Below are positions 1 through 64,000 of a stretch of 64,000 nucleotides of DNA, piece after piece; position 1 is the stretch's first letter; each line of letters starts with the position of its first letter. The position numbers and the translations under genes are program-made. The stretch comes from Sulfurimonas sp. HSL3-2 (GTDB lineage: Bacteria > Campylobacterota > Campylobacteria > Campylobacterales > Sulfurimonadaceae). The stretch covers positions 496,001-560,000 of the forward strand of contig NZ_CP147917.1 in assembly GCF_039645965.1 (NCBI RefSeq), read 5' to 3'. Below the pieces are notes generated by a model. It was not told where the DNA came from, made no database searches, and saw only the letters and a program-made list of their open reading frames with translations.

Positions 1-249
1 GAGTTCCTCTATCTCTTTGATGACATCGTCGTCTATGATGGTCGCTTGTTTAAAACTATGACCGCCGTGGACTACTCTGTGAGCGATAAAGTCGATCTTC
101 TCCATAGCGTTGATGATCTTTTCAAGCTCTTTGTGCCTATTGCCTTTGAGCTCTTCGATGATCCCTTTTTGTAAGACCTCTTCAGAGTCCATATCAAATA
201 TCTTGTACTTAATGGAAGAGCTTCCCGAGTTTAGGATGAGTGCTTTCAA
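1..249 (-). CDS. ackA: Acetate kinase, N-terminal part (runs off the window)
   Basis: About 83 codons of the N-terminus are visible; the rest lies left of the window. The protein begins LKALILNSGSSSIKYK, the acetate kinase phosphate-binding start (N-S-G-S-S-S-x-K), and later shows HRVVHGG, the family's conserved H-R-V-V-H-G-G block. AckA interconverts acetyl phosphate + ADP and acetate + ATP in the cytoplasm. The start is TTG, and its last two bases overlap the TGA stop of pta in the string TTGA, so translation is probably coupled. Together with pta it forms the acetate/acetyl-CoA overflow or assimilation pathway. Confidence 0.95.
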   Translation of the reverse strand, partial: MKALILNSGSSSIKYKIFDMDSEEVLQKGIIEELKGNRHKELEKIINAMEKIDFIAHRVVHGGHSFKQATIIDDDVIKEIEEL

Positions 250-2321
250 CTTGTCTGTCCTGCCTGAATAGCAGTAATTGCAACAGTATTGACGATATCC
301 ACGACACTGCATCCGCGGCTGAGATCGTTTACCGGTTTGTTAAGTCCCTGAAGTACAGGTCCGATGGCTATGGCTCCCGTTGAACGTTGAACTGCTTTGT
401 ATATGTTATTCCCTGTGTTTAGATCAGGAAAGATAAAAATATTGGCTTCTCCGGCTACTTTTGAGCCCGGAAGTTTTTTCTTAGCGACATCTTTGTCGAT
501 GGCAGCATCATACTGGATCGGTCCTTCAACAAGGAGCGAAGGCTCCCGCTGTTTTACGATCTCAGTCGCCTGTCTTACCTTTTGGACATCTTCGCCGCTT
601 CCCGAATCTCCCGTCGAGTATGAAAGCATAGCTATCCTTGGTTCGATGCCGAATCGCAGAGCCGTTTTAGCCGTTGAGATAGCGATCTGTGCAAGTTCCT
701 CAGCCGTCGGGTTCTCATTTACCGCACAGTCCGCATATATAAGGACCTCTGTTTCAAGACAGATGAAAAAGAGGCTTGAGACTATGGTGACGTCGGGTGA
801 TGTCTTGATGATCTGCAAAGCAGGGCGGATGGTCTCTGCCGTGGTATGTGAAGCACCGCTTACCATGGCATCGACATCACCGGAATGCACCATCATAGTA
901 GCAAAATAGGTTTTGTTGTGCATAGTGTCTTTTGCCGCTTCTAAAGAGATTCCCTTCGCTTTTCTGAGTTGATAAAAACTGTGTGCATAGGCTTCTGCTT
1001 TTTCACTTTGGAGAGGGTCTATGATCTTCGCTTTGGAGATATCTATCCCAAGCTGCAGGGAGCGTTGTCTTACAACTATCTCATCGCCTAAAAGGATTAT
1101 GTCTGCAAGATCGTTTCTAAGGACGATCTCCGCAGCTCTTAGTATCCTGTCATCTTCGCTCTCAGGCAGTACGATCTTTTTTTTCTCTTTTTTTGCCATA
1201 TAGAAGATCTTATATTCAAACATCATCGGAGTCATCACATCCGAACTCTTCAGTTCGATCCTTGATTCGATACGGTTGATGTCGACGTTTTGGTTAAAGA
1301 GTCCCAAAGAGAGGGCGATCTTTCTCTCGTCGGATGCTTTTAGAGTGGCTTTAGTGGCATCGATGTTCTTTACGGTCGTGTATGTGTCCGTATCTACGCT
1401 GATGATCGGGATATGAAAACTTTTTATCCCCTCTATGAGTTTTAGCACATTTGTATGCAACTGCATGTTAAAGGGCATGATGATACCCGAGATCTTCGCA
1501 AAACTGCTGGACTCGGCTGCACAGATAAGCCCGACGATGATCTCCGATCTGTCGGCAGGGACAACGACAAGGTCACCGTCTTCTATGCGGTCTAAAAAGT
1601 TGTCCAGAGTAAGGGCTGCGACTTTTATCTGTTTTACGAGTCTTGATCTGTCATGAAAATCCAAGACTATCGGTTTTGCCTGCAGATTGTCTATGATATC
1701 TCCTATGGTAGGAGTATCCAGCTCTTTTATCTCTTGAAGGAAAAAGACGTTTTCATCTTGTATCTCTTTTTTAAGTTCACTGTATATGGACTCATCGATG
1801 CGGTTTATAAACGTTGCGAAGTGAAAGCATTTTTGGGAAGTTATAGAGTGTTTGTTTATGGCAGCCGATTCTACGATATCCGAGAGCTCCATATCTTTTG
1901 CATTTATGACATCGATATACGATGATGCGAAGTTCTGGGCTATTTTTATATTGATATCAAAATCAAAAGATTGTTTTAAAAAGGGTCTTTGAATCCCAAG
2001 ACAGACGATGAAATCATATTTCTCTTCCAAGCTCTTATATTTGGTGATGAGCTCCTCTAAAAGCTCATCGGTACTCTCTTTTGCTATCATCATCTCGATA
2101 TAGGGGATGTCAAAGCCGTAGCACTCTTCGTAAGGTATATCTATGTTGTATCTTGATCTTATAAACTCTATATCAGGATCTGTCTTTTTTTGATTTGAGA
2201 TAATGGGTTTAAAGAATCCTATCTTGTGGATTTTTCGACTGATAATATCCATCATCCCCGTTGTAATCAGCAGGCTTCCCGCATTTTTTGTATTGGATGC
2301 GATATAGATACTTTTCATCAT
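246..2321 (-). CDS. pta: Phosphate acetyltransferase, long form
   Basis: The 691-residue protein matches the long Pta architecture. An N-terminal BioD/CobQ-like NTPase-fold region (residues ~3-200) has a degenerate P-loop (IASNTKNAGS). A DRTGG-type middle domain follows (~215-325), then the C-terminal PTA_PTB catalytic domain (~370-690) containing KIVLPESEDDRILRAAE, SYSTGDSGSG and FPDLNTGN. It converts acetyl-CoA + phosphate to acetyl phosphate + CoA. Two tandem ATG codons open the gene; either could be used, with AAGG a few bases upstream. It lies 6 bases after a GGDEF/EAL gene and overlaps ackA by 4 bases, suggesting one transcript of three genes. Confidence 0.96.
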   Translation of the reverse strand: MMKSIYIASNTKNAGSLLITTGMMDIISRKIHKIGFFKPIISNQKKTDPDIEFIRSRYNIDIPYEECYGFDIPYIEMMIAKESTDELLEELITKYKSLEEKYDFIVCLGIQRPFLKQSFDFDINIKIAQNFASSYIDVINAKDMELSDIVESAAINKHSITSQKCFHFATFINRIDESIYSELKKEIQDENVFFLQEIKELDTPTIGDIIDNLQAKPIVLDFHDRSRLVKQIKVAALTLDNFLDRIEDGDLVVVPADRSEIIVGLICAAESSSFAKISGIIMPFNMQLHTNVLKLIEGIKSFHIPIISVDTDTYTTVKNIDATKATLKASDERKIALSLGLFNQNVDINRIESRIELKSSDVMTPMMFEYKIFYMAKKEKKKIVLPESEDDRILRAAEIVLRNDLADIILLGDEIVVRQRSLQLGIDISKAKIIDPLQSEKAEAYAHSFYQLRKAKGISLEAAKDTMHNKTYFATMMVHSGDVDAMVSGASHTTAETIRPALQIIKTSPDVTIVSSLFFICLETEVLIYADCAVNENPTAEELAQIAISTAKTALRFGIEPRIAMLSYSTGDSGSGEDVQKVRQATEIVKQREPSLLVEGPIQYDAAIDKDVAKKKLPGSKVAGEANIFIFPDLNTGNNIYKAVQRSTGAIAIGPVLQGLNKPVNDLSRGCSVVDIVNTVAITAIQAGQTS

Positions 2322-2327
2322 TGCGCC

Positions 2328-4451
2328 TTATAGGTTAAATAGCTTCTTGTACTCATGTATATTTGTTATGATCTCATCCACAGGAAGAGCTTTTGAATAG
2401 TAGAAACCTTGGAGTATATCTACGTTGTTCTCTTTAAGGTATTGTACGTGTTCATCCGTCTCGACACCTTCTGCGGTCACATCCATATTAAGAGCATGAG
2501 CCAAAGATGTTATCGCGTTTACTATATGCTTATTACTCTCTTTATCAAATAGGGAGATGATAAAAGATTTATCTACCTTGATTGTATTTATCGGCAGTTG
2601 GGCAAGGTACTCAAATGATGAATACCCTGTACCAAAATCATCCAATGCGACTTGTACTCCGGCACTACGCAGTATATCAAGTTCTTTGACGGCTACGGAT
2701 ATGTTGTCCATCACCACAGACTCTGTCATCTCTACTTTTAAAAGGCTTGGATCGACTTTGTGATCAGTTGCACATTTTAAAAATGTCTTTGCAAAAGACT
2801 TCTCTTTCAGTTGCCTTGATGAGATATTTACAGATACAAAAATATCGTGTGAGCTCAGAGTATTGATGCGGCTTGCGAATTTACAGGCATGTTCCATCAC
2901 GAATTCACTGATCTTAAGGATATCTCCCGTTGACTCTGCTACGGGAATGAATCTTTCAGGAGATATAAATCCATGCAAAGGGTGTTTCAATCTTAAAAGT
3001 GCTTCAAATCCGTTAAGAGAGGAGCTGGATGAACTGATAAGCGGTTGGAAATAGAGTTCAAAGTAGTTATTGGCTATCGCATCTTTAATAAACGTCTCTA
3101 TCTCTAAAAACTCTTTTATGTTGGTATTCATATCCGGATTAAAAAAGCTGTATCTGTTCTTTCCTGCAAGTTTGGCTTCATACATCGCCGTGTCTGCGGA
3201 CTTTATGAGTTCTGTCGCAGTCTGTGCATCATCAGGATATATTGAGATCCCGATAGATGAAGAGATGAAGAACTCATGATCCTCGACTTTAAAAGGCGAG
3301 TTCAAAGAGTCTATGATCTCTTGAGCTTTTATATCAATATCTCTTTTATTCTGCATCTGCATAAGGATGACGAACTCGTCGCCGCCAAATCTAGTACAGA
3401 CACCTTTTTTTCCGACCGTCTCCTTGAGCTTTTGACTGACTTTTACCAAAAGTTCATCGCCGATATCATGTCCCATCGAGTCGTTGATATACTTGAAGTT
3501 GTCAAGATCTAAAAACAGTACGGCAAAGTTCTGTTTTATGATACTGGATTTTTTGAGAAGGGTATTTATCTCGTTTTTTAGATAAGAGCGGTTTGGAAGG
3601 GCAGTTAAAACATCATGGTAAGCCATAAACTCGATCTCTTTTTGATCTTTCTTCTTTTGTGTGATATCGTGAGTCACACCTATAAAAAAGTTTAAAGACT
3701 GATGATGGGTGATGGTATTGGAAAGCCATCTGATGGTGCCGTCTTTTCGTTTGATCCTAAACTCTATTGTGTCGGATTGGCTCGGTTTTATCTCATAGAA
3801 AAAATCCATCACACTTTGTCTGTCATCTTCATGGATCATATTCATCCAGAGAGAAGAACCGTTTAGAAACTCCTCTTTTCTTTCTCCAAATATATGCTCG
3901 ATCGCGTTAGAGACATACTTTACTTCCATCGTTTTATCGTCTATATACCAGATGATCTCATCGATGATATTGACTATCTCATCAAGTTGAAGCTGTTTTT
4001 CGACGATCTGTTTTTTATGATCGTCAAGCAGATTAACCAGCTGTTTGGACCTCTCCTCAAGTTCTCTTTTTGTAGTGCTCAGTTCATAGTTGATTTTTTC
4101 GATGTTGCTGACATCTCTGATGTTCACAAAGATACACTCTTCATTATCGATCTCTATCAGTTTCACGTTTTTTGTCGTAGTGATATGTCTTTTGTCTTTT
4201 GCAATAAAAATAGTGGACTGGTCAGAGCAGGACTGATGGTTTCTGAGTTCGAGCATGCACTCTTGAAATACAGAGTCGTCAGCGAGGTAATTGATGATGT
4301 TTTTGTTATATAACTCATCTGTAGAGTATCCAAGCAGCTTAGAAAAAGATTCGTTGCAAAATTTTATATCACCAAGAGTATCGATGATCAGTATCGGATC
4401 TGGTAGATAGTTTAGTACATCTATTACATTTATTTTTGAAAAAAATTCCAT
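2328..4451 (-). CDS. PAS-PAS-GGDEF-EAL cyclic-di-GMP signalling protein
   Basis: The 707-residue cytoplasmic protein has no evident membrane segment. Two PAS domains (~8-115 and ~160-270) are joined by a coiled-coil stretch (~120-160). The second is followed by a PAC-like block ending in IGVTHDITQKKKDQ. The GGDEF domain (~275-435) has an intact RFGGDEFVIL site, and the EAL domain (~445-690) has FEALLRLKHP and DDFGTGYSSFEYL. Both active-site signatures are intact, so it could make and break c-di-GMP; which activity dominates cannot be read from sequence. It sits directly upstream of pta-ackA with a 6-base gap, so it is probably co-transcribed with acetate metabolism. Confidence 0.9.
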   Translation of the reverse strand: MEFFSKINVIDVLNYLPDPILIIDTLGDIKFCNESFSKLLGYSTDELYNKNIINYLADDSVFQECMLELRNHQSCSDQSTIFIAKDKRHITTTKNVKLIEIDNEECIFVNIRDVSNIEKINYELSTTKRELEERSKQLVNLLDDHKKQIVEKQLQLDEIVNIIDEIIWYIDDKTMEVKYVSNAIEHIFGERKEEFLNGSSLWMNMIHEDDRQSVMDFFYEIKPSQSDTIEFRIKRKDGTIRWLSNTITHHQSLNFFIGVTHDITQKKKDQKEIEFMAYHDVLTALPNRSYLKNEINTLLKKSSIIKQNFAVLFLDLDNFKYINDSMGHDIGDELLVKVSQKLKETVGKKGVCTRFGGDEFVILMQMQNKRDIDIKAQEIIDSLNSPFKVEDHEFFISSSIGISIYPDDAQTATELIKSADTAMYEAKLAGKNRYSFFNPDMNTNIKEFLEIETFIKDAIANNYFELYFQPLISSSSSSLNGFEALLRLKHPLHGFISPERFIPVAESTGDILKISEFVMEHACKFASRINTLSSHDIFVSVNISSRQLKEKSFAKTFLKCATDHKVDPSLLKVEMTESVVMDNISVAVKELDILRSAGVQVALDDFGTGYSSFEYLAQLPINTIKVDKSFIISLFDKESNKHIVNAITSLAHALNMDVTAEGVETDEHVQYLKENNVDILQGFYYSKALPVDEIITNIHEYKKLFNL

Positions 4452-4566
4452 ATATGATTCATCACTTAATTGTTATGTTTTATACACGTTAGTGCCAATG
4501 AATAATCTTACTACAATATTGGTTTTGATATGCTTATACATTAATAAATTACTATGGATTAAGAAT

Positions 4567-5031
4567 ATGAGATGTTACTGCGGTTTGGAGAAAGATTTTG
4601 AGGAGTGCTGCGGCGCTATAATATCGGGGAAAAAGAACGCTGCAACGGTCGAAGAACTGATGCGCTCGCGTTACAGCGCTTATGCAAGTGCTAATGCGGA
4701 GTATCTTGTAAAAAGTACGACAAAAGAGAACAGTTTTATCGAAGATATTCCTCTGATACTGGAGTTTAGTAAAAATGTCGTCTGGCTGAAACTGGATATC
4801 TTACATGTAGAGCAAAAAGAGGATAGCGGGATCGTAGAATTCAGAGCATTTTATTTTGAAAACGGTGAGATCGTAGTCTTGCATGAAAGAAGCAATTTTG
4901 TAAAAAACGAGGGTGTCTGGAAGTATGATAAAGGTGAATTTATCAACTCTAAAATAGAGCGAAATGAGCCTTGTCCATGCGGTTCTGGGAAAAAGTACAA
5001 AAAGTGTAAAGAGCATTTAACCGCCTCTTAA
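4567..5031 (+). CDS. YchJ-like SEC-C motif protein (UPF0225 type)
   Basis: About 154 residues starting MRCYCG. It has an N-terminal Cys-rich SEC-C-like motif (CYCGLEKDFEECCG), a central region with the family signature EELMRSRYSAYA, and a C-terminal SEC-C zinc motif (NEPCPCGSGKKYKKC) like the one at the end of SecA. The frame stays open upstream to a GTG at 4492, but that would add a hydrophobic, non-family N-terminus, so the ATG at 4567 is preferred. SEC-C motifs bind zinc and often mediate contact with SecB or ribosome-associated partners. The exact role of YchJ-type proteins is not established. Confidence 0.85.
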   Translation: MRCYCGLEKDFEECCGAIISGKKNAATVEELMRSRYSAYASANAEYLVKSTTKENSFIEDIPLILEFSKNVVWLKLDILHVEQKEDSGIVEFRAFYFENGEIVVLHERSNFVKNEGVWKYDKGEFINSKIERNEPCPCGSGKKYKKCKEHLTAS

Positions 5032-5043
5032 TCAACTCTTGGA

Positions 5044-5049
5044 TATAAT
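5044..5049 (+). promoter_or_regulatory. Putative -10 box for the ABC-F gene
   Basis: TATAAT lies 47 bases upstream of the ATG at 5096, in an AT-rich spacer. No clear -35 is present, which is usual for sigma-70 promoters in Campylobacterota. Confidence 0.45.
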
Positions 5050-5095
5050 CGCAAAATATTAATTGCCCATAAGAGGCGATACAAGAGAGAAGAAG

Positions 5096-6709
5096 ATGTT
5101 AAGAACGGTAAATCTAACAAAGAGATTTGGTAACAGAATTTTATTTGAGAACATAAATATAAAACTAGACCGTCATAAAAGATATGGTCTTATCGGTGCA
5201 AACGGTGCCGGAAAAACGACGTTTTTAAATATATTAAGCGGACAAAATAAAGAGTATGAAGGTGAAGTGATCATCGGTTCAGGACTCAAAGTCGGGACAC
5301 TTGGGCAAAATCAGTTTGCTTATGAAAACTACACTATCATGGATGCCGTTCTTTACGGTAATAAACGTTTGTACGATGCGGTAAAAGAGAAAGAAGAACT
5401 TTACACTACGGGTGATTTTGAAGATGACGCGGTAAACAACCGCCTTGCGGAACTGGAGATGATCTGTGTCGAGGAAGATCCTACTTACGAGTATGAGATA
5501 AACATCGCGAAGATCTTGGAAAACGTAGGAATACCGGCTGAACATCATTATGATCTGATGTCAAGTCTGAAAAGTTCTGATAAGTTCAAAGTCCTTCTTG
5601 CTCAGGTACTTTTCCCTAAACCGGATATCCTTTTCCTCGATGAGCCTACCAACAACCTTGATATGGAAACGATCAGCTGGCTTGAAGATGAGTTGCAACG
5701 TCATGAGGGGACACTTGTTGTTATCTCTCACGATAGACACTTTCTAAATGCAGTCGTAACACACATTCTTGATGTCGATTATCAAAAGATCCGTGAATTT
5801 ACAGGGAATTATGATGACTGGTATATCGCAGCAAACGTCATAGCACAGCAGATGGAAGCGGATAATGCGAAAAAACTCAAAGAGAAAGAAGATCTTGAGG
5901 CTTTCGTTCGCCGTTTTAGCGCAAATGCATCAAAAGCAAAACAAGCGACATCTCGTCAAAAGCAGCTTGAAAAACTGAATATCGAAGATATCAAACCATC
6001 TTCACGCCGTGACCCGAGTATCGTATTTAAGCCAAAACGTCAGATGGGTGATGAGGCGCTGTTTGTAGAAAACGTTTCTCACTCTTACGGTGATCTTCAA
6101 GTTCTAAAAGATATGACTCTTAGAATCGAGCCGGGCGAAAAGATAGCGCTTATCGGCGGCAACGGTGTCGGTAAGTCTACTTTATGTAAAATCATCATGG
6201 AAGAGATCAAGCCTACAGGCGGGAAGGTCCACTGGGGTGCTACGATCGAGCAGAGTTACTTTCCTCAAGATACGACTGACCAGATCAAAGGGACAGGTAC
6301 CCTTTATGAGTGGTTAAGAGGGTATGATCCTAAACGTGATATCTCGGAGATCAGAAACTGTCTTGGACGTATGCTTTTTAGCGGTGAACAGCAGGAAAAA
6401 TCTGTAGAGAAGATCTCAGGTGGTGAAAAACACAGAATGATGCTTTCAAAGATGATGCTGGAGCAGGGGAACTTCCTTATCCTGGATGAGCCGAGCAACC
6501 ACCTTGACCTTGAAGCAATCGTAGCTCTTGGTGAAGGGCTTTACAACTTTGAAGGAAACGTTATCTGTGTGTCTCATGACCGTGAGCTTCTAGATGCATT
6601 TGCTAACCGTGTCATCGAGATATTCCCTGGCGGAAAATATATAGACTTCAAAGGTACTTACGAAGAGTATGCTGAAGCAAAACACAGCGGGACTCTTGAG
6701 TACGCATAA
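5096..6709 (+). CDS. ABC-F family ATPase, YbiT type
   Basis: A 537-residue tandem-ATPase soluble protein. ABC1 has Walker A GANGAGKTTF and Walker B ILFLDEPTNNLD; ABC2 has GGNGVGKSTL and ILDEPSNHLD. The connecting linker (NAKKLKEKEDLEAFVRRFS) is the ABC-F P-site tRNA-interaction region. The second signature is intact (ISGGEKHRMM), but the first is degenerate (SSLKSSDKFK), as in E. coli YbiT, whose sequence this resembles closely along its length. ABC-F proteins act on ribosomes to relieve stalls. The ATG at 5096 has a strong AGAGAGAAGAAG ribosome site; an upstream TTG at 5063 is in frame but unlikely. Confidence 0.93.
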   Translation: MLRTVNLTKRFGNRILFENINIKLDRHKRYGLIGANGAGKTTFLNILSGQNKEYEGEVIIGSGLKVGTLGQNQFAYENYTIMDAVLYGNKRLYDAVKEKEELYTTGDFEDDAVNNRLAELEMICVEEDPTYEYEINIAKILENVGIPAEHHYDLMSSLKSSDKFKVLLAQVLFPKPDILFLDEPTNNLDMETISWLEDELQRHEGTLVVISHDRHFLNAVVTHILDVDYQKIREFTGNYDDWYIAANVIAQQMEADNAKKLKEKEDLEAFVRRFSANASKAKQATSRQKQLEKLNIEDIKPSSRRDPSIVFKPKRQMGDEALFVENVSHSYGDLQVLKDMTLRIEPGEKIALIGGNGVGKSTLCKIIMEEIKPTGGKVHWGATIEQSYFPQDTTDQIKGTGTLYEWLRGYDPKRDISEIRNCLGRMLFSGEQQEKSVEKISGGEKHRMMLSKMMLEQGNFLILDEPSNHLDLEAIVALGEGLYNFEGNVICVSHDRELLDAFANRVIEIFPGGKYIDFKGTYEEYAEAKHSGTLEYA

Positions 6710-6755
6710 ATAAATACTCTCACAAACTAGATAAACTACTAGATATATTTTAGAA

Positions 6756-6783
6756 ATTTCTTGCAAGACTCTTTGCAAGAAAT
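6756..6783. repeat. Perfect 11-bp inverted repeat (hairpin) before the DUF5718-like gene
   Basis: ATTTCTTGCAA - GACTCT - TTGCAAGAAAT is a perfect 11-bp stem with a 6-base loop, between the ABC-F stop and the AAAGGAT ribosome site of the next gene. No T-run follows on the plus strand, so it is not a classical terminator for the ABC-F gene. It could be a leader hairpin, a processing site, or a terminator without a U-tract. Confidence 0.7.
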
Positions 6784-6800
6784 CCACAAAGGATCTGTTT

Positions 6801-7628
6801 TTGGATAAAGATTATAAAAACTCTCTTGGGTTCGGCATCGCCGGAAACTTTGCACTTCATCTTAAACAAGCGGGTGAGCTTGAAGACTTTAAAGATATTA
6901 TCACTGCTGATGAAGCGGCTCCAAAGGGGGTATTTCCCTTTTATATTCCAAATAATAAGACATTTTTAGGTACTTACCCTATCTCAAACAACACGATCAA
7001 GCTTCCTGCTGAAGAGGTCAATGTCCAAGCTGAGCCTGAAGTAGCTCTTACATGTAAGCTGACATACAAAGAGGGCAAAGTCGACACGATAACACCGACC
7101 CATTTTGGGGCATATAACGATACCTCTTTAAGAAAAAATGCACCGAAGATCAGTCTAAAGAAAAACTGGGGTGCACAAAGCAAAGGGATCAGTTCTCAGC
7201 TTATAGAGATAGACAAATTCAGCGAAGGCGGGATAATGGATAACTACCGTATCTGTAGTTTCTTGCGCCGTAACGGGAATGTCTTTAGATACGGTGAAGA
7301 TGTAGAGCTTACAGGCTACAGCTATTTTTACGAAAAACTGATAGAGTGGATAAAAGAGCAGATAAATACTCAAGAGGATTTCGGACCGCTTGAACCTGTG
7401 CTAGAGTATATTAAAGAGGCTTCATATCCTGAAGAACTGCTCATCAGCATAGGTGCAACTCGTTATACTGAGTATGGCGAGACGACGTTCTTACAAAGCG
7501 GTGATGAGGTGATCGTCGCTCTTTATGATGATAGGCTCCACTGTAAAAACCCTGTATTTTCAAAAATAGTTGCGGGTAATTATGAGCATGAAGGCATGAG
7601 TGTTCTGGCACAAAAGGTGATTCTGTGA
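6801..7628 (+). CDS. DUF5718-like protein (possible FAH-related fold)
   Basis: A 275-residue cytoplasmic protein starting at TTG 6801, preceded at good spacing by AAAGGAT (~6788-6794). Segments such as NSLGFGIAGNFALHL, EPEVALTCKLTYK and FLQSGDEVIVALYDD recall the uncharacterised DUF5718 family and, loosely, the fumarylacetoacetate-hydrolase fold (an E-P-E segment and a late SGDEV block). I infer only family membership; no substrate can be named. Its stop overlaps the GTG start of the SUI1 gene (GTGA), so the two are probably translated together. It contains one TTACATGTAA palindrome at 7048-7057, encoding LTCK. Confidence 0.7.
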   Translation: MDKDYKNSLGFGIAGNFALHLKQAGELEDFKDIITADEAAPKGVFPFYIPNNKTFLGTYPISNNTIKLPAEEVNVQAEPEVALTCKLTYKEGKVDTITPTHFGAYNDTSLRKNAPKISLKKNWGAQSKGISSQLIEIDKFSEGGIMDNYRICSFLRRNGNVFRYGEDVELTGYSYFYEKLIEWIKEQINTQEDFGPLEPVLEYIKEASYPEELLISIGATRYTEYGETTFLQSGDEVIVALYDDRLHCKNPVFSKIVAGNYEHEGMSVLAQKVIL

Positions 7629-7960
7629 GCAGAGGGAAAAAGTTAGACCTCTTCATCGGTGCCGAGATAGATGACGGCTGGAATGAGATAACTGAGCGCA
7701 GAAGTGAAGTGGCAAAAGAGATCCTCGAGCCTGCAAAGCACTTTTTAGTGTTTAGAAAAGAGAAAAGACGCGGTAAAGTCGTGACGCTTGTCGGAGAGTT
7801 TTGTCTTGAGGATGCTGCTGCAAATGATGTGTTAAAAACGTTAAAGAAAAAGCTTGCCTGCGGCGGAACTTATAAAGATGGATGGATGGAGTTTCAAGGT
7901 GAAGTGCAGGAAAAACTGAAGTCAAACCTGCAGGAACTTGGATTTCGATTTAAGAAGTAA
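7625..7960 (+). CDS. yciH: SUI1/eIF1-like translation factor (YciH family)
   Basis: 111 residues. The C-terminal two-thirds fits the SUI1 fold: FRKEKRRGKVVTLVGEF, then LKKKLACGGTYKDGWMEFQG, the family's (K)KLxxGGTxKDGxIExQG block. Bacterial YciH/SUI1 proteins resemble eIF1 and influence start-codon fidelity in 30S initiation. The start is GTG at 7625, sharing GTGA with the stop of the preceding gene. The 3' end overlaps the convergent HIT gene by 11 bases. Confidence 0.85.
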   Translation: MSRGKKLDLFIGAEIDDGWNEITERRSEVAKEILEPAKHFLVFRKEKRRGKVVTLVGEFCLEDAAANDVLKTLKKKLACGGTYKDGWMEFQGEVQEKLKSNLQELGFRFKK

Positions 7961-8324
7961 AACTCTCTAATCTTTTTTGTAACTTTTCATAAAACAGCTC
8001 AAAACTAGGAAGGTCTAGTTTTGCTTCACGCTGTTTTTCTCCCCACATAGGATTTGGAAAATAACTGTCATTTTTATATCTTGCCATTACATGTATATGT
8101 ACATGCGGAAGCTTATTTGCAAATGAAGCCATATTAATCTTATCGGGGGAGAAGTAGTCGATCATCTCGTCCTCTACGATGTCGTAAAGTTCGAAAAGTC
8201 TGAGTCGAAGGTCACTAGGAAGATCACTTAACTCTTTGTATTCTACTTGAGTGAATATTTTAAGCCAAGGTATTTCACTTTTTTCACTCTCAATAAAAAA
8301 GTTATTATCTTCGTAGATCTTCAT
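7950..8324 (-). CDS. HIT-family nucleotide hydrolase/transferase
   Basis: 124 residues with the histidine-triad motif LPHVHIHVMAR near residue 75 (H-x-H-x-H arrangement HVHIHV). HIT proteins hydrolyse or transfer nucleoside monophosphates from dinucleotides or nucleotide conjugates. The N-terminus (FFIESEKSEIPWLKIF) and the short length resemble HIT-like proteins rather than full HinT. It follows the helicase gene on the same strand after 2 bases, so probably shares its transcript, and converges with the SUI1 gene (11-base overlap). Confidence 0.85.
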   Translation of the reverse strand: MKIYEDNNFFIESEKSEIPWLKIFTQVEYKELSDLPSDLRLRLFELYDIVEDEMIDYFSPDKINMASFANKLPHVHIHVMARYKNDSYFPNPMWGEKQREAKLDLPSFELFYEKLQKRLESFTS

Positions 8325-8326
8325 TT

Positions 8327-9907
8327 TTACGCTCTCGGTCCACGATTTCTATCACCGCCAGAACGGTTTCTATCGCCGCCTGAACGACCTCTGTCACCGC
8401 CACGGTTTCTATCACCGCCAGAACGCTCACCGCCGCCAGAACGGTTTCTGTCGCCGCTTGAACGATTGCCTCTGTAGCCGCCACGACGGTTTCCGCCGCC
8501 GCGATTTCTGTCACCGCCTCTATCTCCACGGCTGTTGATACGAGCAAGGATACCTTCAAGTCTCTCAGCAGGAATACCGATGTTGTTTGGACCTTGGATA
8601 GACTGTTTTTCTAAAAGCATAGAGATCATCTTAAAGAGCATTGTCTCTTCATCGATATCCTCTTTTAGTTTGTCTAGGATCATGTGTGCTTCATCATAGA
8701 TATGTTGCTCTTCGATAGCATTTACTAAAGAATCGATACTAGATTTTTTCATATCGCTTTTACTTGGAACGTAAGCGTGTTCCATAGTCGTACCCACTTT
8801 TGCTTTGATACGTTGTAGCTCTTTGAACTCTAACGGAGTAAGAAGTGTAATCGCTTTTCCTTCTTTACCTGCACGTCCTGTACGACCGATACGGTGAACA
8901 TAACTTTCAGGATCGAAAGGGATATGGTAGTTAAATACATGGGTTACATCATTTACGTGGATACCGCGAGCCGCAACGTCAGTCGCGACAAGAACTTGTA
9001 CATTCCCCGCTTTAACCGCTTTGATAACTGTTTCACGCTGACGTTGTTCCATATCTCCGTGAAGACCGTTAGCCATGAAACCTGCTGCTGAAAGCACATT
9101 CGCAAGACGATCTACTTCACGTTTTGTACGACAGAATACAACAGCTTTTTCCATATCTTCAGATTCCATCAAACGGATGATCGCAGCATCACGCTCACTC
9201 TCTTCGATAACGTAGTACTCTTGTTTGATATCTTTGTTTGTCGTCTCACCTTTTGTGATCGATACAAACGCAGGGTTCTGTAAAATACGCTCTGCCAGGA
9301 TTTTGATAGGTGCCGGCATAGTCGCTGAGAAAAGCAGAGTCTGACGGTCTGTCGGAAGATATGTGAAGATCTCGTTGATATCATCCAAAAATCCCATATC
9401 AAGCATCTCATCTGCTTCATCCAGTACGACTATTTTAGGTGCAAAGTTGTTTAGCATGTTGCGTTTTAGAAGGTCAAGCAAACGACCAGGTGTTGCAACA
9501 ACAACCTGTGCTCCACGTTTGATAAGGTCAAGCTGACGGTTGTATGAACTACCGCCGTAGACAGTTACCGTGTTTACACCTAGGTTACGTCCGTATTTGA
9601 AAAGTTCGTCACTAACCTGAGTCGCTAGTTCGCGAGTCGGAGTGATAACAAGTACCTCTACGCCTGATTTCATATCCATTGCGTTTAGAGCCGGTAGACC
9701 GAATGCTGCAGTCTTACCTGTACCTGTGTGTGCCTGTCCGACCATGTCGCGGCCCTGCATAACTAAAGGGATAGCTTCCGCTTGTATCGGGCTTGGTACT
9801 TTGAAGCCGGCATAATCGATCGCTCTTAGCAGATCTTTTTTGAAGCCGAAGTCTTCAAAAGTCATAAGTTTTTCTTCAGTTGCCTGAATCTGTGTTTCTT
9901 CTTGCAT
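8327..9907 (-). CDS. DEAD-box RNA helicase with RGG-rich tail
   Basis: About 526 residues from the ATG at 9907. Motifs in order: Q motif (FEDFGFKKDLLRAI), Walker A AHTGTGKTAAF, PTRELA, VLDEADEMLDMGF (the DEAD box), FSATMP, VVFCRTKREVDRL, VATDVAARGI and HRIGRTGRAG. The last ~60 residues are RGG/GGDRNR repeats, a flexible RNA-binding tail. The type is CsdA/DeaD or RhlE-like; such helicases unwind RNA during ribosome assembly, mRNA decay and cold adaptation. A TTG at 9937 is in frame, but it sits inside a leader hairpin and lacks a well-placed ribosome site, so the ATG is preferred. Confidence 0.93.
   Translation of the reverse strand: MQEETQIQATEEKLMTFEDFGFKKDLLRAIDYAGFKVPSPIQAEAIPLVMQGRDMVGQAHTGTGKTAAFGLPALNAMDMKSGVEVLVITPTRELATQVSDELFKYGRNLGVNTVTVYGGSSYNRQLDLIKRGAQVVVATPGRLLDLLKRNMLNNFAPKIVVLDEADEMLDMGFLDDINEIFTYLPTDRQTLLFSATMPAPIKILAERILQNPAFVSITKGETTNKDIKQEYYVIEESERDAAIIRLMESEDMEKAVVFCRTKREVDRLANVLSAAGFMANGLHGDMEQRQRETVIKAVKAGNVQVLVATDVAARGIHVNDVTHVFNYHIPFDPESYVHRIGRTGRAGKEGKAITLLTPLEFKELQRIKAKVGTTMEHAYVPSKSDMKKSSIDSLVNAIEEQHIYDEAHMILDKLKEDIDEETMLFKMISMLLEKQSIQGPNNIGIPAERLEGILARINSRGDRGGDRNRGGGNRRGGYRGNRSSGDRNRSGGGERSGGDRNRGGDRGRSGGDRNRSGGDRNRGPRA
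8335..8535 (-). repeat. Degenerate coding repeats (RGG tail)
   Basis: The helicase tail is encoded by imperfect short repeats; on the plus strand they read as variants of tttctatcaccgccagaacg. They translate to (S)GGDRNR, RGG and GNR units. Such tracts are prone to slippage, so the unit number may vary between strains. Confidence 0.85.
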
Positions 9908-9935
9908 ATAATTCCATTGCTTAAGGACACGACTC

Positions 9936-9953
9936 AACTCTACGCATAGAGTT
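9936..9953 (-). promoter_or_regulatory. Leader hairpin upstream of the DEAD-box helicase
   Basis: AACTCTA - CGCA - TAGAGTT is a perfect 7-bp stem with a tetraloop, about 30-45 bases upstream of the helicase ATG on the mRNA. It also covers the alternative TTG start. It could influence mRNA stability or translation. Confidence 0.4.
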
Positions 9954-10068
9954 TAGAGGTGCCCTAGTTAAATTTTACCGCTATTTTTTTGCGGAATGGA
10001 ATTATATCTAAATAATCTTATAAGTAGGGCTTAAAATATTTATTAGTTTAAAATTAAGAAACATAGCT

Positions 10069-10074
10069 TATAAT
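10069..10074 (+). promoter_or_regulatory. Putative -10 box for the YceI-like gene
   Basis: TATAAT in the context gcTTATAATgtgtg, 28 bases upstream of the ATG at 10102. A GGAG ribosome site follows at 10092-10095. Confidence 0.5.
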
Positions 10075-10101
10075 GTGTGTAAAAAATAATCGGAGTTTAC
10101 T

Positions 10102-10704
10102 ATGAAAAAAGTTTTTATCTCTACTGTTTCGGCTCTTTTAGTTTCGAGTGCAGTGTTTGCAGACTGCCAATATAAACAAGAGGGTACTGTCGATGTGGCT
10201 TTTAAAGCGTACAAAACACCTTTAAAGATCGGAGTCGGCGGTCAGTTCGATGATGTCAAGTATATAAATGATGTAAAAAGTGCCAAAGACCTGCAAGCTC
10301 TTTTGATCGGTTCAAAAGTGACTATCGATACTGCAAGTGTTAACAGTGCGAATGAAAAAAGAGATAAAAAACTGGTCACTTTTTTCTTTGATACTATGGC
10401 ACAAAAAGGGATATCTGCAAAGATCATAGATCTTAAAGTAGATAAAAATGATGCAGATTCTAAAACTTTAAGCGGTGTCGTAAGTGTAGATATCAAGATG
10501 AATAATGTTTTTCATGAAGCGCAACTCAAGTTTAACTATGAAAACGGTGTATTTAAAGCTGATGGCTTTATAGACCTTGCTGATTACGGAGCATTGGCTT
10601 CTCTTGCATCTATAAACAAAGCCTGCTATGAACTTCATCAGGGCAAGACATGGTCTGATGTGGCTGTAAGTTTTACGACAAATATTGCTGTTGACTGTAA
10701 GTAA
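10102..10704 (+). CDS. YceI-like secreted lipocalin-fold protein
   Basis: 200 residues with a cleavable signal peptide (MKKVFISTVSALLVSSAVFA, cut likely before DCQY), so it is periplasmic. The mature part shows YceI-type features: VDVAFKAYKTPLKIGVGGQFDDVKY at the N-terminus, repeated beta-strands and a central block SGVVSVDIKMNNVFHEAQLKF. YceI-like proteins bind isoprenoid or other amphiphilic ligands in a beta-barrel. Two cysteines (C22 and one at the C-terminus) could form a disulphide. The TAA stop is followed immediately by the ATG of a 61-residue gene, so the two are probably co-transcribed. Confidence 0.75.
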   Translation: MKKVFISTVSALLVSSAVFADCQYKQEGTVDVAFKAYKTPLKIGVGGQFDDVKYINDVKSAKDLQALLIGSKVTIDTASVNSANEKRDKKLVTFFFDTMAQKGISAKIIDLKVDKNDADSKTLSGVVSVDIKMNNVFHEAQLKFNYENGVFKADGFIDLADYGALASLASINKACYELHQGKTWSDVAVSFTTNIAVDCK

Positions 10705-10890
10705 ATGAAGATCGCGACAAAGTACAGTTATGAAAAAGTCTGGCAGGAGACAAAAGAGGAAGATCTCCTTCGTATGATAAAAGAAGAGGTTGGAGAAGAG
10801 GGTGCCGAGGGCACTCTTATCTATGTGAAAGATGCCTGTAAAAAAGGCAAGACGATCACGGTAGGTTCTTGTAAGTTTAAAAAACTTTAA
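10705..10890 (+). CDS. Small protein of unknown function (61 aa)
   Basis: A charged 61-residue protein beginning MKIATKYSYEKVWQE directly after the stop codon of the YceI-like gene (0-base gap). It has two cysteines (DACKKGK and GSCKFKKL) and no signal peptide or membrane segment. I do not recognise the family. Position and spacing support a real, coupled gene rather than a chance frame. Confidence 0.6.
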   Translation: MKIATKYSYEKVWQETKEEDLLRMIKEEVGEEGAEGTLIYVKDACKKGKTITVGSCKFKKL

Positions 10891-10907
10891 GAGCCTTCTT
10901 TAAAAGT

Positions 10908-13040
10908 TTAGCCCTTTCTATCATCCCTTACCATAGTATCAAGAAGTTGGAACAGTTTATTTGATGCTTCTTCTGCATTTTTAAACAACTTAATGATCTC
11001 ATCATTTTTTATATTACCGGATTCAAGCATATCCATTGCACTTTTGATATTCTTATGCACTTGTTCATGTGGAGCTTCGATCCCGGCAAAAGAACTGCTA
11101 TGTTGAAAATCGGCTTTTCCTTCGTTAGCATACCATTTACCAAGATTACAATTAGTATGATCACTCACCTTCTGATCCGTTTTACCATCAAATATAGCAG
11201 AATATGCATTTGTTTTAAATATCATATGATCAAGTTTCGCCATATTGACAAACAGTTCATGACCTATTGCAGTGTTATAGTCTTTTATCTTTTCAACGTT
11301 TGTTATCATCTCGTTGAGAACATCTTTAAATTCATCAAGTTTACTTTGTGATGATGTCGCAGATTCATCTATGTTTTCGCTGTTTTCAGTCATGGCCATA
11401 GAGTTTTGTTTTAAAACACTGATATTCGCTTCTACTTCACTGGTAGCTTTTTGAGTACGTTCTGCAAGTTTTCTTACTTCATCTGCGACTACGGCAAATC
11501 CGCGTCCATGTTCACCTGCACGTGCTGCTTCGATTGCAGCGTTTAATGCAAGAAGATTAGTCTGATCGGAGATATCTTTAATAAGTGTGATAACGTTAAA
11601 TATCTCTTCGACATTCGAATTGAGTTGTTCTGCCGATTCTCTTGAATCTTTGATCATCTCTGTAATACTAGAGATAGAACTTATAATCTCATCTGTAGAT
11701 GATGTCACTCTGTTGACTACTTCACCTGTAACACTGTTAAGCTCGTTCACGTCATTGACTTTCTCTATATTTTCTCTCATACTTTGGTTCAGATCATTGA
11801 CATTGTTTACGGAGCCTGAGATCATCTCATGTGAAAGAGCCAGATGCAACTTGTTTTGTTCCAATATTTTTTCGATCTCATGCGATGCTTGCTTTGCCTT
11901 TTGGGCATCCTCTTTCGCTGCATTGGAGATTACTTCCACTTTATCTAAAAATGTATTGAAACTTGCACTTGCGACACCCAGTTCATCTTTAGACGTGATA
12001 GGCAGTCTTCTTGAAAGATCAGCATCTCCAAGAGCTAGTTCAGAAGCTACTTTGTCAAGGTGAAGGATAGGCTCTGTTATAGCTTTTTTAATAACCATTA
12101 CAAGGAATACTAGGATCAATATATCGACGATGGCCATGATCAAGACTTGTCTGATAAGAGAACTTTTTGATTCAGAGATAATGTTTTCCACATCTGCATT
12201 TGGCTTGGCGATTAATGCATATCCAACTATATCGTTTGAAAAGTCGATTATTGGTTCGGAAACAACGAAATAGTTATTTGTACGTTGTATAGATTTTGTA
12301 TTTTTAGGATCCACGGAAGAAAGTTCGTCGAAGAATTTCGGATCTATGACCTTTTGATTTACTGCTAAGGTATAGTTCCCGACTTTCAGGGATTTAGCTA
12401 GATCAGCAGCGACTTTCAGATAGTCGTTATCCAAAACTATGATCACATCTGTATTGTAACTTTTCTTTGCGGTCTTGACAATAGAGTTAAGTCCCTGCAT
12501 AAATTCGACAGAACCTAGATATTTATCACCGTCCATTACAGGAGCCAATCCGCGAAGAACAAGTCCCGCACGTCCTAGTTCGATGGCGACGATCGGTTTT
12601 CTTTCTTCTTTGACTTTTAAAACAGTTTTTCTAAAAGAACTTAGATCATCTCCGTATTTATTTGGTTTCCAAGCTCTTAAAAAACTTTTGACATCGGCAT
12701 CGTGTATGTGTATTTTAATATTTTTAAATTGCGTGTTCTCTTTAAAAGTTTTTGAAAGAGTATTTAGCCCTTCAATAGCTATTGCTCTGTTCTTTTCTTT
12801 TAAAGCTCTTACTGTGTAGTAGTTATCCGCTATATTGATAGCATTCGTTAAGCCGATATCTTTTTTACCATCAAGCAGATCATTATACATAGAACGTAAG
12901 TTAGTACTTTCATTTTTGTATATATTGGTTTCCATACTATCTATAGAATAAAAATAGTTTATTCCGATTATTATAAATCCGATAATAATCGATAATATTA
13001 ACGGGATATGAAGTTTTTGACTAATGCTCATATTTGACAT
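10908..13040 (-). CDS. Methyl-accepting chemotaxis protein: double-Cache sensor and CZB zinc domain
   Basis: 710 residues. TM1 is at ~12-32 and TM2 at ~296-318, flanking a ~260-residue periplasmic sensor that looks like a double Cache domain (Cache_3-like; [28 protein letters not shown]). HAMP follows (~319-370), then the MCP signalling domain with the hairpin tip [19 protein letters not shown]. The C-terminal CZB domain (~595-690) carries zinc-ligand-type residues in LDHMIFK, CNLGKWY and HEQVH. CZB domains respond to zinc or to oxidants such as HOCl. The gene is monocistronic, with no che gene adjacent. Confidence 0.93.
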
Positions 13041-13174
13041 ATGTTACCTTGTTTGAAGATGTGTGACATTTGAAGTATCATATATTTTATCATATTGAAA
13101 CTGGAAAAAACAAGGTTTTTGAATTTTTTTTTACTTTTTATATATATTTTATTTTATTAAGTAAAAATATAGAA

Positions 13175-13729
13175 TTATAGATGAGGGATCTTCAGCTTAG
13201 AGTTAAGGCTCCAGCCTATAAGTGCCATAAGTACTATTACCGCAACGGCAGGTATAAAGGCATAGCTGTTTGCCAAGTAGACCAGCCAAAGAAGGATCGC
13301 ACCAAGGGGAGTAGGTACTCCTGTGAAAAACTTCGATACTTCTCCTGCATCTGTATTGATGTTAAACTGGATCAAACGGCGAAGACCTGAGATAACATAG
13401 TAGATGCTTATTACAGCTGCCGCGACAAGAGCAGCTCCACTTAAACCTGCATAAACCGCTTGAAAAATCAGAAATACCGGAACTAAGACAAAAGATAAAA
13501 AGTCCGCAAAACTGTCCAGTTGGACACCGAATTCATTTGAAAGTTTGAACTTTCTTGCGATCTTACCGTCAAAGATATCAAACGCACCGCCTATCCATGC
13601 AAGGATAATGGCTGTAAAAAAGTTGTTTTGAGTGATGAAGTAGGTTGCCATAAGACCTGCGGTGATATTTACCATTGTAAAAAGATTTGCCAGATTAAAG
13701 TGAGAAGTCGATTGCCATAAAAATTTCAT
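13175..13729 (-). CDS. pssA: CDP-diacylglycerol--serine O-phosphatidyltransferase
   Basis: A 184-residue integral membrane protein with about five hydrophobic helices. The CDP-alcohol phosphotransferase motif D-G-x2-A-R-x8-G-x3-D-x3-D is complete in FDGKIARKFKLSN...GVQLDSFAD. The N-terminus (NLANLFTMVNITAGL) matches the PssA family. It makes phosphatidylserine from CDP-diacylglycerol and serine, the first step to phosphatidylethanolamine. A related CDP-alcohol transferase cannot be fully excluded. Confidence 0.85.
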   Translation of the reverse strand: MKFLWQSTSHFNLANLFTMVNITAGLMATYFITQNNFFTAIILAWIGGAFDIFDGKIARKFKLSNEFGVQLDSFADFLSFVLVPVFLIFQAVYAGLSGAALVAAAVISIYYVISGLRRLIQFNINTDAGEVSKFFTGVPTPLGAILLWLVYLANSYAFIPAVAVIVLMALIGWSLNSKLKIPHL

Positions 13730-13761
13730 TTATTGCCTTGTATCTATTTTTTTAAAGCGAG

Positions 13762-13767
13762 ATTATA
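13762..13767 (-). promoter_or_regulatory. Putative -10 box for pssA
   Basis: On the minus strand the sequence reads TGCTATAATC. This is an extended-type TATAAT about 33 bases upstream of the pssA ATG and just after the end of feoB. Confidence 0.45.
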
Positions 13768-13772
13768 GCATT

Positions 13773-13793
13773 AGTAGGTAAAAAATACCTACT
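13773..13793 (-). terminator. Hairpin at the end of feoB
   Basis: AGTAGGTA - AAAAA - TACCTACT is a perfect 8-bp stem spanning the feoB stop codon. The T-run lies in the loop rather than after the stem, so terminator function is only probable. Confidence 0.4.
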
Positions 13794-15900
13794 GTATGCC
13801 GAGTAATAAAACAGTTTTGTATGCGATGAACGCAAGAGAGTATGCTACGCCCGTAGTGAGCAAAAAGAGATAAAACGCGTATTTTATACCGCCGGCTTCA
13901 CGAGTGAATACGGCCGTTGCCGCAAAACAAGGCAGATAGGTCATGATGATGATGATAAACGCGATAGCCGAAGCAAACGAGATGTTTGCATGCAGCCTCT
14001 GCATAAGTCCTTTGTTGTTCTCATCCGCATCCGCACCTACGGAGTATAAGACTCCAAGCGTCGAGACGACTACCTCTTTGGCAGCTAGTCCCGTTTGAAG
14101 GGCAACAGCCATCTTCCAGTCCATTCCGATAGGTTCGAACACAGGTTCTATGAACTTCCCGATGCGCCCTAAAAAGCTATGTTCAAGCTGTTTTTCGTTT
14201 AAAGTCGTCTCTAGGAGTTTTTTCTCCTGTTCATTTTGAGTCTGTTCTATCTTTGTCGTAAACTCTTTTACTAGACCTGCATTGTGCGGATAGTTACTGG
14301 CAAACCAAACCAGCATCGAAGCTGCGGCGATATATGTACCCGCTTTTTTGATATACATGTAAGTCTTTGTCTTTACCGTATGCCAGATAAGCGAGAGTGA
14401 CGGCAGGCGGTATTTTGGCATCTCCATGACAAAGGGTTCGTCATGCCCTTTAAATGCCGTCATCTTTAACACTTTTGCAGCGATTAGCCCGATGACCGCA
14501 CCACTTATATAGATGGCAAACAGCACGTTCCCCGCAGCACTTTGAGAGAAAAATGCTCCGGCAAAAAGGACATAGACGGGAAGCCTTGCCCCGCAGCTCA
14601 TAAACCCGATGATAAAAAGAGTCAAAAGTCTGTCTCTGTCATTTTTCAGGATCCTTGCACTCATATATGCAGGGATAGAACATCCAAAGCCCGTTACAAG
14701 CGGGATGAAAGACTGTCCGTGAAGTCCGAATCTGTGAAAGAAACCGTCGAGTAAAAACGCAACCCTGCTCATATATCCGGTAGACTCAAGGAGTGCTATC
14801 CCAATAAAAAGGATGACGATGTTTGGGACAAACATGATGACAGCCCCGACACCGGCGATGATACCGTCTACGATAAGCGAACGCACTTCAGCATTGCTGA
14901 TAGTCGCTCCCACGACATCTCCAAACCATGTAAAAAAGGCATCTATCCAATCCATAGGGATGGATCCTATCTCGAACGTAAGCTGAAAGAGCCCCCACAT
15001 CAAGAACAGAAATATCGGGATTCCTAAAAACGGATGGATCAGAATCCTGTCGATCTTATCCGTCATATTGATCTCTTGAATTGCTACATTATCTTGCTTT
15101 ACGACTTCAGCGATGATCCCTTTGTTAAAAGCCATATACTCCTCTGCAAAGATATCCTGCATATCTTCTGTCCCGTGGTGAAGTGCAAGATGCTTGTTCG
15201 CTTCGTGCAGTATCGGTTGAAGTTCTATCCATATAGGATCGTTATGCATCTTTTTGTATGTCTTTTCTCTGTTTTGCAAAAGGTTTATGGCAATACGTCT
15301 AAATGAGTTGTGAGATTTGAAATGGTGCTTGTTTAAGCAGTCTACGATGTTTTCTATCTCCTCCTCTATAGGCTGGCTGAAGATCAGTTTTGATTCGTTG
15401 AGTTCTTTTTCGTAAGTCTCTACGATCGTGTCCAAAAGTGTCTGTATTCCCTCTTTGGTCACTGCAGATACTTTCACGGCATTGATAGCCAATAGTTTTG
15501 AAAGAAGGTCGGCATCTATCTCGATACCCTCTTTTTTCGCTTCATCGCTCATATTTAAAGCGATAACGAGCTTTCTGTTTAGGTTTAAGAGTTCGCTTGT
15601 CAGCTGAAGATTTCTCTCCATATTCGTCGAGTCTACAACGTTGACGATCAGGTCATAGTCCTCTTCACACAAGAAGTTTGTCGTGACCTTTTCCTCGATG
15701 GAATAGTCACTTAACATATATGTCCCGGGAAGGTCTACGATCTTGATCTCGTAGCCTTTGTATCTTAAAAGGACCTCTGTTTTCTCGACTGTAACACCCG
15801 TGAAGTTTCCTACATGTAAGTGTGCGTTTGAGATAGAGTTGATCAGCATACTTTTGCCGACATTAGGTTGACCGACAAGAGCGATCTTTATTTTTTTCAC
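13789..15900 (-). CDS. feoB: Ferrous iron transporter FeoB
   Basis: A 703-residue membrane GTPase. The N-terminal G domain has G1 GQPNVGKSM, G3 DLPGTY and G4-like NMSDEAK. A helical NFeoB region follows, then the transmembrane core with the two Gate repeats (the first containing GFGCSIPAYMSARIL). FeoB imports Fe(II) across the inner membrane. It overlaps feoA by 4 bases and follows the porin gene on the same strand. Two Fur boxes upstream of the porin imply iron-repressed expression of the whole unit. Confidence 0.97.
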   Translation of the reverse strand: MKKIKIALVGQPNVGKSMLINSISNAHLHVGNFTGVTVEKTEVLLRYKGYEIKIVDLPGTYMLSDYSIEEKVTTNFLCEEDYDLIVNVVDSTNMERNLQLTSELLNLNRKLVIALNMSDEAKKEGIEIDADLLSKLLAINAVKVSAVTKEGIQTLLDTIVETYEKELNESKLIFSQPIEEEIENIVDCLNKHHFKSHNSFRRIAINLLQNREKTYKKMHNDPIWIELQPILHEANKHLALHHGTEDMQDIFAEEYMAFNKGIIAEVVKQDNVAIQEINMTDKIDRILIHPFLGIPIFLFLMWGLFQLTFEIGSIPMDWIDAFFTWFGDVVGATISNAEVRSLIVDGIIAGVGAVIMFVPNIVILFIGIALLESTGYMSRVAFLLDGFFHRFGLHGQSFIPLVTGFGCSIPAYMSARILKNDRDRLLTLFIIGFMSCGARLPVYVLFAGAFFSQSAAGNVLFAIYISGAVIGLIAAKVLKMTAFKGHDEPFVMEMPKYRLPSLSLIWHTVKTKTYMYIKKAGTYIAAASMLVWFASNYPHNAGLVKEFTTKIEQTQNEQEKKLLETTLNEKQLEHSFLGRIGKFIEPVFEPIGMDWKMAVALQTGLAAKEVVVSTLGVLYSVGADADENNKGLMQRLHANISFASAIAFIIIIMTYLPCFAATAVFTREAGGIKYAFYLFLLTTGVAYSLAFIAYKTVLLLGIQ

Positions 15901-16121
15901 TTCGTTTTTACCTCAATACTTTTAGCTTCCTCTTTACGAAGAGCTATGTTCATCTTTCCGACTTTTATTTCGACCGTACTTTTTGTAGGAGAATATCCCA
16001 AAAAGCTGATGGTCGCACCTTTGATCACACCAAAAGAGATCAATCTCTGTTTGAGTGCTCCTTGCGTGTTAAGTTTCACGACCTCTAAAATATCGTTTTT
16101 ATTACACTCTAAAAGATTCAT
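15897..16121 (-). CDS. feoA: Ferrous iron transport protein FeoA
   Basis: A 74-residue SH3-like cytoplasmic protein: LLECNKNDILEVVKLN, then RLISFGVIKGATISFLGYSP, then ALRKEEAKSIEV, the standard FeoA pattern. It supports FeoB function. Its stop overlaps the feoB start by 4 bases, and its start is 8 bases after the porin stop. Confidence 0.93.
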   Translation of the reverse strand: MNLLECNKNDILEVVKLNTQGALKQRLISFGVIKGATISFLGYSPTKSTVEIKVGKMNIALRKEEAKSIEVKTK

Positions 16122-16129
16122 CTTTTACC

Positions 16130-17401
16130 TTAAAAATTATATGCCGCCATTACCTGTAGTCTGTCAAAGTTCGTTCCTGCATCACTTGGAACCTCTTTGT
16201 TTTCCTCTACAGCGTAAACAGCAGAGATCCTGAAGTTTTCATTCAGATCATACTCAAAACCTGCGTTTTGTTCTACGATATGTGCTTTTTGTCCTACACT
16301 GTCTTTGTCGCCTCTGAAGTCTCCGTAAGCATAAAAGAGGTTTAAGTCACCATATACATAACTTATTCCACCCAGGATCGCATCGGCATCTCTGTCTATT
16401 GCAATGACATCAAGGATCATAGTGTCCATACTTGTAAAAAGTGCACCGCCTCCAAAACCTGAAAAACTTTGTTTCCCCGTAGCAACGTTAGCTTTGTTGT
16501 ATGCCGCGTTTACTCCGAATCCGTAAAATGCCGCTTCTACACTAGCTCCATATATATCTGCTTCATTTGTGCTGTTGTTTAACTCTTTTTCTATTAAAAC
16601 CTGTGCACTTAGTGCAACACTGCTGTCTTTATTTATCTCATAGTTGTATGAACCCTCAGCGTAGTATGCATCCAATGCTTTCGTTATTTGGTAGTACCAG
16701 ACAGAAGCGTTTACATTGTCATTTTCAAACGAGACAGATGCCATCCAGGTTCCGTTTTCTCCTGTCTTTTGCCAGCCGTCGTCAAGTCCAGCATCATATC
16801 CTTGCCACTGCTGCAGATTCCCTGCTAAAAAAGTGAAGCCCTCAATCGTGTATAAAGCGATATATGCTTCAAAAGTGTTTTGTATCATTCTGATATCGTC
16901 ACTATCGGCTAACGGAGTGTCGATGACCTGACGTCCGCCGCGAAAGTTGAATCCGTCATATTTATAGTTTATATACGCTTCCGTCAGATCTGTATAGTTC
17001 CCTTTTGTAGATGAAAGCTCATTGTTTTGGTTTGCATCGTTTCCTGTAGCAAAGTCGATATCGTTTGCAGTATAGAATGCAACAGCACCGTTAAAGCCGT
17101 TTAATTCTGCCAATTCATATTTTAACTGACCGCCTATTGAAGTCGCATGTGTGTCGGTATCGTTTTTAAAGTCATATCCGGCATATATCGCTCTTATCTG
17201 TCCCGTTGTCTTCCCGTTTTTAAACATATCACTGAACATTTGAGTTGTCGAAACGTTCTTATCTTCTGTCTCCCCTATATTGCTTATCGCTTCTCTGACC
17301 GATCCAACTCGTTCATTGTCCTCTTTATTCACTTCTATATCGTGCGCTAATCCGGCAGTAGATAGAAGTAAAAGTATTGCCCCTGATGCTTTCAATTTCA
17401 T
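16130..17401 (-). CDS. Outer-membrane porin, Fur-controlled
   Basis: 423 residues with a signal peptide (MKLKASGAILLLLSTAGLA, cleaved before HDIE). The mature part is rich in alternating beta-strands and tyrosines and ends in aromatic Phe (MAAYNF), typical of an outer-membrane barrel. It resembles the OprD/Campylobacterota major-porin type. It is the first gene of a unit with feoA and feoB and is preceded by two Fur boxes, so it may serve passage of iron across the outer membrane. That substrate is inference from context. Confidence 0.82.
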   Translation of the reverse strand: MKLKASGAILLLLSTAGLAHDIEVNKEDNERVGSVREAISNIGETEDKNVSTTQMFSDMFKNGKTTGQIRAIYAGYDFKNDTDTHATSIGGQLKYELAELNGFNGAVAFYTANDIDFATGNDANQNNELSSTKGNYTDLTEAYINYKYDGFNFRGGRQVIDTPLADSDDIRMIQNTFEAYIALYTIEGFTFLAGNLQQWQGYDAGLDDGWQKTGENGTWMASVSFENDNVNASVWYYQITKALDAYYAEGSYNYEINKDSSVALSAQVLIEKELNNSTNEADIYGASVEAAFYGFGVNAAYNKANVATGKQSFSGFGGGALFTSMDTMILDVIAIDRDADAILGGISYVYGDLNLFYAYGDFRGDKDSVGQKAHIVEQNAGFEYDLNENFRISAVYAVEENKEVPSDAGTNFDRLQVMAAYNF

Positions 17402-17433
17402 TTTTTCCCCATTTCGAACATTTTATTTGGTAA

Positions 17434-17448
17434 TGATAATAGTTATCA
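17434..17448. promoter_or_regulatory. Fur box 1 (porin-feoAB)
   Basis: TGATAAT A GTTATCA matches the Fur 7-1-7 inverted repeat TGATAATnATTATCA at 14 of 15 defined positions. It sits ~33 bases upstream of the porin start. Confidence 0.8.
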
Positions 17449-17468
17449 ACTTAAAAGGTGCTGAATAT

Positions 17469-17483
17469 TGATAACAATTATCA
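17469..17483. promoter_or_regulatory. Fur box 2 (intergenic, porin / two-component system)
   Basis: TGATAAC A ATTATCA is again 14 of 15 to the 7-1-7 consensus, inside a longer perfect palindrome (TATTGATAA-CAA-TTATCAATA). It lies 35 bases from box 1 and 59 bases upstream of the response regulator gene, so Fur could affect both directions. Confidence 0.78.
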
Positions 17484-17503
17484 ATAAAGTAATATCTAAA
17501 CTA

Positions 17504-17532
17504 TTAGCTAAATGTTAATACAAATTAGCTAA
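17504..17532. promoter_or_regulatory. Tandem TTAGCTAA sites upstream of the response regulator
   Basis: Two copies of the 8-bp palindrome TTAGCTAA, at 17504-17511 and 17525-17532, start 21 bases apart (two helical turns), just before the response regulator ATG at 17542. The spacing suits a dimeric OmpR-type regulator and possible autoregulation; this is inference. Confidence 0.35.
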
Positions 17533-17541
17533 AGTATCACT

Positions 17542-18204
17542 ATGAATAAAATACTTATGATAGAAGATGATTTAGAACTAGCGGAGATACTCACGGAGTA
17601 TCTTGAGCAGTTCGATTTTAAAGTGATTACAGAAGATGACCCGTTTAAGGCTGTCAGTATCTTAAAACTAGAGCCTTTTGATTTGGTGATATTGGACTTG
17701 ACGTTACCGGGAATGGACGGCTTGGAGGTTTGTGAGGCTATCCGTGAACGTCAGGATATTCCTATTATCATCTCTTCGGCACGCAGCGACGTTACAGATA
17801 AAGTGAGTGCACTCGAACTGGGAGCTGACGATTATCTGCCAAAACCGTATGATCCAAGAGAGTTGGAGGCTCGCATCCATTCGGTACTTCGCAGATATGA
17901 GACAAAGATCATGCAAAAAGATGAGATGAAAAGCGACTTCAAATGTGACACGTCATCTATGCAGATAAGCTATAAAGGGCGTGCACTGGATCTTACCAAT
18001 GCGGAGTACGGGATACTCTCCTATATGATCTCAAAGCAGGGTAACGTCGTCTCTCGTGAGGATCTGATCCATAATGTCAATGCCATTAACGAGGACTCGT
18101 CAAATAAGAGTATCGACGTAATGGTTGGGCGTATCAGAAATAAGCTTGGTGACAAGACACTTATAGAGTCTGTTCGCGGCGTAGGGTATAAACTTATTAA
18201 ATGA
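17542..18204 (+). CDS. OmpR-family response regulator
   Basis: 220 residues. The receiver domain (~1-115) has the acidic pair EDD, the phospho-acceptor Asp in VILDLTLPG and the conserved Lys in LPKPYDP. The C-terminal winged-helix DNA-binding domain (~130-220) ends with RGVGYKLIK. It overlaps the downstream kinase gene by ATGA (18201-18204). Partner and divergent layout resemble Campylobacterota ArsRS-like systems. The signal is not known from sequence, though the adjacent iron operon suggests an envelope or metal cue. Confidence 0.93.
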   Translation: MNKILMIEDDLELAEILTEYLEQFDFKVITEDDPFKAVSILKLEPFDLVILDLTLPGMDGLEVCEAIRERQDIPIIISSARSDVTDKVSALELGADDYLPKPYDPRELEARIHSVLRRYETKIMQKDEMKSDFKCDTSSMQISYKGRALDLTNAEYGILSYMISKQGNVVSREDLIHNVNAINEDSSNKSIDVMVGRIRNKLGDKTLIESVRGVGYKLIK

Positions 18205-19481
18205 AACGTCATGCAGTCCTTTTAACGGTTCTTTTCGCACTTACCGTGACGCTTTTGAGCGTCAGCTATATCTTTTGGGAGTTTTATCAGTTAAACTACA
18301 AAAGATATGTCAACAATATCTTTAACAAACACTCCATTATCACTCAGCTTTTTCACGAGTATCAGCAAAATAGGACTTCAATCGCCATCTTTGAAGCGAA
18401 TCTTGCGATCTATAATATGGCAGTGGTCTCTGAAAAAGACAATGAACTTATCCTCAAAAAAGGGAAAGTCTTAAAGGTCGACGGAGAAAAGAAAACGGAC
18501 AGCACATACTTCTTTAGCAAAGATATGGTCTATAAACAAAATGTTACCTCAAATATAAAGACTACGATGCTGCAGTATAAGCGTTCGATCTATTTTCATA
18601 TCAATTCCGATGTCGGTACCATTATGATCATAGATAACACGTTAAAACCCTATAAACCTTGGAACTTGCTGTCGGGATATGTCAGTATTATCTCCATCAT
18701 CGTCATCTCGTTTATGCTGATCTTGCAGCGGCTTCGTCCGCTTATCCGGCTTTTTCAGCGGATCGCACTCTTTGGTGCCGGGAATCTGGATGTCTCGTTT
18801 AAAGTAAAGGGAAGCGATGAGATAGCGGTTATCGCCAATGAGCTTGAAAGTGCCAGAATAAAGATAAACTCTATGCTTGAAGCAAGAACGCTGTTTTTGC
18901 GAAACATCATGCATGAGCTTAAGACTCCTATTGCCAAAGGAACTATAGCGACTCAGATGCTGGACTCTCAAAAACAGCGTGACAGATTCACCTCGATCTT
19001 CGGACGTTTAGAGACGATAGTCAATGATTTTGCGATGATAGAGGAGGTCACCTCTCTTACATGTACGCAGGAGTTCTCGGAGTATCGACTTGTAGATATC
19101 ATAGACGGTGCCATAGATATCTCGATGGTAGAACATGAACATATAGATGTGGATGTACCGGCATCGGTGAAGATGAACACAAACTACAGACTCTATACGA
19201 CTGCTATAAAGAACATGATAGACAATGCGATGAAGTACTCACCTGACAAGCATATAAAAATCGTTATGAAAGAGGAGGAGCTTTGTTTTGAGAGTAACGG
19301 CGAGAAACTAAAGTATCCGCTTAGTTTTTACATAGAACCTTTTACTAAAGAGTCACCTTCAAAAAATAGTTTCGGACTTGGGCTTTATCTGGTGGATTCT
19401 ATCTTAAAGGCTCATAAGCAGGTACTGGCTTATGAGTATGAAAACGGGGTCAACAGGTTTATCTTTGCAAGAGACAGTTAA
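18201..19481 (+). CDS. Membrane sensor histidine kinase (ArsS-like)
   Basis: 426 residues with TM1 ~7-27, a periplasmic sensor ~28-155, TM2 ~156-175 and a HAMP-like linker. The HisKA H-box is IMHELKTPIAKG and the N-box NMIDNAMKYSP; a G2-like box reads SFGLGLYLVDS. The usual D-x-G-x-G box is replaced by ESNGEKLKYPLSF. This lid variation resembles ArsS-type Campylobacterota kinases. It is translationally coupled to the upstream regulator. Its 3' end shares TTAA with the convergent pgi stop. Confidence 0.9.
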   Translation: MKRHAVLLTVLFALTVTLLSVSYIFWEFYQLNYKRYVNNIFNKHSIITQLFHEYQQNRTSIAIFEANLAIYNMAVVSEKDNELILKKGKVLKVDGEKKTDSTYFFSKDMVYKQNVTSNIKTTMLQYKRSIYFHINSDVGTIMIIDNTLKPYKPWNLLSGYVSIISIIVISFMLILQRLRPLIRLFQRIALFGAGNLDVSFKVKGSDEIAVIANELESARIKINSMLEARTLFLRNIMHELKTPIAKGTIATQMLDSQKQRDRFTSIFGRLETIVNDFAMIEEVTSLTCTQEFSEYRLVDIIDGAIDISMVEHEHIDVDVPASVKMNTNYRLYTTAIKNMIDNAMKYSPDKHIKIVMKEEELCFESNGEKLKYPLSFYIEPFTKESPSKNSFGLGLYLVDSILKAHKQVLAYEYENGVNRFIFARDS

Positions 19482-20689
19482 GACTCTTTTTTCTTTAACT
19501 TCTCTTTTAAGATGATCTTGCCCATCTCTACGCCGGGCTGGTCGTAAGCGTTGATATCCAACATCCTTGCGACAAGGGCTGTTAAAAGCTCATAATAATA
19601 CATAAGCTCACCCATCGACTCTTCGTTGATATGCGAGATCTCTATAACATCAAGAGGGATATGCTCAAATGATGCTAAAGACTCGATGATAGAATCAGCC
19701 TGCATATTGATAAGCTCCGAGAACTTCAGACCGTTTAAGATATCTAAAGACTCCAGGTGCTTTAATGAGTTGTTCGGGACTTTCATAGAGGTATCAAAGT
19801 TGTTTATCTTGATGACCGTGACACTTTTATCGCGTTTTCCGTCGACTATCAGCTGTAAAAACGAGTGCTGGTCCGTCGGCCCGATAAGTCCGACGGGAGT
19901 AAGCCCCACATGCAGCTGAGAGTGAAGCTGTTTTTTGCCCAGACTTTCACCCCAAAGCTGTACATACCATGCGTTAAATTCACGGAACACCTCCGAGTAA
20001 CTGAAAAGACAGTTAATGTTGTAGGTGTTTGCAGTAAGTGCGTAATAGGTCGCTTTTTTTAGAAGTGAAGTATCGTAGCCGTCTTGGTTGAAAAATGAGT
20101 TGTATATCTTTTTAGCACCTGCTAAAAGAGCTTTGATATCTACTCCGATCATTGCAAGTGGGACAAGTCCTACGGCACTAAGCACTGAGAAACGTCCGCC
20201 TACGTTGTGTGGTATATGAAATACTTTGATATTGCTCTCGAGCGCGAACTTTTCAAGAAGAGATCCCTCATCGGTTATGATTGTACAGTTCTTGTTGTTT
20301 ATCTCTACGATAGAAGCGATATATTTAAATACGGAGATCGTCTCGACTGTAGTACCCGATTTACTGATGACACAGAAAAATGCGTTTTCAAGATCGATCT
20401 GATCAAGCTCATCGCCTATGACTATGGGGTCAGTAGTCTCTAATACGTGTAGTTTTTTTGAATAGTTATTAGTATATTTTAAAAATTTATAGATAGCAGA
20501 AGTTCCAAGAGCACTTCCTCCGATACCGATAACAACGATATCTTTTGCGTCCACAGTTTTGGCAAACTCTTCGTAATCTCCGACATCGGCATGACAAAGC
20601 TCATAAAAGCCTATCTCTTTTCTTTCATTAGATATGAAGTCAAGGATTTTTTTGTTTGGTTTTGTGTCAAAATAAAACTTATTTTTCAT
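19478..20689 (-). CDS. pgi: Glucose-6-phosphate isomerase (short form)
   Basis: About 403 residues, much shorter than the ~550-residue E. coli enzyme but usual for Campylobacterota. Key blocks: VIGIGGSALGTSAIYKFL, ISKSGTTVETI (sugar phosphate-binding SIS signature), HNVGGRFSVLSAVGLVP, and QPGVEMGK near the C-terminus. It interconverts glucose-6-P and fructose-6-P. An in-frame ATG at 20731 would add 14 residues but lacks a ribosome site; the ATG at 20689 follows AAAGTAGA and starts MKNKFYF. Confidence 0.93.
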   Translation of the reverse strand: MKNKFYFDTKPNKKILDFISNERKEIGFYELCHADVGDYEEFAKTVDAKDIVVIGIGGSALGTSAIYKFLKYTNNYSKKLHVLETTDPIVIGDELDQIDLENAFFCVISKSGTTVETISVFKYIASIVEINNKNCTIITDEGSLLEKFALESNIKVFHIPHNVGGRFSVLSAVGLVPLAMIGVDIKALLAGAKKIYNSFFNQDGYDTSLLKKATYYALTANTYNINCLFSYSEVFREFNAWYVQLWGESLGKKQLHSQLHVGLTPVGLIGPTDQHSFLQLIVDGKRDKSVTVIKINNFDTSMKVPNNSLKHLESLDILNGLKFSELINMQADSIIESLASFEHIPLDVIEISHINEESMGELMYYYELLTALVARMLDINAYDQPGVEMGKIILKEKLKKKES

Positions 20690-20832
20690 AATTTCTACTT
20701 TTAATTGGAGGATTTCTTGACATAATAACATAAATGATTGTAAAATGGCATATCTAAAGTGTAATAAAAAACTTCAAAATCTACACAAATCTTTCATTTC
20801 AAAAATCCAATCTATACAAGGTGAAGCAATTC

Positions 20833-22158
20833 ATGGCTGAACAAGCAACAACAAATAACAAAAAAACTACTACTAAGAGTCGTACTCATACTCCTGTTCA
20901 AGGTCATAAGATAGAAGACTTAAGAACTAAAACGACTGCTGAGCTGGTTAACATCGCTAATGAACTGGCAGTAGAAAATCCAAATGAGTTAAAACGTCAA
21001 GATATCATATTTGAGATCTTAAAAGCTCAAGTCGCACAGGGCGGATTTATCCTTTTTACAGGAATACTTGAAGTTATGCCTGACGGTTACGGATTTTTAC
21101 GTACGATAGATAAAGATTTTGGAGACAGTGTTCACGATGCATACGTATCAAGCACACAGATAAAACGTTTTGCACTTCGTAACGGGGACAGCGTCACAGG
21201 ACAGGTTCGTCCTCCTAAAGACCAAGAACGTTACTACGCACTTCTTAAAATAGAAGCGATCAACTACCTTCCGCCGGAAGAGAGCAAAAAACGTCCTCTT
21301 TTTGAAAACCTTACACCTCTCTATGCAACAGATCAGATCAAGTTAGAGTATCAGGCAAATAAACTGACAGGCCGTATGATGGATCTTTTTGCTCCTATCG
21401 GTCGCGGTCAGCGTGGTCTTGTCGTCGCTCCTCCAAGAACGGGTAAGACAGAGCTTCTTAAAGAGATAGCAAACGGTATCACGCATAATCATGCAGATAT
21501 GGACTTGATGGTTTTACTAGTAGATGAGAGACCTGAAGAGGTTACGGATATGGAAAGAAGTGTAAAAGGCGAAGTTTACAGTTCGACTTTCGATATGCCT
21601 GCTAAAAACCACGTAAAAGTCGCGGAAATGGTTATCGAGCGCGCTAAGCGTAGAGTTGAGCTTGGACGTGACGTTGTCATCCTGCTTGACTCGATCACTC
21701 GTCTTGCACGTGCGTACAATACAGTCACGCCTTCAAGCGGTAAAGTACTCTCAGGTGGGGTCGATGCTAATGCACTTCATAAACCGAAACGTTTCTTCGG
21801 AGCGGCTCGTAATATAGAAAACGGCGGAAGTTTGACGATCATTGCGACTGCGCTTATCGAGACAGGTTCAAAAATGGATGAGGTCATCTTCGAAGAGTTC
21901 AAAGGTACGGGTAACTCGGAGCTTGTCCTTAGCCGTAAGATCTCTGACAGACGTATCTATCCAGCTATCGATATCCTTAAATCAGGAACTCGTAAAGAGG
22001 AACTTCTTATCTCTCCTGAGATACTGCAAAAAGTGTTTATCCTTCGCTCTATGCTTCATAAGCAAGACGATGAGGTCGAAGCACTTAAATTCTTATATAC
22101 TACGATGCAGAAAAACAAAACGAATGAAGAGTTCTTAGAAAGTATGAACAATCAATAA
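20833..22158 (+). CDS. rho: Transcription termination factor Rho
   Basis: A 441-residue hexameric RNA/DNA helicase. The N-terminus has a short basic/Thr-rich extension, then the Rho_N helical domain ([16 protein letters not shown]), the cold-shock RNA-binding domain ([23 protein letters not shown] is its start) and the ATPase core with [13 protein letters not shown] (P-loop), VDERPEEV and [14 protein letters not shown]. The start chosen is ATG 20833, preceded by AAGGTGA at 20818-20824. A clear intrinsic terminator follows the gene. Confidence 0.97.
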
Positions 22159-22200
22159 TTTTTAACGTACAGAGAAGTAATTCCCTGTACTACGTTAACA

Positions 22201-22245
22201 CTGAGTTTTCCTCAGCGGAAAGCTCAAGCACCGAGGTGCTTTTTT
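22201..22245 (+). terminator. Rho-gene intrinsic terminator
   Basis: AAGCAC - CGAG - GTGCTT at 22226-22241 is followed by a T-run to 22245. A second small stem, CTGAG-TTTTC-CTCAG, precedes it at 22201-22215. Termination here separates rho from murI. Confidence 0.8.
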
Positions 22246-22264
22246 AATAAAGTGAGGTAATTGG

Positions 22265-23008
22265 ATGAAAGTAGGTGTTTTTGACAGTGGTATCGGCGGA
22301 TTAACGGTTGTTAAATCACTTCTACAACACCAATTTTTCGAGGAGATCATCTACTTTGGCGATACTGCCAGAGTCCCTTACGGAATAAAAGACAAAAACA
22401 CCATTATCCGTTATGCTATCGAAGCAGTGGAGTTTTTCAAAAACTTTGAGTTGGACCTTATCGTCGTCGCGTGTAATACAGTCAGTGCGTATGCGCTCGA
22501 GGAGATGAGAGAAAACTCCAGCTGTCCTGTTATCGGAGTCATCGAATCAGGCGCGCTTGCGATCTCCAACGCTCTTACATGTAAAGAATCAAATATCCTT
22601 ATCATCGGTACAAAAGCGACTGTAAACTCTAAAGCTTACGAAAAAGAGCTTCTTACTTTGGGTTACAAAAACCTTGATGCAAAAGCAACGGGACTTTTTG
22701 TCCCTCTTGTAGAAGAGGAGATCTATAACGGTGAAGTGATCGATGCAGCCTTTAGACACTACTTCCAAGATGTAGGGATCCCCGATGCTCTTGTGCTTGG
22801 CTGTACCCACTTTCCGCTTATCTCAGAGGCCCTGCAAAGCTATTTCGGAGAAAAGACAAAACTGATTCATTCAGGCGATGCGATCGCGGAATATCTTGAA
22901 AAAGAGTTTGATTTTAAAAAACGCTATCCGTCACCGGAAATCAAGTTCTTTGCTTCGGAAAATCCGGAAGCTCTTCGAGCCATTGCAAAAAAATGGCTCG
23001 ACCAATAA
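22265..23008 (+). CDS. murI: Glutamate racemase
   Basis: 247 residues with all family marks: FDSGIGGLTVV at the start, YFGDTARVPYG, VACNTVSA (first catalytic Cys) and LGCTHFPLI (second catalytic Cys). It supplies D-glutamate for peptidoglycan in the cytoplasm. GAGGTAATTGG precedes the ATG. It is 17 bases upstream of the WD40-like gene. Confidence 0.96.
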   Translation: MKVGVFDSGIGGLTVVKSLLQHQFFEEIIYFGDTARVPYGIKDKNTIIRYAIEAVEFFKNFELDLIVVACNTVSAYALEEMRENSSCPVIGVIESGALAISNALTCKESNILIIGTKATVNSKAYEKELLTLGYKNLDAKATGLFVPLVEEEIYNGEVIDAAFRHYFQDVGIPDALVLGCTHFPLISEALQSYFGEKTKLIHSGDAIAEYLEKEFDFKKRYPSPEIKFFASENPEALRAIAKKWLDQ

Positions 23009-23025
23009 CATGAAAGTGACTACTG

Positions 23026-25146
23026 ATGTCATCGGCAAATAACACAAAACTTGACTCTTCAATACAAAGTATCACTTATAATGAAGAGTCAAAGCGTTTG
23101 GGAGTCTTGACAAAAGACGGGAATTTCAGAATATTTGATAAAGATCTGGAAAAGATCGTCGGAGGACTGAAAAGTAATCTGCCGCAAGAACATGACTTTA
23201 GACAGACACAGTTTATATCAAACGATCTCAAATATATCGTTCTGGCAAAACAAAAGACGAATCAGGCGACTGTCATCGATGTAGAGAAGAAAAAGAAGAT
23301 ATACACGATATCGAAAAACAGCGGTGAGGTCGAGACTCTTTTTATCAACAACAGCGACAAGTATCTGGTATCGGGCGGGATCGATGGCAGAACATATATC
23401 TTTGATCTTAAAAACGGGCATTTCTTATATAACCTTCCCGTACATGCTGATTTTATCACGGCGATCACTATCACTAACACTACTCAGCTCGTCGCAACGG
23501 GGAGTTATGACAGCACTATCTACGTTACTAATCTCAGTACTTTAAAAAATCCAGTGAAGCTTATCGGACACAGCGGCTATATCAGCGGGATAGAGTTTCT
23601 AAACAAGGGAAAACTCGTCTCAGCAGATAAAAACGGCAATCTTATCATCTTTGATTTTGTGCAGAGAAAGATAAAAAAACGACTTGAGAAAGTATCTGAT
23701 GATATTACAAAAATAAAGGTCGATGCAAGCAGAGAGTTTCTTTTTGTCGGGACAAAGCTCGGAAGAATCCTTGTCTACGACCTGATAAACGAGACGCTGT
23801 TTACGGATAATTTTCGAAAGTATAATGCAGCGATCTGCGACATAGCTCTTACAAAAGACGGACATCTTTACGTAGGCCTGCAAAACGGGTATATCTACAA
23901 AGAGAACCTTATAAATGAAGATATGTATAATCGTTTTTATGAGAAGAAAGATTATGCTTTGATCTACAAAGCACTGGAAGGTTCACCTTTTATCATATAT
24001 ACTCAGGCATATAAAAAAGCGGAAAAAAAGTGGCAGGAAGCACTCAGCAGTGCAAAAGAACTGCTTGCACAGAAAAAAATAGAAGAAGCAAAAAAACTGC
24101 TCGAACCTTTTAACGATATACCCAAAAAAAGAAGTGTTATAAAGACTATTTCAAGTGAATTTTTGGAGTTTGAGAAGTTTAAAAACTATGTTGACGGCAA
24201 TAAATACTCACTCGCATATCAGATGACGCTCAAATATACATCTTTTGTCGATACGAAAGAGTATAAAAAGATGGAAAGCGTGTGGAGTAAAAAGTTCAAT
24301 AAGGCTCAAGACATCATCTTAGATCCGCGCTCAGATGAGATAGTAAAAGATCTTTTAAAAGACTTTAGAGGGATACCTTCAAAGACAAAACAGATACAGC
24401 AGCTTTTTAAAGACAAAGTCGTTTATAACATGTTTAAAAAGAGGCTGGACTCCAGAAACTATAAAGAGATATTCAACTTCATAAAACAGTACCCCTTCTT
24501 AAAAGAATCAGAGGTGTACGTGGATCTTAAGAAGTATGCCGACAGCTGTTACATCAACTTGAAAAAGGCACTTTCAAACCTGGACTTCTTAAAAGTAAAA
24601 GAGTATATGGAGATACTAGAAGGGTTTGAAGAGTATGAGTTAAAAGATATAAAAAATGAGATGACGATGCTCATTCAATTGACTCAGTACTGTAAAAACA
24701 AGGACAGGATCAAAATATTTGATATAGTGGATAATCTCAATTACGATATTGAACTAGACTGTGTCAAAAAGATCAGAAAAGAGTGGGATGCCGTCATAAC
24801 TAAAGCAGATATTTTCTCATTTAGAGGCGATGTAGAGGGAATGATCGAACTTTTTAAAGATTATTTTATTGTAAAATCAAAAAGTACCCTTATTAAAAAG
24901 TATATTTTCTCGGCATATGCCGAGAAGCTTGAACGTCTTATGAGAGAATCGTCAAACACGGATAAAAAGAGTCAAGAACTCATAAAAAGCAAGATAATAA
25001 AAGCAAATGAGACATTCGGGACTATCGAAGAGATAAAATCGATTGTCCACAGCTTTAATAGTTTCTATAGTGAGAACTTTAAAATTGCAAATGAGATACC
25101 TGAACAAAATGTATCTAGAAAGATATATGTTAGCTTTTTTGGATAA
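23026..25146 (+). CDS. WD40-like beta-propeller protein with long helical C-terminus
   Basis: 706 residues, soluble, no signal peptide. Residues ~10-310 are WD40-like repeats: recurring FDKDLEK, VSGGIDGRTYIFDLKNGHFLYNL, ATGSYDSTIYVTNL and LIGHSGYISGIEF segments with the GH...WD-type rhythm. From ~320 on the protein is lysine-rich, alpha-helical and TPR-like in character (KKWQEALSSAKELLAQKK, EEAKKLLEPF). This two-part plan suggests a scaffold. I do not recognise a named family and assign no function. It sits between murI and the LsrG/aldolase/LsrK cluster, 37 bases upstream of the latter. Confidence 0.8.
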   Translation: MSSANNTKLDSSIQSITYNEESKRLGVLTKDGNFRIFDKDLEKIVGGLKSNLPQEHDFRQTQFISNDLKYIVLAKQKTNQATVIDVEKKKKIYTISKNSGEVETLFINNSDKYLVSGGIDGRTYIFDLKNGHFLYNLPVHADFITAITITNTTQLVATGSYDSTIYVTNLSTLKNPVKLIGHSGYISGIEFLNKGKLVSADKNGNLIIFDFVQRKIKKRLEKVSDDITKIKVDASREFLFVGTKLGRILVYDLINETLFTDNFRKYNAAICDIALTKDGHLYVGLQNGYIYKENLINEDMYNRFYEKKDYALIYKALEGSPFIIYTQAYKKAEKKWQEALSSAKELLAQKKIEEAKKLLEPFNDIPKKRSVIKTISSEFLEFEKFKNYVDGNKYSLAYQMTLKYTSFVDTKEYKKMESVWSKKFNKAQDIILDPRSDEIVKDLLKDFRGIPSKTKQIQQLFKDKVVYNMFKKRLDSRNYKEIFNFIKQYPFLKESEVYVDLKKYADSCYINLKKALSNLDFLKVKEYMEILEGFEEYELKDIKNEMTMLIQLTQYCKNKDRIKIFDIVDNLNYDIELDCVKKIRKEWDAVITKADIFSFRGDVEGMIELFKDYFIVKSKSTLIKKYIFSAYAEKLERLMRESSNTDKKSQELIKSKIIKANETFGTIEEIKSIVHSFNSFYSENFKIANEIPEQNVSRKIYVSFFG

Positions 25147-25182
25147 AATCTGTAAAAAATTATCTATTTTAGAGGAGAAAAA

Positions 25183-25470
25183 ATGACAATTACAAAACGC
25201 GTGACATTTATTGCAAAGCCGGACGGCATTGAGAAGATGAAAGAACTTTTAAGTGCGATGGTCGTACCTTCAAAAGCGGAAGACGGATGTCTTTTTTATG
25301 AGATATTTCAGTATGAGAACAAGCCTGAGAAGTTTATGGCAGTCGAGACTTGGAGAGACGAAGCAGCACTTGACGGGCACAAAGCATCAGCGCACTACAA
25401 GATCTACAAATCAAGTTATGAGCCGTACTGCCTTGACAAATACACTGACGAACTAGAAGTACTGGGTTAA
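25183..25470 (+). CDS. Antibiotic-biosynthesis-monooxygenase fold protein, LsrG/YgiN-like
   Basis: A 95-residue ferredoxin-like ABM-fold protein: TITKRVTFIAKPDGIEKMKE, AEDGCLFYEIFQ, FMAVETWRDEAALDGHKAS and HYKIYK. The late H-x5-HY pattern is shared by LsrG (phospho-AI-2 isomerase) and YgiN-type quinol monooxygenases. Because the next two genes are a class II aldolase and an AI-2 kinase homologue, an LsrG-like role on a phosphorylated pentanedione is attractive. That is inference from context. A strong AGAGGAG ribosome site precedes the ATG, and the gap to the aldolase is 3 bases. Confidence 0.8.
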   Translation: MTITKRVTFIAKPDGIEKMKELLSAMVVPSKAEDGCLFYEIFQYENKPEKFMAVETWRDEAALDGHKASAHYKIYKSSYEPYCLDKYTDELEVLG

Positions 25471-25473
25471 GCC

Positions 25474-26649
25474 TTGAAAAATCTATGGTCTGATGAGGAA
25501 TCAAAATCCTTTACAAGCGATTTAGAATTAAGGGTCTATACCTCAAATCTTTTAGGCAGAAGTGACGAGCTTGTCCTTCACGGCGGCGGAAACACATCGG
25601 TAAAAACAGAGGTAGAGGGCGAAGATATCCTTTATGTAAAGGGGAGCGGCTGGGATCTGGTCAGCATCAAAGCAGAGGGTTTCGCACCCGTGAAACTTGA
25701 CACTCTCTTAGAGATGGCGAAGCTGAAAACTCTAAGCGACACCGATATGGTAAGCGGACAAAAAGCTGCGATGATAGATAAAACTGCTCCAAACCCATCG
25801 GTCGAGGCGATCCTACATGCCATCATCCCTTTTAAGTTTGTAGACCATACGCATGCAGATGCAGTCGTGACAATATCAAACTCGGCAACGGGCGTAGAGA
25901 ACATCAAAGCGCTGTTTCCAAACTTTTTGATCATCCCGTACGTGATGCCCGGCTTTGTCTTGGCTCAGACTATCTATAAAAAAAGTAAAAATCTGGACTG
26001 GTCAAAATGCGAGGGGATCATTCTTCACAACCACGGTATCTTTACCTTTGACGATGATGCAAAAAGATCATACACGAAGATGATAGATGCTGTCACAAGA
26101 GCTGAAGAGTTTTTAAATGAGAATGCACAAGTGAGTCTGAAAACTTCTGCTTCTAAGAAAAAAGTCGATCTCAAAAAACTGCAACACATGATCTCAAAAC
26201 ATAAGGGCTATGAGGTGGTCTTACATGTAGACACATCAGACCTGGCATATACCTATGCGACTCAGGATGATCTGGCACATGCCGCATGCAGAGGTGTTTT
26301 GACTCCTGAACACATCATCAGGACAAAAAGGACTCCTTTAGTCTTGGAAGATAACAGTTTTGAAGCAGCGATCAAAAAGTATGAAGAAGATTATATTGAG
26401 TATTTTAACGATTTTGTAAACGGCGAGATCTGTCTCAATCCTGCTCCTAACTATGCCGTCATCAAAGATTTCGGAGTTGTTAGTTTCGGCAAAAATGAAA
26501 AAGAGGCCGCTATTATCGGTGATATCATAGAGCATACGATGCTTGCGGTTCTTCGCGCGGATATGCTTGAAGGGTACAAAAGCATTAACCTCTCAGACAG
26601 CTTCGCCATGGAGTACTGGGAACTCGAACAAGCAAAACTAAGGAAGTAA
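25474..26649 (+). CDS. Class II aldolase/adducin-family protein (RhaD-like aldolase domain)
   Basis: 391 residues. The N-terminus YTSNLLGRSDELVLHGGGNTSVK and the block VDHTHADAVVTI resemble the aldolase half of bifunctional rhamnulose-1-phosphate aldolase/dehydrogenases. The short-chain dehydrogenase half is absent. Zinc-ligand histidines are visible in DHTHAD and in LHNHGIFTF. Such enzymes cleave 1-phosphorylated ketoses to DHAP plus an aldehyde. The start is TTG at 25474. It lies 3 bases after the LsrG-like gene and 2 before lsrK, so these three form a tight operon; the substrate is probably the kinase product. Confidence 0.85.
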   Translation: MKNLWSDEESKSFTSDLELRVYTSNLLGRSDELVLHGGGNTSVKTEVEGEDILYVKGSGWDLVSIKAEGFAPVKLDTLLEMAKLKTLSDTDMVSGQKAAMIDKTAPNPSVEAILHAIIPFKFVDHTHADAVVTISNSATGVENIKALFPNFLIIPYVMPGFVLAQTIYKKSKNLDWSKCEGIILHNHGIFTFDDDAKRSYTKMIDAVTRAEEFLNENAQVSLKTSASKKKVDLKKLQHMISKHKGYEVVLHVDTSDLAYTYATQDDLAHAACRGVLTPEHIIRTKRTPLVLEDNSFEAAIKKYEEDYIEYFNDFVNGEICLNPAPNYAVIKDFGVVSFGKNEKEAAIIGDIIEHTMLAVLRADMLEGYKSINLSDSFAMEYWELEQAKLRK

Positions 26650-26651
26650 AC

Positions 26652-28214
26652 ATGTCTTATCTTATGGCCATTGATGCGGGAACGGGAAGCGTAAGAGCGG
26701 TCATATTCGACACGAATGGAAATCAGATAAGCGTCTCCCAACGCGAGTGGACGCATCTTGCAGAAGAGGGCGTAGCAAACAGCATGAGCTTTGACTGTAA
26801 AAGCAACTGGCTGCTTACATGTAAGTGTATAAGCGAAGCTCTCTCTTTGGCAAATCTCAAAGGCGAAGATATAACGGCTCTGAGTGCTACAAGTATGCGT
26901 GAGGGGATCGTCCTTTACGATAATGTGGGCAATGAACTCTTTGCGGTGGCAAATGTGGATGCAAGGGCAGACAAAGAGGTAAAATACCTCAAAGAAAACT
27001 TCCCGGGCATAGAGGAGGAGTTTTACGGGGCTTCTGGTCAGACCTTTGCACTGGGCGCGCTCCCTCGCATCATGTGGCTGAAAAACAACAAGCCCGATGT
27101 TTATGAAAAAGTGGCTTCTATCTCTATGATAGGGGACTGGATACTTTTCAAGCTCAGCGGTATTATTGCGACAGATCCGAGCAACGGCGGGACCACGGGG
27201 ATATTCTCACTAAAAAACAGAGACTGGGACAGCACAATGGCAGGCAGGATCGGTCTGAAAGAGGATATCTTTCCTCCATGTCTTGAGGTCGGAACTCTTA
27301 TGGGAGTTGTCAGCGAAAAAGCATCACAGGAAACGGGACTCTCGACATCAACCAAAGTCGTGATGGGCGGAGGCGATGTGCAGCTGGGTTCAGCTGGACT
27401 TGGTGTCGTAAAAGAGGGGGATGTGGCCATTCTTGGCGGATCTTTCTGGCAGCAGGTGGTCAACATTCCAAGCAGTGTGATCCCTCCAAAAGATATCTCC
27501 GTACGTGTCAATCCGCATGTCGTAAGCGGGCAGTCTCAAGCCGAGGGGATAACCTTTTTCAGCGGTCTCGTGATGAGATGGTTTAGAGATGCGTTTTGCG
27601 ATATGGAAAAGCTTGAAGCAAAAGAGCGCGGAATAGACACCTACGCAGTCTTGGAAGAGAAAGCCAAAGAGGTACCTGTGGGATCATACGGCATTATCCC
27701 GATATTTTCGGACTCTATGAAGTACGGCAAATGGTACCACGCAGCTCCGAGCTTTTTAAACCTTTCCATAGACCCGCTTACATGTAACCGTGCGTCGATG
27801 TTTAGAAGCCTGCAGGAGAATGCGGCGATTGTTTCAAGCATAAATCTGGATAAGATCAAAGAGTTTACGGGTATAGAAATAGACACGGTCGTCTTTGCAG
27901 GAGGAGCGAGTAAGGGTGCGCTTTGGTCACAGATACTCTCAGACGTCACGGGATGCAGGGTCAAGATCCCAAAAGTCACAGAAGCAACGGCACTCGGTGC
28001 TGCCATGGCTGCAGGTGTAGGAGCGGGAATATACAAAGACCTGATCTCTGCCGCCGAGGAGCTTGTAGTCTGGGATAAAAGCTATGAACCCGACATGGAA
28101 AATAAAAAGACCTATGATGAACTGAAAATTAAGTTCAACCACGCTTACGAAGCACAGCTTAAGCTTGTAGACGAGGGTGTCACGACATCAATGTGGAGTG
28201 CTCCGGGATTATAA
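26652..28214 (+). CDS. lsrK: Autoinducer-2 (DPD) kinase homologue, FGGY family
   Basis: 520 residues, aligned in my reading almost end to end with E. coli LsrK: AIDAGTGSVRAVIFDTNGNQ, SMREGIVLY, VDARADKEV, DPSNGGTTG, VMGGGDVQLG, GSFWQQVVN, MRWFRDAFC, FSDSMKYGKWYHAAPSF, VFAGGASKG and the terminus TTSMWSAPGL. FGGY kinases phosphorylate sugars; LsrK phosphorylates the quorum signal precursor DPD/AI-2. No Lsr ABC transporter or LsrR is nearby. Two TTACATGTAA palindromes fall inside the gene (26815, 27778), encoding LTCK and LTCN. Confidence 0.88.
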   Translation: MSYLMAIDAGTGSVRAVIFDTNGNQISVSQREWTHLAEEGVANSMSFDCKSNWLLTCKCISEALSLANLKGEDITALSATSMREGIVLYDNVGNELFAVANVDARADKEVKYLKENFPGIEEEFYGASGQTFALGALPRIMWLKNNKPDVYEKVASISMIGDWILFKLSGIIATDPSNGGTTGIFSLKNRDWDSTMAGRIGLKEDIFPPCLEVGTLMGVVSEKASQETGLSTSTKVVMGGGDVQLGSAGLGVVKEGDVAILGGSFWQQVVNIPSSVIPPKDISVRVNPHVVSGQSQAEGITFFSGLVMRWFRDAFCDMEKLEAKERGIDTYAVLEEKAKEVPVGSYGIIPIFSDSMKYGKWYHAAPSFLNLSIDPLTCNRASMFRSLQENAAIVSSINLDKIKEFTGIEIDTVVFAGGASKGALWSQILSDVTGCRVKIPKVTEATALGAAMAAGVGAGIYKDLISAAEELVVWDKSYEPDMENKKTYDELKIKFNHAYEAQLKLVDEGVTTSMWSAPGL

Positions 28215-28270
28215 AATATAATATATAATCTTGTAATAATCGTGAAATATTTGAGTGCTATATTGTCATC

Positions 28271-30022
28271 ATGCAAACGACACTCACTCAAGTATGGCTG
28301 GACAGATTAGATGTTTTAGATATCGCTTTTCAACCTATACTTAATATTCATACCGGTAAAATATTTGCTGTTGAAGCACTTTTGCGCAATGTCGGTGATG
28401 CCGGGTTTAAATCTATCTTTTCACTTTTTGACACGGTATATAAAGAGGGGGTTCTTTACCCCTTTGATATTAAGCTCAGAGAGAAAGCATTTGAAAAATT
28501 TACAAAAATAGATGGATATAAAAATATCAAACTGTTTTATAACCTCGATAACCGTCTTTTTGAGATCAAAAACTACTCTCATGGAAATACGACCAGACTC
28601 CTGGAAAAGTTCGATATCTCTAAAGACAATATCTGTTTTGAAATATCCGAACGTCATGAGATAACACAGGAATGCGATATAACCACTGTCTTAAGACACT
28701 ATCAGGAAGAAAACTTTTGTATAGCGATAGATGATTTCGGAGTGGGCCATTCAGGGTATAAACTCCTTTATGAAAGCACGCCGGAGGTCATCAAGATAGA
28801 CAGGTTTTTCTTAAGCGGCATTGAGAAAAATCTGAAAAAGAAACTGCTTGTGCGAAACATAACAAATCTGGCGGTGCAGTTTGGTATAAAAGTGATTGCC
28901 GAGGGTATAGAGACAAGAGAAGAGCTGCTTACATGTAAAGATATAGGATGCCATTTTATCCAAGGCTATCTGATCCAAAGACCGACGCAAAACACGCAAG
29001 AGATACGTTATGAGTATGAAGAGATCATAGATATCCTACATAATGATAAAAGAACAAACGATATAAACTCTCAAATAAATCCCTATGTAGACAGAGCAAA
29101 ACCTTTTGATGTAAAGACAAAGACGGCAGATGTGTTGCAATATCTCAAAGAGAACCCAACCGTAAGCGTCATGCCTATTATTAACTCCCTTGAAGAACCG
29201 CTTGGAGTGCTGCAGGACAAGGAGATAAAAAACTTTTTATACTCGCCTTACGGGATGTCTCTTTTAAACAATGACTTCACACAAAAGACAAAACTGAAAA
29301 ATCTGATGACTCCATGCGCAACAGCGGATATCAACAGTGACATATCCACGATAATAGAACTATTTTCAAACAACCCGGAATCAGTCGGCATACTCATAAC
29401 TAAAAACTCCAAGTATCTTGGTTTTTTGTCCGCACGTGCGATCATTACCATCATGAACGAACAAAACCTCATATTTGCCAGGGAACAAAATCCGCTTACG
29501 AAACTACCCGGTAATATCGCTATTGACCGCTATCTTTCAAATATCTCAGACGATAACTGCATCTTGTGTTACCTTGATCTTGATAATTTCAAAGCCTACA
29601 ACGATAATTACGGATTTAGAAACGGAGACAGGGTGATCATGCTTTTTGCAGATATCTTAAAACAGAAACTGCCCAATGAGTTCTTTAAAGCACATATCGG
29701 CGGGGATGATTTCTTTGTTGCCGTAAAGTTTCATAAACAAGATGAGCTGCCATACGTGGATGCCATCAAAAAGTGTATAGATAAATTTTCCGAAGATGTG
29801 AAAGCGTTTTATAGTCAAGAGGACAAAGAAAGAGGGTACATCGTCTCAAAAGACAGGGAAGGAAATACAAAAGAGTTTGATCTTTTAAGTGTCAGCGCTT
29901 CTGTCATAGTCGTAAAATCAAAAACAAGAAGAGATCTGGAGAGTATAAATCTGGTGCTATCTTCTCAAAAGAAGATCGCAAAAAAAGATCAGGGGAAGAT
30001 CTGTATCAGCAGTTTGTTATAG
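28271..30022 (+). CDS. EAL-CBS-GGDEF cyclic-di-GMP protein with altered GGDDF site
   Basis: 583 residues, cytoplasmic. The EAL domain comes first (~15-250; VEALLRN, DDFGVGHSGYKLL, EGIETREEL), then a CBS pair (~275-400; NPTVSVMPIINSLEE, LMTPCATADINSDIS), then a C-terminal GGDEF domain (~405-575; CYLDLDNFKAYNDNYGF). The last's active site reads HIGGDDFFVAV, a conservative GGDEF to GGDDF change. CBS pairs commonly bind adenine nucleotides, so energy status might control turnover. The gene appears monocistronic, with AT-rich promoter-like sequence just upstream. Confidence 0.9.
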   Translation: MQTTLTQVWLDRLDVLDIAFQPILNIHTGKIFAVEALLRNVGDAGFKSIFSLFDTVYKEGVLYPFDIKLREKAFEKFTKIDGYKNIKLFYNLDNRLFEIKNYSHGNTTRLLEKFDISKDNICFEISERHEITQECDITTVLRHYQEENFCIAIDDFGVGHSGYKLLYESTPEVIKIDRFFLSGIEKNLKKKLLVRNITNLAVQFGIKVIAEGIETREELLTCKDIGCHFIQGYLIQRPTQNTQEIRYEYEEIIDILHNDKRTNDINSQINPYVDRAKPFDVKTKTADVLQYLKENPTVSVMPIINSLEEPLGVLQDKEIKNFLYSPYGMSLLNNDFTQKTKLKNLMTPCATADINSDISTIIELFSNNPESVGILITKNSKYLGFLSARAIITIMNEQNLIFAREQNPLTKLPGNIAIDRYLSNISDDNCILCYLDLDNFKAYNDNYGFRNGDRVIMLFADILKQKLPNEFFKAHIGGDDFFVAVKFHKQDELPYVDAIKKCIDKFSEDVKAFYSQEDKERGYIVSKDREGNTKEFDLLSVSASVIVVKSKTRRDLESINLVLSSQKKIAKKDQGKICISSLL

Positions 30023-30052
30023 GATCAGACACTCTTTTAAGAGTTGCTGATC
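30023..30052. terminator. Bidirectional hairpin between convergent genes
   Basis: GATCAG-ac-ACTCTT TT AAGAGT-tg-CTGATC forms two 6-bp stems separated by a 2-base internal mismatch. It lies at the convergent junction of the EAL-CBS-GGDEF gene and the SnoaL-like gene, overlapping the latter's stop. It probably serves both directions. Confidence 0.55.
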
Positions 30053-30435
30053 TGTTTGTAAAGTGAGTTTAGGTCACCTAGAACGTTAATACTTACTATC
30101 TTTCCGTCTTTAAAACGGAAAAAAGCCGCACCCGCATAACTGATACGTTTTTGCGTAGCTTCATAGTTAAGCAATCTTCCTGAATGTGTACCGGAATAGG
30201 TCACATAGGCGGTTGCGATATTGCCTTCGGAGATAAGGATCTCAACGGCATGATAAAGGTTTGGAAACGCTTCATGCAACATGTTTGCATATTCTTTGAA
30301 GCCGTCTATACCGTTGGCTACTATATCTAAAGAACCGCGGAAGCGGACATCTTTGTCGAGTAATTGATCTGCTTTTGTAAAATCATGACTATTCCACATA
30401 GCATAATATTCACTCACAAGTTGTTTGTTGTCCAT
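30037..30435 (-). CDS. SnoaL/NTF2-like protein
   Basis: 132 residues with the SnoaL-type ester-cyclase/NTF2 fold pattern: LVSEYYAMWNSHDFTKADQLLDKDVRFRGS, then DGFKEYANMLHEAFPNLYHAVEILI, then FFRFKDGKIVSINVLGD. The family includes small-molecule cyclases and many ligand-binding proteins of unknown role; no substrate can be inferred. It follows the 81-residue gene after a 9-base gap, so probably shares its transcript. Confidence 0.8.
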   Translation of the reverse strand: MDNKQLVSEYYAMWNSHDFTKADQLLDKDVRFRGSLDIVANGIDGFKEYANMLHEAFPNLYHAVEILISEGNIATAYVTYSGTHSGRLLNYEATQKRISYAGAAFFRFKDGKIVSINVLGDLNSLYKQISNS

Positions 30436-30444
30436 AGCTCTTCT

Positions 30445-30690
30445 TTAATCTATATAATTTTTTTTATGACCAAACTTTTCTACTGAAGGGTATTCATCGT
30501 CAAAGTCGTCCATATCGTCATAGTCATCATAATTGATAGAGAAGATTCTCTCATAGCCTTTTTTTTCAAGCTCGTCGTCAATTATTTGTGTTTCATAACC
30601 TTTGCTCTTGCAAAGTTCTAAGATTTCAGCAATATCTTCTGAATCAACGCCGTAAAGTTCCATTTCTAATTTAATATCAGAAATTTTCAT
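30445..30690 (-). CDS. Acidic small protein of unknown function (81 aa)
   Basis: 81 residues, strongly acidic in the C-terminal third (a run of D/Y residues around NYDDYDDMDDFDDE). No signal peptide or membrane segment. The N-terminal half looks like a small alpha/beta unit (DSEDIAEILELCKSKGYETQII). AGAGGA precedes the ATG at good spacing. It is first in a unit with the SnoaL-like gene, and immediately upstream on the same strand is a hairpin-plus-T-run, so it may be controlled by a leader RNA. Family not recognised. Confidence 0.65.
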   Translation of the reverse strand: MKISDIKLEMELYGVDSEDIAEILELCKSKGYETQIIDDELEKKGYERIFSINYDDYDDMDDFDDEYPSVEKFGHKKNYID

Positions 30691-30700
30691 TCGTTCCTCT

Positions 30701-30734
30701 TAAAAAACAATAAAAATAGTAGCCTTAAGACTAC
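30701..30734 (-). terminator. Intrinsic terminator or attenuator hairpin upstream of the 81-aa gene
   Basis: On the minus strand the RNA reads GUAGUC-UUAA-GGCUAC (6 bp with one G-U pair), followed by UAUUUUUAUUGUUUUUU. It ends only ~11 bases before the 81-aa start codon. It could terminate a short upstream transcript or act as an attenuator. Confidence 0.6.
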
Positions 30735-30822
30735 CATGAAAAGTTTGATTGTCAATCAAACACAGACATAAAAAACTAAATCAAAGACCTGACTCAATAG
30801 CAAAGTGCTATTAATGTTTGAG
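30703..30822 (-). ncRNA. Candidate small RNA or structured leader upstream of the 81-aa gene
   Basis: On the minus strand a TATAAT (plus-strand ATTATA at 30829-30834) would start RNA near 30822. Three successive stems follow: AATAGCA-CTT-TGCTATT (30796-30812, with possible outer ACTCA/TGAGT pairing), GTTTGATT-GAC-AATCAAAC (30743-30761) and the terminator hairpin at 30719-30734 with its T-run. The ~120-base unit thus has a promoter-like element, structure and terminator but no convincing ORF. I recognise no known RNA family. Confidence 0.4.
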
Positions 30823-30911
30823 TAGGAAATTATACAATATTTTGTAATTTTTTATAGTAACTCTTAATTTTTTTAATGATAGAATCTATTTAAAATATAT
30901 TGGAGTCACAC

Positions 30912-32627
30912 GTGAAAGAAAATTCTGAAGTCTTAGCATTAAAATACCGTCCGAACAGTTTTGAAGAGCTTATCGGACAGGAAGCTATCTCTCAGACGCT
31001 TTCACTTGCTCTTGATTCAAAACGTCTTTCACATGCCTACCTTTTTTCAGGTCTTAGAGGAAGCGGGAAGACTTCAACGGCACGTATCTTTGCAAAAGCA
31101 CTCATCTGTGACAACGGGCCAACGTCCAATCCATGCGGAGCATGTGTTCATTGTTCGATGGCTGAGCAGAACCGCCATATTGACATCATAGAGATGGATG
31201 CGGCTTCAAATCGCGGGATCGACGATATCCGTGATCTTGTAGAGCAGACAAAGTACAAACCGGCATCGGCGGGGTATAAGATATTTATCATCGATGAGGT
31301 CCATATGCTCACCCCTCCTGCATTCAATGCGCTTTTAAAGACGCTTGAAGAGCCGCCGGAATATGTGAAGTTTATCTTAGCGACGACAGACCCTTTGAAA
31401 CTCCCGGCTACCATACTTTCGCGTACCCAGCATTTCAGGTTTAAACGTATCGCTCCTTTAAAAGTGGTGCATCACCTCTCGCATATCCTTCATCTTGAAA
31501 ACATCGAGTATGAGCCTCAAGCTTTGGAGATACTCGCACGCAGTGGGAATGGAAGTCTTCGTGATACGCTGACCCTTTTAGATCAGGCGATCATCTACTC
31601 AAAAAACTTTGTTGATGTCAAAACAGTCACCGATATGCTGGGGCTTGTGGATCCTAACTTTATCGCAGATATCTTTAAAGCGGTGTTTGCAAAAGACTAC
31701 GCGGCTTTAGTCGAGTACACAAAGGTCCTTGAAGATTATGAAGCGGAGATGGTGGTCGATGAGCTTATCTCTTATCTTAAGGAGAGGATGTTTGCACAGG
31801 ATTCACTCTTTTCTACACTGATTTTAGACAGATTTTTCAGGATACTCAGTGATTCAAAAAGCTTGTTCGCCATCAATGCAGACGGCAGTTTCGTACTTTC
31901 ACTTCTCTTTTTCAAGATGGTCGAAGCTCTTCGTGTAAAAGAGATAGATCAGATGATAGAGTCTTTGCAAAAAGAGGTCAAACGTGTCGATATCGTCAAC
32001 GTAGAGATCCCTGTTCAAAAACTTGAAGAACCTGTAGTAAGAGAAGAAGTGCAGCCGATAAAAGAAGCGGAATCTATACAAGAGGAAGCGGAGCAGGTTT
32101 CTATGCCTGAGCCTGAACCTGTATATGCAGAAGAGGTGGTCGAAGAGTCAAAAGATGACGAGTCTCTGAAAAAATATGAAGAGCTGGTCGCTAGCATCAT
32201 GGACAGAAACATGGAACTGGGCGAGTGTTTTGTCAAACATATCCGCTACGTCTCTTTTGAAGACGGAGTCCTCACATGGGAAAGCTGTGTCGATGAGGAT
32301 TGTAAAAAAGCTTTGAGCAGGGGCTTTAGCGTTATCAAACAGCTTGTTCGTGAAGTGTTCGGATTTGAGACGACTATGAAAAATCTTCCATGCAGTAAGA
32401 CAGCAGAGGAACCCGCACCTGTACAACAGGAACCGGAGGAACAACCACAACCCTCCTCAATGGTCGAAGAGAATGAAGTCGGAACTGGAAGCTGTGTGAC
32501 GAACTGTTCAGAGGGTGATGAATCGGTAAAGGAGTTTGACGGTGCTACGATACTTGACGAGCCTATGATCCAAAAGGCTACAGAGATATTTGAGGCTACG
32601 AAGATAACCGTTCAGTCTAAAATCTAA
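30912..32627 (+). CDS. dnaX: DNA polymerase III subunits gamma/tau
   Basis: 571 residues from GTG 30912, which has GGAG at 30902-30905; an in-frame TTG at 30900 would remove that ribosome site from the leader. The clamp-loader AAA+ core has KYRPNSFEELIGQE, Walker A GLRGSGKTSTA, a zinc cluster (CDNGPTSNPCGACVHC), Walker B IIDEVHML and the sensor ATTDPLKLPATILSR. Domain III follows to ~residue 360. The C-terminal ~210 residues are Glu/Pro-rich and then a tau-like small domain. The gene is followed 2 bases later by an MFS transporter gene. Confidence 0.96.
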   Translation: MKENSEVLALKYRPNSFEELIGQEAISQTLSLALDSKRLSHAYLFSGLRGSGKTSTARIFAKALICDNGPTSNPCGACVHCSMAEQNRHIDIIEMDAASNRGIDDIRDLVEQTKYKPASAGYKIFIIDEVHMLTPPAFNALLKTLEEPPEYVKFILATTDPLKLPATILSRTQHFRFKRIAPLKVVHHLSHILHLENIEYEPQALEILARSGNGSLRDTLTLLDQAIIYSKNFVDVKTVTDMLGLVDPNFIADIFKAVFAKDYAALVEYTKVLEDYEAEMVVDELISYLKERMFAQDSLFSTLILDRFFRILSDSKSLFAINADGSFVLSLLFFKMVEALRVKEIDQMIESLQKEVKRVDIVNVEIPVQKLEEPVVREEVQPIKEAESIQEEAEQVSMPEPEPVYAEEVVEESKDDESLKKYEELVASIMDRNMELGECFVKHIRYVSFEDGVLTWESCVDEDCKKALSRGFSVIKQLVREVFGFETTMKNLPCSKTAEEPAPVQQEPEEQPQPSSMVEENEVGTGSCVTNCSEGDESVKEFDGATILDEPMIQKATEIFEATKITVQSKI

Positions 32628-32629
32628 TT

Positions 32630-33829
32630 TTGAATAAAAAAAGAGTATCTGTCAAAAAAAAGTATGCCATACATGGCTTCTTTATCTCCATCGCTACGAC
32701 TATCGCCGAGCCTGCAACCATCCTGCCTTTGATGGTCAGTTTCTTTGGCGGCTCCCATCTTCTTATCGGTTTTTTCAGCTCACTTATAAAAGGCGGAGCT
32801 ATCCTGGTTCAGCTCTTTGCTGCATTTTATGCACAGAGCTATCCGCGCATGATGCCCTATCTTTACCGCGTCTTTGCAGCACGTTTCTTCGCTTGGTTCG
32901 GCATAGGATTTGTTATCTTCTTTTTTGGAGAGAAACATCCGAACATCGCATTGGCAAGTATTGGAGTAGGGCTGTTTATCTTCTCGTTTGCCGCAGGATT
33001 CGGCGCTGTCTATTTTAACGAGATAGTAGCCAAAGTATTTACCAATAAAAACCGCGGAAAAGCTATAGCTAACAGACAGTTCTTTATGGGGCTTGGTTCT
33101 ATCATCAGCGGGGGGATCGCTGGATGGATCATGTCTATCTATGAAGCCCCTCACTCTTTTGGAGTGCTCTACATGTTCAGCGCCGTGCTGATGCTTCTTG
33201 GCATCTATGCTTTTGCGACCATAGAGGAACCCGTAAAGGAACAGGTGAGCCAAAAAGAGGAGAAGTTCAGACACTTTTTGAAAAACAGTTTTGTAACTCT
33301 GAGACAAGATGAAAGACTCAGGGATCAGATCCTTGTATATCTGATCTCCTACACCTATCTTCTTTCTCTGCCTTTTATCATCCTTGATGTCAAAGAGCAG
33401 ATAGAACTTAGCGGTCTTATCATCGGAGGACTGATCACGGCGCAGATGGTCGGAGGGATGATAAGTAATATCCTGTGGGGATATCTCTCCTCGAACAGGT
33501 ATATCATTCATACCGGATTCGCTTTACATATAACAGCTTTGGCGATCTTACTCTTTAATAAAAGCGAGGAGAGCTATTTTTTAGTCTTCTTTCTTATCGG
33601 TGCTGCAATGGACGGACTTCGTCTGGCATTTTCAAATATGATCCTTATCATCGCTCCCGAGCACAAACGTCCCGTTTATATAGCACTTCAGTCCAATCTG
33701 ACTTCGATAGGACTTTTCTTTCCGATACTCGGTGCCTTGGTCGTGGATAATTTCGGATATCAGACACTTTACAGTTTTACTATTGTAACCTTAAGTATAG
33801 GATTTTTGTTCTCACTGAAACTAAAATGA
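32630..33829 (+). CDS. MFS-type transporter
   Basis: 399 residues with about 12 hydrophobic helices, split by a charged central loop (~195-225; EEPVKEQVSQKEEKFRHF), the typical 6+6 layout. N-terminal helix pairs (GGSHLLIGFFSSLIKGG) and the segment NKNRGKAIANRQFF between helices 4 and 5 support a major facilitator. Substrate unknown. The start is TTG at 32630, two bases after the dnaX stop and without a strong ribosome site, so translation may rely on coupling to dnaX. Confidence 0.85.
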   Translation: MNKKRVSVKKKYAIHGFFISIATTIAEPATILPLMVSFFGGSHLLIGFFSSLIKGGAILVQLFAAFYAQSYPRMMPYLYRVFAARFFAWFGIGFVIFFFGEKHPNIALASIGVGLFIFSFAAGFGAVYFNEIVAKVFTNKNRGKAIANRQFFMGLGSIISGGIAGWIMSIYEAPHSFGVLYMFSAVLMLLGIYAFATIEEPVKEQVSQKEEKFRHFLKNSFVTLRQDERLRDQILVYLISYTYLLSLPFIILDVKEQIELSGLIIGGLITAQMVGGMISNILWGYLSSNRYIIHTGFALHITALAILLFNKSEESYFLVFFLIGAAMDGLRLAFSNMILIIAPEHKRPVYIALQSNLTSIGLFFPILGALVVDNFGYQTLYSFTIVTLSIGFLFSLKLK

Positions 33830-33857
33830 GTCTGCTGTACAGCAGAGAGAAGGAGAG

Positions 33858-34817
33858 ATGAGTTTGAAGCTGACATTTTTGGGCACGAGTGCGGGAAAGC
33901 CGACCAAAGAGAGAAACGTGTCTGCACTTGCACTGGAGTTTGACCAGCAGCGGGGATGGTATCTTTTTGACTGCGGTGAAGGGACACAGCGCCAGATCAC
34001 ATGCAGCAGACTCTCCCTTGAAAAACTTGATGCCATCTTTATCACGCATCTGCACGGAGACCATTACTACGGTCTTCCCGGACTGCTCGCCAGTAAAACG
34101 CTTGACAGCTCTGTGACGCCTTTGTCTATCTTTGCTCCAAAAGGGCTTAGAAAATTTCTCGAATCTGCCCTGAATATCTCCGAAGAGCACCTTGGATACA
34201 ACCTCACTATTATCGAGTATATGCCTCAGGAGGAGTTTGTTTTTGATAAGTTCACTATAAAAGTCCTGCCTCTTGTCCATTCCAAAGAGAGTGCAGCTTT
34301 TTATATTCAAGAAAACGATATCAGTAACAGACTCGATGAAGAAAAACTGAGACATGCGGGATTCGAACCTTCGCCTCTTTACGGTGAGATCAAAAGAGGA
34401 AAGAGTCTCTTAATAGACGGAAAAAAAGTGGATGCCAAAGAGTTTATGTTAGATGTCGTGCCTGGACGGTCCATTATTATCGCCGGAGACAACAGCCGTC
34501 CCGATGTTCTTGGCAGCTATCTTGAAGATCTGGACCTGCTTGTACATGAGTGTACCTACACACAGGATGTCTATGATAAGCTTGAAAGAAAACTCCTGCA
34601 TACAACGGCAAGAGATCTCGGTATTGCCGTTAAAAACGGGGGTGTGAAAAATCTTATCGCCAATCATATCAACCCGCGCTATAACAAAGATAACACGTTA
34701 GGGACACAGCTCCTCTACGATGAGATACGATCTGCTTTTGATGGCGGACTTTTTATCGCCGATGATTTTGACAGCTACTATCTTAACAGGGACGGCTCGG
34801 TCTCTGTTGTCTCTTAG
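33858..34817 (+). CDS. rnz: Ribonuclease Z
   Basis: 319 residues of metallo-beta-lactamase fold. The RNase Z-type start is LKLTFLGTSAGKPTKERNVSA. The metal motif is FITHLHGDHYYGLPGLL (H-x-H-x-D-H), and further ligands lie in LPLVHSKES, IIAGDNSRPD and IANHINPRY. It trims tRNA 3' ends endonucleolytically. GAGAGAAGGAGAG precedes the ATG. The TAG stop shares TTAG with the convergent radical SAM gene's stop. Confidence 0.95.
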   Translation: MSLKLTFLGTSAGKPTKERNVSALALEFDQQRGWYLFDCGEGTQRQITCSRLSLEKLDAIFITHLHGDHYYGLPGLLASKTLDSSVTPLSIFAPKGLRKFLESALNISEEHLGYNLTIIEYMPQEEFVFDKFTIKVLPLVHSKESAAFYIQENDISNRLDEEKLRHAGFEPSPLYGEIKRGKSLLIDGKKVDAKEFMLDVVPGRSIIIAGDNSRPDVLGSYLEDLDLLVHECTYTQDVYDKLERKLLHTTARDLGIAVKNGGVKNLIANHINPRYNKDNTLGTQLLYDEIRSAFDGGLFIADDFDSYYLNRDGSVSVVS

Positions 34818-35839
34818 TGCCATACTCCCTCAAGATTGTAGCCGCAGTAAGGACAGATACCGTTTTTATCAAGTTCATTGATAACATATTGGCCTATATG
34901 TCCCCTTCTGTCGATCACTCTTTTTTTACAGCTTGGACAGTAGGTCGATTCGTAATCCTCATCGTCTATATTGCCGACATAAAGATATTTTAGCCCCTCT
35001 TCCTGACCTATCTTATAGGCTCTTCTTAGGGTAGAACCTGGAGTACGCGGAGTGTCAAGCATCTTGTACATAGGGTGAAACGCCGAGAGGTGCCACGGGA
35101 TCGATTTGTCTACTTCTGCTATAAATCTTGCGATATTTCTTATCTCTTCATCAGAATCATTTTTACCTTCGATCAGAAGCGTCGTTATCTCGATCCATAT
35201 CCCTTTTTCATGAGCATATTTTACGGCCTCTAGCACGGGTTTGAGTCTGGCTCCGCAGATATCTTTGTAGAACTCGTCACTGAAGGATTTTATATCGATG
35301 TTCATCCCGTTGATGTAAGGTGCAAGAAGGTCGATGGACTTTTTAGTCTCATAACCGCTGGTGACATAGATGTTTTTGAGTCCCTTCTCATGTGCGAGTT
35401 TTGCAGTATCATAGGTGTACTCAAAAAATACGATCGGTTCGTTGTATGTATATGCGATCGATTCACAGCCGTTTTCTAATGCGAGCTCAACTATACGCTC
35501 AGGCGGAAGTTCCTGTCCGACGATCTCATGATGGTGCTCTTTTGGATATTGTGATATGTCGTAGTTTTGGCAGAATTTACAAGAGAAGTTACATCCTACC
35601 GTTCCAAGAGAAAATGCTCGGCTTTTAGGGAGAAAGTGAAACATCGGTTTTTTCTCGACCGGGTCTATGTTTACCGCAGCTGCAAGCCCATAGACAAGAA
35701 GTTTCAGCTCCCCGTCTTCGACTCTTCTAACACCGCAGATACCGTACTCCCCTTCATCAAGTTTACAGGCTTGTGCACAAGCCTGACACATGACTTTCCC
35801 GCTGTCTAGTTTTTTACTTAACCATGCAGATTGTTTCAT
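34814..35839 (-). CDS. amrS: AmmeMemoRadiSam system radical SAM enzyme
   Basis: 341 residues. The radical SAM cluster motif C-x3-C-x2-C is in GCNFSCKFCQNYDISQ. Before it come a Cys-rich N-terminus (CQACAQACKLDEGEYGICGVR) and NIDPVEKKPMFHFLP, characteristic of the AmmeMemoRadiSam/PflA-like family. The C-terminus has two CxxC pairs (CPSCKK and CPYCGY), probably a zinc ribbon. The partner genes MEMO1 and AMMECR1 are not in this window. The reaction is not established. The 3' end converges on rnz with a 4-base overlap. Confidence 0.9.
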   Translation of the reverse strand: MKQSAWLSKKLDSGKVMCQACAQACKLDEGEYGICGVRRVEDGELKLLVYGLAAAVNIDPVEKKPMFHFLPKSRAFSLGTVGCNFSCKFCQNYDISQYPKEHHHEIVGQELPPERIVELALENGCESIAYTYNEPIVFFEYTYDTAKLAHEKGLKNIYVTSGYETKKSIDLLAPYINGMNIDIKSFSDEFYKDICGARLKPVLEAVKYAHEKGIWIEITTLLIEGKNDSDEEIRNIARFIAEVDKSIPWHLSAFHPMYKMLDTPRTPGSTLRRAYKIGQEEGLKYLYVGNIDDEDYESTYCPSCKKRVIDRRGHIGQYVINELDKNGICPYCGYNLEGVWH

Positions 35840-35899
35840 ATTTTTTTCCTTTCCATCCGAGTGTCTTGGAAATCATCAGCTATCTTTGATCTCATTATT

Positions 35900-36808
35900 T
35901 TAGATAGCGGGAACCGCTTCTACACCGTTACTGCTTTGGATCCTCATATTGGAACCGAAAGTGATCTCTTCAAATCTATGAAGTTCTGAAAGATGCGGTT
36001 TGATATGGCTGGGGATCTTCCATGTCGAGATATCGAAGAGATCGTCAAAAGCTACTTTTATACCGAGGTTCGCCTGATAGGTATGAAGGGAGATATTGTT
36101 GGCATACTCTACAAACAATAAGGCGTATTGCGCCCTATATTTATTCATGACATTGCCCTTTTCATACTGATGGATATATCCGAGCTTTGTCTTGTCTGAC
36201 GGATAGATATCGACACTTGCTCCGTATGAGTTCTCATCCGCTTTATACTCATACTTGACTTTGCTGGCATTGAGAGTCGTATCGATAGTGGCAAAATTGC
36301 TCTGCCATCTTTTTGCAGCTTCTATGTAACCGAGTCTGGTAGTTTCATCCGAGACTTTGTAAGAGGAATCAAGTCGTTTGCCGTCTAGTTTTGTCGCGGC
36401 AGCACCGATCTCTACATACAGACTATCCATCATCATATATCCTGTCGCAAGTGAGGCGGAGTACTGGTCTACTTTTGCCGATGAAGAGTCAGATGCGATC
36501 ATCTTTTGATTTAAGTAGTTGGCTCCTGCTTTGAAGTACCAGTTCTTTATAAAAGGGTTGAATTTAAGTACGGCACCTGTCTTAAAAAAATCTCCTGTAC
36601 CCTCAAGCTTGATCTTTACGGCTTCAGAATCAAACATGATCCCGGCCCCCTCATGAGAACTGTGATCTGTATTGACTCTGGCACCGACTCCGTAAATATT
36701 TATAGTAGTGTCTCTGTTTGCAAGATTGTCTGATGAAGTAGTGGTATCACTTAGTAGGGTTGTTGATAATATTATAGTGGATAAAATAGATAGTTTTAGG
36801 ACTCTCAT
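35900..36808 (-). CDS. Probable outer-membrane beta-barrel protein
   Basis: 302 residues with an N-terminal signal peptide (MRVLKLSILSTIILSTTLLS). The mature part is amphipathic beta-strand rich (AGIMFDSEAVKIKLEG, YIHQYEKGNVMNKYRAQYALLFVEY), like small outer-membrane barrels. The C-terminus (NGVEAVPAI) is not the usual terminal Phe. I do not recognise a family or substrate. The gene appears to stand alone, on the same strand as amrS but 60 bases upstream of it. Confidence 0.65.
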   Translation of the reverse strand: MRVLKLSILSTIILSTTLLSDTTTSSDNLANRDTTINIYGVGARVNTDHSSHEGAGIMFDSEAVKIKLEGTGDFFKTGAVLKFNPFIKNWYFKAGANYLNQKMIASDSSSAKVDQYSASLATGYMMMDSLYVEIGAAATKLDGKRLDSSYKVSDETTRLGYIEAAKRWQSNFATIDTTLNASKVKYEYKADENSYGASVDIYPSDKTKLGYIHQYEKGNVMNKYRAQYALLFVEYANNISLHTYQANLGIKVAFDDLFDISTWKIPSHIKPHLSELHRFEEITFGSNMRIQSSNGVEAVPAI

Positions 36809-36903
36809 ACTAGCTCCTGATCAATAAACTTCCCTATAGTTTAATAGGTCATCTGTTAAGCCATACTTAATTTTTTGATCTACATGTGTCTATAACCGGA
36901 AGA

Positions 36904-37995
36904 TTACTGTTTAAGATTGCCTATCGCATCGACGATCATAGATATCTCTGTCTTAGCTTCGGTAAGAGATTTTTGTGTTCGTTCCGCCAGTTTACGTACT
37001 TCATCGGCGACCACGGCAAAACCGCGTCCATGCTCGCCTGCACGGGCAGCTTCTATGGCGGCGTTAAGCGCAAGCAGGTTCGTCTGGTCGGCTATATCGT
37101 TGATGGCGTCAAGGACTTTATATATCTCTTGGCTTTGAGATTGCAGCTGTGCTATATCTGTCTGCTCTTCGCTGCTGTGTACTTCGCAGCTTTCTAGTTT
37201 ACTCTCCAGATCGCTTACATGTAAGGCTGCCTCGTTTTCAAGGTTTGAGAGTTTCTCTTTTAGCTCGTCTATCGTGACAAGATAAGAGGTCTCGATCTCT
37301 CTCTTTTCGTTTTGCAGTTGTTCTTTCTCATCTGCGACAGAACTGTTCTGCTCTTGGAGTCTGTTATTTTCATCTTTTACATTTAGAAGGTCTTCTTTTA
37401 ACTTGGAAAGTTCGCTTTGAAGGGACTCTATCTTCTCATCTTTAAATGTATCGTCACTCTCTACGACCTTCTCGACGACTACCTCTTTTGTTTTACTAAA
37501 CAGCAGGTAGCCTAAAAAAGTTCCAACGATCAGTGCGATGACAGCAGAGATAACTATAGAGATGTAAGAGACGGATGATTTCTCGACGACCTTTTGAATA
37601 ACGGGTTTGTCTACATATACAGTGCGTATTTCAGGTTCAGGTACCAAAACCGGCTTTTCCTGCTTCATATCCGGTGTCGGCATATCTTTTTTCATACCCA
37701 GATATAACTTCTTAATAGCCTCTATCTCTTCTTTAGGTACAGCTTTTTTCTTTAACGAATCCAACAGTGTCACGGTCGTGCTTTTCAGCTTCTCAAGAGG
37801 GATGTTCATCTCGGAATCCGATGAGAGTATCTTCTCATGGGTCGCAAGGATTAGATAGTAGAGAGAGACTTTGTTTTCTATCGTCAGACGGGGGGATATC
37901 TTGTCTATTTTGTCATTGAGTTTTGCATAATCGGTTTCGAGATTACCTGCAAAAAGATTTATAAATATAAAAAAAGCAAATATAATAATTTTCAT
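36904..37995 (-). CDS. Chemoreceptor-like protein ending just past the MCP hairpin tip
   Basis: 363 residues. Signal or anchor helix ~1-17, a ~120-residue putative periplasmic region, a clear TM at ~143-167, then a long coiled coil (~180-275) and the canonical MCP tip ([37 protein letters not shown]). The protein stops ~20 residues later (DAIGNLKQ), so nearly all of the returning C-terminal helix is missing. HAMP is not evident. The stop codon is clean and no continued MCP reading was found downstream, which suggests a genuine short form rather than an obvious frameshift. Confidence 0.85.
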
Positions 37996-38072
37996 ACCTG
38001 TATTAAAGCATAAAACTCTCCAAAAATCAAACTTTATTTAGCTAAAACAGATAAATATAGTAGAATTTCATT

Positions 38073-38846
38073 ATGAAAAAATTAAAGATATTAGTAACAA
38101 ACGATGACGGATATGAGGCAAAGGGTTTACGCTGTTTAATAGAGGCGTTAAAAGATATAGCGGATCTGACTATTGTCGCACCTGCAACGGAGAAATCGGC
38201 TTGCGGACACTCGCTTACATTAACACGTCCTTTGAGGTTTGTAAACGTTGACGACGGCTTTCATAAACTTGATGACGGCACGCCGAGCGACTGCATCTAC
38301 CTTGCACTCAACTCTCTTTTTGAGGGGACAAGACCCGATCTTGTCATTAGCGGTATAAACCGCGGTTCAAATATGGGTGAGGATATCACTTATTCAGGGA
38401 CTTGTGCGGGTGCGATGGAAGCGGTGCTTCACGACATTCCGGCTATCGCCATTTCGCAGGTGGTCGATTTTGCAGTCTCAAACAACGACTACACGCTGGC
38501 ATCAAAGACCATAAGGGAACTTGTACTGAAAATAACTGACGGAAGTTTCCCACTTCCACACAGGGAGTTTTTAAATGTCAATATCCCTTCAGGTGTTACA
38601 GAAGCAAAGATGGTTGTGACCTATGCAGGTTATAGATTTTACGCAAACGACGCGCACCTTCACCGCAATCCAAGAGGGGAAGAATTTTACTGGCTGGGAC
38701 TGCATCCCCTTGCTTTCAAGCCAAGAGAGAAGTACAGCGGACTGTGTGATTATGATGCCATAGAACAGGGGTATATCTCTTTAACGCCTATTCATCTCGA
38801 TCTGAGCGCTTACCACTCTATGAACGTTTTGGAGCAGTGGCTTTGA
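38073..38846 (+). CDS. surE: 5'-nucleotidase SurE
   Basis: 257 residues, opening ILVTNDDGYEAKGL with the metal-binding N-D-D triad. Further family blocks are VAPATEKSACGHSLTLTRP, DGTPSDCIYLAL, SGINRGSNMGEDITYSGTCAGAMEA and FLNVNIP. It dephosphorylates nucleoside monophosphates (and in some species polyphosphate). Its TGA stop overlaps a TTG start of the next gene as TTGA, the same coupling seen at pta/ackA. Confidence 0.95.
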   Translation: MKKLKILVTNDDGYEAKGLRCLIEALKDIADLTIVAPATEKSACGHSLTLTRPLRFVNVDDGFHKLDDGTPSDCIYLALNSLFEGTRPDLVISGINRGSNMGEDITYSGTCAGAMEAVLHDIPAIAISQVVDFAVSNNDYTLASKTIRELVLKITDGSFPLPHREFLNVNIPSGVTEAKMVVTYAGYRFYANDAHLHRNPRGEEFYWLGLHPLAFKPREKYSGLCDYDAIEQGYISLTPIHLDLSAYHSMNVLEQWL

Positions 38847-39484
38847 GATATGCGAGAAGCGAGATGCTTTTTGGAGATGATTTTAAAAAACTCCAAGACG
38901 CAAAGATCCTTCTTTTAGGCGTCGGCGGGGTAGGGAGTGTGTGTCTTGACTGTCTTGTGCGTACAGGTATCACCGACATCACCATCGTGGACTGCGACAC
39001 ATACGACGAGACAAACCAAAACCGCCAGATGTGGTCTGAACTGCATTTGGGAGAGTCGAAAGTAGAGGCTCTAAAAAAGCATTATCCCACTGTAACGGCC
39101 ATACATGTAAAGGTCGATAAAGAGTGGATAGACAGCATCGACTTCGATCAGTACGATCTGGTGCTTGATGCCATAGACGACATCCATGCAAAGCTCTATC
39201 TGGCTCAAAAGACCTATAAAAAACTTATTTCCGCAGTGGGGTCGGCAAAAAGACTTGATCCTACAAAGATAGAGGTCTCTACCATCTGGAAGACTCACGG
39301 TGACAGGTTCGGTGCGAAGATCCGATACGAGCTTAAAAAAAGAAAGTTCTCTAAAAACTATACGGTCATCTTTTCAAGCGAACCGGCAATTGTAAAAGAG
39401 AAAGGCAGTTTTATGGGAGTCACGGGAGCATTCGGGCTTACTATGTGTTCTCAGGCTGTTATGAGACTAACGGGAAAAAAATAG
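38843..39484 (+). CDS. tcdA: ThiF/MoeB-like enzyme, probable tRNA ct6A dehydratase
   Basis: About 213 residues of E1-like fold. The ATP site is LLLGVGGVGSVCLDCL, followed by IVDCDTYDETNQNRQ and DLVLDAIDDIHAKLYL. The length and the N-terminus (RYARSEMLFGDDFKKLQDAK) fit TcdA/CsdL, which cyclises tRNA t6A to ct6A. The late TGAFGLTMCSQAVMR also fits. Start choice: TTG 38843 overlaps the surE stop as TTGA, with GGAG 8 bases upstream; GTG 38837 is in frame but too close to that GGAG. It is part of the surE operon. Confidence 0.85.
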   Translation: MRYARSEMLFGDDFKKLQDAKILLLGVGGVGSVCLDCLVRTGITDITIVDCDTYDETNQNRQMWSELHLGESKVEALKKHYPTVTAIHVKVDKEWIDSIDFDQYDLVLDAIDDIHAKLYLAQKTYKKLISAVGSAKRLDPTKIEVSTIWKTHGDRFGAKIRYELKKRKFSKNYTVIFSSEPAIVKEKGSFMGVTGAFGLTMCSQAVMRLTGKK

Positions 39485-39741
39485 TGGATTTTAAAGAGAT
39501 AGAGAAGTTTCATCCTACAAGCCGGTGCGAGGGGATCATCGGTGACGGATGCGGCGGCGGACGCATCTTCTTTACGGACAAGAAGTCGTTAAAAGTGTTC
39601 GATCCTATGACAAAAGAGGTGATAGAACTTTTAAACGGACTCGATGATCCGAAAGAACTTTCTAAAAAAGGGTGTCACCTTTTCTTTACATGTAAAGATG
39701 AAAAGATGACATTCGATCTCTCAAAGATGAGTCTGGTCTAG
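39484..39741 (+). CDS. Small protein of unknown function (85 aa), end of surE operon
   Basis: About 85 residues from GTG 39484, whose G is the last base of the tcdA stop (TAGTG). It reads VDFKEIEKFHPTSRCEGIIG, then DGCGGGRIFFTDKKSLKVFDP. A Gly/Cys-rich segment (GDGCGGG) is notable. No signal peptide or TM. I do not recognise the family. It contains a TTACATGTAA extended to the 14-bp palindrome CTTTACATGTAAAG at 39684-39697. The stop shares CTAG with the convergent gene's stop. Confidence 0.6.
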   Translation: MDFKEIEKFHPTSRCEGIIGDGCGGGRIFFTDKKSLKVFDPMTKEVIELLNGLDDPKELSKKGCHLFFTCKDEKMTFDLSKMSLV

Positions 39742-40553
39742 AAGTAATATCCCAGACTTACATTGCCGTAGCTGTCACTCGTTGAATCGCTTAATCCTCT
39801 TGAATAGGAGAGATTGAAAAACCAGTTATCGTCTATACTGTAAAACATATATGCAGAGATGCTTTTAAGGTCCTGAACACCTTTGTATATGCTGTTCGCC
39901 TGAAAATATGAGAGGTTCGCATACAGCTTTGGCGTAAAGTTGTATCCTGCTCCTACAGTGTAAGCGTTTGTGTTTTGGTAGTACACGGTATCGGTCGCAT
40001 TGACGACATCCGTATCGTTTATGATCGTATAGCTGTATCCTGCAAATATATTTGCATCACCGAAAGAACGGCTTACATTGACGGATGCGATATAATCCGT
40101 ATTATTGTTGTTGAGGTCTGAGTTATATGTCGGAAGTATGACTCCTGCACCTACTCTTACTCCTACATCGCTTGAGGGATGAAGCATGTATGATGCTGCT
40201 ATGACACTGTCGTTCATTCCGCTGTCGCTGTATCCTTTGCTTGTCGTGTCATAAAACGATGTCGAAGCCTGAAGAGCGAAATCTTTATAATAGTAATCGG
40301 CTTGCAGGGTAGATGTGATAGTATCCGTGTTTGGAGTAAGTGCATAGTTCGTCTGACCCATACCCACACCCACTATGATGTCATAATGGTTATCGTCCAC
40401 CAGACTTTGTTTTGAACACCCTTTAGCATCCGCAAGATCCGTGATAGGTGTGCCTGGACACCTATCAAGACTGTCTTCTACTCCGTCCATATCGCTGTCG
40501 ACATAGGCAAAAAGAGTTGCACTTATAAATAGTAATGCATATATATATCTCAT
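39738..40553 (-). CDS. Secreted protein: thrombospondin-type-3-like calcium motif plus outer-membrane barrel
   Basis: 271 residues. The signal peptide (MRYIYALLFISATLFA) is followed at once by DSDMDGVEDSLDRCPGTP, a TSP3-type calcium-binding repeat often found just before OmpA-like domains. Here it is followed instead by a beta-strand-rich region with alternating aromatic residues (YYKDFALQASTSFYD, YTVGAGYNFTPKLYANLSYF) ending GNVSLGYYF, a typical outer-membrane C-terminal Phe. Role unknown. It is the last gene of a unit with a two-component system and a small secreted protein. Confidence 0.72.
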   Translation of the reverse strand: MRYIYALLFISATLFAYVDSDMDGVEDSLDRCPGTPITDLADAKGCSKQSLVDDNHYDIIVGVGMGQTNYALTPNTDTITSTLQADYYYKDFALQASTSFYDTTSKGYSDSGMNDSVIAASYMLHPSSDVGVRVGAGVILPTYNSDLNNNNTDYIASVNVSRSFGDANIFAGYSYTIINDTDVVNATDTVYYQNTNAYTVGAGYNFTPKLYANLSYFQANSIYKGVQDLKSISAYMFYSIDDNWFFNLSYSRGLSDSTSDSYGNVSLGYYF

Positions 40554-40568
40554 TTTTATCCTTGGCTA

Positions 40569-40949
40569 TTAATGCATAGGAATTTTAACAGGATTTTGTC
40601 CAGAACCGCTACTTTGTGAATCCGGTCTTCCCATCGCTCTCCATTGATTCATCGTTCTTACCTGATTCATCTGTTCGATCTGATTTCTTTCACGAAGTTG
40701 TGAATCCTCTTGCATATTTTTAGTCTGTTGCTGCTGCATCGTTCTTGTTCTTAGCGCTGAGATAGCCTGTTCTCTGTCGGCTTCATTCATAGAGCGCAGT
40801 CTTATTTTAAACTGGTTCATAAGTTGTACACGCTCTTGTGCGGGAGCATTTTGGATTGCATCTATCTGCTCGTCGATCGTCGCTTCCGCGAACACAGTAG
40901 TTAAAGAACCTAAGATAGCTAAAGCTACAAGTTTTTTTGATAATCTCAT
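40569..40949 (-). CDS. Small secreted Gln/Met-rich periplasmic protein
   Basis: About 126 residues from ATG 40949, with AAGGAT 6 bases upstream. The signal peptide is MRLSKKLVALAILGSLTTVFA. The mature protein is helical and rich in Q, M, R and E (QERVQLMNQFKIRLRSMNEADREQ, TRTMQQQQTKNMQEDSQLRE), reminiscent of Spy/CpxP-type periplasmic helices though without a confirmed LTxxQ motif. It lies 55 bases after a histidine kinase gene and 15 before the TSP3/barrel gene. It may be the output or accessory of that system; this is inference. Confidence 0.7.
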   Translation of the reverse strand: MRLSKKLVALAILGSLTTVFAEATIDEQIDAIQNAPAQERVQLMNQFKIRLRSMNEADREQAISALRTRTMQQQQTKNMQEDSQLRERNQIEQMNQVRTMNQWRAMGRPDSQSSGSGQNPVKIPMH

Positions 40950-41004
40950 TTGTAATCCTTTTGATTTGATAACGGTATTATGTCTTAAATGCGTTAGCAA
41001 AGTG

Positions 41005-42048
41005 TTAGCAGTTATCAAGCTTTAAAAAAAAGCTTGTCCCTGTTCCGACTTCGCTTGTTAGTGCTATCCTTATACCCAGTTCGTCACACAGTTTTTTTAC
41101 TATGTGAAGCCCGATGCCGATCCCTCTGTCATGCTCTTTATAAAATCTTTGAAATACCTTGTCGGGATTTTCTATCCCTATGCCCGTATCTTCTATCTCC
41201 AGTACATTCTCTTTACATGTAAGAAAGACGGAGCCGTTCTTTTTATTGTATTTTGCCGCATTTGTCAAAAGATTGTCTAAAATCCTGATAAATGCATCTT
41301 TGTTACATGTAAGCATTTTATCTTCTATATCTGTTTCAAACTCTATCTTCGGATAAAGTTTTTGAATAAAGAGGACTCTTTCTTGGACTACCTCTTTGAG
41401 TGAAAAACTCTCTTTTTGCAGAGTAGTGTTTGTAAGGTAGGCTTTGAGATTCGACTGCAGGTTTAGTATGGTCTGTACGCTTTGCTCTATCCGCTCTATC
41501 TTGGAGTTTTGCTGCAGCTCTTTTTTGAGCATACTTGTATTGAGTCTGAGTGCTGAGAGCGGAGTGTTAAAGTCATGCAGGATATCTTTGATGAGCTCCT
41601 CTGTCAGAACAAGCGCTTTTCTAAGTGGATGCAGAGCATAAAACGAAAAGAGTACTGAGAGCAGGGCTATAATCAGGATAAGAAGAAAGAACTTCAGTAA
41701 AAAACCGTTTTTTAACTTTTCGAGTCGTTCTTGATAATGGCTTTTGCCAAGAGTGAATTTCAGAAGATATTTATCCGAGTCCGTGATACCGAAATATGAT
41801 GAGAGCGTATCGTCGTTTTTATACAGTGTATAAAGCTGTACTTTGTCGTCTTTAGGGATGAACTCTAAGTTCAGGTCATCGCAGTTAAGGCTGAAACTGC
41901 ACACCTTCATCCTGTTAAATATCTCATCATCCATACTCTTGACACTCTCCTTGTACTGCAGGTAAAAGACAGCCCCGACCAAAACGGTTATGGAGATAAA
42001 AAAGAGCAGAAAACTCTTTATAAATGATTCAATTTCAACACGATTCAA
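41005..42048 (-). CDS. Membrane sensor histidine kinase
   Basis: 347 residues. TM1 ~9-29, a short periplasmic sensor (~30-110) with two Cys (MKVCSFSLNCDDL), TM2 ~115-135, then the H-box ILHDFNTPLSALRLN (HDFNTPL instead of the common HELRTPL). The catalytic domain has NLLTNAAKYNKK, EIEDTGIGIENPD and DRGIGIGLHIVKKLC. The small periplasmic domain suggests envelope sensing. Its start overlaps the upstream regulator gene by 14 bases. It contains two TTACATGTAA palindromes 90 bases apart (41213, 41303). Confidence 0.92.
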   Translation of the reverse strand: MNRVEIESFIKSFLLFFISITVLVGAVFYLQYKESVKSMDDEIFNRMKVCSFSLNCDDLNLEFIPKDDKVQLYTLYKNDDTLSSYFGITDSDKYLLKFTLGKSHYQERLEKLKNGFLLKFFLLILIIALLSVLFSFYALHPLRKALVLTEELIKDILHDFNTPLSALRLNTSMLKKELQQNSKIERIEQSVQTILNLQSNLKAYLTNTTLQKESFSLKEVVQERVLFIQKLYPKIEFETDIEDKMLTCNKDAFIRILDNLLTNAAKYNKKNGSVFLTCKENVLEIEDTGIGIENPDKVFQRFYKEHDRGIGIGLHIVKKLCDELGIRIALTSEVGTGTSFFLKLDNC

Positions 42049-42676
42049 TGCTGTACCCCACGCCGCGGATATTTTTTATATCTAAACCTGTCTGCTGTTT
42101 GAGCTTAGTGATGGCGACTCTAAGTGCACTCGATGACGGATTTTCCATGCACTCGTAAAGCTCATCTTTATCCACAATTTTGCCTTTTGAAAGTATGAGC
42201 AGGTCAAACATCAGAAGCAGCATATGGCTAAGATTCAGACGCTCATTACTTTTAAACAGCTCTTTTGTAGAAGGGTCGTATCTTATTTCACCGCAGACAA
42301 TATCATGCTTAATCTTCTGCATCTTGGCATCGATGCGAAGCAGAAGTTCTTCGGGAAAGAAAGGTTTTTTTATGTAATCATCCGCACCCAGGGCAAAACC
42401 GCGTGCCATCGTTTTAAGGTCGACCATCGCACTTATAAAGATGGTCGGAGTCTTGTCATCTGCCTCTCTAAGTGCATCAAGAAGTTCTAAACCGTCAAGT
42501 TTGGGGACGTTTATATCAAAGACGTAAAGGTCGTAACTGTTTTTGTAAGAGAACTCTACCGCTTCTTCACCATCCACCGCAAGATCGACCTCATATCCGC
42601 TTTCTTCAAGCAGTTCAAGAAGTGTCTCGCCGAGATTATTGTCATCTTCTAAGAGTAATATCCTGTTCTTCTTCAT
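42035..42676 (-). CDS. OmpR-family response regulator
   Basis: 213 residues. The receiver has LLLEDDNNLGETLLELL, phospho-acceptor Asp in LYVFDINVPKLDGLELL and the Lys in IKKPFFPEELL. The C-terminal winged-helix domain ends NIRGVGYSIESC. It is the first gene of a four-gene minus-strand unit (regulator, kinase, small secreted protein, TSP3/barrel protein). Probably regulates that envelope set. Confidence 0.92.
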   Translation of the reverse strand: MKKNRILLLEDDNNLGETLLELLEESGYEVDLAVDGEEAVEFSYKNSYDLYVFDINVPKLDGLELLDALREADDKTPTIFISAMVDLKTMARGFALGADDYIKKPFFPEELLLRIDAKMQKIKHDIVCGEIRYDPSTKELFKSNERLNLSHMLLLMFDLLILSKGKIVDKDELYECMENPSSSALRVAITKLKQQTGLDIKNIRGVGYSIESC

Positions 42677-42698
42677 AGGTACACTTTACATCTATTTT

Positions 42699-44987
42699 TT
42701 AGATAAGTTTATCACAAACTCCGTTACTGGAGTCCAGCATAACTGTAAACTGCTCTTTTGAGACAGGTCTGGAGCAGTAATATCCCTGCATATATTGTGG
42801 TTTTTTCTCATTTGTGAAAATATACTGCTCATATGTCTCGACACCCTCGATGACGACTTCAAGATTAAAGTTTTGAGCGATGGTGACTATCGTGCTTATC
42901 AGCTCTCTATCATCCGTATTGTCCTGCACATCCTGAGTAAAGGATTTATCGATCTTCAGTGTCGTAAAAGGCAGCATCTTCAGATATGAAAGAGATGAAT
43001 AGCCTGTCCCGAAATCATCGATGGAGAGATTGACACCCAGCTCTCTTAACTTGAGCATCTTATTGCGGACAGACTCTATATCTGTTACGATGATCGACTC
43101 TGTAAGTTCCAGTTCTAAGTTGTTGGCTTTTATCCCGCTTTGTCTTATCACATTTTCTACCTGTGCAAGAAATGTTTTGTTATTGAACTGATACGTGCTG
43201 ACGTTTACGGCAATCTTTTTAAAAGATGTTATATGCGGGAACTGTTTTTGCCATGCGACAAACTGTTCTACAGCATTGGAAAGTACCCATTCCCCTATGC
43301 CAAGGATAAGACCGCTTTCTTCTGCTATAGGTATGAATTCATCTGGAAACACCTCTCCGAGCTTACCGTTTTTCCATCTTAGAAGTGCTTCTGCACCTAC
43401 GACACCTGATGTCGAAAACTCTACTATCGGCTGGTAATGCACCTCCAGTTCATCCCGTTGTATCGCAAGACGGAGTTCATTTTCTATATCAAGACGTCTT
43501 TTTACCCAGATATCCATCTCATTTTGGTAAAACCTTGTAGTGTTCCTGCCCTCTTTTTTTGATTGATACATCGCAATATCGGCATGTTTTAGCAGGTCAT
43601 CTGCATCTTCTGTGTCATCGTTTACGAGAGAGATCCCTATACTTGAGGAGATATTGAGACTGTACCCATCTATTTCAAAGACCGTGTTCAGTGTTTCATG
43701 GATCTTATGGGCGATATGCTCCATCTTAGTCGCTGCCGGTCTCTCCTGTGTGCCTAAGTCCGGTACTAATACGACAAACTCATCGCCGCCGATACGGGCC
43801 ACGGTATCCTCTTTTCTTATCGCATTTGAAAGTCTCTTCGCTGTTTCTATAAGAAGTTTGTCTCCAATGCCGTGCCCTAAAGAATCGTTTATATTTTTGA
43901 AACGGTCCAGATCTAAAAAGATGACTCCAAAAAGCTGTCCATGCCTTTTAAAGCGTATGATCTCTTTGTTGATATCTTTTAAGAGGCTTATTCTGTTTGG
44001 TATGTCTGTTAAAGAGTCATAATTTGCCTGATGCTCTACATGCTGCTGTATAAGTATTCTCTGCGTGATATCAGAAACGATCCCGATAGCACCGATGACT
44101 TCATTGTCTGCATTTTTTATTGGAGAGGTCGTCATACTGATCCAGATGTCCTTTGTAGCGTACAACGTTCTATATTCTCCTTCGTAAAAGCCTTGAATAT
44201 CATCAAACGGCGCTTTTAAAGTAGGTACTATTCTCTGATCTTTAATCAAATTCATATCAAGACCGATAAGAAATTCGCGCGGTGCTTCAAGAAAATGTAT
44301 GAACTCCTGATTGACCTCTTGTATGATCAGTTTTGTATCGTAGAAAAAAATGCCGATAGGGACATTTTTAAAGATACTCTCATATTTTTGTTCAGACTTT
44401 AAGAGTTCGTCTCTTTTTTGTTCAAAAAGGAAATATGATCTGGCTGTATCCGTATAGTTCTTATTGAATTTTTTTGAGACATAGAGTAAAAGCACCAGAT
44501 ATAAAAAGACAAGCAGTGCCAGATATAAGTGTACGGTGGTGTGCTGCAGTAAAAGTTGCAGAAGCAGCGGCACGATAAGAGCGATTAAAAATATATGGAC
44601 ATTGAAAAGGAACTGTGCCAAGGCGGTAATGGCACCTGCACTCAGTCCTGCAAGTATAATGATAAATACCATCTGATAGAGATAATCACCGGGGATAAAA
44701 AATACAAATGGTGTCACACCCCATGAAAGAGCGGACAGAATGACACCCAGAGTAAAGATATCGCTCCATTTTTCAGAAGTAAAGTAATGGTTTCGAGTTT
44801 GAAACAGTTGAAGAGATATAAAACGCATTAAACTGATCATTACAACAGTGATATACCAGCTTACAAGCAGAGTGTTATCTACTTTATCCTGAAAAATAAT
44901 ACTTAATGCGGTCGCATTTGCGACTATTCCTATCAGGGATAATCTTAAACTCTCATATGTTTCGCTGATCAATCTTTTAATATACAA
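42699..44987 (-). CDS. Membrane-anchored PAS-GGDEF-EAL protein
   Basis: 762 residues. The first ~190 are six or so hydrophobic helices forming a membrane sensor (MASE-like arrangement). A PAS domain follows (~200-315; IFKNVPIGIFFYDTKL, IGIVSDITQRILIQQ), then GGDEF (~325-490; RIGGDEFVVLVPD intact) and EAL (~505-745; GAEALLRWKNG, DDFGTGYSSLSYLKML intact). It could synthesise and degrade c-di-GMP. A TATAAT (plus-strand ATTATA at 45008-45013) lies about 21 bases upstream, and GAAGAGAAG precedes the ATG. Divergent from greA. Confidence 0.92.
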   Translation of the reverse strand: MYIKRLISETYESLRLSLIGIVANATALSIIFQDKVDNTLLVSWYITVVMISLMRFISLQLFQTRNHYFTSEKWSDIFTLGVILSALSWGVTPFVFFIPGDYLYQMVFIIILAGLSAGAITALAQFLFNVHIFLIALIVPLLLQLLLQHTTVHLYLALLVFLYLVLLLYVSKKFNKNYTDTARSYFLFEQKRDELLKSEQKYESIFKNVPIGIFFYDTKLIIQEVNQEFIHFLEAPREFLIGLDMNLIKDQRIVPTLKAPFDDIQGFYEGEYRTLYATKDIWISMTTSPIKNADNEVIGAIGIVSDITQRILIQQHVEHQANYDSLTDIPNRISLLKDINKEIIRFKRHGQLFGVIFLDLDRFKNINDSLGHGIGDKLLIETAKRLSNAIRKEDTVARIGGDEFVVLVPDLGTQERPAATKMEHIAHKIHETLNTVFEIDGYSLNISSSIGISLVNDDTEDADDLLKHADIAMYQSKKEGRNTTRFYQNEMDIWVKRRLDIENELRLAIQRDELEVHYQPIVEFSTSGVVGAEALLRWKNGKLGEVFPDEFIPIAEESGLILGIGEWVLSNAVEQFVAWQKQFPHITSFKKIAVNVSTYQFNNKTFLAQVENVIRQSGIKANNLELELTESIIVTDIESVRNKMLKLRELGVNLSIDDFGTGYSSLSYLKMLPFTTLKIDKSFTQDVQDNTDDRELISTIVTIAQNFNLEVVIEGVETYEQYIFTNEKKPQYMQGYYCSRPVSKEQFTVMLDSSNGVCDKLI

Positions 44988-45054
44988 CTTCTCTTCTTCA
45001 ATACAAAATTATAGTTTAGGTGTAGTATATCAAAACTTTATTTTAAATTTTTGA

Positions 45055-45060
45055 TATAAT
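45055..45060 (+). promoter_or_regulatory. Putative -10 box for greA
   Basis: TATAAT in TTTGATATAATCG, 34 bases upstream of the greA ATG. AT-rich upstream, no clear -35. Confidence 0.5.
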
Positions 45061-45093
45061 CGTACTAATAAATTAAGATAGCAAAGAGAAACT

Positions 45094-45591
45094 ATGCAGA
45101 TACAAGAACCTATGACAAAATATGGATACGAAAAACTTCAAGCAGAGATCAACCATTTAAAACTGGTAGAACGCCCGCAGACGGTAAAAGATATCGAAGA
45201 AGCTTTAGAACACGGTGACCTGAAAGAGAATGCCGAATACCATGCAGCAAAAGAGAAGCAAAAGCTGATAGACTCAAAACTTATCGAACTTGCAGAGATG
45301 GTTACAAATGCTCAGATAGTCGATCCAAGCGAACTTGAGCATACTCGTGTCAGTTTTGGTTCTACTGTCACGCTTAGCGATATGAACAGCGGCGAAGAGG
45401 TGACATATACGATAGTAGGCGGATGTGAAAGCAACCCTGATATAGGTCTTATCTCATTTAACTCTCCGCTTGCAAAACAGCTTCTAGGACGCGAAGAGGG
45501 CGACGATGTGAAAGTAAAACTTCCAAGCGGCGTCAAAGAGTTCGAGATCGAAGAGGTAACTTATAAGGAGATAGTATTTGAGTGTCACTAA
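45094..45591 (+). CDS. greA: Transcription elongation factor GreA
   Basis: 165 residues. The N-terminal coiled coil is MTKYGYEKLQAEINHLK..ERPQTVKDIEEALEHGDLKENAEYHAAKE (the D-x-K-E-N-A-E-Y tip that reaches the polymerase active site). The C-terminal FKBP-like domain has GSTVTLSDMNSGEEVTYTIVG and SPLAKQLLGREEGDDVKV. It stimulates cleavage of backtracked RNA. The ATG at 45094 has AAAGAGA upstream; the family start MTKYGY is 6 residues in, so a start there cannot be excluded. It overlaps argC by 14 bases. Confidence 0.96.
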   Translation: MQIQEPMTKYGYEKLQAEINHLKLVERPQTVKDIEEALEHGDLKENAEYHAAKEKQKLIDSKLIELAEMVTNAQIVDPSELEHTRVSFGSTVTLSDMNSGEEVTYTIVGGCESNPDIGLISFNSPLAKQLLGREEGDDVKVKLPSGVKEFEIEEVTYKEIVFECH

Positions 45592-46582
45592 TGTAGCCAT
45601 CATTGGAGCAAGCGGATACACGGGACTAGAGCTCTTAAAGATGCTTATCAACCATCCGCACTTTAATATCACTTATGTTGCAAACACTGAAGGGAACATG
45701 ACTTTAAAAGAGCTTCATCCTTCGTTAGAGGGTGTCTATGAATGCGATATCCAAAAAGCGGATATCGATGAAGTCGCAAAGGTCAGTGAACTTGTATTTT
45801 TAGCACTTCCTCATAAAGCGGCTATGGCTTATGTCAAACCCTTATTGCAAAAAGGGCTGAAAGTCGTGGATCTTTCTGCCGACTATAGACTTGAGCTAGA
45901 AACGTATGAGAAACATTACTGCGAACATACGGACAAAGAAAACCTGACTCATGCTGTTTACGGGCTTCCTGAACTGTTTCGTGATGAGATAAAAAAAGCA
46001 AGACTTATAGCAAATCCTGGATGTTATCCTACAAGCGCTATACTCGGTGCACTGCCTTTTATGAAGTATAAAAAAGAGGGTTCCGCATTCATAGTCGATG
46101 CGAAAAGCGGTGTGAGCGGAGCAGGGAAAAAACTAAGCGATGTCACACATTTTGTAAATGTAAACGATAACTTTTTTGCGTACAATCCTCTGGGACACCG
46201 CCATGCTCCGGAGATCGCAGAAAAACTGAATATCGATTTTTCGGATGTGAGCTTTGTACCTCATTTAGTTCCTGCAACACGCGGGATGATCTCATCTATC
46301 TATATGCAGGTAAGCGGTGATTTTGATCCTATAGAGGTACTAAAAGAGTACTATAAAGATGAAAAATTTGTACGTATCAGAGAAAATCCTGTCGATATGA
46401 AAAGTGTTGCAGGAACGCATTTTTGCGATATCTTTGCTAAAAGAAACGGAGATACTCTGTTTATATCATCTGCAATCGACAACCTTTTAAAAGGCGCATC
46501 TTCTGCAGCTGTTGCAAATGCAAATCTAATGATGGGGTATGACGAGCATATATCTCTGCCGACAATAGCTTATGTCCCATAG
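45578..46582 (+). CDS. argC: N-acetyl-gamma-glutamyl-phosphate reductase
   Basis: 334 residues. Rossmann start VAIIGASGYTGLELLKML, catalytic Cys in NPGCYPTSAILG, and HRHAPEIAEKL, the family's conserved H-x-H segment. It reduces N-acetylglutamyl phosphate in arginine biosynthesis. The start is TTG at 45578, with AAGGAG 7 bases upstream inside greA. It overlaps the next gene by 11 bases. Confidence 0.95.
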   Translation: MSVTNVAIIGASGYTGLELLKMLINHPHFNITYVANTEGNMTLKELHPSLEGVYECDIQKADIDEVAKVSELVFLALPHKAAMAYVKPLLQKGLKVVDLSADYRLELETYEKHYCEHTDKENLTHAVYGLPELFRDEIKKARLIANPGCYPTSAILGALPFMKYKKEGSAFIVDAKSGVSGAGKKLSDVTHFVNVNDNFFAYNPLGHRHAPEIAEKLNIDFSDVSFVPHLVPATRGMISSIYMQVSGDFDPIEVLKEYYKDEKFVRIRENPVDMKSVAGTHFCDIFAKRNGDTLFISSAIDNLLKGASSAAVANANLMMGYDEHISLPTIAYVP

Positions 46583-47318
46583 TTTTGAACTTAAAAAGGG
46601 AGCATTCGTCATTTCGGATGCTCACTACTCCTCGCATCACCGCCCTGAACTAAAAGCTCTTTTTGAAGATATCCGTTCAAACAGACTGGAACCGACTCAG
46701 CTTATCCTTATGGGGGATATCTTTGATGCACTTTTTGCACCTATCCCTTATACGCAGGAAGTAAACCAAGATATGATAGAACTTTTGGATGAGATCTCAA
46801 AAAGAATAGAGGTCATCTATCTGGAAGGTAACCACGATTTTTGTCTGGAGGGGATCTTTGAAAACATCAAGATCTATCCATTAGAATCTCAACCCGTTAC
46901 ATGTAAGTATGAAGATAAAACGGTGCTTCTTTCTCACGGTGATCTGGGCGAGGGGATGCTGTACAAAATATACACCTCTATCATACGCAGCCGTTTCATT
47001 CTTTATATCTTAAAGTATATAGATATCCTAGGAGATCACTTTATACTCAAAAAACTTGACGATTATCTGTCCAAAAAAGAGGATTGTAATAATTTTGAAT
47101 CTTTTCTAGAGTATATTACGGCCCGAATCGGCAAAAGATTTACAGACAGATGTGATTATTTTATTGAGGGTCATTTCCATCAAAACAAGAGCTTTAAAGT
47201 GGACGGTTTTACCTATATAAACCTGGCTGCTTTTGCTTGTAATCAAAGATATTTTATTGTACAATCGTCGCAAGAAGAACTATTACTAGAGGTCTGTGCC
47301 TCTAAGGGATTAAGTTAA
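46572..47318 (+). CDS. LpxH-like metallophosphoesterase (UDP-2,3-diacylglucosamine hydrolase candidate)
   Basis: 248 residues. Calcineurin-like phosphoesterase motifs in order: ISDAHY (D-x-H), LMGDIFDALF (GDxxD), YLEGNHDF (GNHD), LSHGDLGEG (H-G-D) and EGHFHQN (GHxH). The length and the D-A-H start fit an LpxH-like enzyme cleaving UDP-diacylglucosamine in lipid A synthesis; other phosphoesterases share the fold. It carries one TTACATGTAA encoding VTCK. It overlaps argC by 11 bases and cheV by 1 base (TAATG), so the transcript may run into the chemotaxis genes. Confidence 0.82.
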   Translation: MSHSFELKKGAFVISDAHYSSHHRPELKALFEDIRSNRLEPTQLILMGDIFDALFAPIPYTQEVNQDMIELLDEISKRIEVIYLEGNHDFCLEGIFENIKIYPLESQPVTCKYEDKTVLLSHGDLGEGMLYKIYTSIIRSRFILYILKYIDILGDHFILKKLDDYLSKKEDCNNFESFLEYITARIGKRFTDRCDYFIEGHFHQNKSFKVDGFTYINLAAFACNQRYFIVQSSQEELLLEVCASKGLS

Positions 47319-48268
47319 TGAAAAACAATTCATCGTTAAAAGTTGGCAGCAATGAGATGGAACTTGTAGACTTTCGTATCTTTAAACAAGAAGACGGCGA
47401 AGTCTATGAAGGGATCTACGGCGTCAACGTTGCAAAAGTAAGAGAGATCATCAGAGTTCCCGTTCTTACGGAACTCCCTGGTGTTCCTGAGTTTATCGAA
47501 GGGATATTCGATCTTAGAGGTGTCGTGATACCGGTCGTGAATCTGGCTAGATGGATGGGCGTAAAGATCCCTGAAGATGCAGAGAAAAATGCACGTGTCA
47601 TTATCGCAGAGTTCAACAATATTCTTATAGGTTTTATCGTCCATGAAGCAAGACGTATCCGTCGTATCAACTGGAAAGATATAGAACCGGCAGCATTTAT
47701 GTCAAATTCTGAAGCACTTGACGGAAGCAAGATCACAGGTGTGACACGTATCGAAGACGATGCAGTACTTTTGATACTCGACCTTGAGACTGTTGTTCAG
47801 GACTTAGGACTATACAAACCAAATATCGGCGATATCCCTAAAGATGTCGACACGTTCAGCGGTCTTGTCCTGCTTCTTGATGACAGTTCTACTGCAAGAA
47901 AGATCGTTAAAGAAGCAGTTGAAAAGATGGGCTTTGATGTCATAGAAGCAAGTGACGGGCAAGACGGTCTGGAACGTCTTGATGAACTGTATGCTATGTA
48001 TGAAGACGATATAGCAAACCATCTTAAACTTATCATCTCGGATATAGAGATGCCTTTAATGGACGGTTTCCACTTCGCAGCGAATGTGAAAGAGGACGGC
48101 AGGTTTAAAAATATACCTATCGTATTTAACTCATCTATAAGTGATCATTTTAGTGAGATGCGCGGGATAGATGCAGGTGCTGAAGCTTACTTGGTTAAGT
48201 TCGATGCTAGTAAATTTTATGACGAAGTCGCTCGTGTTGTACGTGCGCATATGAAGGTAGGAGTGTAG
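47318..48268 (+). CDS. cheV: Chemotaxis coupling protein CheV
   Basis: 316 residues. A CheW-like domain (~10-165; VNVAKVREIIRVPVLTELPG, FDLRGVVIPVVNLARW) is joined to a C-terminal receiver (~185-310; VLLLDDSSTARKI, phospho-acceptor in LIISDIEMPLMDGFHF). It couples chemoreceptors to CheA with a phosphorylatable tail. First of the cheV-cheA-cheW run; its ATG shares the A of the preceding stop (TAATG). Confidence 0.95.
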   Translation: MKNNSSLKVGSNEMELVDFRIFKQEDGEVYEGIYGVNVAKVREIIRVPVLTELPGVPEFIEGIFDLRGVVIPVVNLARWMGVKIPEDAEKNARVIIAEFNNILIGFIVHEARRIRRINWKDIEPAAFMSNSEALDGSKITGVTRIEDDAVLLILDLETVVQDLGLYKPNIGDIPKDVDTFSGLVLLLDDSSTARKIVKEAVEKMGFDVIEASDGQDGLERLDELYAMYEDDIANHLKLIISDIEMPLMDGFHFAANVKEDGRFKNIPIVFNSSISDHFSEMRGIDAGAEAYLVKFDASKFYDEVARVVRAHMKVGV

Positions 48269-48271
48269 TTA

Positions 48272-50683
48272 ATGGATGAATTTCAAGAAATATTACAGGA
48301 TTTTCTAGTTGAATCTTTTGAGCTTATAGAGCAGTTAGACCAAGATTTGGTTGAACTAGAGACAAATCCTCAAGATCTAGATCTTTTAAACCGTATTTTC
48401 CGTGTTGCACATACGGTCAAAGGTGCTTCATCATTTTTAAACTTTGATGTACTGACTCATCTTACCCACCATATGGAAGATATCTTAAATAAAGCAAGAC
48501 ACGGTGACTTGATCATCACTCCTGACGTTATGGATGTCGTCTTAGAGTCGATCGATTTGATGAAAGAGCTTTTAAACACGATCCGTGATACGGGTGCCGA
48601 TCAAGGTATTGACGTATCTGCGTGTGTTGCAAGACTCGATGCGAAATCAAACGGTACGGAAGCTCCGGCTGCAAGTGAACCAAAAGCTGAAGAGCCTGCA
48701 CCTGTAGAGGTCGTAGAAGAACCGGAAGTAGAAGAGGTTCCGGCAGCGGACGAACCTAACTATGACGAGATGAGCGAAGATGAGGTCGAAGCTGAGATAG
48801 CTAGACTTTTAGCTGAGAGACAAGAAGAAGACAAAGCAAAAAGAAAAGCAAAACTTGAAGCAGGCGAAGAGGTCCCTCAGATGCCTGATGCTGAAGAAGA
48901 ACCGGCTAAAGCGGAAGAGAAAAAAGAGGAAGTTCCTGCCCCTGCTGCTAGTGCCATAGTGCCAAAAGCACCGACACAGCCAAAAAGACAAGAAGCTGCT
49001 CAAGAAGAAGTAAAAGCTGCAGCTCCTGCAAAATCAAGCCCGGCTATGGTCGAGCAGACTATCCGTGTGGATGTAAAAAGACTTGATCACTTGATGAATC
49101 TTATCGGTGAGCTTGTTCTTGCAAAAAACCGTTTGATCAAGATCAATGTCGATGTCGAAGAGCGTTATGAGGGTGAGGAGTTCTTAGAGGAACTGAACCA
49201 AGTCGTATCTATCGTTTCTCTTGTAACGACAGATCTTCAGATAGCGGTTATGAAAACAAGGATGCTTCCGATAGGAAAAGTGTTTAACAAGTTCCCTCGT
49301 ATGATCCGTGACCTTTCACGCGAGTTAAATAAAAAGATCGATCTGGAGATATTCGGTGAAGACACTGAGCTGGATAAATCTATCGTCGAAGAGATAGGTG
49401 ATCCGCTGGTTCACATCATTCGTAACTCTTGTGACCACGGTGTCGAGTCGACAGAAGACCGTGTGATGCTTGGAAAACCGGAAACAGGTAAGATCATCTT
49501 AAAAGCATACAACGAAGGGAACCATATCGTGGTTCAGATCGATGATGACGGAAAAGGTCTAGATCCTGAGATGCTGAAAAACAAATCTTTGGAAAAAGGT
49601 ATCATCACCGAAAAAGAAGCAGACTCTATGAGTGATAAAGAGGCTTTTGCTCTTATCTTCAAGCCTGGTTTCTCAACTGCCGCTTCGGTTACAAGCGTGT
49701 CGGGACGCGGTGTCGGTATGGACGTTGTTAAGACAAATATCGAAAAACTAAACGGTATTATCGATATAGACAGTGAGGTCGGAAAAGGGACTTCTATCAA
49801 ACTGAAGATACCTCTGACGTTAGCGATCATCCAAGCGCTTCTTGTCGGTGTTCAAGAGGAATACTATGCTATTCCTTTAGCATCGGTTCTAGAGACGGTA
49901 CGTATTTCTAAAGATGAGATATATACGGTCGATAACCGTTCGGTTATGAGACTTCGTGACGAAGTATTGTCACTTGTACATATCGGTGACATCTTTGAAG
50001 TAGAACGTATCATAGATGCTGCTGAACATGCATATGTCGTCGTACTCGGTCTGGCTGAAAGCAAACTGGGTCTTATCGTTGACTCGCTAGTGGGTCAGGA
50101 AGAGATCGTTATCAAGTCTTTAGGAGAGTATCTAAAAGGTATGGAAGGTATCGCAGGTGCTACGATCCGCGGTGACGGAGGTGTTACACTTATCGTCGAT
50201 GTCGCGGCACTTATGCAGATGGCAAAAACAGTCAAAGCAAAACCGATGATAGAATCAAATGCGGCGTCAGCTTCTAAAGAGAAGACAAAAGCGAGTGATT
50301 ACTGTGTTATGATCGTAGACGACTCAAAAACAGACAGAACTATCATGAGAAAAGCGTTAGAGCCAATGGGGATCACTTTAATAGAAGCGGTAGACGGTCA
50401 GGAAGCACTCAATATCTTAAAACAGGGTGAGCATAATTTCGATGCAATGCTGATAGATATCGAGATGCCGAGAATGGACGGTTATACACTGGCTAACGAG
50501 ATCAAAAAGTATAATAAGTACAAAAATCTGCCTCTGATCGCGGTTACATCTCGTTCAAGCAAATCTGACCGTATGCGCGGTGTAGAGTCTGGAATGGTAG
50601 AATATATTACGAAACCGTATTCATCGGATTATCTGGCGAGTGTCGTACAAAGAAACATCAAGTTTAAAGCGGAGTTAGCATAA
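48272..50683 (+). CDS. cheA: Chemotaxis kinase CheA with C-terminal receiver (CheAY)
   Basis: 803 residues. P1 HPt has the phospho-His in RVAHTVKGASSFLNF. A long acidic Ala/Glu/Pro linker (~130-265) replaces a recognisable CheY-binding P2. P3 dimerisation starts VDVKRLDHLMNLIGELV. The P4 kinase has HIIRNSCDHGVE, VQIDDDGKGLD and SGRGVGMDVVKTNI. A P5 CheW-like domain is followed by a receiver (~675-803; VMIVDDSKTDRTIMRK, MLIDIEMPRMDG). The fused receiver is the usual epsilonproteobacterial CheAY plan. Confidence 0.96.
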   Translation: MDEFQEILQDFLVESFELIEQLDQDLVELETNPQDLDLLNRIFRVAHTVKGASSFLNFDVLTHLTHHMEDILNKARHGDLIITPDVMDVVLESIDLMKELLNTIRDTGADQGIDVSACVARLDAKSNGTEAPAASEPKAEEPAPVEVVEEPEVEEVPAADEPNYDEMSEDEVEAEIARLLAERQEEDKAKRKAKLEAGEEVPQMPDAEEEPAKAEEKKEEVPAPAASAIVPKAPTQPKRQEAAQEEVKAAAPAKSSPAMVEQTIRVDVKRLDHLMNLIGELVLAKNRLIKINVDVEERYEGEEFLEELNQVVSIVSLVTTDLQIAVMKTRMLPIGKVFNKFPRMIRDLSRELNKKIDLEIFGEDTELDKSIVEEIGDPLVHIIRNSCDHGVESTEDRVMLGKPETGKIILKAYNEGNHIVVQIDDDGKGLDPEMLKNKSLEKGIITEKEADSMSDKEAFALIFKPGFSTAASVTSVSGRGVGMDVVKTNIEKLNGIIDIDSEVGKGTSIKLKIPLTLAIIQALLVGVQEEYYAIPLASVLETVRISKDEIYTVDNRSVMRLRDEVLSLVHIGDIFEVERIIDAAEHAYVVVLGLAESKLGLIVDSLVGQEEIVIKSLGEYLKGMEGIAGATIRGDGGVTLIVDVAALMQMAKTVKAKPMIESNAASASKEKTKASDYCVMIVDDSKTDRTIMRKALEPMGITLIEAVDGQEALNILKQGEHNFDAMLIDIEMPRMDGYTLANEIKKYNKYKNLPLIAVTSRSSKSDRMRGVESGMVEYITKPYSSDYLASVVQRNIKFKAELA

Positions 50684-51180
50684 TGAGTGATAAACTAAAA
50701 AATATTATCAATAAGCAAAGTGATCAACAGCTAAGAGGTACGGTAAGTCAACTCGAAGATGCTGTTCAGTTAGTCGGGTTTATCATAGGTGACGAAGAGT
50801 ACAGTGTGCCTATATTAAATATTCAAGAGATCATTAAGCCTATCTCATGGACAAGAGTCCCTCAGACACCTGATTATGTACTTGGTGTCTTTAACCTCCG
50901 CGGTTCTGTTATTCCGTTGATCGACCTGAGACTGAAATTCGGTCTTCAAGGGAAGAAACATACTGACGAGACACGTTTTATCGTTATGAAAGACGGCAAT
51001 GAAGTTGCGGGATTCGTTATCGACAGATTAACCGAAGCACTTCGTATCAGAAAATCGGACATCGGTCCTGCACCTGATACTATGCAAGAGGATGAAAGTA
51101 TGATCGAAGGTGTCGGAAAACAATCCGACAGGATCATAACCATACTCAAAGTAAATAAACTTCTCGAGAGAGATTTTTAA
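50683..51180 (+). CDS. cheW: Chemotaxis adaptor CheW
   Basis: 165 residues of the CheW fold: VGFIIGDEEYSVPILNIQEIIKPISWTRVP is the typical beta-strand run, then YVLGVFNLRGSVIPLIDLRLKFG and KQSDRIITILKVNKLL. It links receptors to CheA. The ATG shares the A of the cheA stop (TAATG). Ten bases separate it from the lipid-transport operon. Confidence 0.95.
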   Translation: MSDKLKNIINKQSDQQLRGTVSQLEDAVQLVGFIIGDEEYSVPILNIQEIIKPISWTRVPQTPDYVLGVFNLRGSVIPLIDLRLKFGLQGKKHTDETRFIVMKDGNEVAGFVIDRLTEALRIRKSDIGPAPDTMQEDESMIEGVGKQSDRIITILKVNKLLERDF

Positions 51181-51190
51181 AAATTGTTCT

Positions 51191-52315
51191 ATGTCTTACG
51201 AACAAAAACTATTATATAAATCTTCTTTTAATGATAACCGTTTAGAGATAGCTCTAGACGGTGAACTCTCTCTTTACACTATTTCTAAGATAAAACAATA
51301 TATAGCAAATCAGCTTGTACGAATATCCGAGCTTGAGATAGACCTAGAAAAGGTCACGTCCATTGATACGGCAGGAGCGATATATATAAACGGTTTAAAA
51401 GCGATGCTGCCGGATAAAAACATTACTTTAACATTGACATGCAGTGATGAAAAGATATTAAAGACACTGAACACGATAAAAGGTGTAGACAAAGATATCA
51501 TCGGCTTTGCACCAAAAAGAGAATCATTTATAACAAAACTCGGAGAAGATGCTTACTTAAGATATAAGAAATTCATCGACTTTATAAACTTCTTTGGTCA
51601 GATCGTATACGGTTTTGTCTATGTGTTAAGACATATAAGTCTATTGAGATATAAAGAGATCCTGTTCGAGATAAATGAAAATGCCATCAGAGCTTTTGCG
51701 ATAGTCGCGATCACAAGTTTTTTAGTCGGTGTCGTTATCGCCTACCAGTCGGCTTATCAGTTAAAGATCTACGGAGGTAATATCTTTATTGTAGATATGC
51801 TCGGTATCTCGATTTTAAGAGAGCTGGCACCGCTTATCACGGCGATCGTCATAGCAGGCAGAAGCGGTTCTGCCTTTACGGCACAGATAGGTGCGATGAA
51901 GATAACAGAAGAGCTGGACGCTATGCGTACTATGGGTTTTGATCCTATCGCTTTTTTAGTCCTGCCGCGTATTATCGCACTTGTGGTTATGATGCCGCTT
52001 CTTATATTTTTATCCGATGTGAGCGGGATACTTGGCGGTATGCTTATCGCTAAGCTTGATCTTGATATCTCTACAGCACTTTTTTTGGATAGATTTAACG
52101 AGGTCATCGCTGCAAAACATTTCTTTGTCGGGATCATCAAAGGGCCGTTCTTTGCATTTTTGATAGCTTCGATCGGTGTGTTTAGAGGGATGCTGGTCAA
52201 AGAGGATACTCAAAGCATCGGACTGAACACGACAAAAAGTGTTGTGGAGTCCATCTTCGCCGTTATCGTCTGTGATGCTGTATTTTCTATCATATTTACG
52301 AATCTGGGGATATAG
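51191..52315 (+). CDS. mlaE: MlaE-like ABC permease with N-terminal STAS domain
   Basis: 374 residues. An N-terminal STAS-type segment (~1-110; LEIALDGELSLYTISKIKQYI, VTSIDTAGAIYINGLKAM) corresponds to a built-in MlaB. The MlaE permease follows (~130-374; LVGVVIAYQSAYQLKIYG, GISILRELAPLITAIVIAGRSGSAFTA, EELDAMRTMGFDP). It is the membrane channel of a phospholipid transporter that maintains outer-membrane asymmetry. It is followed by the ATPase, MCE protein and lipoprotein genes with gaps or overlaps of 4 bases or less. Confidence 0.92.
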   Translation: MSYEQKLLYKSSFNDNRLEIALDGELSLYTISKIKQYIANQLVRISELEIDLEKVTSIDTAGAIYINGLKAMLPDKNITLTLTCSDEKILKTLNTIKGVDKDIIGFAPKRESFITKLGEDAYLRYKKFIDFINFFGQIVYGFVYVLRHISLLRYKEILFEINENAIRAFAIVAITSFLVGVVIAYQSAYQLKIYGGNIFIVDMLGISILRELAPLITAIVIAGRSGSAFTAQIGAMKITEELDAMRTMGFDPIAFLVLPRIIALVVMMPLLIFLSDVSGILGGMLIAKLDLDISTALFLDRFNEVIAAKHFFVGIIKGPFFAFLIASIGVFRGMLVKEDTQSIGLNTTKSVVESIFAVIVCDAVFSIIFTNLGI

Positions 52316-53053
52316 ATGAAAAAGATAATAGAAGTACAAGACCTCTACACCAGATTTGCAGATAACATCGTCCATGAGGGGCTGAACATGCATGTGAACG
52401 AGGGTGAAATATATGGGATCCTCGGTCCCAGCGGATGCGGTAAAAGTACCGTTTTACGTGAAATGGTGATGCTTCAGGAGTTTCAAAAAGGCAAGATCGA
52501 AGTACTTGGATACGATGTCTCTGACATCTCATACGATGATGCACAAAGACTTCGCAGAAACTGGGGAGTCCTCTTTCAGGGCGGAGCTCTTTTTTCCTCT
52601 TTGACACTTTTTGAAAACATCGCCCTGCCGCTTGAAGAGTACACCGATCTGGATAAAAAGCTTATAGCGGAGATAGTGGCATATAAGATAGAGATCGTAG
52701 GGCTTAACCAGAGCGATGCCTATCTCTACCCTTCTCAGATAAGCGGCGGTATGCGTAAAAAAGCCTCTTTAGCACGTGCGCTTTCACTAGACCCTAAACT
52801 GCTCTTTTTGGATGAACCGACATCGGGACTAGACCCCATCTCGGCAAGAGAGTTTGACAGGTTGATCTTAAAACTGCGCGATATGCTCGGACTTACTATC
52901 GTGATGGTTTCACACGATCTAAAATCAATTTATGATACACTAGACAGACTAGCTATTATAGATAATAAAGTGATAGTTGCCGAAGGAAAACTAGACGAAG
53001 TCGTCTCGATGGACTTACCGTTTATCCAAACATTTTTTAAGGCGGATATATGA
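52316..53053 (+). CDS. mlaF: MlaF-like ABC ATPase
   Basis: 245 residues. Walker A LGPSGCGKSTVLREM, Q-loop VLFQGGALFSSLT, signature SGGMRKKASLARAL, Walker B LLFLDEPTSGLDP and H-loop VSHDLKSI. The run GALFSSLTLFENIALPLEE is the MlaF family form. It powers lipid movement through the permease encoded directly upstream (0-base gap). It overlaps the MCE gene by 4 bases. Confidence 0.94.
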   Translation: MKKIIEVQDLYTRFADNIVHEGLNMHVNEGEIYGILGPSGCGKSTVLREMVMLQEFQKGKIEVLGYDVSDISYDDAQRLRRNWGVLFQGGALFSSLTLFENIALPLEEYTDLDKKLIAEIVAYKIEIVGLNQSDAYLYPSQISGGMRKKASLARALSLDPKLLFLDEPTSGLDPISAREFDRLILKLRDMLGLTIVMVSHDLKSIYDTLDRLAIIDNKVIVAEGKLDEVVSMDLPFIQTFFKADI

Positions 53054-54012
53054 ACAATAAAGTAAATTATACATTCGTGGGATCAGTCGTTTTTGCGATC
53101 ATAATTGCGATGATATTCAGCATATACTGGCTGATGCGACCGACGGATTCACGTACTTTAAAAGAGTATATCATCTACTTTAACGAGTCTGTTTCGGGAC
53201 TCAATCTGAACTCGCCTGTAAAATACAGAGGAGTGAATGTCGGAAAGGTCAAAGAGATCGATATTAACCGTAAGAACAACAAAGAGATAGAGGTCTTAGT
53301 TTCGCTAAACTCAAACACACCGGTAAAAGAGTCGACGACGGCGACACTTAATGCGCAGGGGATTACGGGTCTTGTATATATCGACCTCTCTTTGGGAGAT
53401 GAGAACTCTCCGACATTAGTAAGAGCTGCAAATGAGGAATACCCGATCATAAGATCAAAACCTTCGCTGTTTAAGAGGTTTGAAAGCTCGGTGGGGAATG
53501 TCACGGAAAAACTTTTTGACACTTTGGATGAGACAAGCAAGCTTTTAAACGAGGAAAATAGAAAAAACATGTCGCTTTCACTTGACGAGACTCAGAAGTT
53601 TATGAAAAAACTCAATACCCTGCTTGACGACAAAAGCGTAGAGCATCTTCACAGAACGTTTGAAAACCTGGATCATATTACTTATAAGATGGATAAAGTG
53701 ATAATCCCTAAGATCGAGATCTTGACAGACAAAGGCGTGGACTTTACGGACAAGGTTGCAACCTCTATGGCATCCATTGCAAGCAGTTACAAAGTCATTC
53801 AGGCCTCAATGGCAGAGTTTAAGAAGGTGATGGATGACGGTCAGCTGAATATCAAAGAGATATCAAAAGGAACCCTGAAAAATCTGGACAACTCTTTAGA
53901 AAACATGCAAAATGTCATGAACGAGCTTGACAGTATCCTCAAACAGTATGAAAACAGTCCTAACGATATGATATTTAAAAAGCAGGAAACCAAAAAAGGC
54001 CCGGGAGAGTAG
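53050..54012 (+). CDS. mlaD: MlaD-like MCE-domain substrate-binding protein
   Basis: 320 residues. N-terminal membrane anchor (~7-30; VGSVVFAIIIAMIFSIYWL), then the MCE domain (~40-125; YIIYFNESVSGLNLNSPVKYRGVNVGKVKEI, GITGLVYIDLSLGD). The remaining ~190 residues are predicted helical and coiled coil. MCE proteins form hexameric lipid-carrying rings in the periplasm. It is coupled to mlaF by a 4-base overlap and abuts the lipoprotein gene. Confidence 0.93.
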   Translation: MNNKVNYTFVGSVVFAIIIAMIFSIYWLMRPTDSRTLKEYIIYFNESVSGLNLNSPVKYRGVNVGKVKEIDINRKNNKEIEVLVSLNSNTPVKESTTATLNAQGITGLVYIDLSLGDENSPTLVRAANEEYPIIRSKPSLFKRFESSVGNVTEKLFDTLDETSKLLNEENRKNMSLSLDETQKFMKKLNTLLDDKSVEHLHRTFENLDHITYKMDKVIIPKIEILTDKGVDFTDKVATSMASIASSYKVIQASMAEFKKVMDDGQLNIKEISKGTLKNLDNSLENMQNVMNELDSILKQYENSPNDMIFKKQETKKGPGE

Positions 54013-54633
54013 ATGATGAAAAAAATACTTTTTTACAGTTTTGTCTTAGTGTTCATATCTGGATGTTCGTTTCAAAGTATAGTGGGAGCGAGTAACGAGT
54101 ATAGACTCGACACACAAAGCGATGTAAAGAGCTATGACTCTAAAGGGTGCAGCAGCTATGTTCTTCAGGTGAAAAATATAGACACATACAGTCCTATACA
54201 GAGCCGTTCTATCTACTACAGTGTAGGCGATTATGAACTCTCGACATATACAAAATCAAACTGGCAGGATATCCCCTCTAAAACCATCAAGTCTTCCATC
54301 GTCAATGAGTTGAGAGATGCGGGAATATTTAAAGAGGTGGTCTCGAACCGCTCAAGTATAGAGCCTGATTATCTGCTTGAATACAGCGTAGAAGATTTTA
54401 TACAGCATTTCAGCGAAGATATGAAAAGTTCCGAAGTCCGCGTGAAGATACATTTCTCGCTTATGGACCATAAAAGATCAAAACTTCTTTACTCGACGAC
54501 GATAGAGAAAAAACTGCCTTCAGCTTCGTTTGATGCCATAGGCGGTATAAAGTCACTAAGCAGTGCTTTAAACGACGTAATAAAAGAGAACAATCAATGG
54601 TTAGACGGGATATGCAAAGAAGAGATGAGATGA
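54013..54633 (+). CDS. ABC-transport auxiliary lipoprotein (PqiC-like)
   Basis: 206 residues with a lipoprotein signal, lipobox ISGC after a hydrophobic run (LFYSFVLVFISGC). The mature part fits the ABC_trans_aux/PqiC-like family: YVLQVKNIDTYSPIQSRSIYYSVGDYELSTYTKSNW followed by IVNELRDAGIFKEV. Such lipoproteins work with Mce/Mla/Pqi systems at the outer membrane. It ends in an ATGA overlap with pepP. Confidence 0.85.
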   Translation: MMKKILFYSFVLVFISGCSFQSIVGASNEYRLDTQSDVKSYDSKGCSSYVLQVKNIDTYSPIQSRSIYYSVGDYELSTYTKSNWQDIPSKTIKSSIVNELRDAGIFKEVVSNRSSIEPDYLLEYSVEDFIQHFSEDMKSSEVRVKIHFSLMDHKRSKLLYSTTIEKKLPSASFDAIGGIKSLSSALNDVIKENNQWLDGICKEEMR

Positions 54634-55940
54634 TAGACGAAAAAGTATATAAAAGCAGAAGAGAAACATTTTTAAAAGAGATGAAAAAAAACAGTGCGGC
54701 CGTGCTTTTCAGCGCACCGCAGAAAGTACGTTCAAACGATACCGAGTATCCATACAGACAAGACAGCGACTTTTACTATCTGACAGGTTTCAAAGAGGAT
54801 AACTCCGCACTGGTACTGGTAAAAGGGAAAAAGAGTACAAAAGAGCTGCTGTTCGTTCAAAAAAAAGACAAGACACTGGAACTTTGGACGGGAAAACGTC
54901 TGGGCGAAGAGGAAGCGAAAAAACGCTTTTTAGTAGATAAGGTCCATATTATAGACCTTCTGGATGAAAAGCTAAAGAAGCTTCTGTTAAATAAAAAAAG
55001 AGTCTACCTCGACATGTTTTGTGAAGACAAAAGAGTCTTACATGTAAAGGAGCTTGTAAAAGAGGTCTCAAAAAGCAGAACCGCAAAATACACTCCTAAA
55101 GAGTTCTTACATGTAAGAGATATTTCTCAGGCGATGCGTCTTATAAAAACGCCCGCAGAGATAGAGCTGATAAAAAAGGCACTGAGCATCACAAAAGAGG
55201 CGCATCACAAAGCGATGAAGATGAAAAAAAACGCTCTTCGCGAGTATGAGCTTCAGGCGATGTTCGAGTATGAGTTTAAAAGAAACGGTGCGTACAGCGA
55301 TGCTTATACGACCATAGTAGCGAGTGGAAACAGCGGAAATACGCTGCATTACATAGAAAACTCCGAGGTGCTAAAAAGAGGTGAGCTTATCCTCATAGAT
55401 GCGGGCTGCGAGTATGAGATGTACGCGAGCGACATCACCCGTACCATCCCTGTCGGCGGAAAGTTCACAAAGGCGCAAAAAGAGGTCTATGAAGCGGTAC
55501 TGCAAGCGCAGCTTCGCGTGATAGACGCCATAAAACCGGGTGTCAAAAAGAGCGAACTCCAAGAGACGGCAAGAGAGTCGTTATGCGAAGCACTTGTAAA
55601 GTTCGGGATCCTAAAAGGCTCTGTCAAAGATCTTGTAAAAGAGGGCAAAGACAAGACATACTTTCCTCACGGCATCGGTCACTGGATGGGGATAGACGTA
55701 CACGACCAGTGTCCCTATAAAGATAAAAACGGTAAAGAGATAGCGTTAGCCGAGGGGATGGTACTGACCATCGAACCGGGACTTTATCTAAGAGAAGATG
55801 ATAAAAGCGTACCTAAAAAATACAGAGGCATCGCAGTGAGGATAGAGGATAATATCTTAGTGACAAAAGAGGGGCATGAGAACCTCTCTAGGGACATCGC
55901 TAAAACAGTCGAAGAGGTCGAGTCGCTTTACGACTCGTAA
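54630..55940 (+). CDS. pepP: Xaa-Pro aminopeptidase (M24B)
   Basis: About 436 residues from ATG 54630, which overlaps the preceding stop as ATGA and has AAGAGATGAG just upstream; in-frame ATGs further upstream lie inside the lipoprotein gene. N-terminal AMP_N domain (YRQDSDFYYLTGF). The M24 metallopeptidase domain has all five metal ligands: Asp/Asp in LIDAGCEYEMYASDITR, His in FPHGIGHWMGIDVHD, Glu in TIEPGLYL and Glu in VRIEDNILV. It removes N-terminal residues before proline. Two TTACATGTAA palindromes (55038, 55107) both read as LHV. Confidence 0.94.
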   Translation: MIDEKVYKSRRETFLKEMKKNSAAVLFSAPQKVRSNDTEYPYRQDSDFYYLTGFKEDNSALVLVKGKKSTKELLFVQKKDKTLELWTGKRLGEEEAKKRFLVDKVHIIDLLDEKLKKLLLNKKRVYLDMFCEDKRVLHVKELVKEVSKSRTAKYTPKEFLHVRDISQAMRLIKTPAEIELIKKALSITKEAHHKAMKMKKNALREYELQAMFEYEFKRNGAYSDAYTTIVASGNSGNTLHYIENSEVLKRGELILIDAGCEYEMYASDITRTIPVGGKFTKAQKEVYEAVLQAQLRVIDAIKPGVKKSELQETARESLCEALVKFGILKGSVKDLVKEGKDKTYFPHGIGHWMGIDVHDQCPYKDKNGKEIALAEGMVLTIEPGLYLREDDKSVPKKYRGIAVRIEDNILVTKEGHENLSRDIAKTVEEVESLYDS

Positions 55941-56362
55941 GCATAGCTCCAGCCGGTAAGACTTTTTGTAGTCACCTCTTCAAAGTAGGTGGAGTCTGCT
56001 AAAAAGTCTATTACATGCATAGGTACATGCGGTATGCTTGCGCGGTCTTGCGGCTTGACAAGAAGCATCGGCATCGGTGTGTCGTGAGCGGTCACGGCAA
56101 ATCCGACAGGCATGACCTGGCTCATCACTTCCGCAGATCTTGTGATGTCATAGTCTGTACAGAACTTGTCAAGGATCATCTCTTTAACATTTTCGCTGAA
56201 GTTTTCTGTAGTGTTTAAAAACACGGTCACATGGATAGGTGTATCTTTAAAGTGCTCAGGTGCAGGAGCCGCCATGATGATGTACTCGACCTTCTCAAGA
56301 TGCTTGTTTATCTCGTCTACGTTAAGATAGCTCTCTGTTTTTAGGGCTTTGTTCTCTTCCAT
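55928..56362 (-). CDS. Protein of unknown function (144 aa)
   Basis: 144 residues, cytoplasmic, no clear domain. Segments VEYIIMAAPAPEHFKDTPIHVTVFL and PVGFAVTAHDTPMPMLLVKPQDRA suggest a small alpha/beta fold. I do not recognise the family. It lies 10 bases after a second unknown gene on the same strand and converges on pepP with a 13-base overlap. Confidence 0.6.
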   Translation of the reverse strand: MEENKALKTESYLNVDEINKHLEKVEYIIMAAPAPEHFKDTPIHVTVFLNTTENFSENVKEMILDKFCTDYDITRSAEVMSQVMPVGFAVTAHDTPMPMLLVKPQDRASIPHVPMHVIDFLADSTYFEEVTTKSLTGWSYAYES

Positions 56363-56372
56363 CTTCTATACC

Positions 56373-56846
56373 TTATAGTAATGATTTTATAACGTTTTTC
56401 ACACCTTGATGCACGTTATAGTTCGCTATCGGAAAATCAAGTGCTTCATTTTCAAGGTTGACATTGTATCTTGTAAGATACGCAGCCAGAGTTTCTACTT
56501 CAATGGGCTGGTAACTCATGCACTTTTGTTCGTCGATCTTTGTTCTTACAAGTCTGGATGCATCGTTTGACTCTTGGATCATAAAAGCCAGCATCTTTAG
56601 ACTCACAAAATCCATCCATTCTAAAAAAAGCTCTTCGGTAAGAGTTTCCTGGTACGTCCCCTCAGGATTGAAAAGCAGGTCCTGATCTCTTAACGGGACA
56701 AGGATCGAGAGGATCGCTCTGCTGAAAGGTATCACTTTATCCATCCAAAACGGGCTCTCGTTTCTGCTTTGCAGGGTGATGTCCAGAGCTGTCGCGATAT
56801 CTTCTATATTTCTTGATTTAAAAAGTTCTTTTGTCGATTCATTCAT
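56373..56846 (-). CDS. Protein of unknown function (~157 aa)
   Basis: A mostly helical acidic protein: NESTKELFKSRNIEDIATALDITL, then PFSRAILSILVPLRDQDLLFNPEG and LFLEWMDFVSLKMLAFMIQESN. Starts at ATG 56846, preceded by TGGAAACAATCTTT; a longer in-frame ATG at 56876 has no ribosome site. Family not recognised. It is the first gene of a two-gene unit divergent from glnB-amtB. Confidence 0.55.
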   Translation of the reverse strand: MNESTKELFKSRNIEDIATALDITLQSRNESPFWMDKVIPFSRAILSILVPLRDQDLLFNPEGTYQETLTEELFLEWMDFVSLKMLAFMIQESNDASRLVRTKIDEQKCMSYQPIEVETLAAYLTRYNVNLENEALDFPIANYNVHQGVKNVIKSLL

Positions 56847-56967
56847 AAAGATTGTTTCCAGTACATTTTTTCGCATTTTACAGCATTTTTTATAACATAG
56901 ACTTTATCTCCTTGGTTGTCGTAAAAATTATACTTTACATTCAACTTTTAGAGTTTTTTTGAAAAAG

Positions 56968-56983
56968 TGGCATTTTATATGCA
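56968..56983 (+). promoter_or_regulatory. Sigma-54-like promoter for glnB-amtB
   Basis: TGGCATTTTATATGCA keeps the sigma-54 -24/-12 pattern, with GG and GC separated by exactly 10 bases (TGGCA ... TGCA). It lies 83 bases upstream of the glnB ATG in an AT-rich region. A nitrogen operon is a natural place for it. Confidence 0.55.
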
Positions 56984-57051
56984 ATTTTGATACTAAAATT
57001 TTAAACAATAATAAAATTGTAATTTTATAACTGATAGAATAGCTCAATTAA

Positions 57052-57405
<354 letters not shown>

Positions 57406-57407
57406 CC

Positions 57408-58583
57408 GTGGTCGAGGCAGATTTCAAATATGTAATAGACACACTATTCACACTTTTTGCCATGGTACTTATCATCTTTATGGTACCTGGCTTTGCTATG
57501 CTTGAAGCGGGACTTGTCCGTACGAAAAACGTAACGGCAGTCCTTACTACAAACGTGATGATCTACGCAGTAGCGTCAACGGCTTTCCTGCTTTTGGGGT
57601 ATGAGATCGCATTTGGCAGCTGGGAGAAGATCGAGTACAGCATGTGGGCGGCATTTTTGTTCCAGATGGCATTCGTCGGTAAGACTATCAACATCATGAG
57701 CGGCGGGGTGAGCGAGCGTGTACGTATGATCCCTCTTGCACTCTTTGCGCTTATCATGGGTGCAGTGATCTATCCGTTAGTGGTAAACGTGACTTGGGGA
57801 GCGAACCTGTTAAAAGGGACTTTCTTAGAACTTCATATGTTCGACCTTGCAGGTTCAACGGTTATCCACTCGACTGGTGGATGGGCACTTTTAGCGGCGA
57901 TCCTTATCATCGGTGCTCGTAAAGGCAGATATAAAAACGGGATGATCCACGTCATTCCTGCTTCAAACATCCCTTTAGTCGTACTTGGTGCGCTTCTTTT
58001 ATGGATAGGGTGGTTTGGTTTCAACGGCGGTTCTGTAGGTTCTATCTCTACAAAAGATGCAGCTGACAGCGTAGCTCTTACGATACTAAACACAAACACT
58101 GCAGGTCTTGCAGGTGCTATCATCGCAGGTGTCATGATGTACGTAAGATACAAACTGTTCGATATCACGATGATCTTAAACGGTGCCCTTGGCGGACTTG
58201 TAGCCATAACTGCGGGCGCGAACCTTTATGACATCCATACACCTTTACTTATCGGTGCTATCGGTGGGGCTTTAGTCGTATTTGCAGTTCCTTTGTTTGA
58301 TAAACTAAGACTTGACGATCCCGTCGGTGCTCTTTCAGTCCACCTTATAAACGGTATCTGGGGAACATTGGCTGTCGGTATATTTGTCGACAACATCTCA
58401 TTTATGGATCAGCTAAAAGGTGTAGCCGTAGTAGCGGTATTTGCTTTTGTAGTCTCGTTCATAGTGATATTCGTTATAAACAAATTCATACCGTTTAGAG
58501 CGGAAGACGATATGCAGGTACAAGGTATCGACGTTGTTGAATGCGGTGTGGAAGCATATCCGGAATTCAAACGCGCTATCTAA
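57408..58583 (+). CDS. amtB: Ammonium transporter
   Basis: 391 residues, about eleven membrane helices. GFAMLEAGLVRTKNV near the N-terminus, the Asp/His conduction site MFDLAGSTVIHSTGGWALLAA and the second pore His in LSVHLINGIWGTLAVG are all present. It moves ammonium or ammonia across the inner membrane under P-II control. The start is GTG at 57408. A TTACATGTAA-built terminator follows. Confidence 0.96.
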   Translation: MVEADFKYVIDTLFTLFAMVLIIFMVPGFAMLEAGLVRTKNVTAVLTTNVMIYAVASTAFLLLGYEIAFGSWEKIEYSMWAAFLFQMAFVGKTINIMSGGVSERVRMIPLALFALIMGAVIYPLVVNVTWGANLLKGTFLELHMFDLAGSTVIHSTGGWALLAAILIIGARKGRYKNGMIHVIPASNIPLVVLGALLLWIGWFGFNGGSVGSISTKDAADSVALTILNTNTAGLAGAIIAGVMMYVRYKLFDITMILNGALGGLVAITAGANLYDIHTPLLIGAIGGALVVFAVPLFDKLRLDDPVGALSVHLINGIWGTLAVGIFVDNISFMDQLKGVAVVAVFAFVVSFIVIFVINKFIPFRAEDDMQVQGIDVVECGVEAYPEFKRAI

Positions 58584-58593
58584 CTTTTTCTTC

Positions 58594-58635
58594 TTACATG
58601 TAAAGTTTTTTGGCTTTACATGTAAACCTTTTTTT
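58594..58635 (+). terminator. amtB terminator made of two TTACATGTAA palindromes
   Basis: TTACATGTAAAG - TTTTTTGG - CTTTACATGTAA is a perfect 12-bp inverted repeat (58594-58605 and 58614-58625), with a T-run at 58629-58635. Each arm contains the 10-bp palindrome that is repeated across the window. Confidence 0.88.
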
Positions 58636-58737
58636 AATCTACTTTTTTTTGACTCTGCAGATGTTACGACTGATGTAGAAATTTGACTAACGATTTAAAA
58701 TTAGGAAGCAAATGTTATTTGTACTTCTTTTAATTTG

Positions 58738-60075
58738 CTATAGTTTTTCTTCTATGATTTTTAAAGGAAGAAAAGTAACTATTTCTTTTTCATATTCTTC
58801 ACAAATAAAACTTATTTGAACTTCAAATTCACCTGATTTCAAAGGAACTATTTTATATTCATCATCAAAAACCTTGCATCTAGTATGCAGTAAACTATTC
58901 AACTTAAGTGTCACTGTATTATCATCCAATTTAGTCCAGTAATTTTGATTAAGTCTATGTATTCTTGCTAATGAATTATATGAAGGAGTAAGTTGTGCAG
59001 TAAGTATATTGGAGTTACTTAAAAAAGAACCTAGTATTAATCCCTTGTTTTGTTGCTTTTCATATTCTTGTTGAGCTTTTGCTATTGGATTACTTGGAAG
59101 TGGATATTTAGGTAATTTAAACTCACTGATTTCGTCAATTTCAACAATTTGCACTTCTTTCGGAAATTTAATGGTTACAAAGACTTCATTAGCTTTTACT
59201 GTCCCTGAATTACAAATTTCAAACAATAAGTTTTGAGAAGAATTATTGATATGATGCCAAGTTACTTTTTCTATATTATATTGATCGATTTCTTCTTGGG
59301 TCGGCAAATTGGAGTTATATTCATCAATATCCTTTTGCTCAATAAAAGGTTTTAAATGTTTTTCAATAGTATTTATATCTAGTTTTTTAGGTAAGTCAAT
59401 TTGTTTAATATTCTGCTTTGTAAAATTTAATATTAACTCAGATTGATGATTGATTGTAACTTCTAAAATTGGTTTTTTAGGAGAAATCTTTGACTCAAGG
59501 TCTATGACTTTTTCTCTTAATGAGCGGTTTTCTTTACTTAAAAGTGTTAACTCTTCGGATAATTCTGGTGAAATTCCTTGATCACCACGAATCCAACCAA
59601 TACCTGGCTTTTGCATAATCTGTTTCATTAATGCAATAGACACTTTTTTAGTTAGTTCATCACAATTAGTCCAAAAATCAGACATTTTGGAATTTCTTAA
59701 AACAGTATTTCTAAATTGATTTATTTTGTTTAAGTCATTATCACGTTTATCTTGAGATAGAGGGGCTTTTTCATCTAGTAAAAAAGCCAATATTGGAACT
59801 TTACGTTCAAGTGCATATTCATATTCTTTTTGAGTAAAACTAATGCCTTCAGATGTTTCCGAACCATATCTAAGTCCTAGTAGTAGGATATAGTAGTCAC
59901 TTATATCAATTGTTCTTCTGATGATTTCCCATTGGTCTTCATCTTCTGCACTGAACATTTCCATACCAATAGGGATATGATACATTTCTAAGATTGCCTT
60001 GATAATATTATCCCTTTCATTTTTTAAGTCAATGAAAGTTGAACTAATAAAGACTTGATATTTTTTGTCAAGCAA
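58738..60075 (-). CDS. DUF4062-domain protein, AT-rich orphan gene
   Basis: 445 residues. Residues ~1-100 are a DUF4062 domain: KYQVFISSTFIDLKNERDNIIKAI opens with the family's VFISSTF-D-L-x-x-E-R signature, followed by IIRRTIDISDYYILLLGLRYGS and GISFTQKEYEYAL. A coiled coil (~172-200) follows, then a beta-rich C-terminus resembling an immunoglobulin-like fold (LLFEICNSGTVKANEVFVTIKFP). DUF4062 resembles TIR-like effectors and is frequent in NTPase-linked defence proteins, but no NTPase lies here. By eye the gene is clearly more AT-rich than its neighbours, suggesting transfer. It stands alone between the amtB terminator and tonB. Confidence 0.8.
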   Translation of the reverse strand: MLDKKYQVFISSTFIDLKNERDNIIKAILEMYHIPIGMEMFSAEDEDQWEIIRRTIDISDYYILLLGLRYGSETSEGISFTQKEYEYALERKVPILAFLLDEKAPLSQDKRDNDLNKINQFRNTVLRNSKMSDFWTNCDELTKKVSIALMKQIMQKPGIGWIRGDQGISPELSEELTLLSKENRSLREKVIDLESKISPKKPILEVTINHQSELILNFTKQNIKQIDLPKKLDINTIEKHLKPFIEQKDIDEYNSNLPTQEEIDQYNIEKVTWHHINNSSQNLLFEICNSGTVKANEVFVTIKFPKEVQIVEIDEISEFKLPKYPLPSNPIAKAQQEYEKQQNKGLILGSFLSNSNILTAQLTPSYNSLARIHRLNQNYWTKLDDNTVTLKLNSLLHTRCKVFDDEYKIVPLKSGEFEVQISFICEEYEKEIVTFLPLKIIEEKL

Positions 60076-60186
60076 TGTAATATTCCTTTTTTAATTATTT
60101 ATTCAACAAACATTATATTCATTTATTCCAAAATGACAAAATAGATTTAACACTTCTATAACTATAGCTTTGATATTATTTCATCT

Positions 60187-60933
60187 ATGATACGACACAG
60201 CAGCTCTTTTTCTATCTCTCTTGTTGTTCACATAATTATTCTTGTATTGGCTTTGTTTATATACAATTACGCGTTATCTGACAAGCATGAAAAACGTATT
60301 GCCGTTGATGTCTCTAAGTGTATCATGAACTGTGATTGCGGCTGTTTGCCGAAAGTGGAGAAGGAAGCAGAAAAAGAAGCTCCCAAACTCCAAAAGCCGG
60401 TCGAAAAAAAAGCTTTGAAAAAAGTCGAAAAAAAGCCTGTGAAAAAAGAGCCGAAAAAAGTGCTTGAACCTGAAGAGACGATGTCTGTTACTTCAGAAAA
60501 AGCGGTAGTAGAAGAGAAGCCTGAACCTGAAGAGATAAGCGATCCTGTCGATACGAAAGTCTTAAATGCAGAATCTCCTTTAGCAGATAAGAAGCTAGAG
60601 CTCACAAACGCTCAGGATGAGGTAACATCAGAGGAAGCACAGAAAGCTATCCAGAGAAGATACATAAATGAAAATGAATCGAAGATAGCCCAGATGATAA
60701 AAGATAACCTGTACTATCCCCAAAGGGCTCAAAAACGAAGGATCCAGGGTATGATCGTAGTTAAATTTACGCTTTTAAAAAACAGAGAGATAAAAGACGT
60801 AATTATTACCAAGCATTCCCATGATATACTTGACAAATCAGCCCTCAGGACTATCCAAAACCTGCAAGGAAAGCTTCCTGCACCGATGGAAGATATCGTC
60901 TTGGTAGTGCCCATAAATTATAGATTAAACTAG
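60187..60933 (+). CDS. tonB: TonB energy transducer
   Basis: 248 residues. N-terminal anchor (~10-28; ISLVVHIIILVLALFIY) with the S-x3-H contact residues of TonB (SISLVVH). A Lys/Glu/Pro-rich periplasmic spacer follows (EKEAPKLQKPVEKK). The C-terminal TonB domain is NLYYPQRAQKRRIQGMIVVKFTLL. It transmits proton-motive force to outer-membrane receptors. ExbB and ExbD are not in the window. A cysteine-rich stretch (SKCIMNCDCGC) just after the TM is unusual. Confidence 0.9.
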   Translation: MIRHSSSFSISLVVHIIILVLALFIYNYALSDKHEKRIAVDVSKCIMNCDCGCLPKVEKEAEKEAPKLQKPVEKKALKKVEKKPVKKEPKKVLEPEETMSVTSEKAVVEEKPEPEEISDPVDTKVLNAESPLADKKLELTNAQDEVTSEEAQKAIQRRYINENESKIAQMIKDNLYYPQRAQKRRIQGMIVVKFTLLKNREIKDVIITKHSHDILDKSALRTIQNLQGKLPAPMEDIVLVVPINYRLN

Positions 60934-60942
60934 AGGAAACGA

Positions 60943-61362
60943 ATGAAAAAAGTGTTAGTATTTATGTTGTTGGCGTTGTCGCTATATGCAAATGAAGCAT
61001 CTATCGCGGCTAAAAAACTGGGTTATATAAACTCATTTGATGAAGGGATAGCAAAAGCTAAAAAAGAGCATAAGATCATGATGCTTGTCCTTGTAAGAGA
61101 CGGCTGTCCTTGGTGTAAAAGATTTGAGCACGACACTTTGTCGGACAGTTTCATAACAGATGAGACGAAAAACTTTGTCAATGTGCTTATAGACAGAAAT
61201 GCTAAGATGCCTGATTATTACAGAACGCCTATCGTTCCTGTTGTCTACTTTGTCGATCCGAATACGAAAGAGAGCATGTTCGAGACAGCCGGTTATAGAG
61301 ACGTCGGAGAGTTTTTAGACGATATCGAAGCTGCAAAGCATGAACATAACCTGAAAAAATAG
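60943..61362 (+). CDS. Thioredoxin-fold secreted protein with CPWC site
   Basis: 139 residues. Signal peptide MKKVLVFMLLALSLYA, then a thioredoxin-like domain with the redox pair in VRDGCPWCKRF (C-x2-C) and the cis-Pro in TPIVPVVYFVD. Probably periplasmic; reductase versus isomerase role is not decidable. It follows tonB after 9 bases, so co-transcription is likely. Confidence 0.85.
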   Translation: MKKVLVFMLLALSLYANEASIAAKKLGYINSFDEGIAKAKKEHKIMMLVLVRDGCPWCKRFEHDTLSDSFITDETKNFVNVLIDRNAKMPDYYRTPIVPVVYFVDPNTKESMFETAGYRDVGEFLDDIEAAKHEHNLKK

Positions 61363-61366
61363 TTTA

Positions 61367-62755
61367 TCAGCTGATAGGTATCTTTAACCTAAACAGCGCA
61401 CCGCCGTCGACGTTGCTTGCGTCGATGGTTCCTTCAAGATGGTTTTGTATGATCATCTTACTCATATACAGTCCGATCCCTGTCCCGTTTTTACCTTTTG
61501 TACTAAAGTATGGTTCAAAGATCTTATCTTTTATCTCCTCGTCTATCCCGCCTGCATTGTCTTTTATATAGATACATAAAGAGTCGTTCCCTTCGTTTTG
61601 GTCGATCTTTATGGTGATGACAGGCTCTGTCGGATGTTTGAGTATGGTCGCGTCGATGGCATTGTTTAGGATGTTGATAAGTACCTGTACAAGCTCATTT
61701 GTACGGGTGTTGATAGTGATGCTGTTTTTACAGTGAAAGTTGATAAAGATATCTTTTGCCAAGGCTCTAGGCAGGGTAAAGGTCACGGCACGTTTGACGA
61801 TCTTGCAGATATCTATGGTCTCTTTCTCTTTGTTTGGTTGGAAAAATGTCTGAAAATCGTCGATGGTCTCGGAGAGGTAGATGATGGTATTTGATATGCT
61901 GCCGAGTTTGTCCAGTACCTCTTTCGTACTGACCTCGTTTAGCATCGAGCTTATCTGCAGGCTTGAGATCTGCAGGGTGATGTTTGAAAGAGGCTGTCTC
62001 CACTGATGCGCGATCATACTTATCATCTCACCCATGGCAGCCTGACGGGACTGAGACACTAAGATCCTGTCTTTGTTTAGAAGCTCGTTTACTTTTTGTT
62101 CGACCTGCTTTTCGAGGTTCTGGTTTATCTCTAAAAGCTCTTTAGTCTTTTGTTTTACTTCCTCTTGAAGCTTTTGGGAGAAACTTTCAAGCTCCTGTTT
62201 CTGTTTTTGTATGGTCGCTTCATCTTCGTCTATCTTTTTTCTGTACAGCTGAAGGATGACGGACATGACGATGAGCGCAAGTGCCAGATATGAGATCTGA
62301 TATAAAGAGTAGTATGTCTGAACAAACGGCTGCAGTTGGAATAAGAACATAGTAGCTATAAATGCGGCTAGCCAGTACACTCCGTTTTTGTCTTTAAAAT
62401 AGAGAAGGACTACGGGATAAGAAAATATCCAGATATGTCTCAGTTCTGAAGGCGGGTTAAAAAGGATAAGGAGGTTGAAAAAAAGAAGATACTCTGTACA
62501 AAGGATAGTGGTTATATAGTCAAAATACTCTCGCTTGACTCTAAGAAGCAAAAAGAGGACGACATTGAACGCGATGAGCCCAAGTTCTGCATAAGAGAGG
62601 GCGAACTCTCCTACAAAGTAGTTATGTATAGCTGCATAAAGAAGTGCAAGCGAAGATAAGATAAATGATATGTTTACCAGACTGTAATAGTTCTGTATTT
62701 TTCGTTCGTGTTCGTCAAAAAACAGACCGCTGGTCAAAAAGTTATTTAAAGCCAT
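61367..62755 (-). CDS. Membrane sensor histidine kinase
   Basis: 462 residues. About six N-terminal membrane helices (~25-175), a coiled coil (~180-235), then the H-box SMIAHQWRQPLSNI, with the H-Q-W-R-Q-P-L form common in Campylobacterota. The ATPase boxes are ILNNAIDATI, IKDNAGGIDEEI and GTGIGLYMSKMII. No response regulator is adjacent, so it is an orphan kinase. It lies 9 bases after pabB on the same strand. Confidence 0.92.
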   Translation of the reverse strand: MALNNFLTSGLFFDEHERKIQNYYSLVNISFILSSLALLYAAIHNYFVGEFALSYAELGLIAFNVVLFLLLRVKREYFDYITTILCTEYLLFFNLLILFNPPSELRHIWIFSYPVVLLYFKDKNGVYWLAAFIATMFLFQLQPFVQTYYSLYQISYLALALIVMSVILQLYRKKIDEDEATIQKQKQELESFSQKLQEEVKQKTKELLEINQNLEKQVEQKVNELLNKDRILVSQSRQAAMGEMISMIAHQWRQPLSNITLQISSLQISSMLNEVSTKEVLDKLGSISNTIIYLSETIDDFQTFFQPNKEKETIDICKIVKRAVTFTLPRALAKDIFINFHCKNSITINTRTNELVQVLINILNNAIDATILKHPTEPVITIKIDQNEGNDSLCIYIKDNAGGIDEEIKDKIFEPYFSTKGKNGTGIGLYMSKMIIQNHLEGTIDASNVDGGALFRLKIPIS

Positions 62756-62764
62756 ATATCACCT

Positions 62765-63703
62765 TTAGGGAATATATATTTTATCAATAAGTTCTTTATA
62801 TTCGCTTTTTGCGTCACTGTCAAGCGTTATTCCGCCGCCGCTTTTGTAGATAAGGGTATCATCCTGTCTCTCGATAAAGCGTATCATCACGGCACTCTGC
62901 AGATCTTTTCCGTCAAAAAAACCGAAGACCCCGCTGAAAAAACCTCTCTCATACTTCTCGATGCTCTCTATAAGTTCGACCGTCTTTTTTTTCGGTGTCC
63001 CACTGATGCTTCCTGCGGGAAGAAGCTTTAAAAGAGTCTCGGAGAAGTTCTCCCGCCAGTTTGAAGGCAGATTTCCCGTTATCTTGGAGCTTACATGTAA
63101 GAGCTTTTTATCTCCTGCATTGATGATTTCGGTGTACCTGAACTTTTCCACCTTTATATCTTTGGCGATGATACCAAGGTCGTTACGAAGAAGATCGACT
63201 ATCATCACATGTTCCGCCATCTCTTTGTCGTTTGAGAGTATCTTCTCTTTTGCATTTTCTACCGAAGCGTCTATGGTTCCTTTCATAGGAAAGGTAGAGA
63301 TTTGATCGCCTTCTATGGTGATGAACCTTTCAGGTGAGAAGCAGATAAACTCCTCTCTCACTCTTAGTTTAAAAGGGGCGTTTGCGAGTTGAAATATCTC
63401 TTTAAAATCATGCTCGCACTCGACTCTTGTCGGAGCGGTAAGGTTGAAAAGATAGGTGTTCCCCGCTTTGATATTCTCGATCACCTCGTCAAACTTCTCT
63501 TTATACTCATGAAAAGAGATCGGATGTTTGACAAGCGAAGCGTTGTGTTTTTTGTATGTGAAGTTTTCATCAAATGTAAACTCGATGTCGTTTGTTGCAA
63601 GTTCGTCAACTCTGTAGACCTCTATATGAGAGGCTTTAAAATCTGTAAAGAAGAGAAAGGGCTCTTTGGCAGACGCCAGAGAGTCTAGTTTATTTAGCAT
63701 CAT
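62765..63703 (-). CDS. pabB: Aminodeoxychorismate synthase component I
   Basis: 312 residues, shorter than enteric PabB because the N-terminal domain is reduced. The chorismate-binding domain is complete: [71 protein letters not shown] and the final [15 protein letters not shown]. It supplies aminodeoxychorismate for folate. Two ATG codons (63703, 63700) are possible starts. Overlaps pyrB by 14 bases. One TTACATGTAA (63091) reads LLHVS. Confidence 0.94.
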
Positions 63704-64000
63704 ATATGAGTTTTTTAAGGACTGCCATACGGATATTTACGCCGTTACTTACCTGATTAAGGACTTTACATCTCTCATCTGCAAGCAGTGCGTCGTCTAT
63801 GTCTATGTTTCTATGTACGGGCCCCGGGTGAAGTATGATGATATCGCGGTCACCTACAAGCCCTTTGGTCACACAGAAATCACTCGCATAGTCTTTAAGT
63901 GAAGCGTAGTTTTGTGAAGAGTGACGCTCTGTCTGCGTTCTAAGACTCATGATAGCATCGACGTTTTGTACCGCTTCTTTGAGATTATGTGTAGTCTTTA
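63690..64000 (-). CDS. pyrB: Aspartate carbamoyltransferase, C-terminal part (runs off the window)
   Basis: About 103 codons of the C-terminus are visible, starting inside the gene ([26 protein letters not shown]). Then [28 protein letters not shown] carries the conserved H-P-G-P substrate-binding segment of PyrB, ending [17 protein letters not shown]. It forms carbamoyl aspartate in pyrimidine synthesis. The 5' part lies right of the window; an internal ATG at 63950 is not the true start. It overlaps pabB by 14 bases. Confidence 0.93.

Follow-up and report, generated by a model that had tools for sequence, protein, structure and literature searches.

A three-gene LsrK, ABM protein and class II aldolase cluster of Sulfurimonas sp. 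HSL3-2 with a predicted role in the disposal of self-made DPD

A compact trio of genes in Sulfurimonas sp. HSL3-2 encodes an ABM-fold protein, a stand-alone class II aldolase and the kinase LsrK. The trio probably serves the cytoplasmic disposal of self-made DPD, through phosphorylation, isomerisation and an aldolase-type cleavage to DHAP and a C2 unit. A long-standing question is whether bacteria use luxS for signalling or only for methyl-cycle detoxification. If our reading is correct, the trio would provide direct evidence of a metabolic fate for DPD in environmental, luxS-bearing Campylobacterota without a known AI-2 receptor, and would predict a second, LsrF-independent route of AI-2 destruction. 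It would also give a testable function to the class II aldolase of Sinorhizobium-type lsr operons and might be put to use as an AI-2-quenching module with no need for CoA.

Organization of the cluster

The window, by which we mean the whole 64,000-nucleotide stretch of DNA analysed, comes from a complete genome of 2.24 Mb (Campylobacterota, family Sulfurimonadaceae). The features of interest are the following.

25147..25182, + strand: 36-base gap separating the ABM gene from its upstream neighbour, with an AGAGGAG ribosome-binding site
25183..25470, + strand: ABM-fold protein, 95 aa (Pfam PF03992 (ABM), 55 bits)
25474..26649, + strand: stand-alone class II (RhaD/PRK08324-type) aldolase, 391 aa, TTG start (Pfam Aldolase_II, 70 bits)
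26652..28214, + strand: LsrK, predicted autoinducer-2 (DPD) kinase, 520 aa (Pfam FGGY_N/FGGY_C, 144/78 bits)

The three genes lie on the same strand, separated by 3 bases (ABM/aldolase) and 2 bases (aldolase/lsrK), and these ORF positions confirm the 2–3 base spacing described in the first-pass annotation. The 36-base gap is too short for a promoter of its own, so the trio likely shares a transcript with the upstream genes. A consensus promoter/terminator scan was of little help, with 21 promoter-like sites where 12.5 ± 3.5 were expected, and no RNA element exceeded the Rfam thresholds in the window or in four loci. The closest relatives of the window's aldolase and LsrK are those of named Sulfurimonadaceae; within this family, genome G037 shares its aldolase with Sulfurimonas indica.

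The kinase and the ABM protein

Judged by its sequence, the third gene of the trio encodes a true LsrK orthologue with an intact predicted pocket. The protein scores 867 bits on the curated autoinducer-2 kinase model NF008187 (cut-off 528) and is 56% identical over its full length to LsrK of E. coli MG1655 (5ya0), which bears out its earlier description as a close LsrK homologue. From a review (PMC8016206) we took the ten residues listed around the putative DPD site of LsrK and scored them: T21, S91, M92, R93, D253, V254, F276, Q278, E308 and I310. All ten are conserved in the window's LsrK, and each is conserved in 105–106 of 106 Campylobacterota LsrK homologues. The same ten sites are matched at 2 positions in XylB, 1 in FucK, 4 in GlpK and none in RhaB, the other E. 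coli FGGY kinases compared.

The ABM protein is harder to place. On the LsrG model NF007791 it scores 29 bits against a cut-off of 135, a score on which we rejected membership of the LsrG family; E. coli LsrG scores 192 bits and the alphaproteobacterial LsrG proteins 106–121 bits. The label ‘LsrG-like’ therefore holds loosely, for the ABM fold, and fails as a family assignment. Residues E55, H66, H71 and Y72 are invariant and common to E. coli LsrG, and part of this sharing may be general to the fold. Because the model score is low, the isomerase role rests on genomic context, from which we propose that the ABM protein is a phospho-DPD isomerase.

The class II aldolase

The middle gene encodes the N-terminal half of the RhaD/PRK08324-type aldolase::SDR family, minus the SDR half. 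It scores 455 bits on NF006197, over model positions 1–410 of 583, and the ORF stops at about model position 410, before the SDR half of the PRK08324 ‘bifunctional aldolase/short-chain dehydrogenase’ models; the C-terminal SDR domain of that family is absent from the window's aldolase. Stand-alone and fused (aldolase::SDR) forms fall apart in the aldolase tree. Residues E111, H125, H127 and H187 are invariant among 32 homologous aldolase sequences and correspond to the catalytic Glu and the three His metal ligands of the class II (RhaD/FucA) fold, an assignment made by motif match to RhaD/FucA since the automatic alignment with E. coli RhaD was poor and misplaced the Glu. The AlphaFold model (pLDDT 91) matches 3m4r best among PDB entries, followed by FucA and RhaD structures, and also matches DrdA with bound DHAP (6btg).

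The first-pass annotation had called this a RhaD-type class II aldolase domain. The Aldolase_II match and the invariant residues uphold the class II assignment, but the protein is not an E. coli-type RhaD. The bifunctional rhamnulose-1-P aldolase/SDR (RhaEW, PRK08324/TIGR02632) has the aldolase domain and catalytic residues in common with the window's enzyme, which nevertheless lacks the SDR half and falls short of the curated RhaEW cut-offs. The rhamnose-type enzyme is distant in the tree, and no rhamnose genes were recognised in the neighbourhoods read. A role in rhamnose or fucose catabolism was rejected.

Co-inheritance of the trio in Campylobacterota

We surveyed the trio and luxS in 249 Campylobacterota genomes as a preset test. 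LsrK is present in 26 genomes and the aldolase in exactly the same 26 (P ~1e-35, a value that treats genomes as independent, which they are not). The ABM gene occurs in 25 of these, the exception being a draft (G199), and in no genome of the phylum that lacks LsrK. The genes are gained or lost together inside five genera (g2, g9, g32, g43, g49). The first-pass annotation had raised the prospect that the trio might not be conserved together; across the survey the genes co-occur, and their co-conservation is far beyond chance. All 26 trio genomes carry luxS; since luxS is common in the phylum (208 of 249 genomes; P ~0.007, uncorrected for phylogeny), this is weak evidence. MtnA scored above its cut-off in 12 genomes, eight with the trio and four without, so the aldolase follows LsrK and not MtnA.

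The association is also physical. All three genes occur together in 52 of the 80 named LsrK loci fetched. At the 59 LsrK loci with at least 3 kb of upstream sequence, ABM lies within 8 kb of lsrK in 55 and the aldolase within 5 kb in 44. In genus g5 (G132, G175, G216), luxS is divergent and head-to-head with the aldolase gene at a distance of ~0.1 kb, with ABM and LsrK alongside.

The LsrF step in other bacteria

A genome-wide search for lsr components covered LsrF, LsrR and LsrB. The window's genome has no match to LsrF (the P-HPD thiolase, PRK08227) at E <= 0.001, and LsrR and LsrB were found neither there nor in the 25 other trio genomes; across the 26, matches to LsrF are weak and confined to its C-terminal half. 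The absence of LsrF and LsrR first noted for the window thus extends to the complete genome, and LsrB is also absent. Because these three components were tested and are missing, the trio is not an lsr operon, yet its predicted function is that of the lsr breakdown branch. Like the enterobacterial lsr system it has an LsrK orthologue with an intact pocket and an ABM-fold protein, with DHAP as the expected product. It differs in having a class II aldolase and not a class I-fold thiolase, in the placement of its ABM protein outside the LsrG family, and in a host that makes AI-2 itself.

A parallel arrangement exists in Alphaproteobacteria. We found nine lsr operons in which a stand-alone class II aldolase lies beside lsrB: those of S. 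meliloti, S. medicae, Shinella, Rhizobium WL3, Thalassospira, Tritonibacter, Alloyangia, Paracoccus and a record named ‘Roseateles XES5’. These alphaproteobacterial-type operons are plasmid-borne and contain LsrACDB, LsrR, LsrK and LsrG, without LsrF. In the eight compared by tblastn, the aldolase is 36–40% identical to that of the window, LsrG was found and LsrF was absent; for Paracoccus the gene content is taken from the annotation. The alphaproteobacterial LsrG proteins are 41–54% identical to E. coli LsrG. The lsr operons of Klebsiella and Lacticaseibacillus, for their part, encode LsrF but lack a class II aldolase. The presence of the aldolase in LsrF-less operons places it inside the AI-2 pathway, at the LsrF step, and lends independent support to the earlier suggestion that an aldolase takes the cleavage slot.

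The operons of S. meliloti and Rhodobacter have been given as lsrBDCARKG, earlier surveys found no LsrB in epsilonproteobacteria, and luxS is absent from alphaproteobacteria (PMC2561040). The alphaproteobacterial operons (S. meliloti pSymB, Thalassospira, Paracoccus, Rhodobacterales) therefore resemble the trio in combining LsrK, an ABM protein and a stand-alone PRK08324-type aldolase without LsrF, but differ in carrying LsrACDB and LsrR, in hosts that lack luxS and in an aldolase of separate lineage. In the open-access literature we found neither an assignment of the lsr-operon aldolase nor a description of LsrK from these Campylobacterota.

Fused aldolases and mtn genes in relatives

In four Sulfurimonadaceae genomes (G162, G185, G125, G199), the sole aldolase is of the aldolase::SDR type and is encoded next to mtnA; mtnK was seen there as well in three of these genomes. 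One of these, G162, belongs to the window's genus. At the syntenic place its ABM gene and lsrK are separated by 61 bases containing remnants that resemble both ends of a lost aldolase gene, and an mtnK-mtnA-aldolase::SDR operon is located elsewhere in its genome. On this evidence the fused enzyme can apparently serve the LsrK pathway, which would make the cleavage reaction a closely related one. Since LsrK and ABM occur with only an mtn-type fused aldolase in several of the 26 genomes, the linkage could in part reflect a general salvage of SAM by-products. A Sulfurimonas MAG (L091) carries both kinds of aldolase in a single gene row, in the order ABM, metK, mtnK, mtnA, fused aldolase, stand-alone aldolase, lsrK.

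The DHAP shunt, or 5-deoxyribose salvage (MtnK-MtnA-Ald2; DrdK-DrdI-DrdA), resembles the trio in employing a kinase, an isomerase and a class II aldolase to yield DHAP. Its aldolase is related to that of the trio and often occurs in the same genomes or the same operon, but its kinase and isomerase belong to families unrelated to those of the trio. MtnA was not found in the window's genome, and the shunt was on this ground rejected as the trio's own job.

Proposed pathway and alternatives

The window's genome encodes both LuxS and MTAN, so the cell should make DPD. Import would then be unnecessary, the DPD being the cell's own product. DPD, the AI-2 precursor and a by-product of the cell's own LuxS, would be phosphorylated by LsrK, and the ABM protein would convert phospho-DPD to 3-hydroxy-2,4-pentanedione-5-phosphate (P-HPD) in the fashion of LsrG. 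The class II aldolase would then cut the C2–C3 bond to yield DHAP and a C2 unit, in place of the CoA-dependent thiolase LsrF. We infer the substrate, the order of the steps and the products. The degradation of internally produced phospho-DPD, one of two readings in the first-pass annotation, gains support from the presence of LuxS and MTAN together with the absence of LsrF, LsrR and LsrB.

LsrG converts phospho-DPD to P-TPO/P-HPD, from which LsrF passes the acetyl group on to CoA so that DHAP remains (PMC8016206). Class II aldolases stabilise the DHAP enediolate, and enzymes of this fold release DHAP (PMC6079011). Given this stabilisation, such an enzyme could cut the C2–C3 bond of a hydrated diketone and leave acetate. 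RhaD-type aldolases reportedly accept ketones as electrophiles (Laurent et al. 2018). A difficulty is that a classical aldolase requires a beta-hydroxy ketone. With a diketone such as P-HPD, either the cleavage follows unusual chemistry or a further reductase takes part. We favour the former, in which the hydrated ketone would be cleaved to DHAP and acetate, because the aldehyde-handling SDR is missing from LsrK-linked aldolases in two separate lineages.

The second option, the main alternative though in our view an unlikely one, would still dispose of AI-2: an unlinked oxidoreductase would first reduce phospho-DPD or P-HPD to a 5-deoxypentulose-1-phosphate, and an ordinary retro-aldol reaction would give DHAP and acetaldehyde. 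The trio aldolases are close to fused aldolase::SDR enzymes whose genes accompany mtnK-mtnA in several Campylobacterota genomes or mtnA in Ruegeria, and these mtn-linked enzymes are expected to cleave 5-deoxyribulose-1-phosphate. The genomes in which the fused enzyme is the sole aldolase retain LsrK and, except for one draft, ABM. However, we found no reductase linked to the trio and none that recurs across the alphaproteobacterial lsr operons, and the LsrK-linked aldolases of both lineages lack the SDR domain.

It is very improbable that the trio replaces MtnK-MtnA in the salvage of 5-deoxyribose derived from 5'-deoxyadenosine, with the ABM protein isomerising the sugar to 5-deoxyribulose, LsrK phosphorylating the C1 hydroxyl and the aldolase releasing DHAP and acetaldehyde. 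The relationship of the trio aldolase to the mtn-linked enzymes is consistent with such a role, as is the gene content of the window's genome: with MTAN and no MtnA, 5-deoxyribose should form and has no other visible outlet. Against it stand the conserved DPD pocket of LsrK, the same three enzyme types within alphaproteobacterial AI-2 import operons, the adjacency of luxS in genus g5 and the L091 gene row, in which the mtn and trio routes coexist. The 5-deoxypentulose alternative of the first-pass annotation is thus less likely as a main role because eight of the 26 trio genomes combine mtnA-type salvage with LsrK and ABM; what stands of it is that the aldolases group with DHAP-shunt enzymes. 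That the trio tunes an intracellular phospho-AI-2 level read by some regulator, and does not serve disposal, is scarcely credible: in enteric bacteria phospho-DPD induces lsr and LsrG and LsrF lower it (PMC2728841), but LsrR and LsrB occur in 0 of 26 trio genomes and no regulator recurs in the neighbourhoods examined.

Recruitment of the aldolase

A single origin of the lsr-linked stand-alone aldolases was rejected (AU p = 0.0001), a result to be read with the long Ruegeria branch and sparse sampling in mind. The alphaproteobacterial lsr aldolases branch with the mtnA-linked Ruegeria fusion, and the Campylobacterota stand-alone aldolases form a separate group, apart from the Campylobacterota fusions. 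Two recruitments, with the putative loss of the SDR half each time, fit these data best.

Returning to the disposal of self-made DPD, a broader scheme is quite possible, if short of probable. A metal-dependent class II aldolase would have been recruited at least twice, in Campylobacterota and in Alphaproteobacteria, from a DHAP-shunt-type aldolase::SDR for a CoA-independent, hydrolytic conversion of P-HPD to DHAP and acetate. In Campylobacterota the result would be a transporter-free disposal of the cell's own DPD, combined in some species into one cluster with 5-deoxyribose/methylthioribose salvage and metK. The metK gene adjoins the cluster in 22 of the 80 LsrK loci.

Aldolase fusions in mtn operons

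The mtnK-mtnA-(class II aldolase::SDR) operons of Sulfurimonadaceae are a DHAP-shunt version, in which the aldolase is joined to a short-chain dehydrogenase (SDR):

L084:6501-10764, mtnK-mtnA-(class II aldolase::SDR) operon
L085:7550-11808, operon of the same composition
L086:136-4393, operon of the same composition
L091:4412-8661, operon of the same composition

The fused SDR could handle the aldehyde product. A fusion of this kind adjoins mtnA in Ruegeria (L197).

Gene neighbourhoods of lsrK

The gene next downstream of lsrK in the window was assigned tentatively, by eye:

28271-30022, candidate EAL/CBS/GGDEF cyclic-di-GMP protein gene

A gene of this type likewise lies 3' of lsrK in the congener G162 (L036), and the arrangement is therefore conserved synteny within the genus. 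An mqnE-like radical SAM gene (menaquinone synthesis; named by eye) recurs directly 3' of lsrK-metK in Sulfurimonas (L033, L040, L091, L098, L101 and others), an order that may reflect plain synteny or an additional link to SAM metabolism.

A Deinococcus psychrotolerans plasmid possibly provides a further non-canonical LsrK setting:

L190:8992-10961, lsrK with an MFS transporter gene upstream and a cupin gene downstream

No lsr importer, aldolase or ABM gene is annotated in this neighbourhood.

The name 'Roseateles sp. XES5' for L187 (NZ_CP084754) is probably wrong: the record bears the flag UNVERIFIED_ORG, and both the aldolase and the lsr operon that it contains cluster closely with those of Rhizobiaceae.
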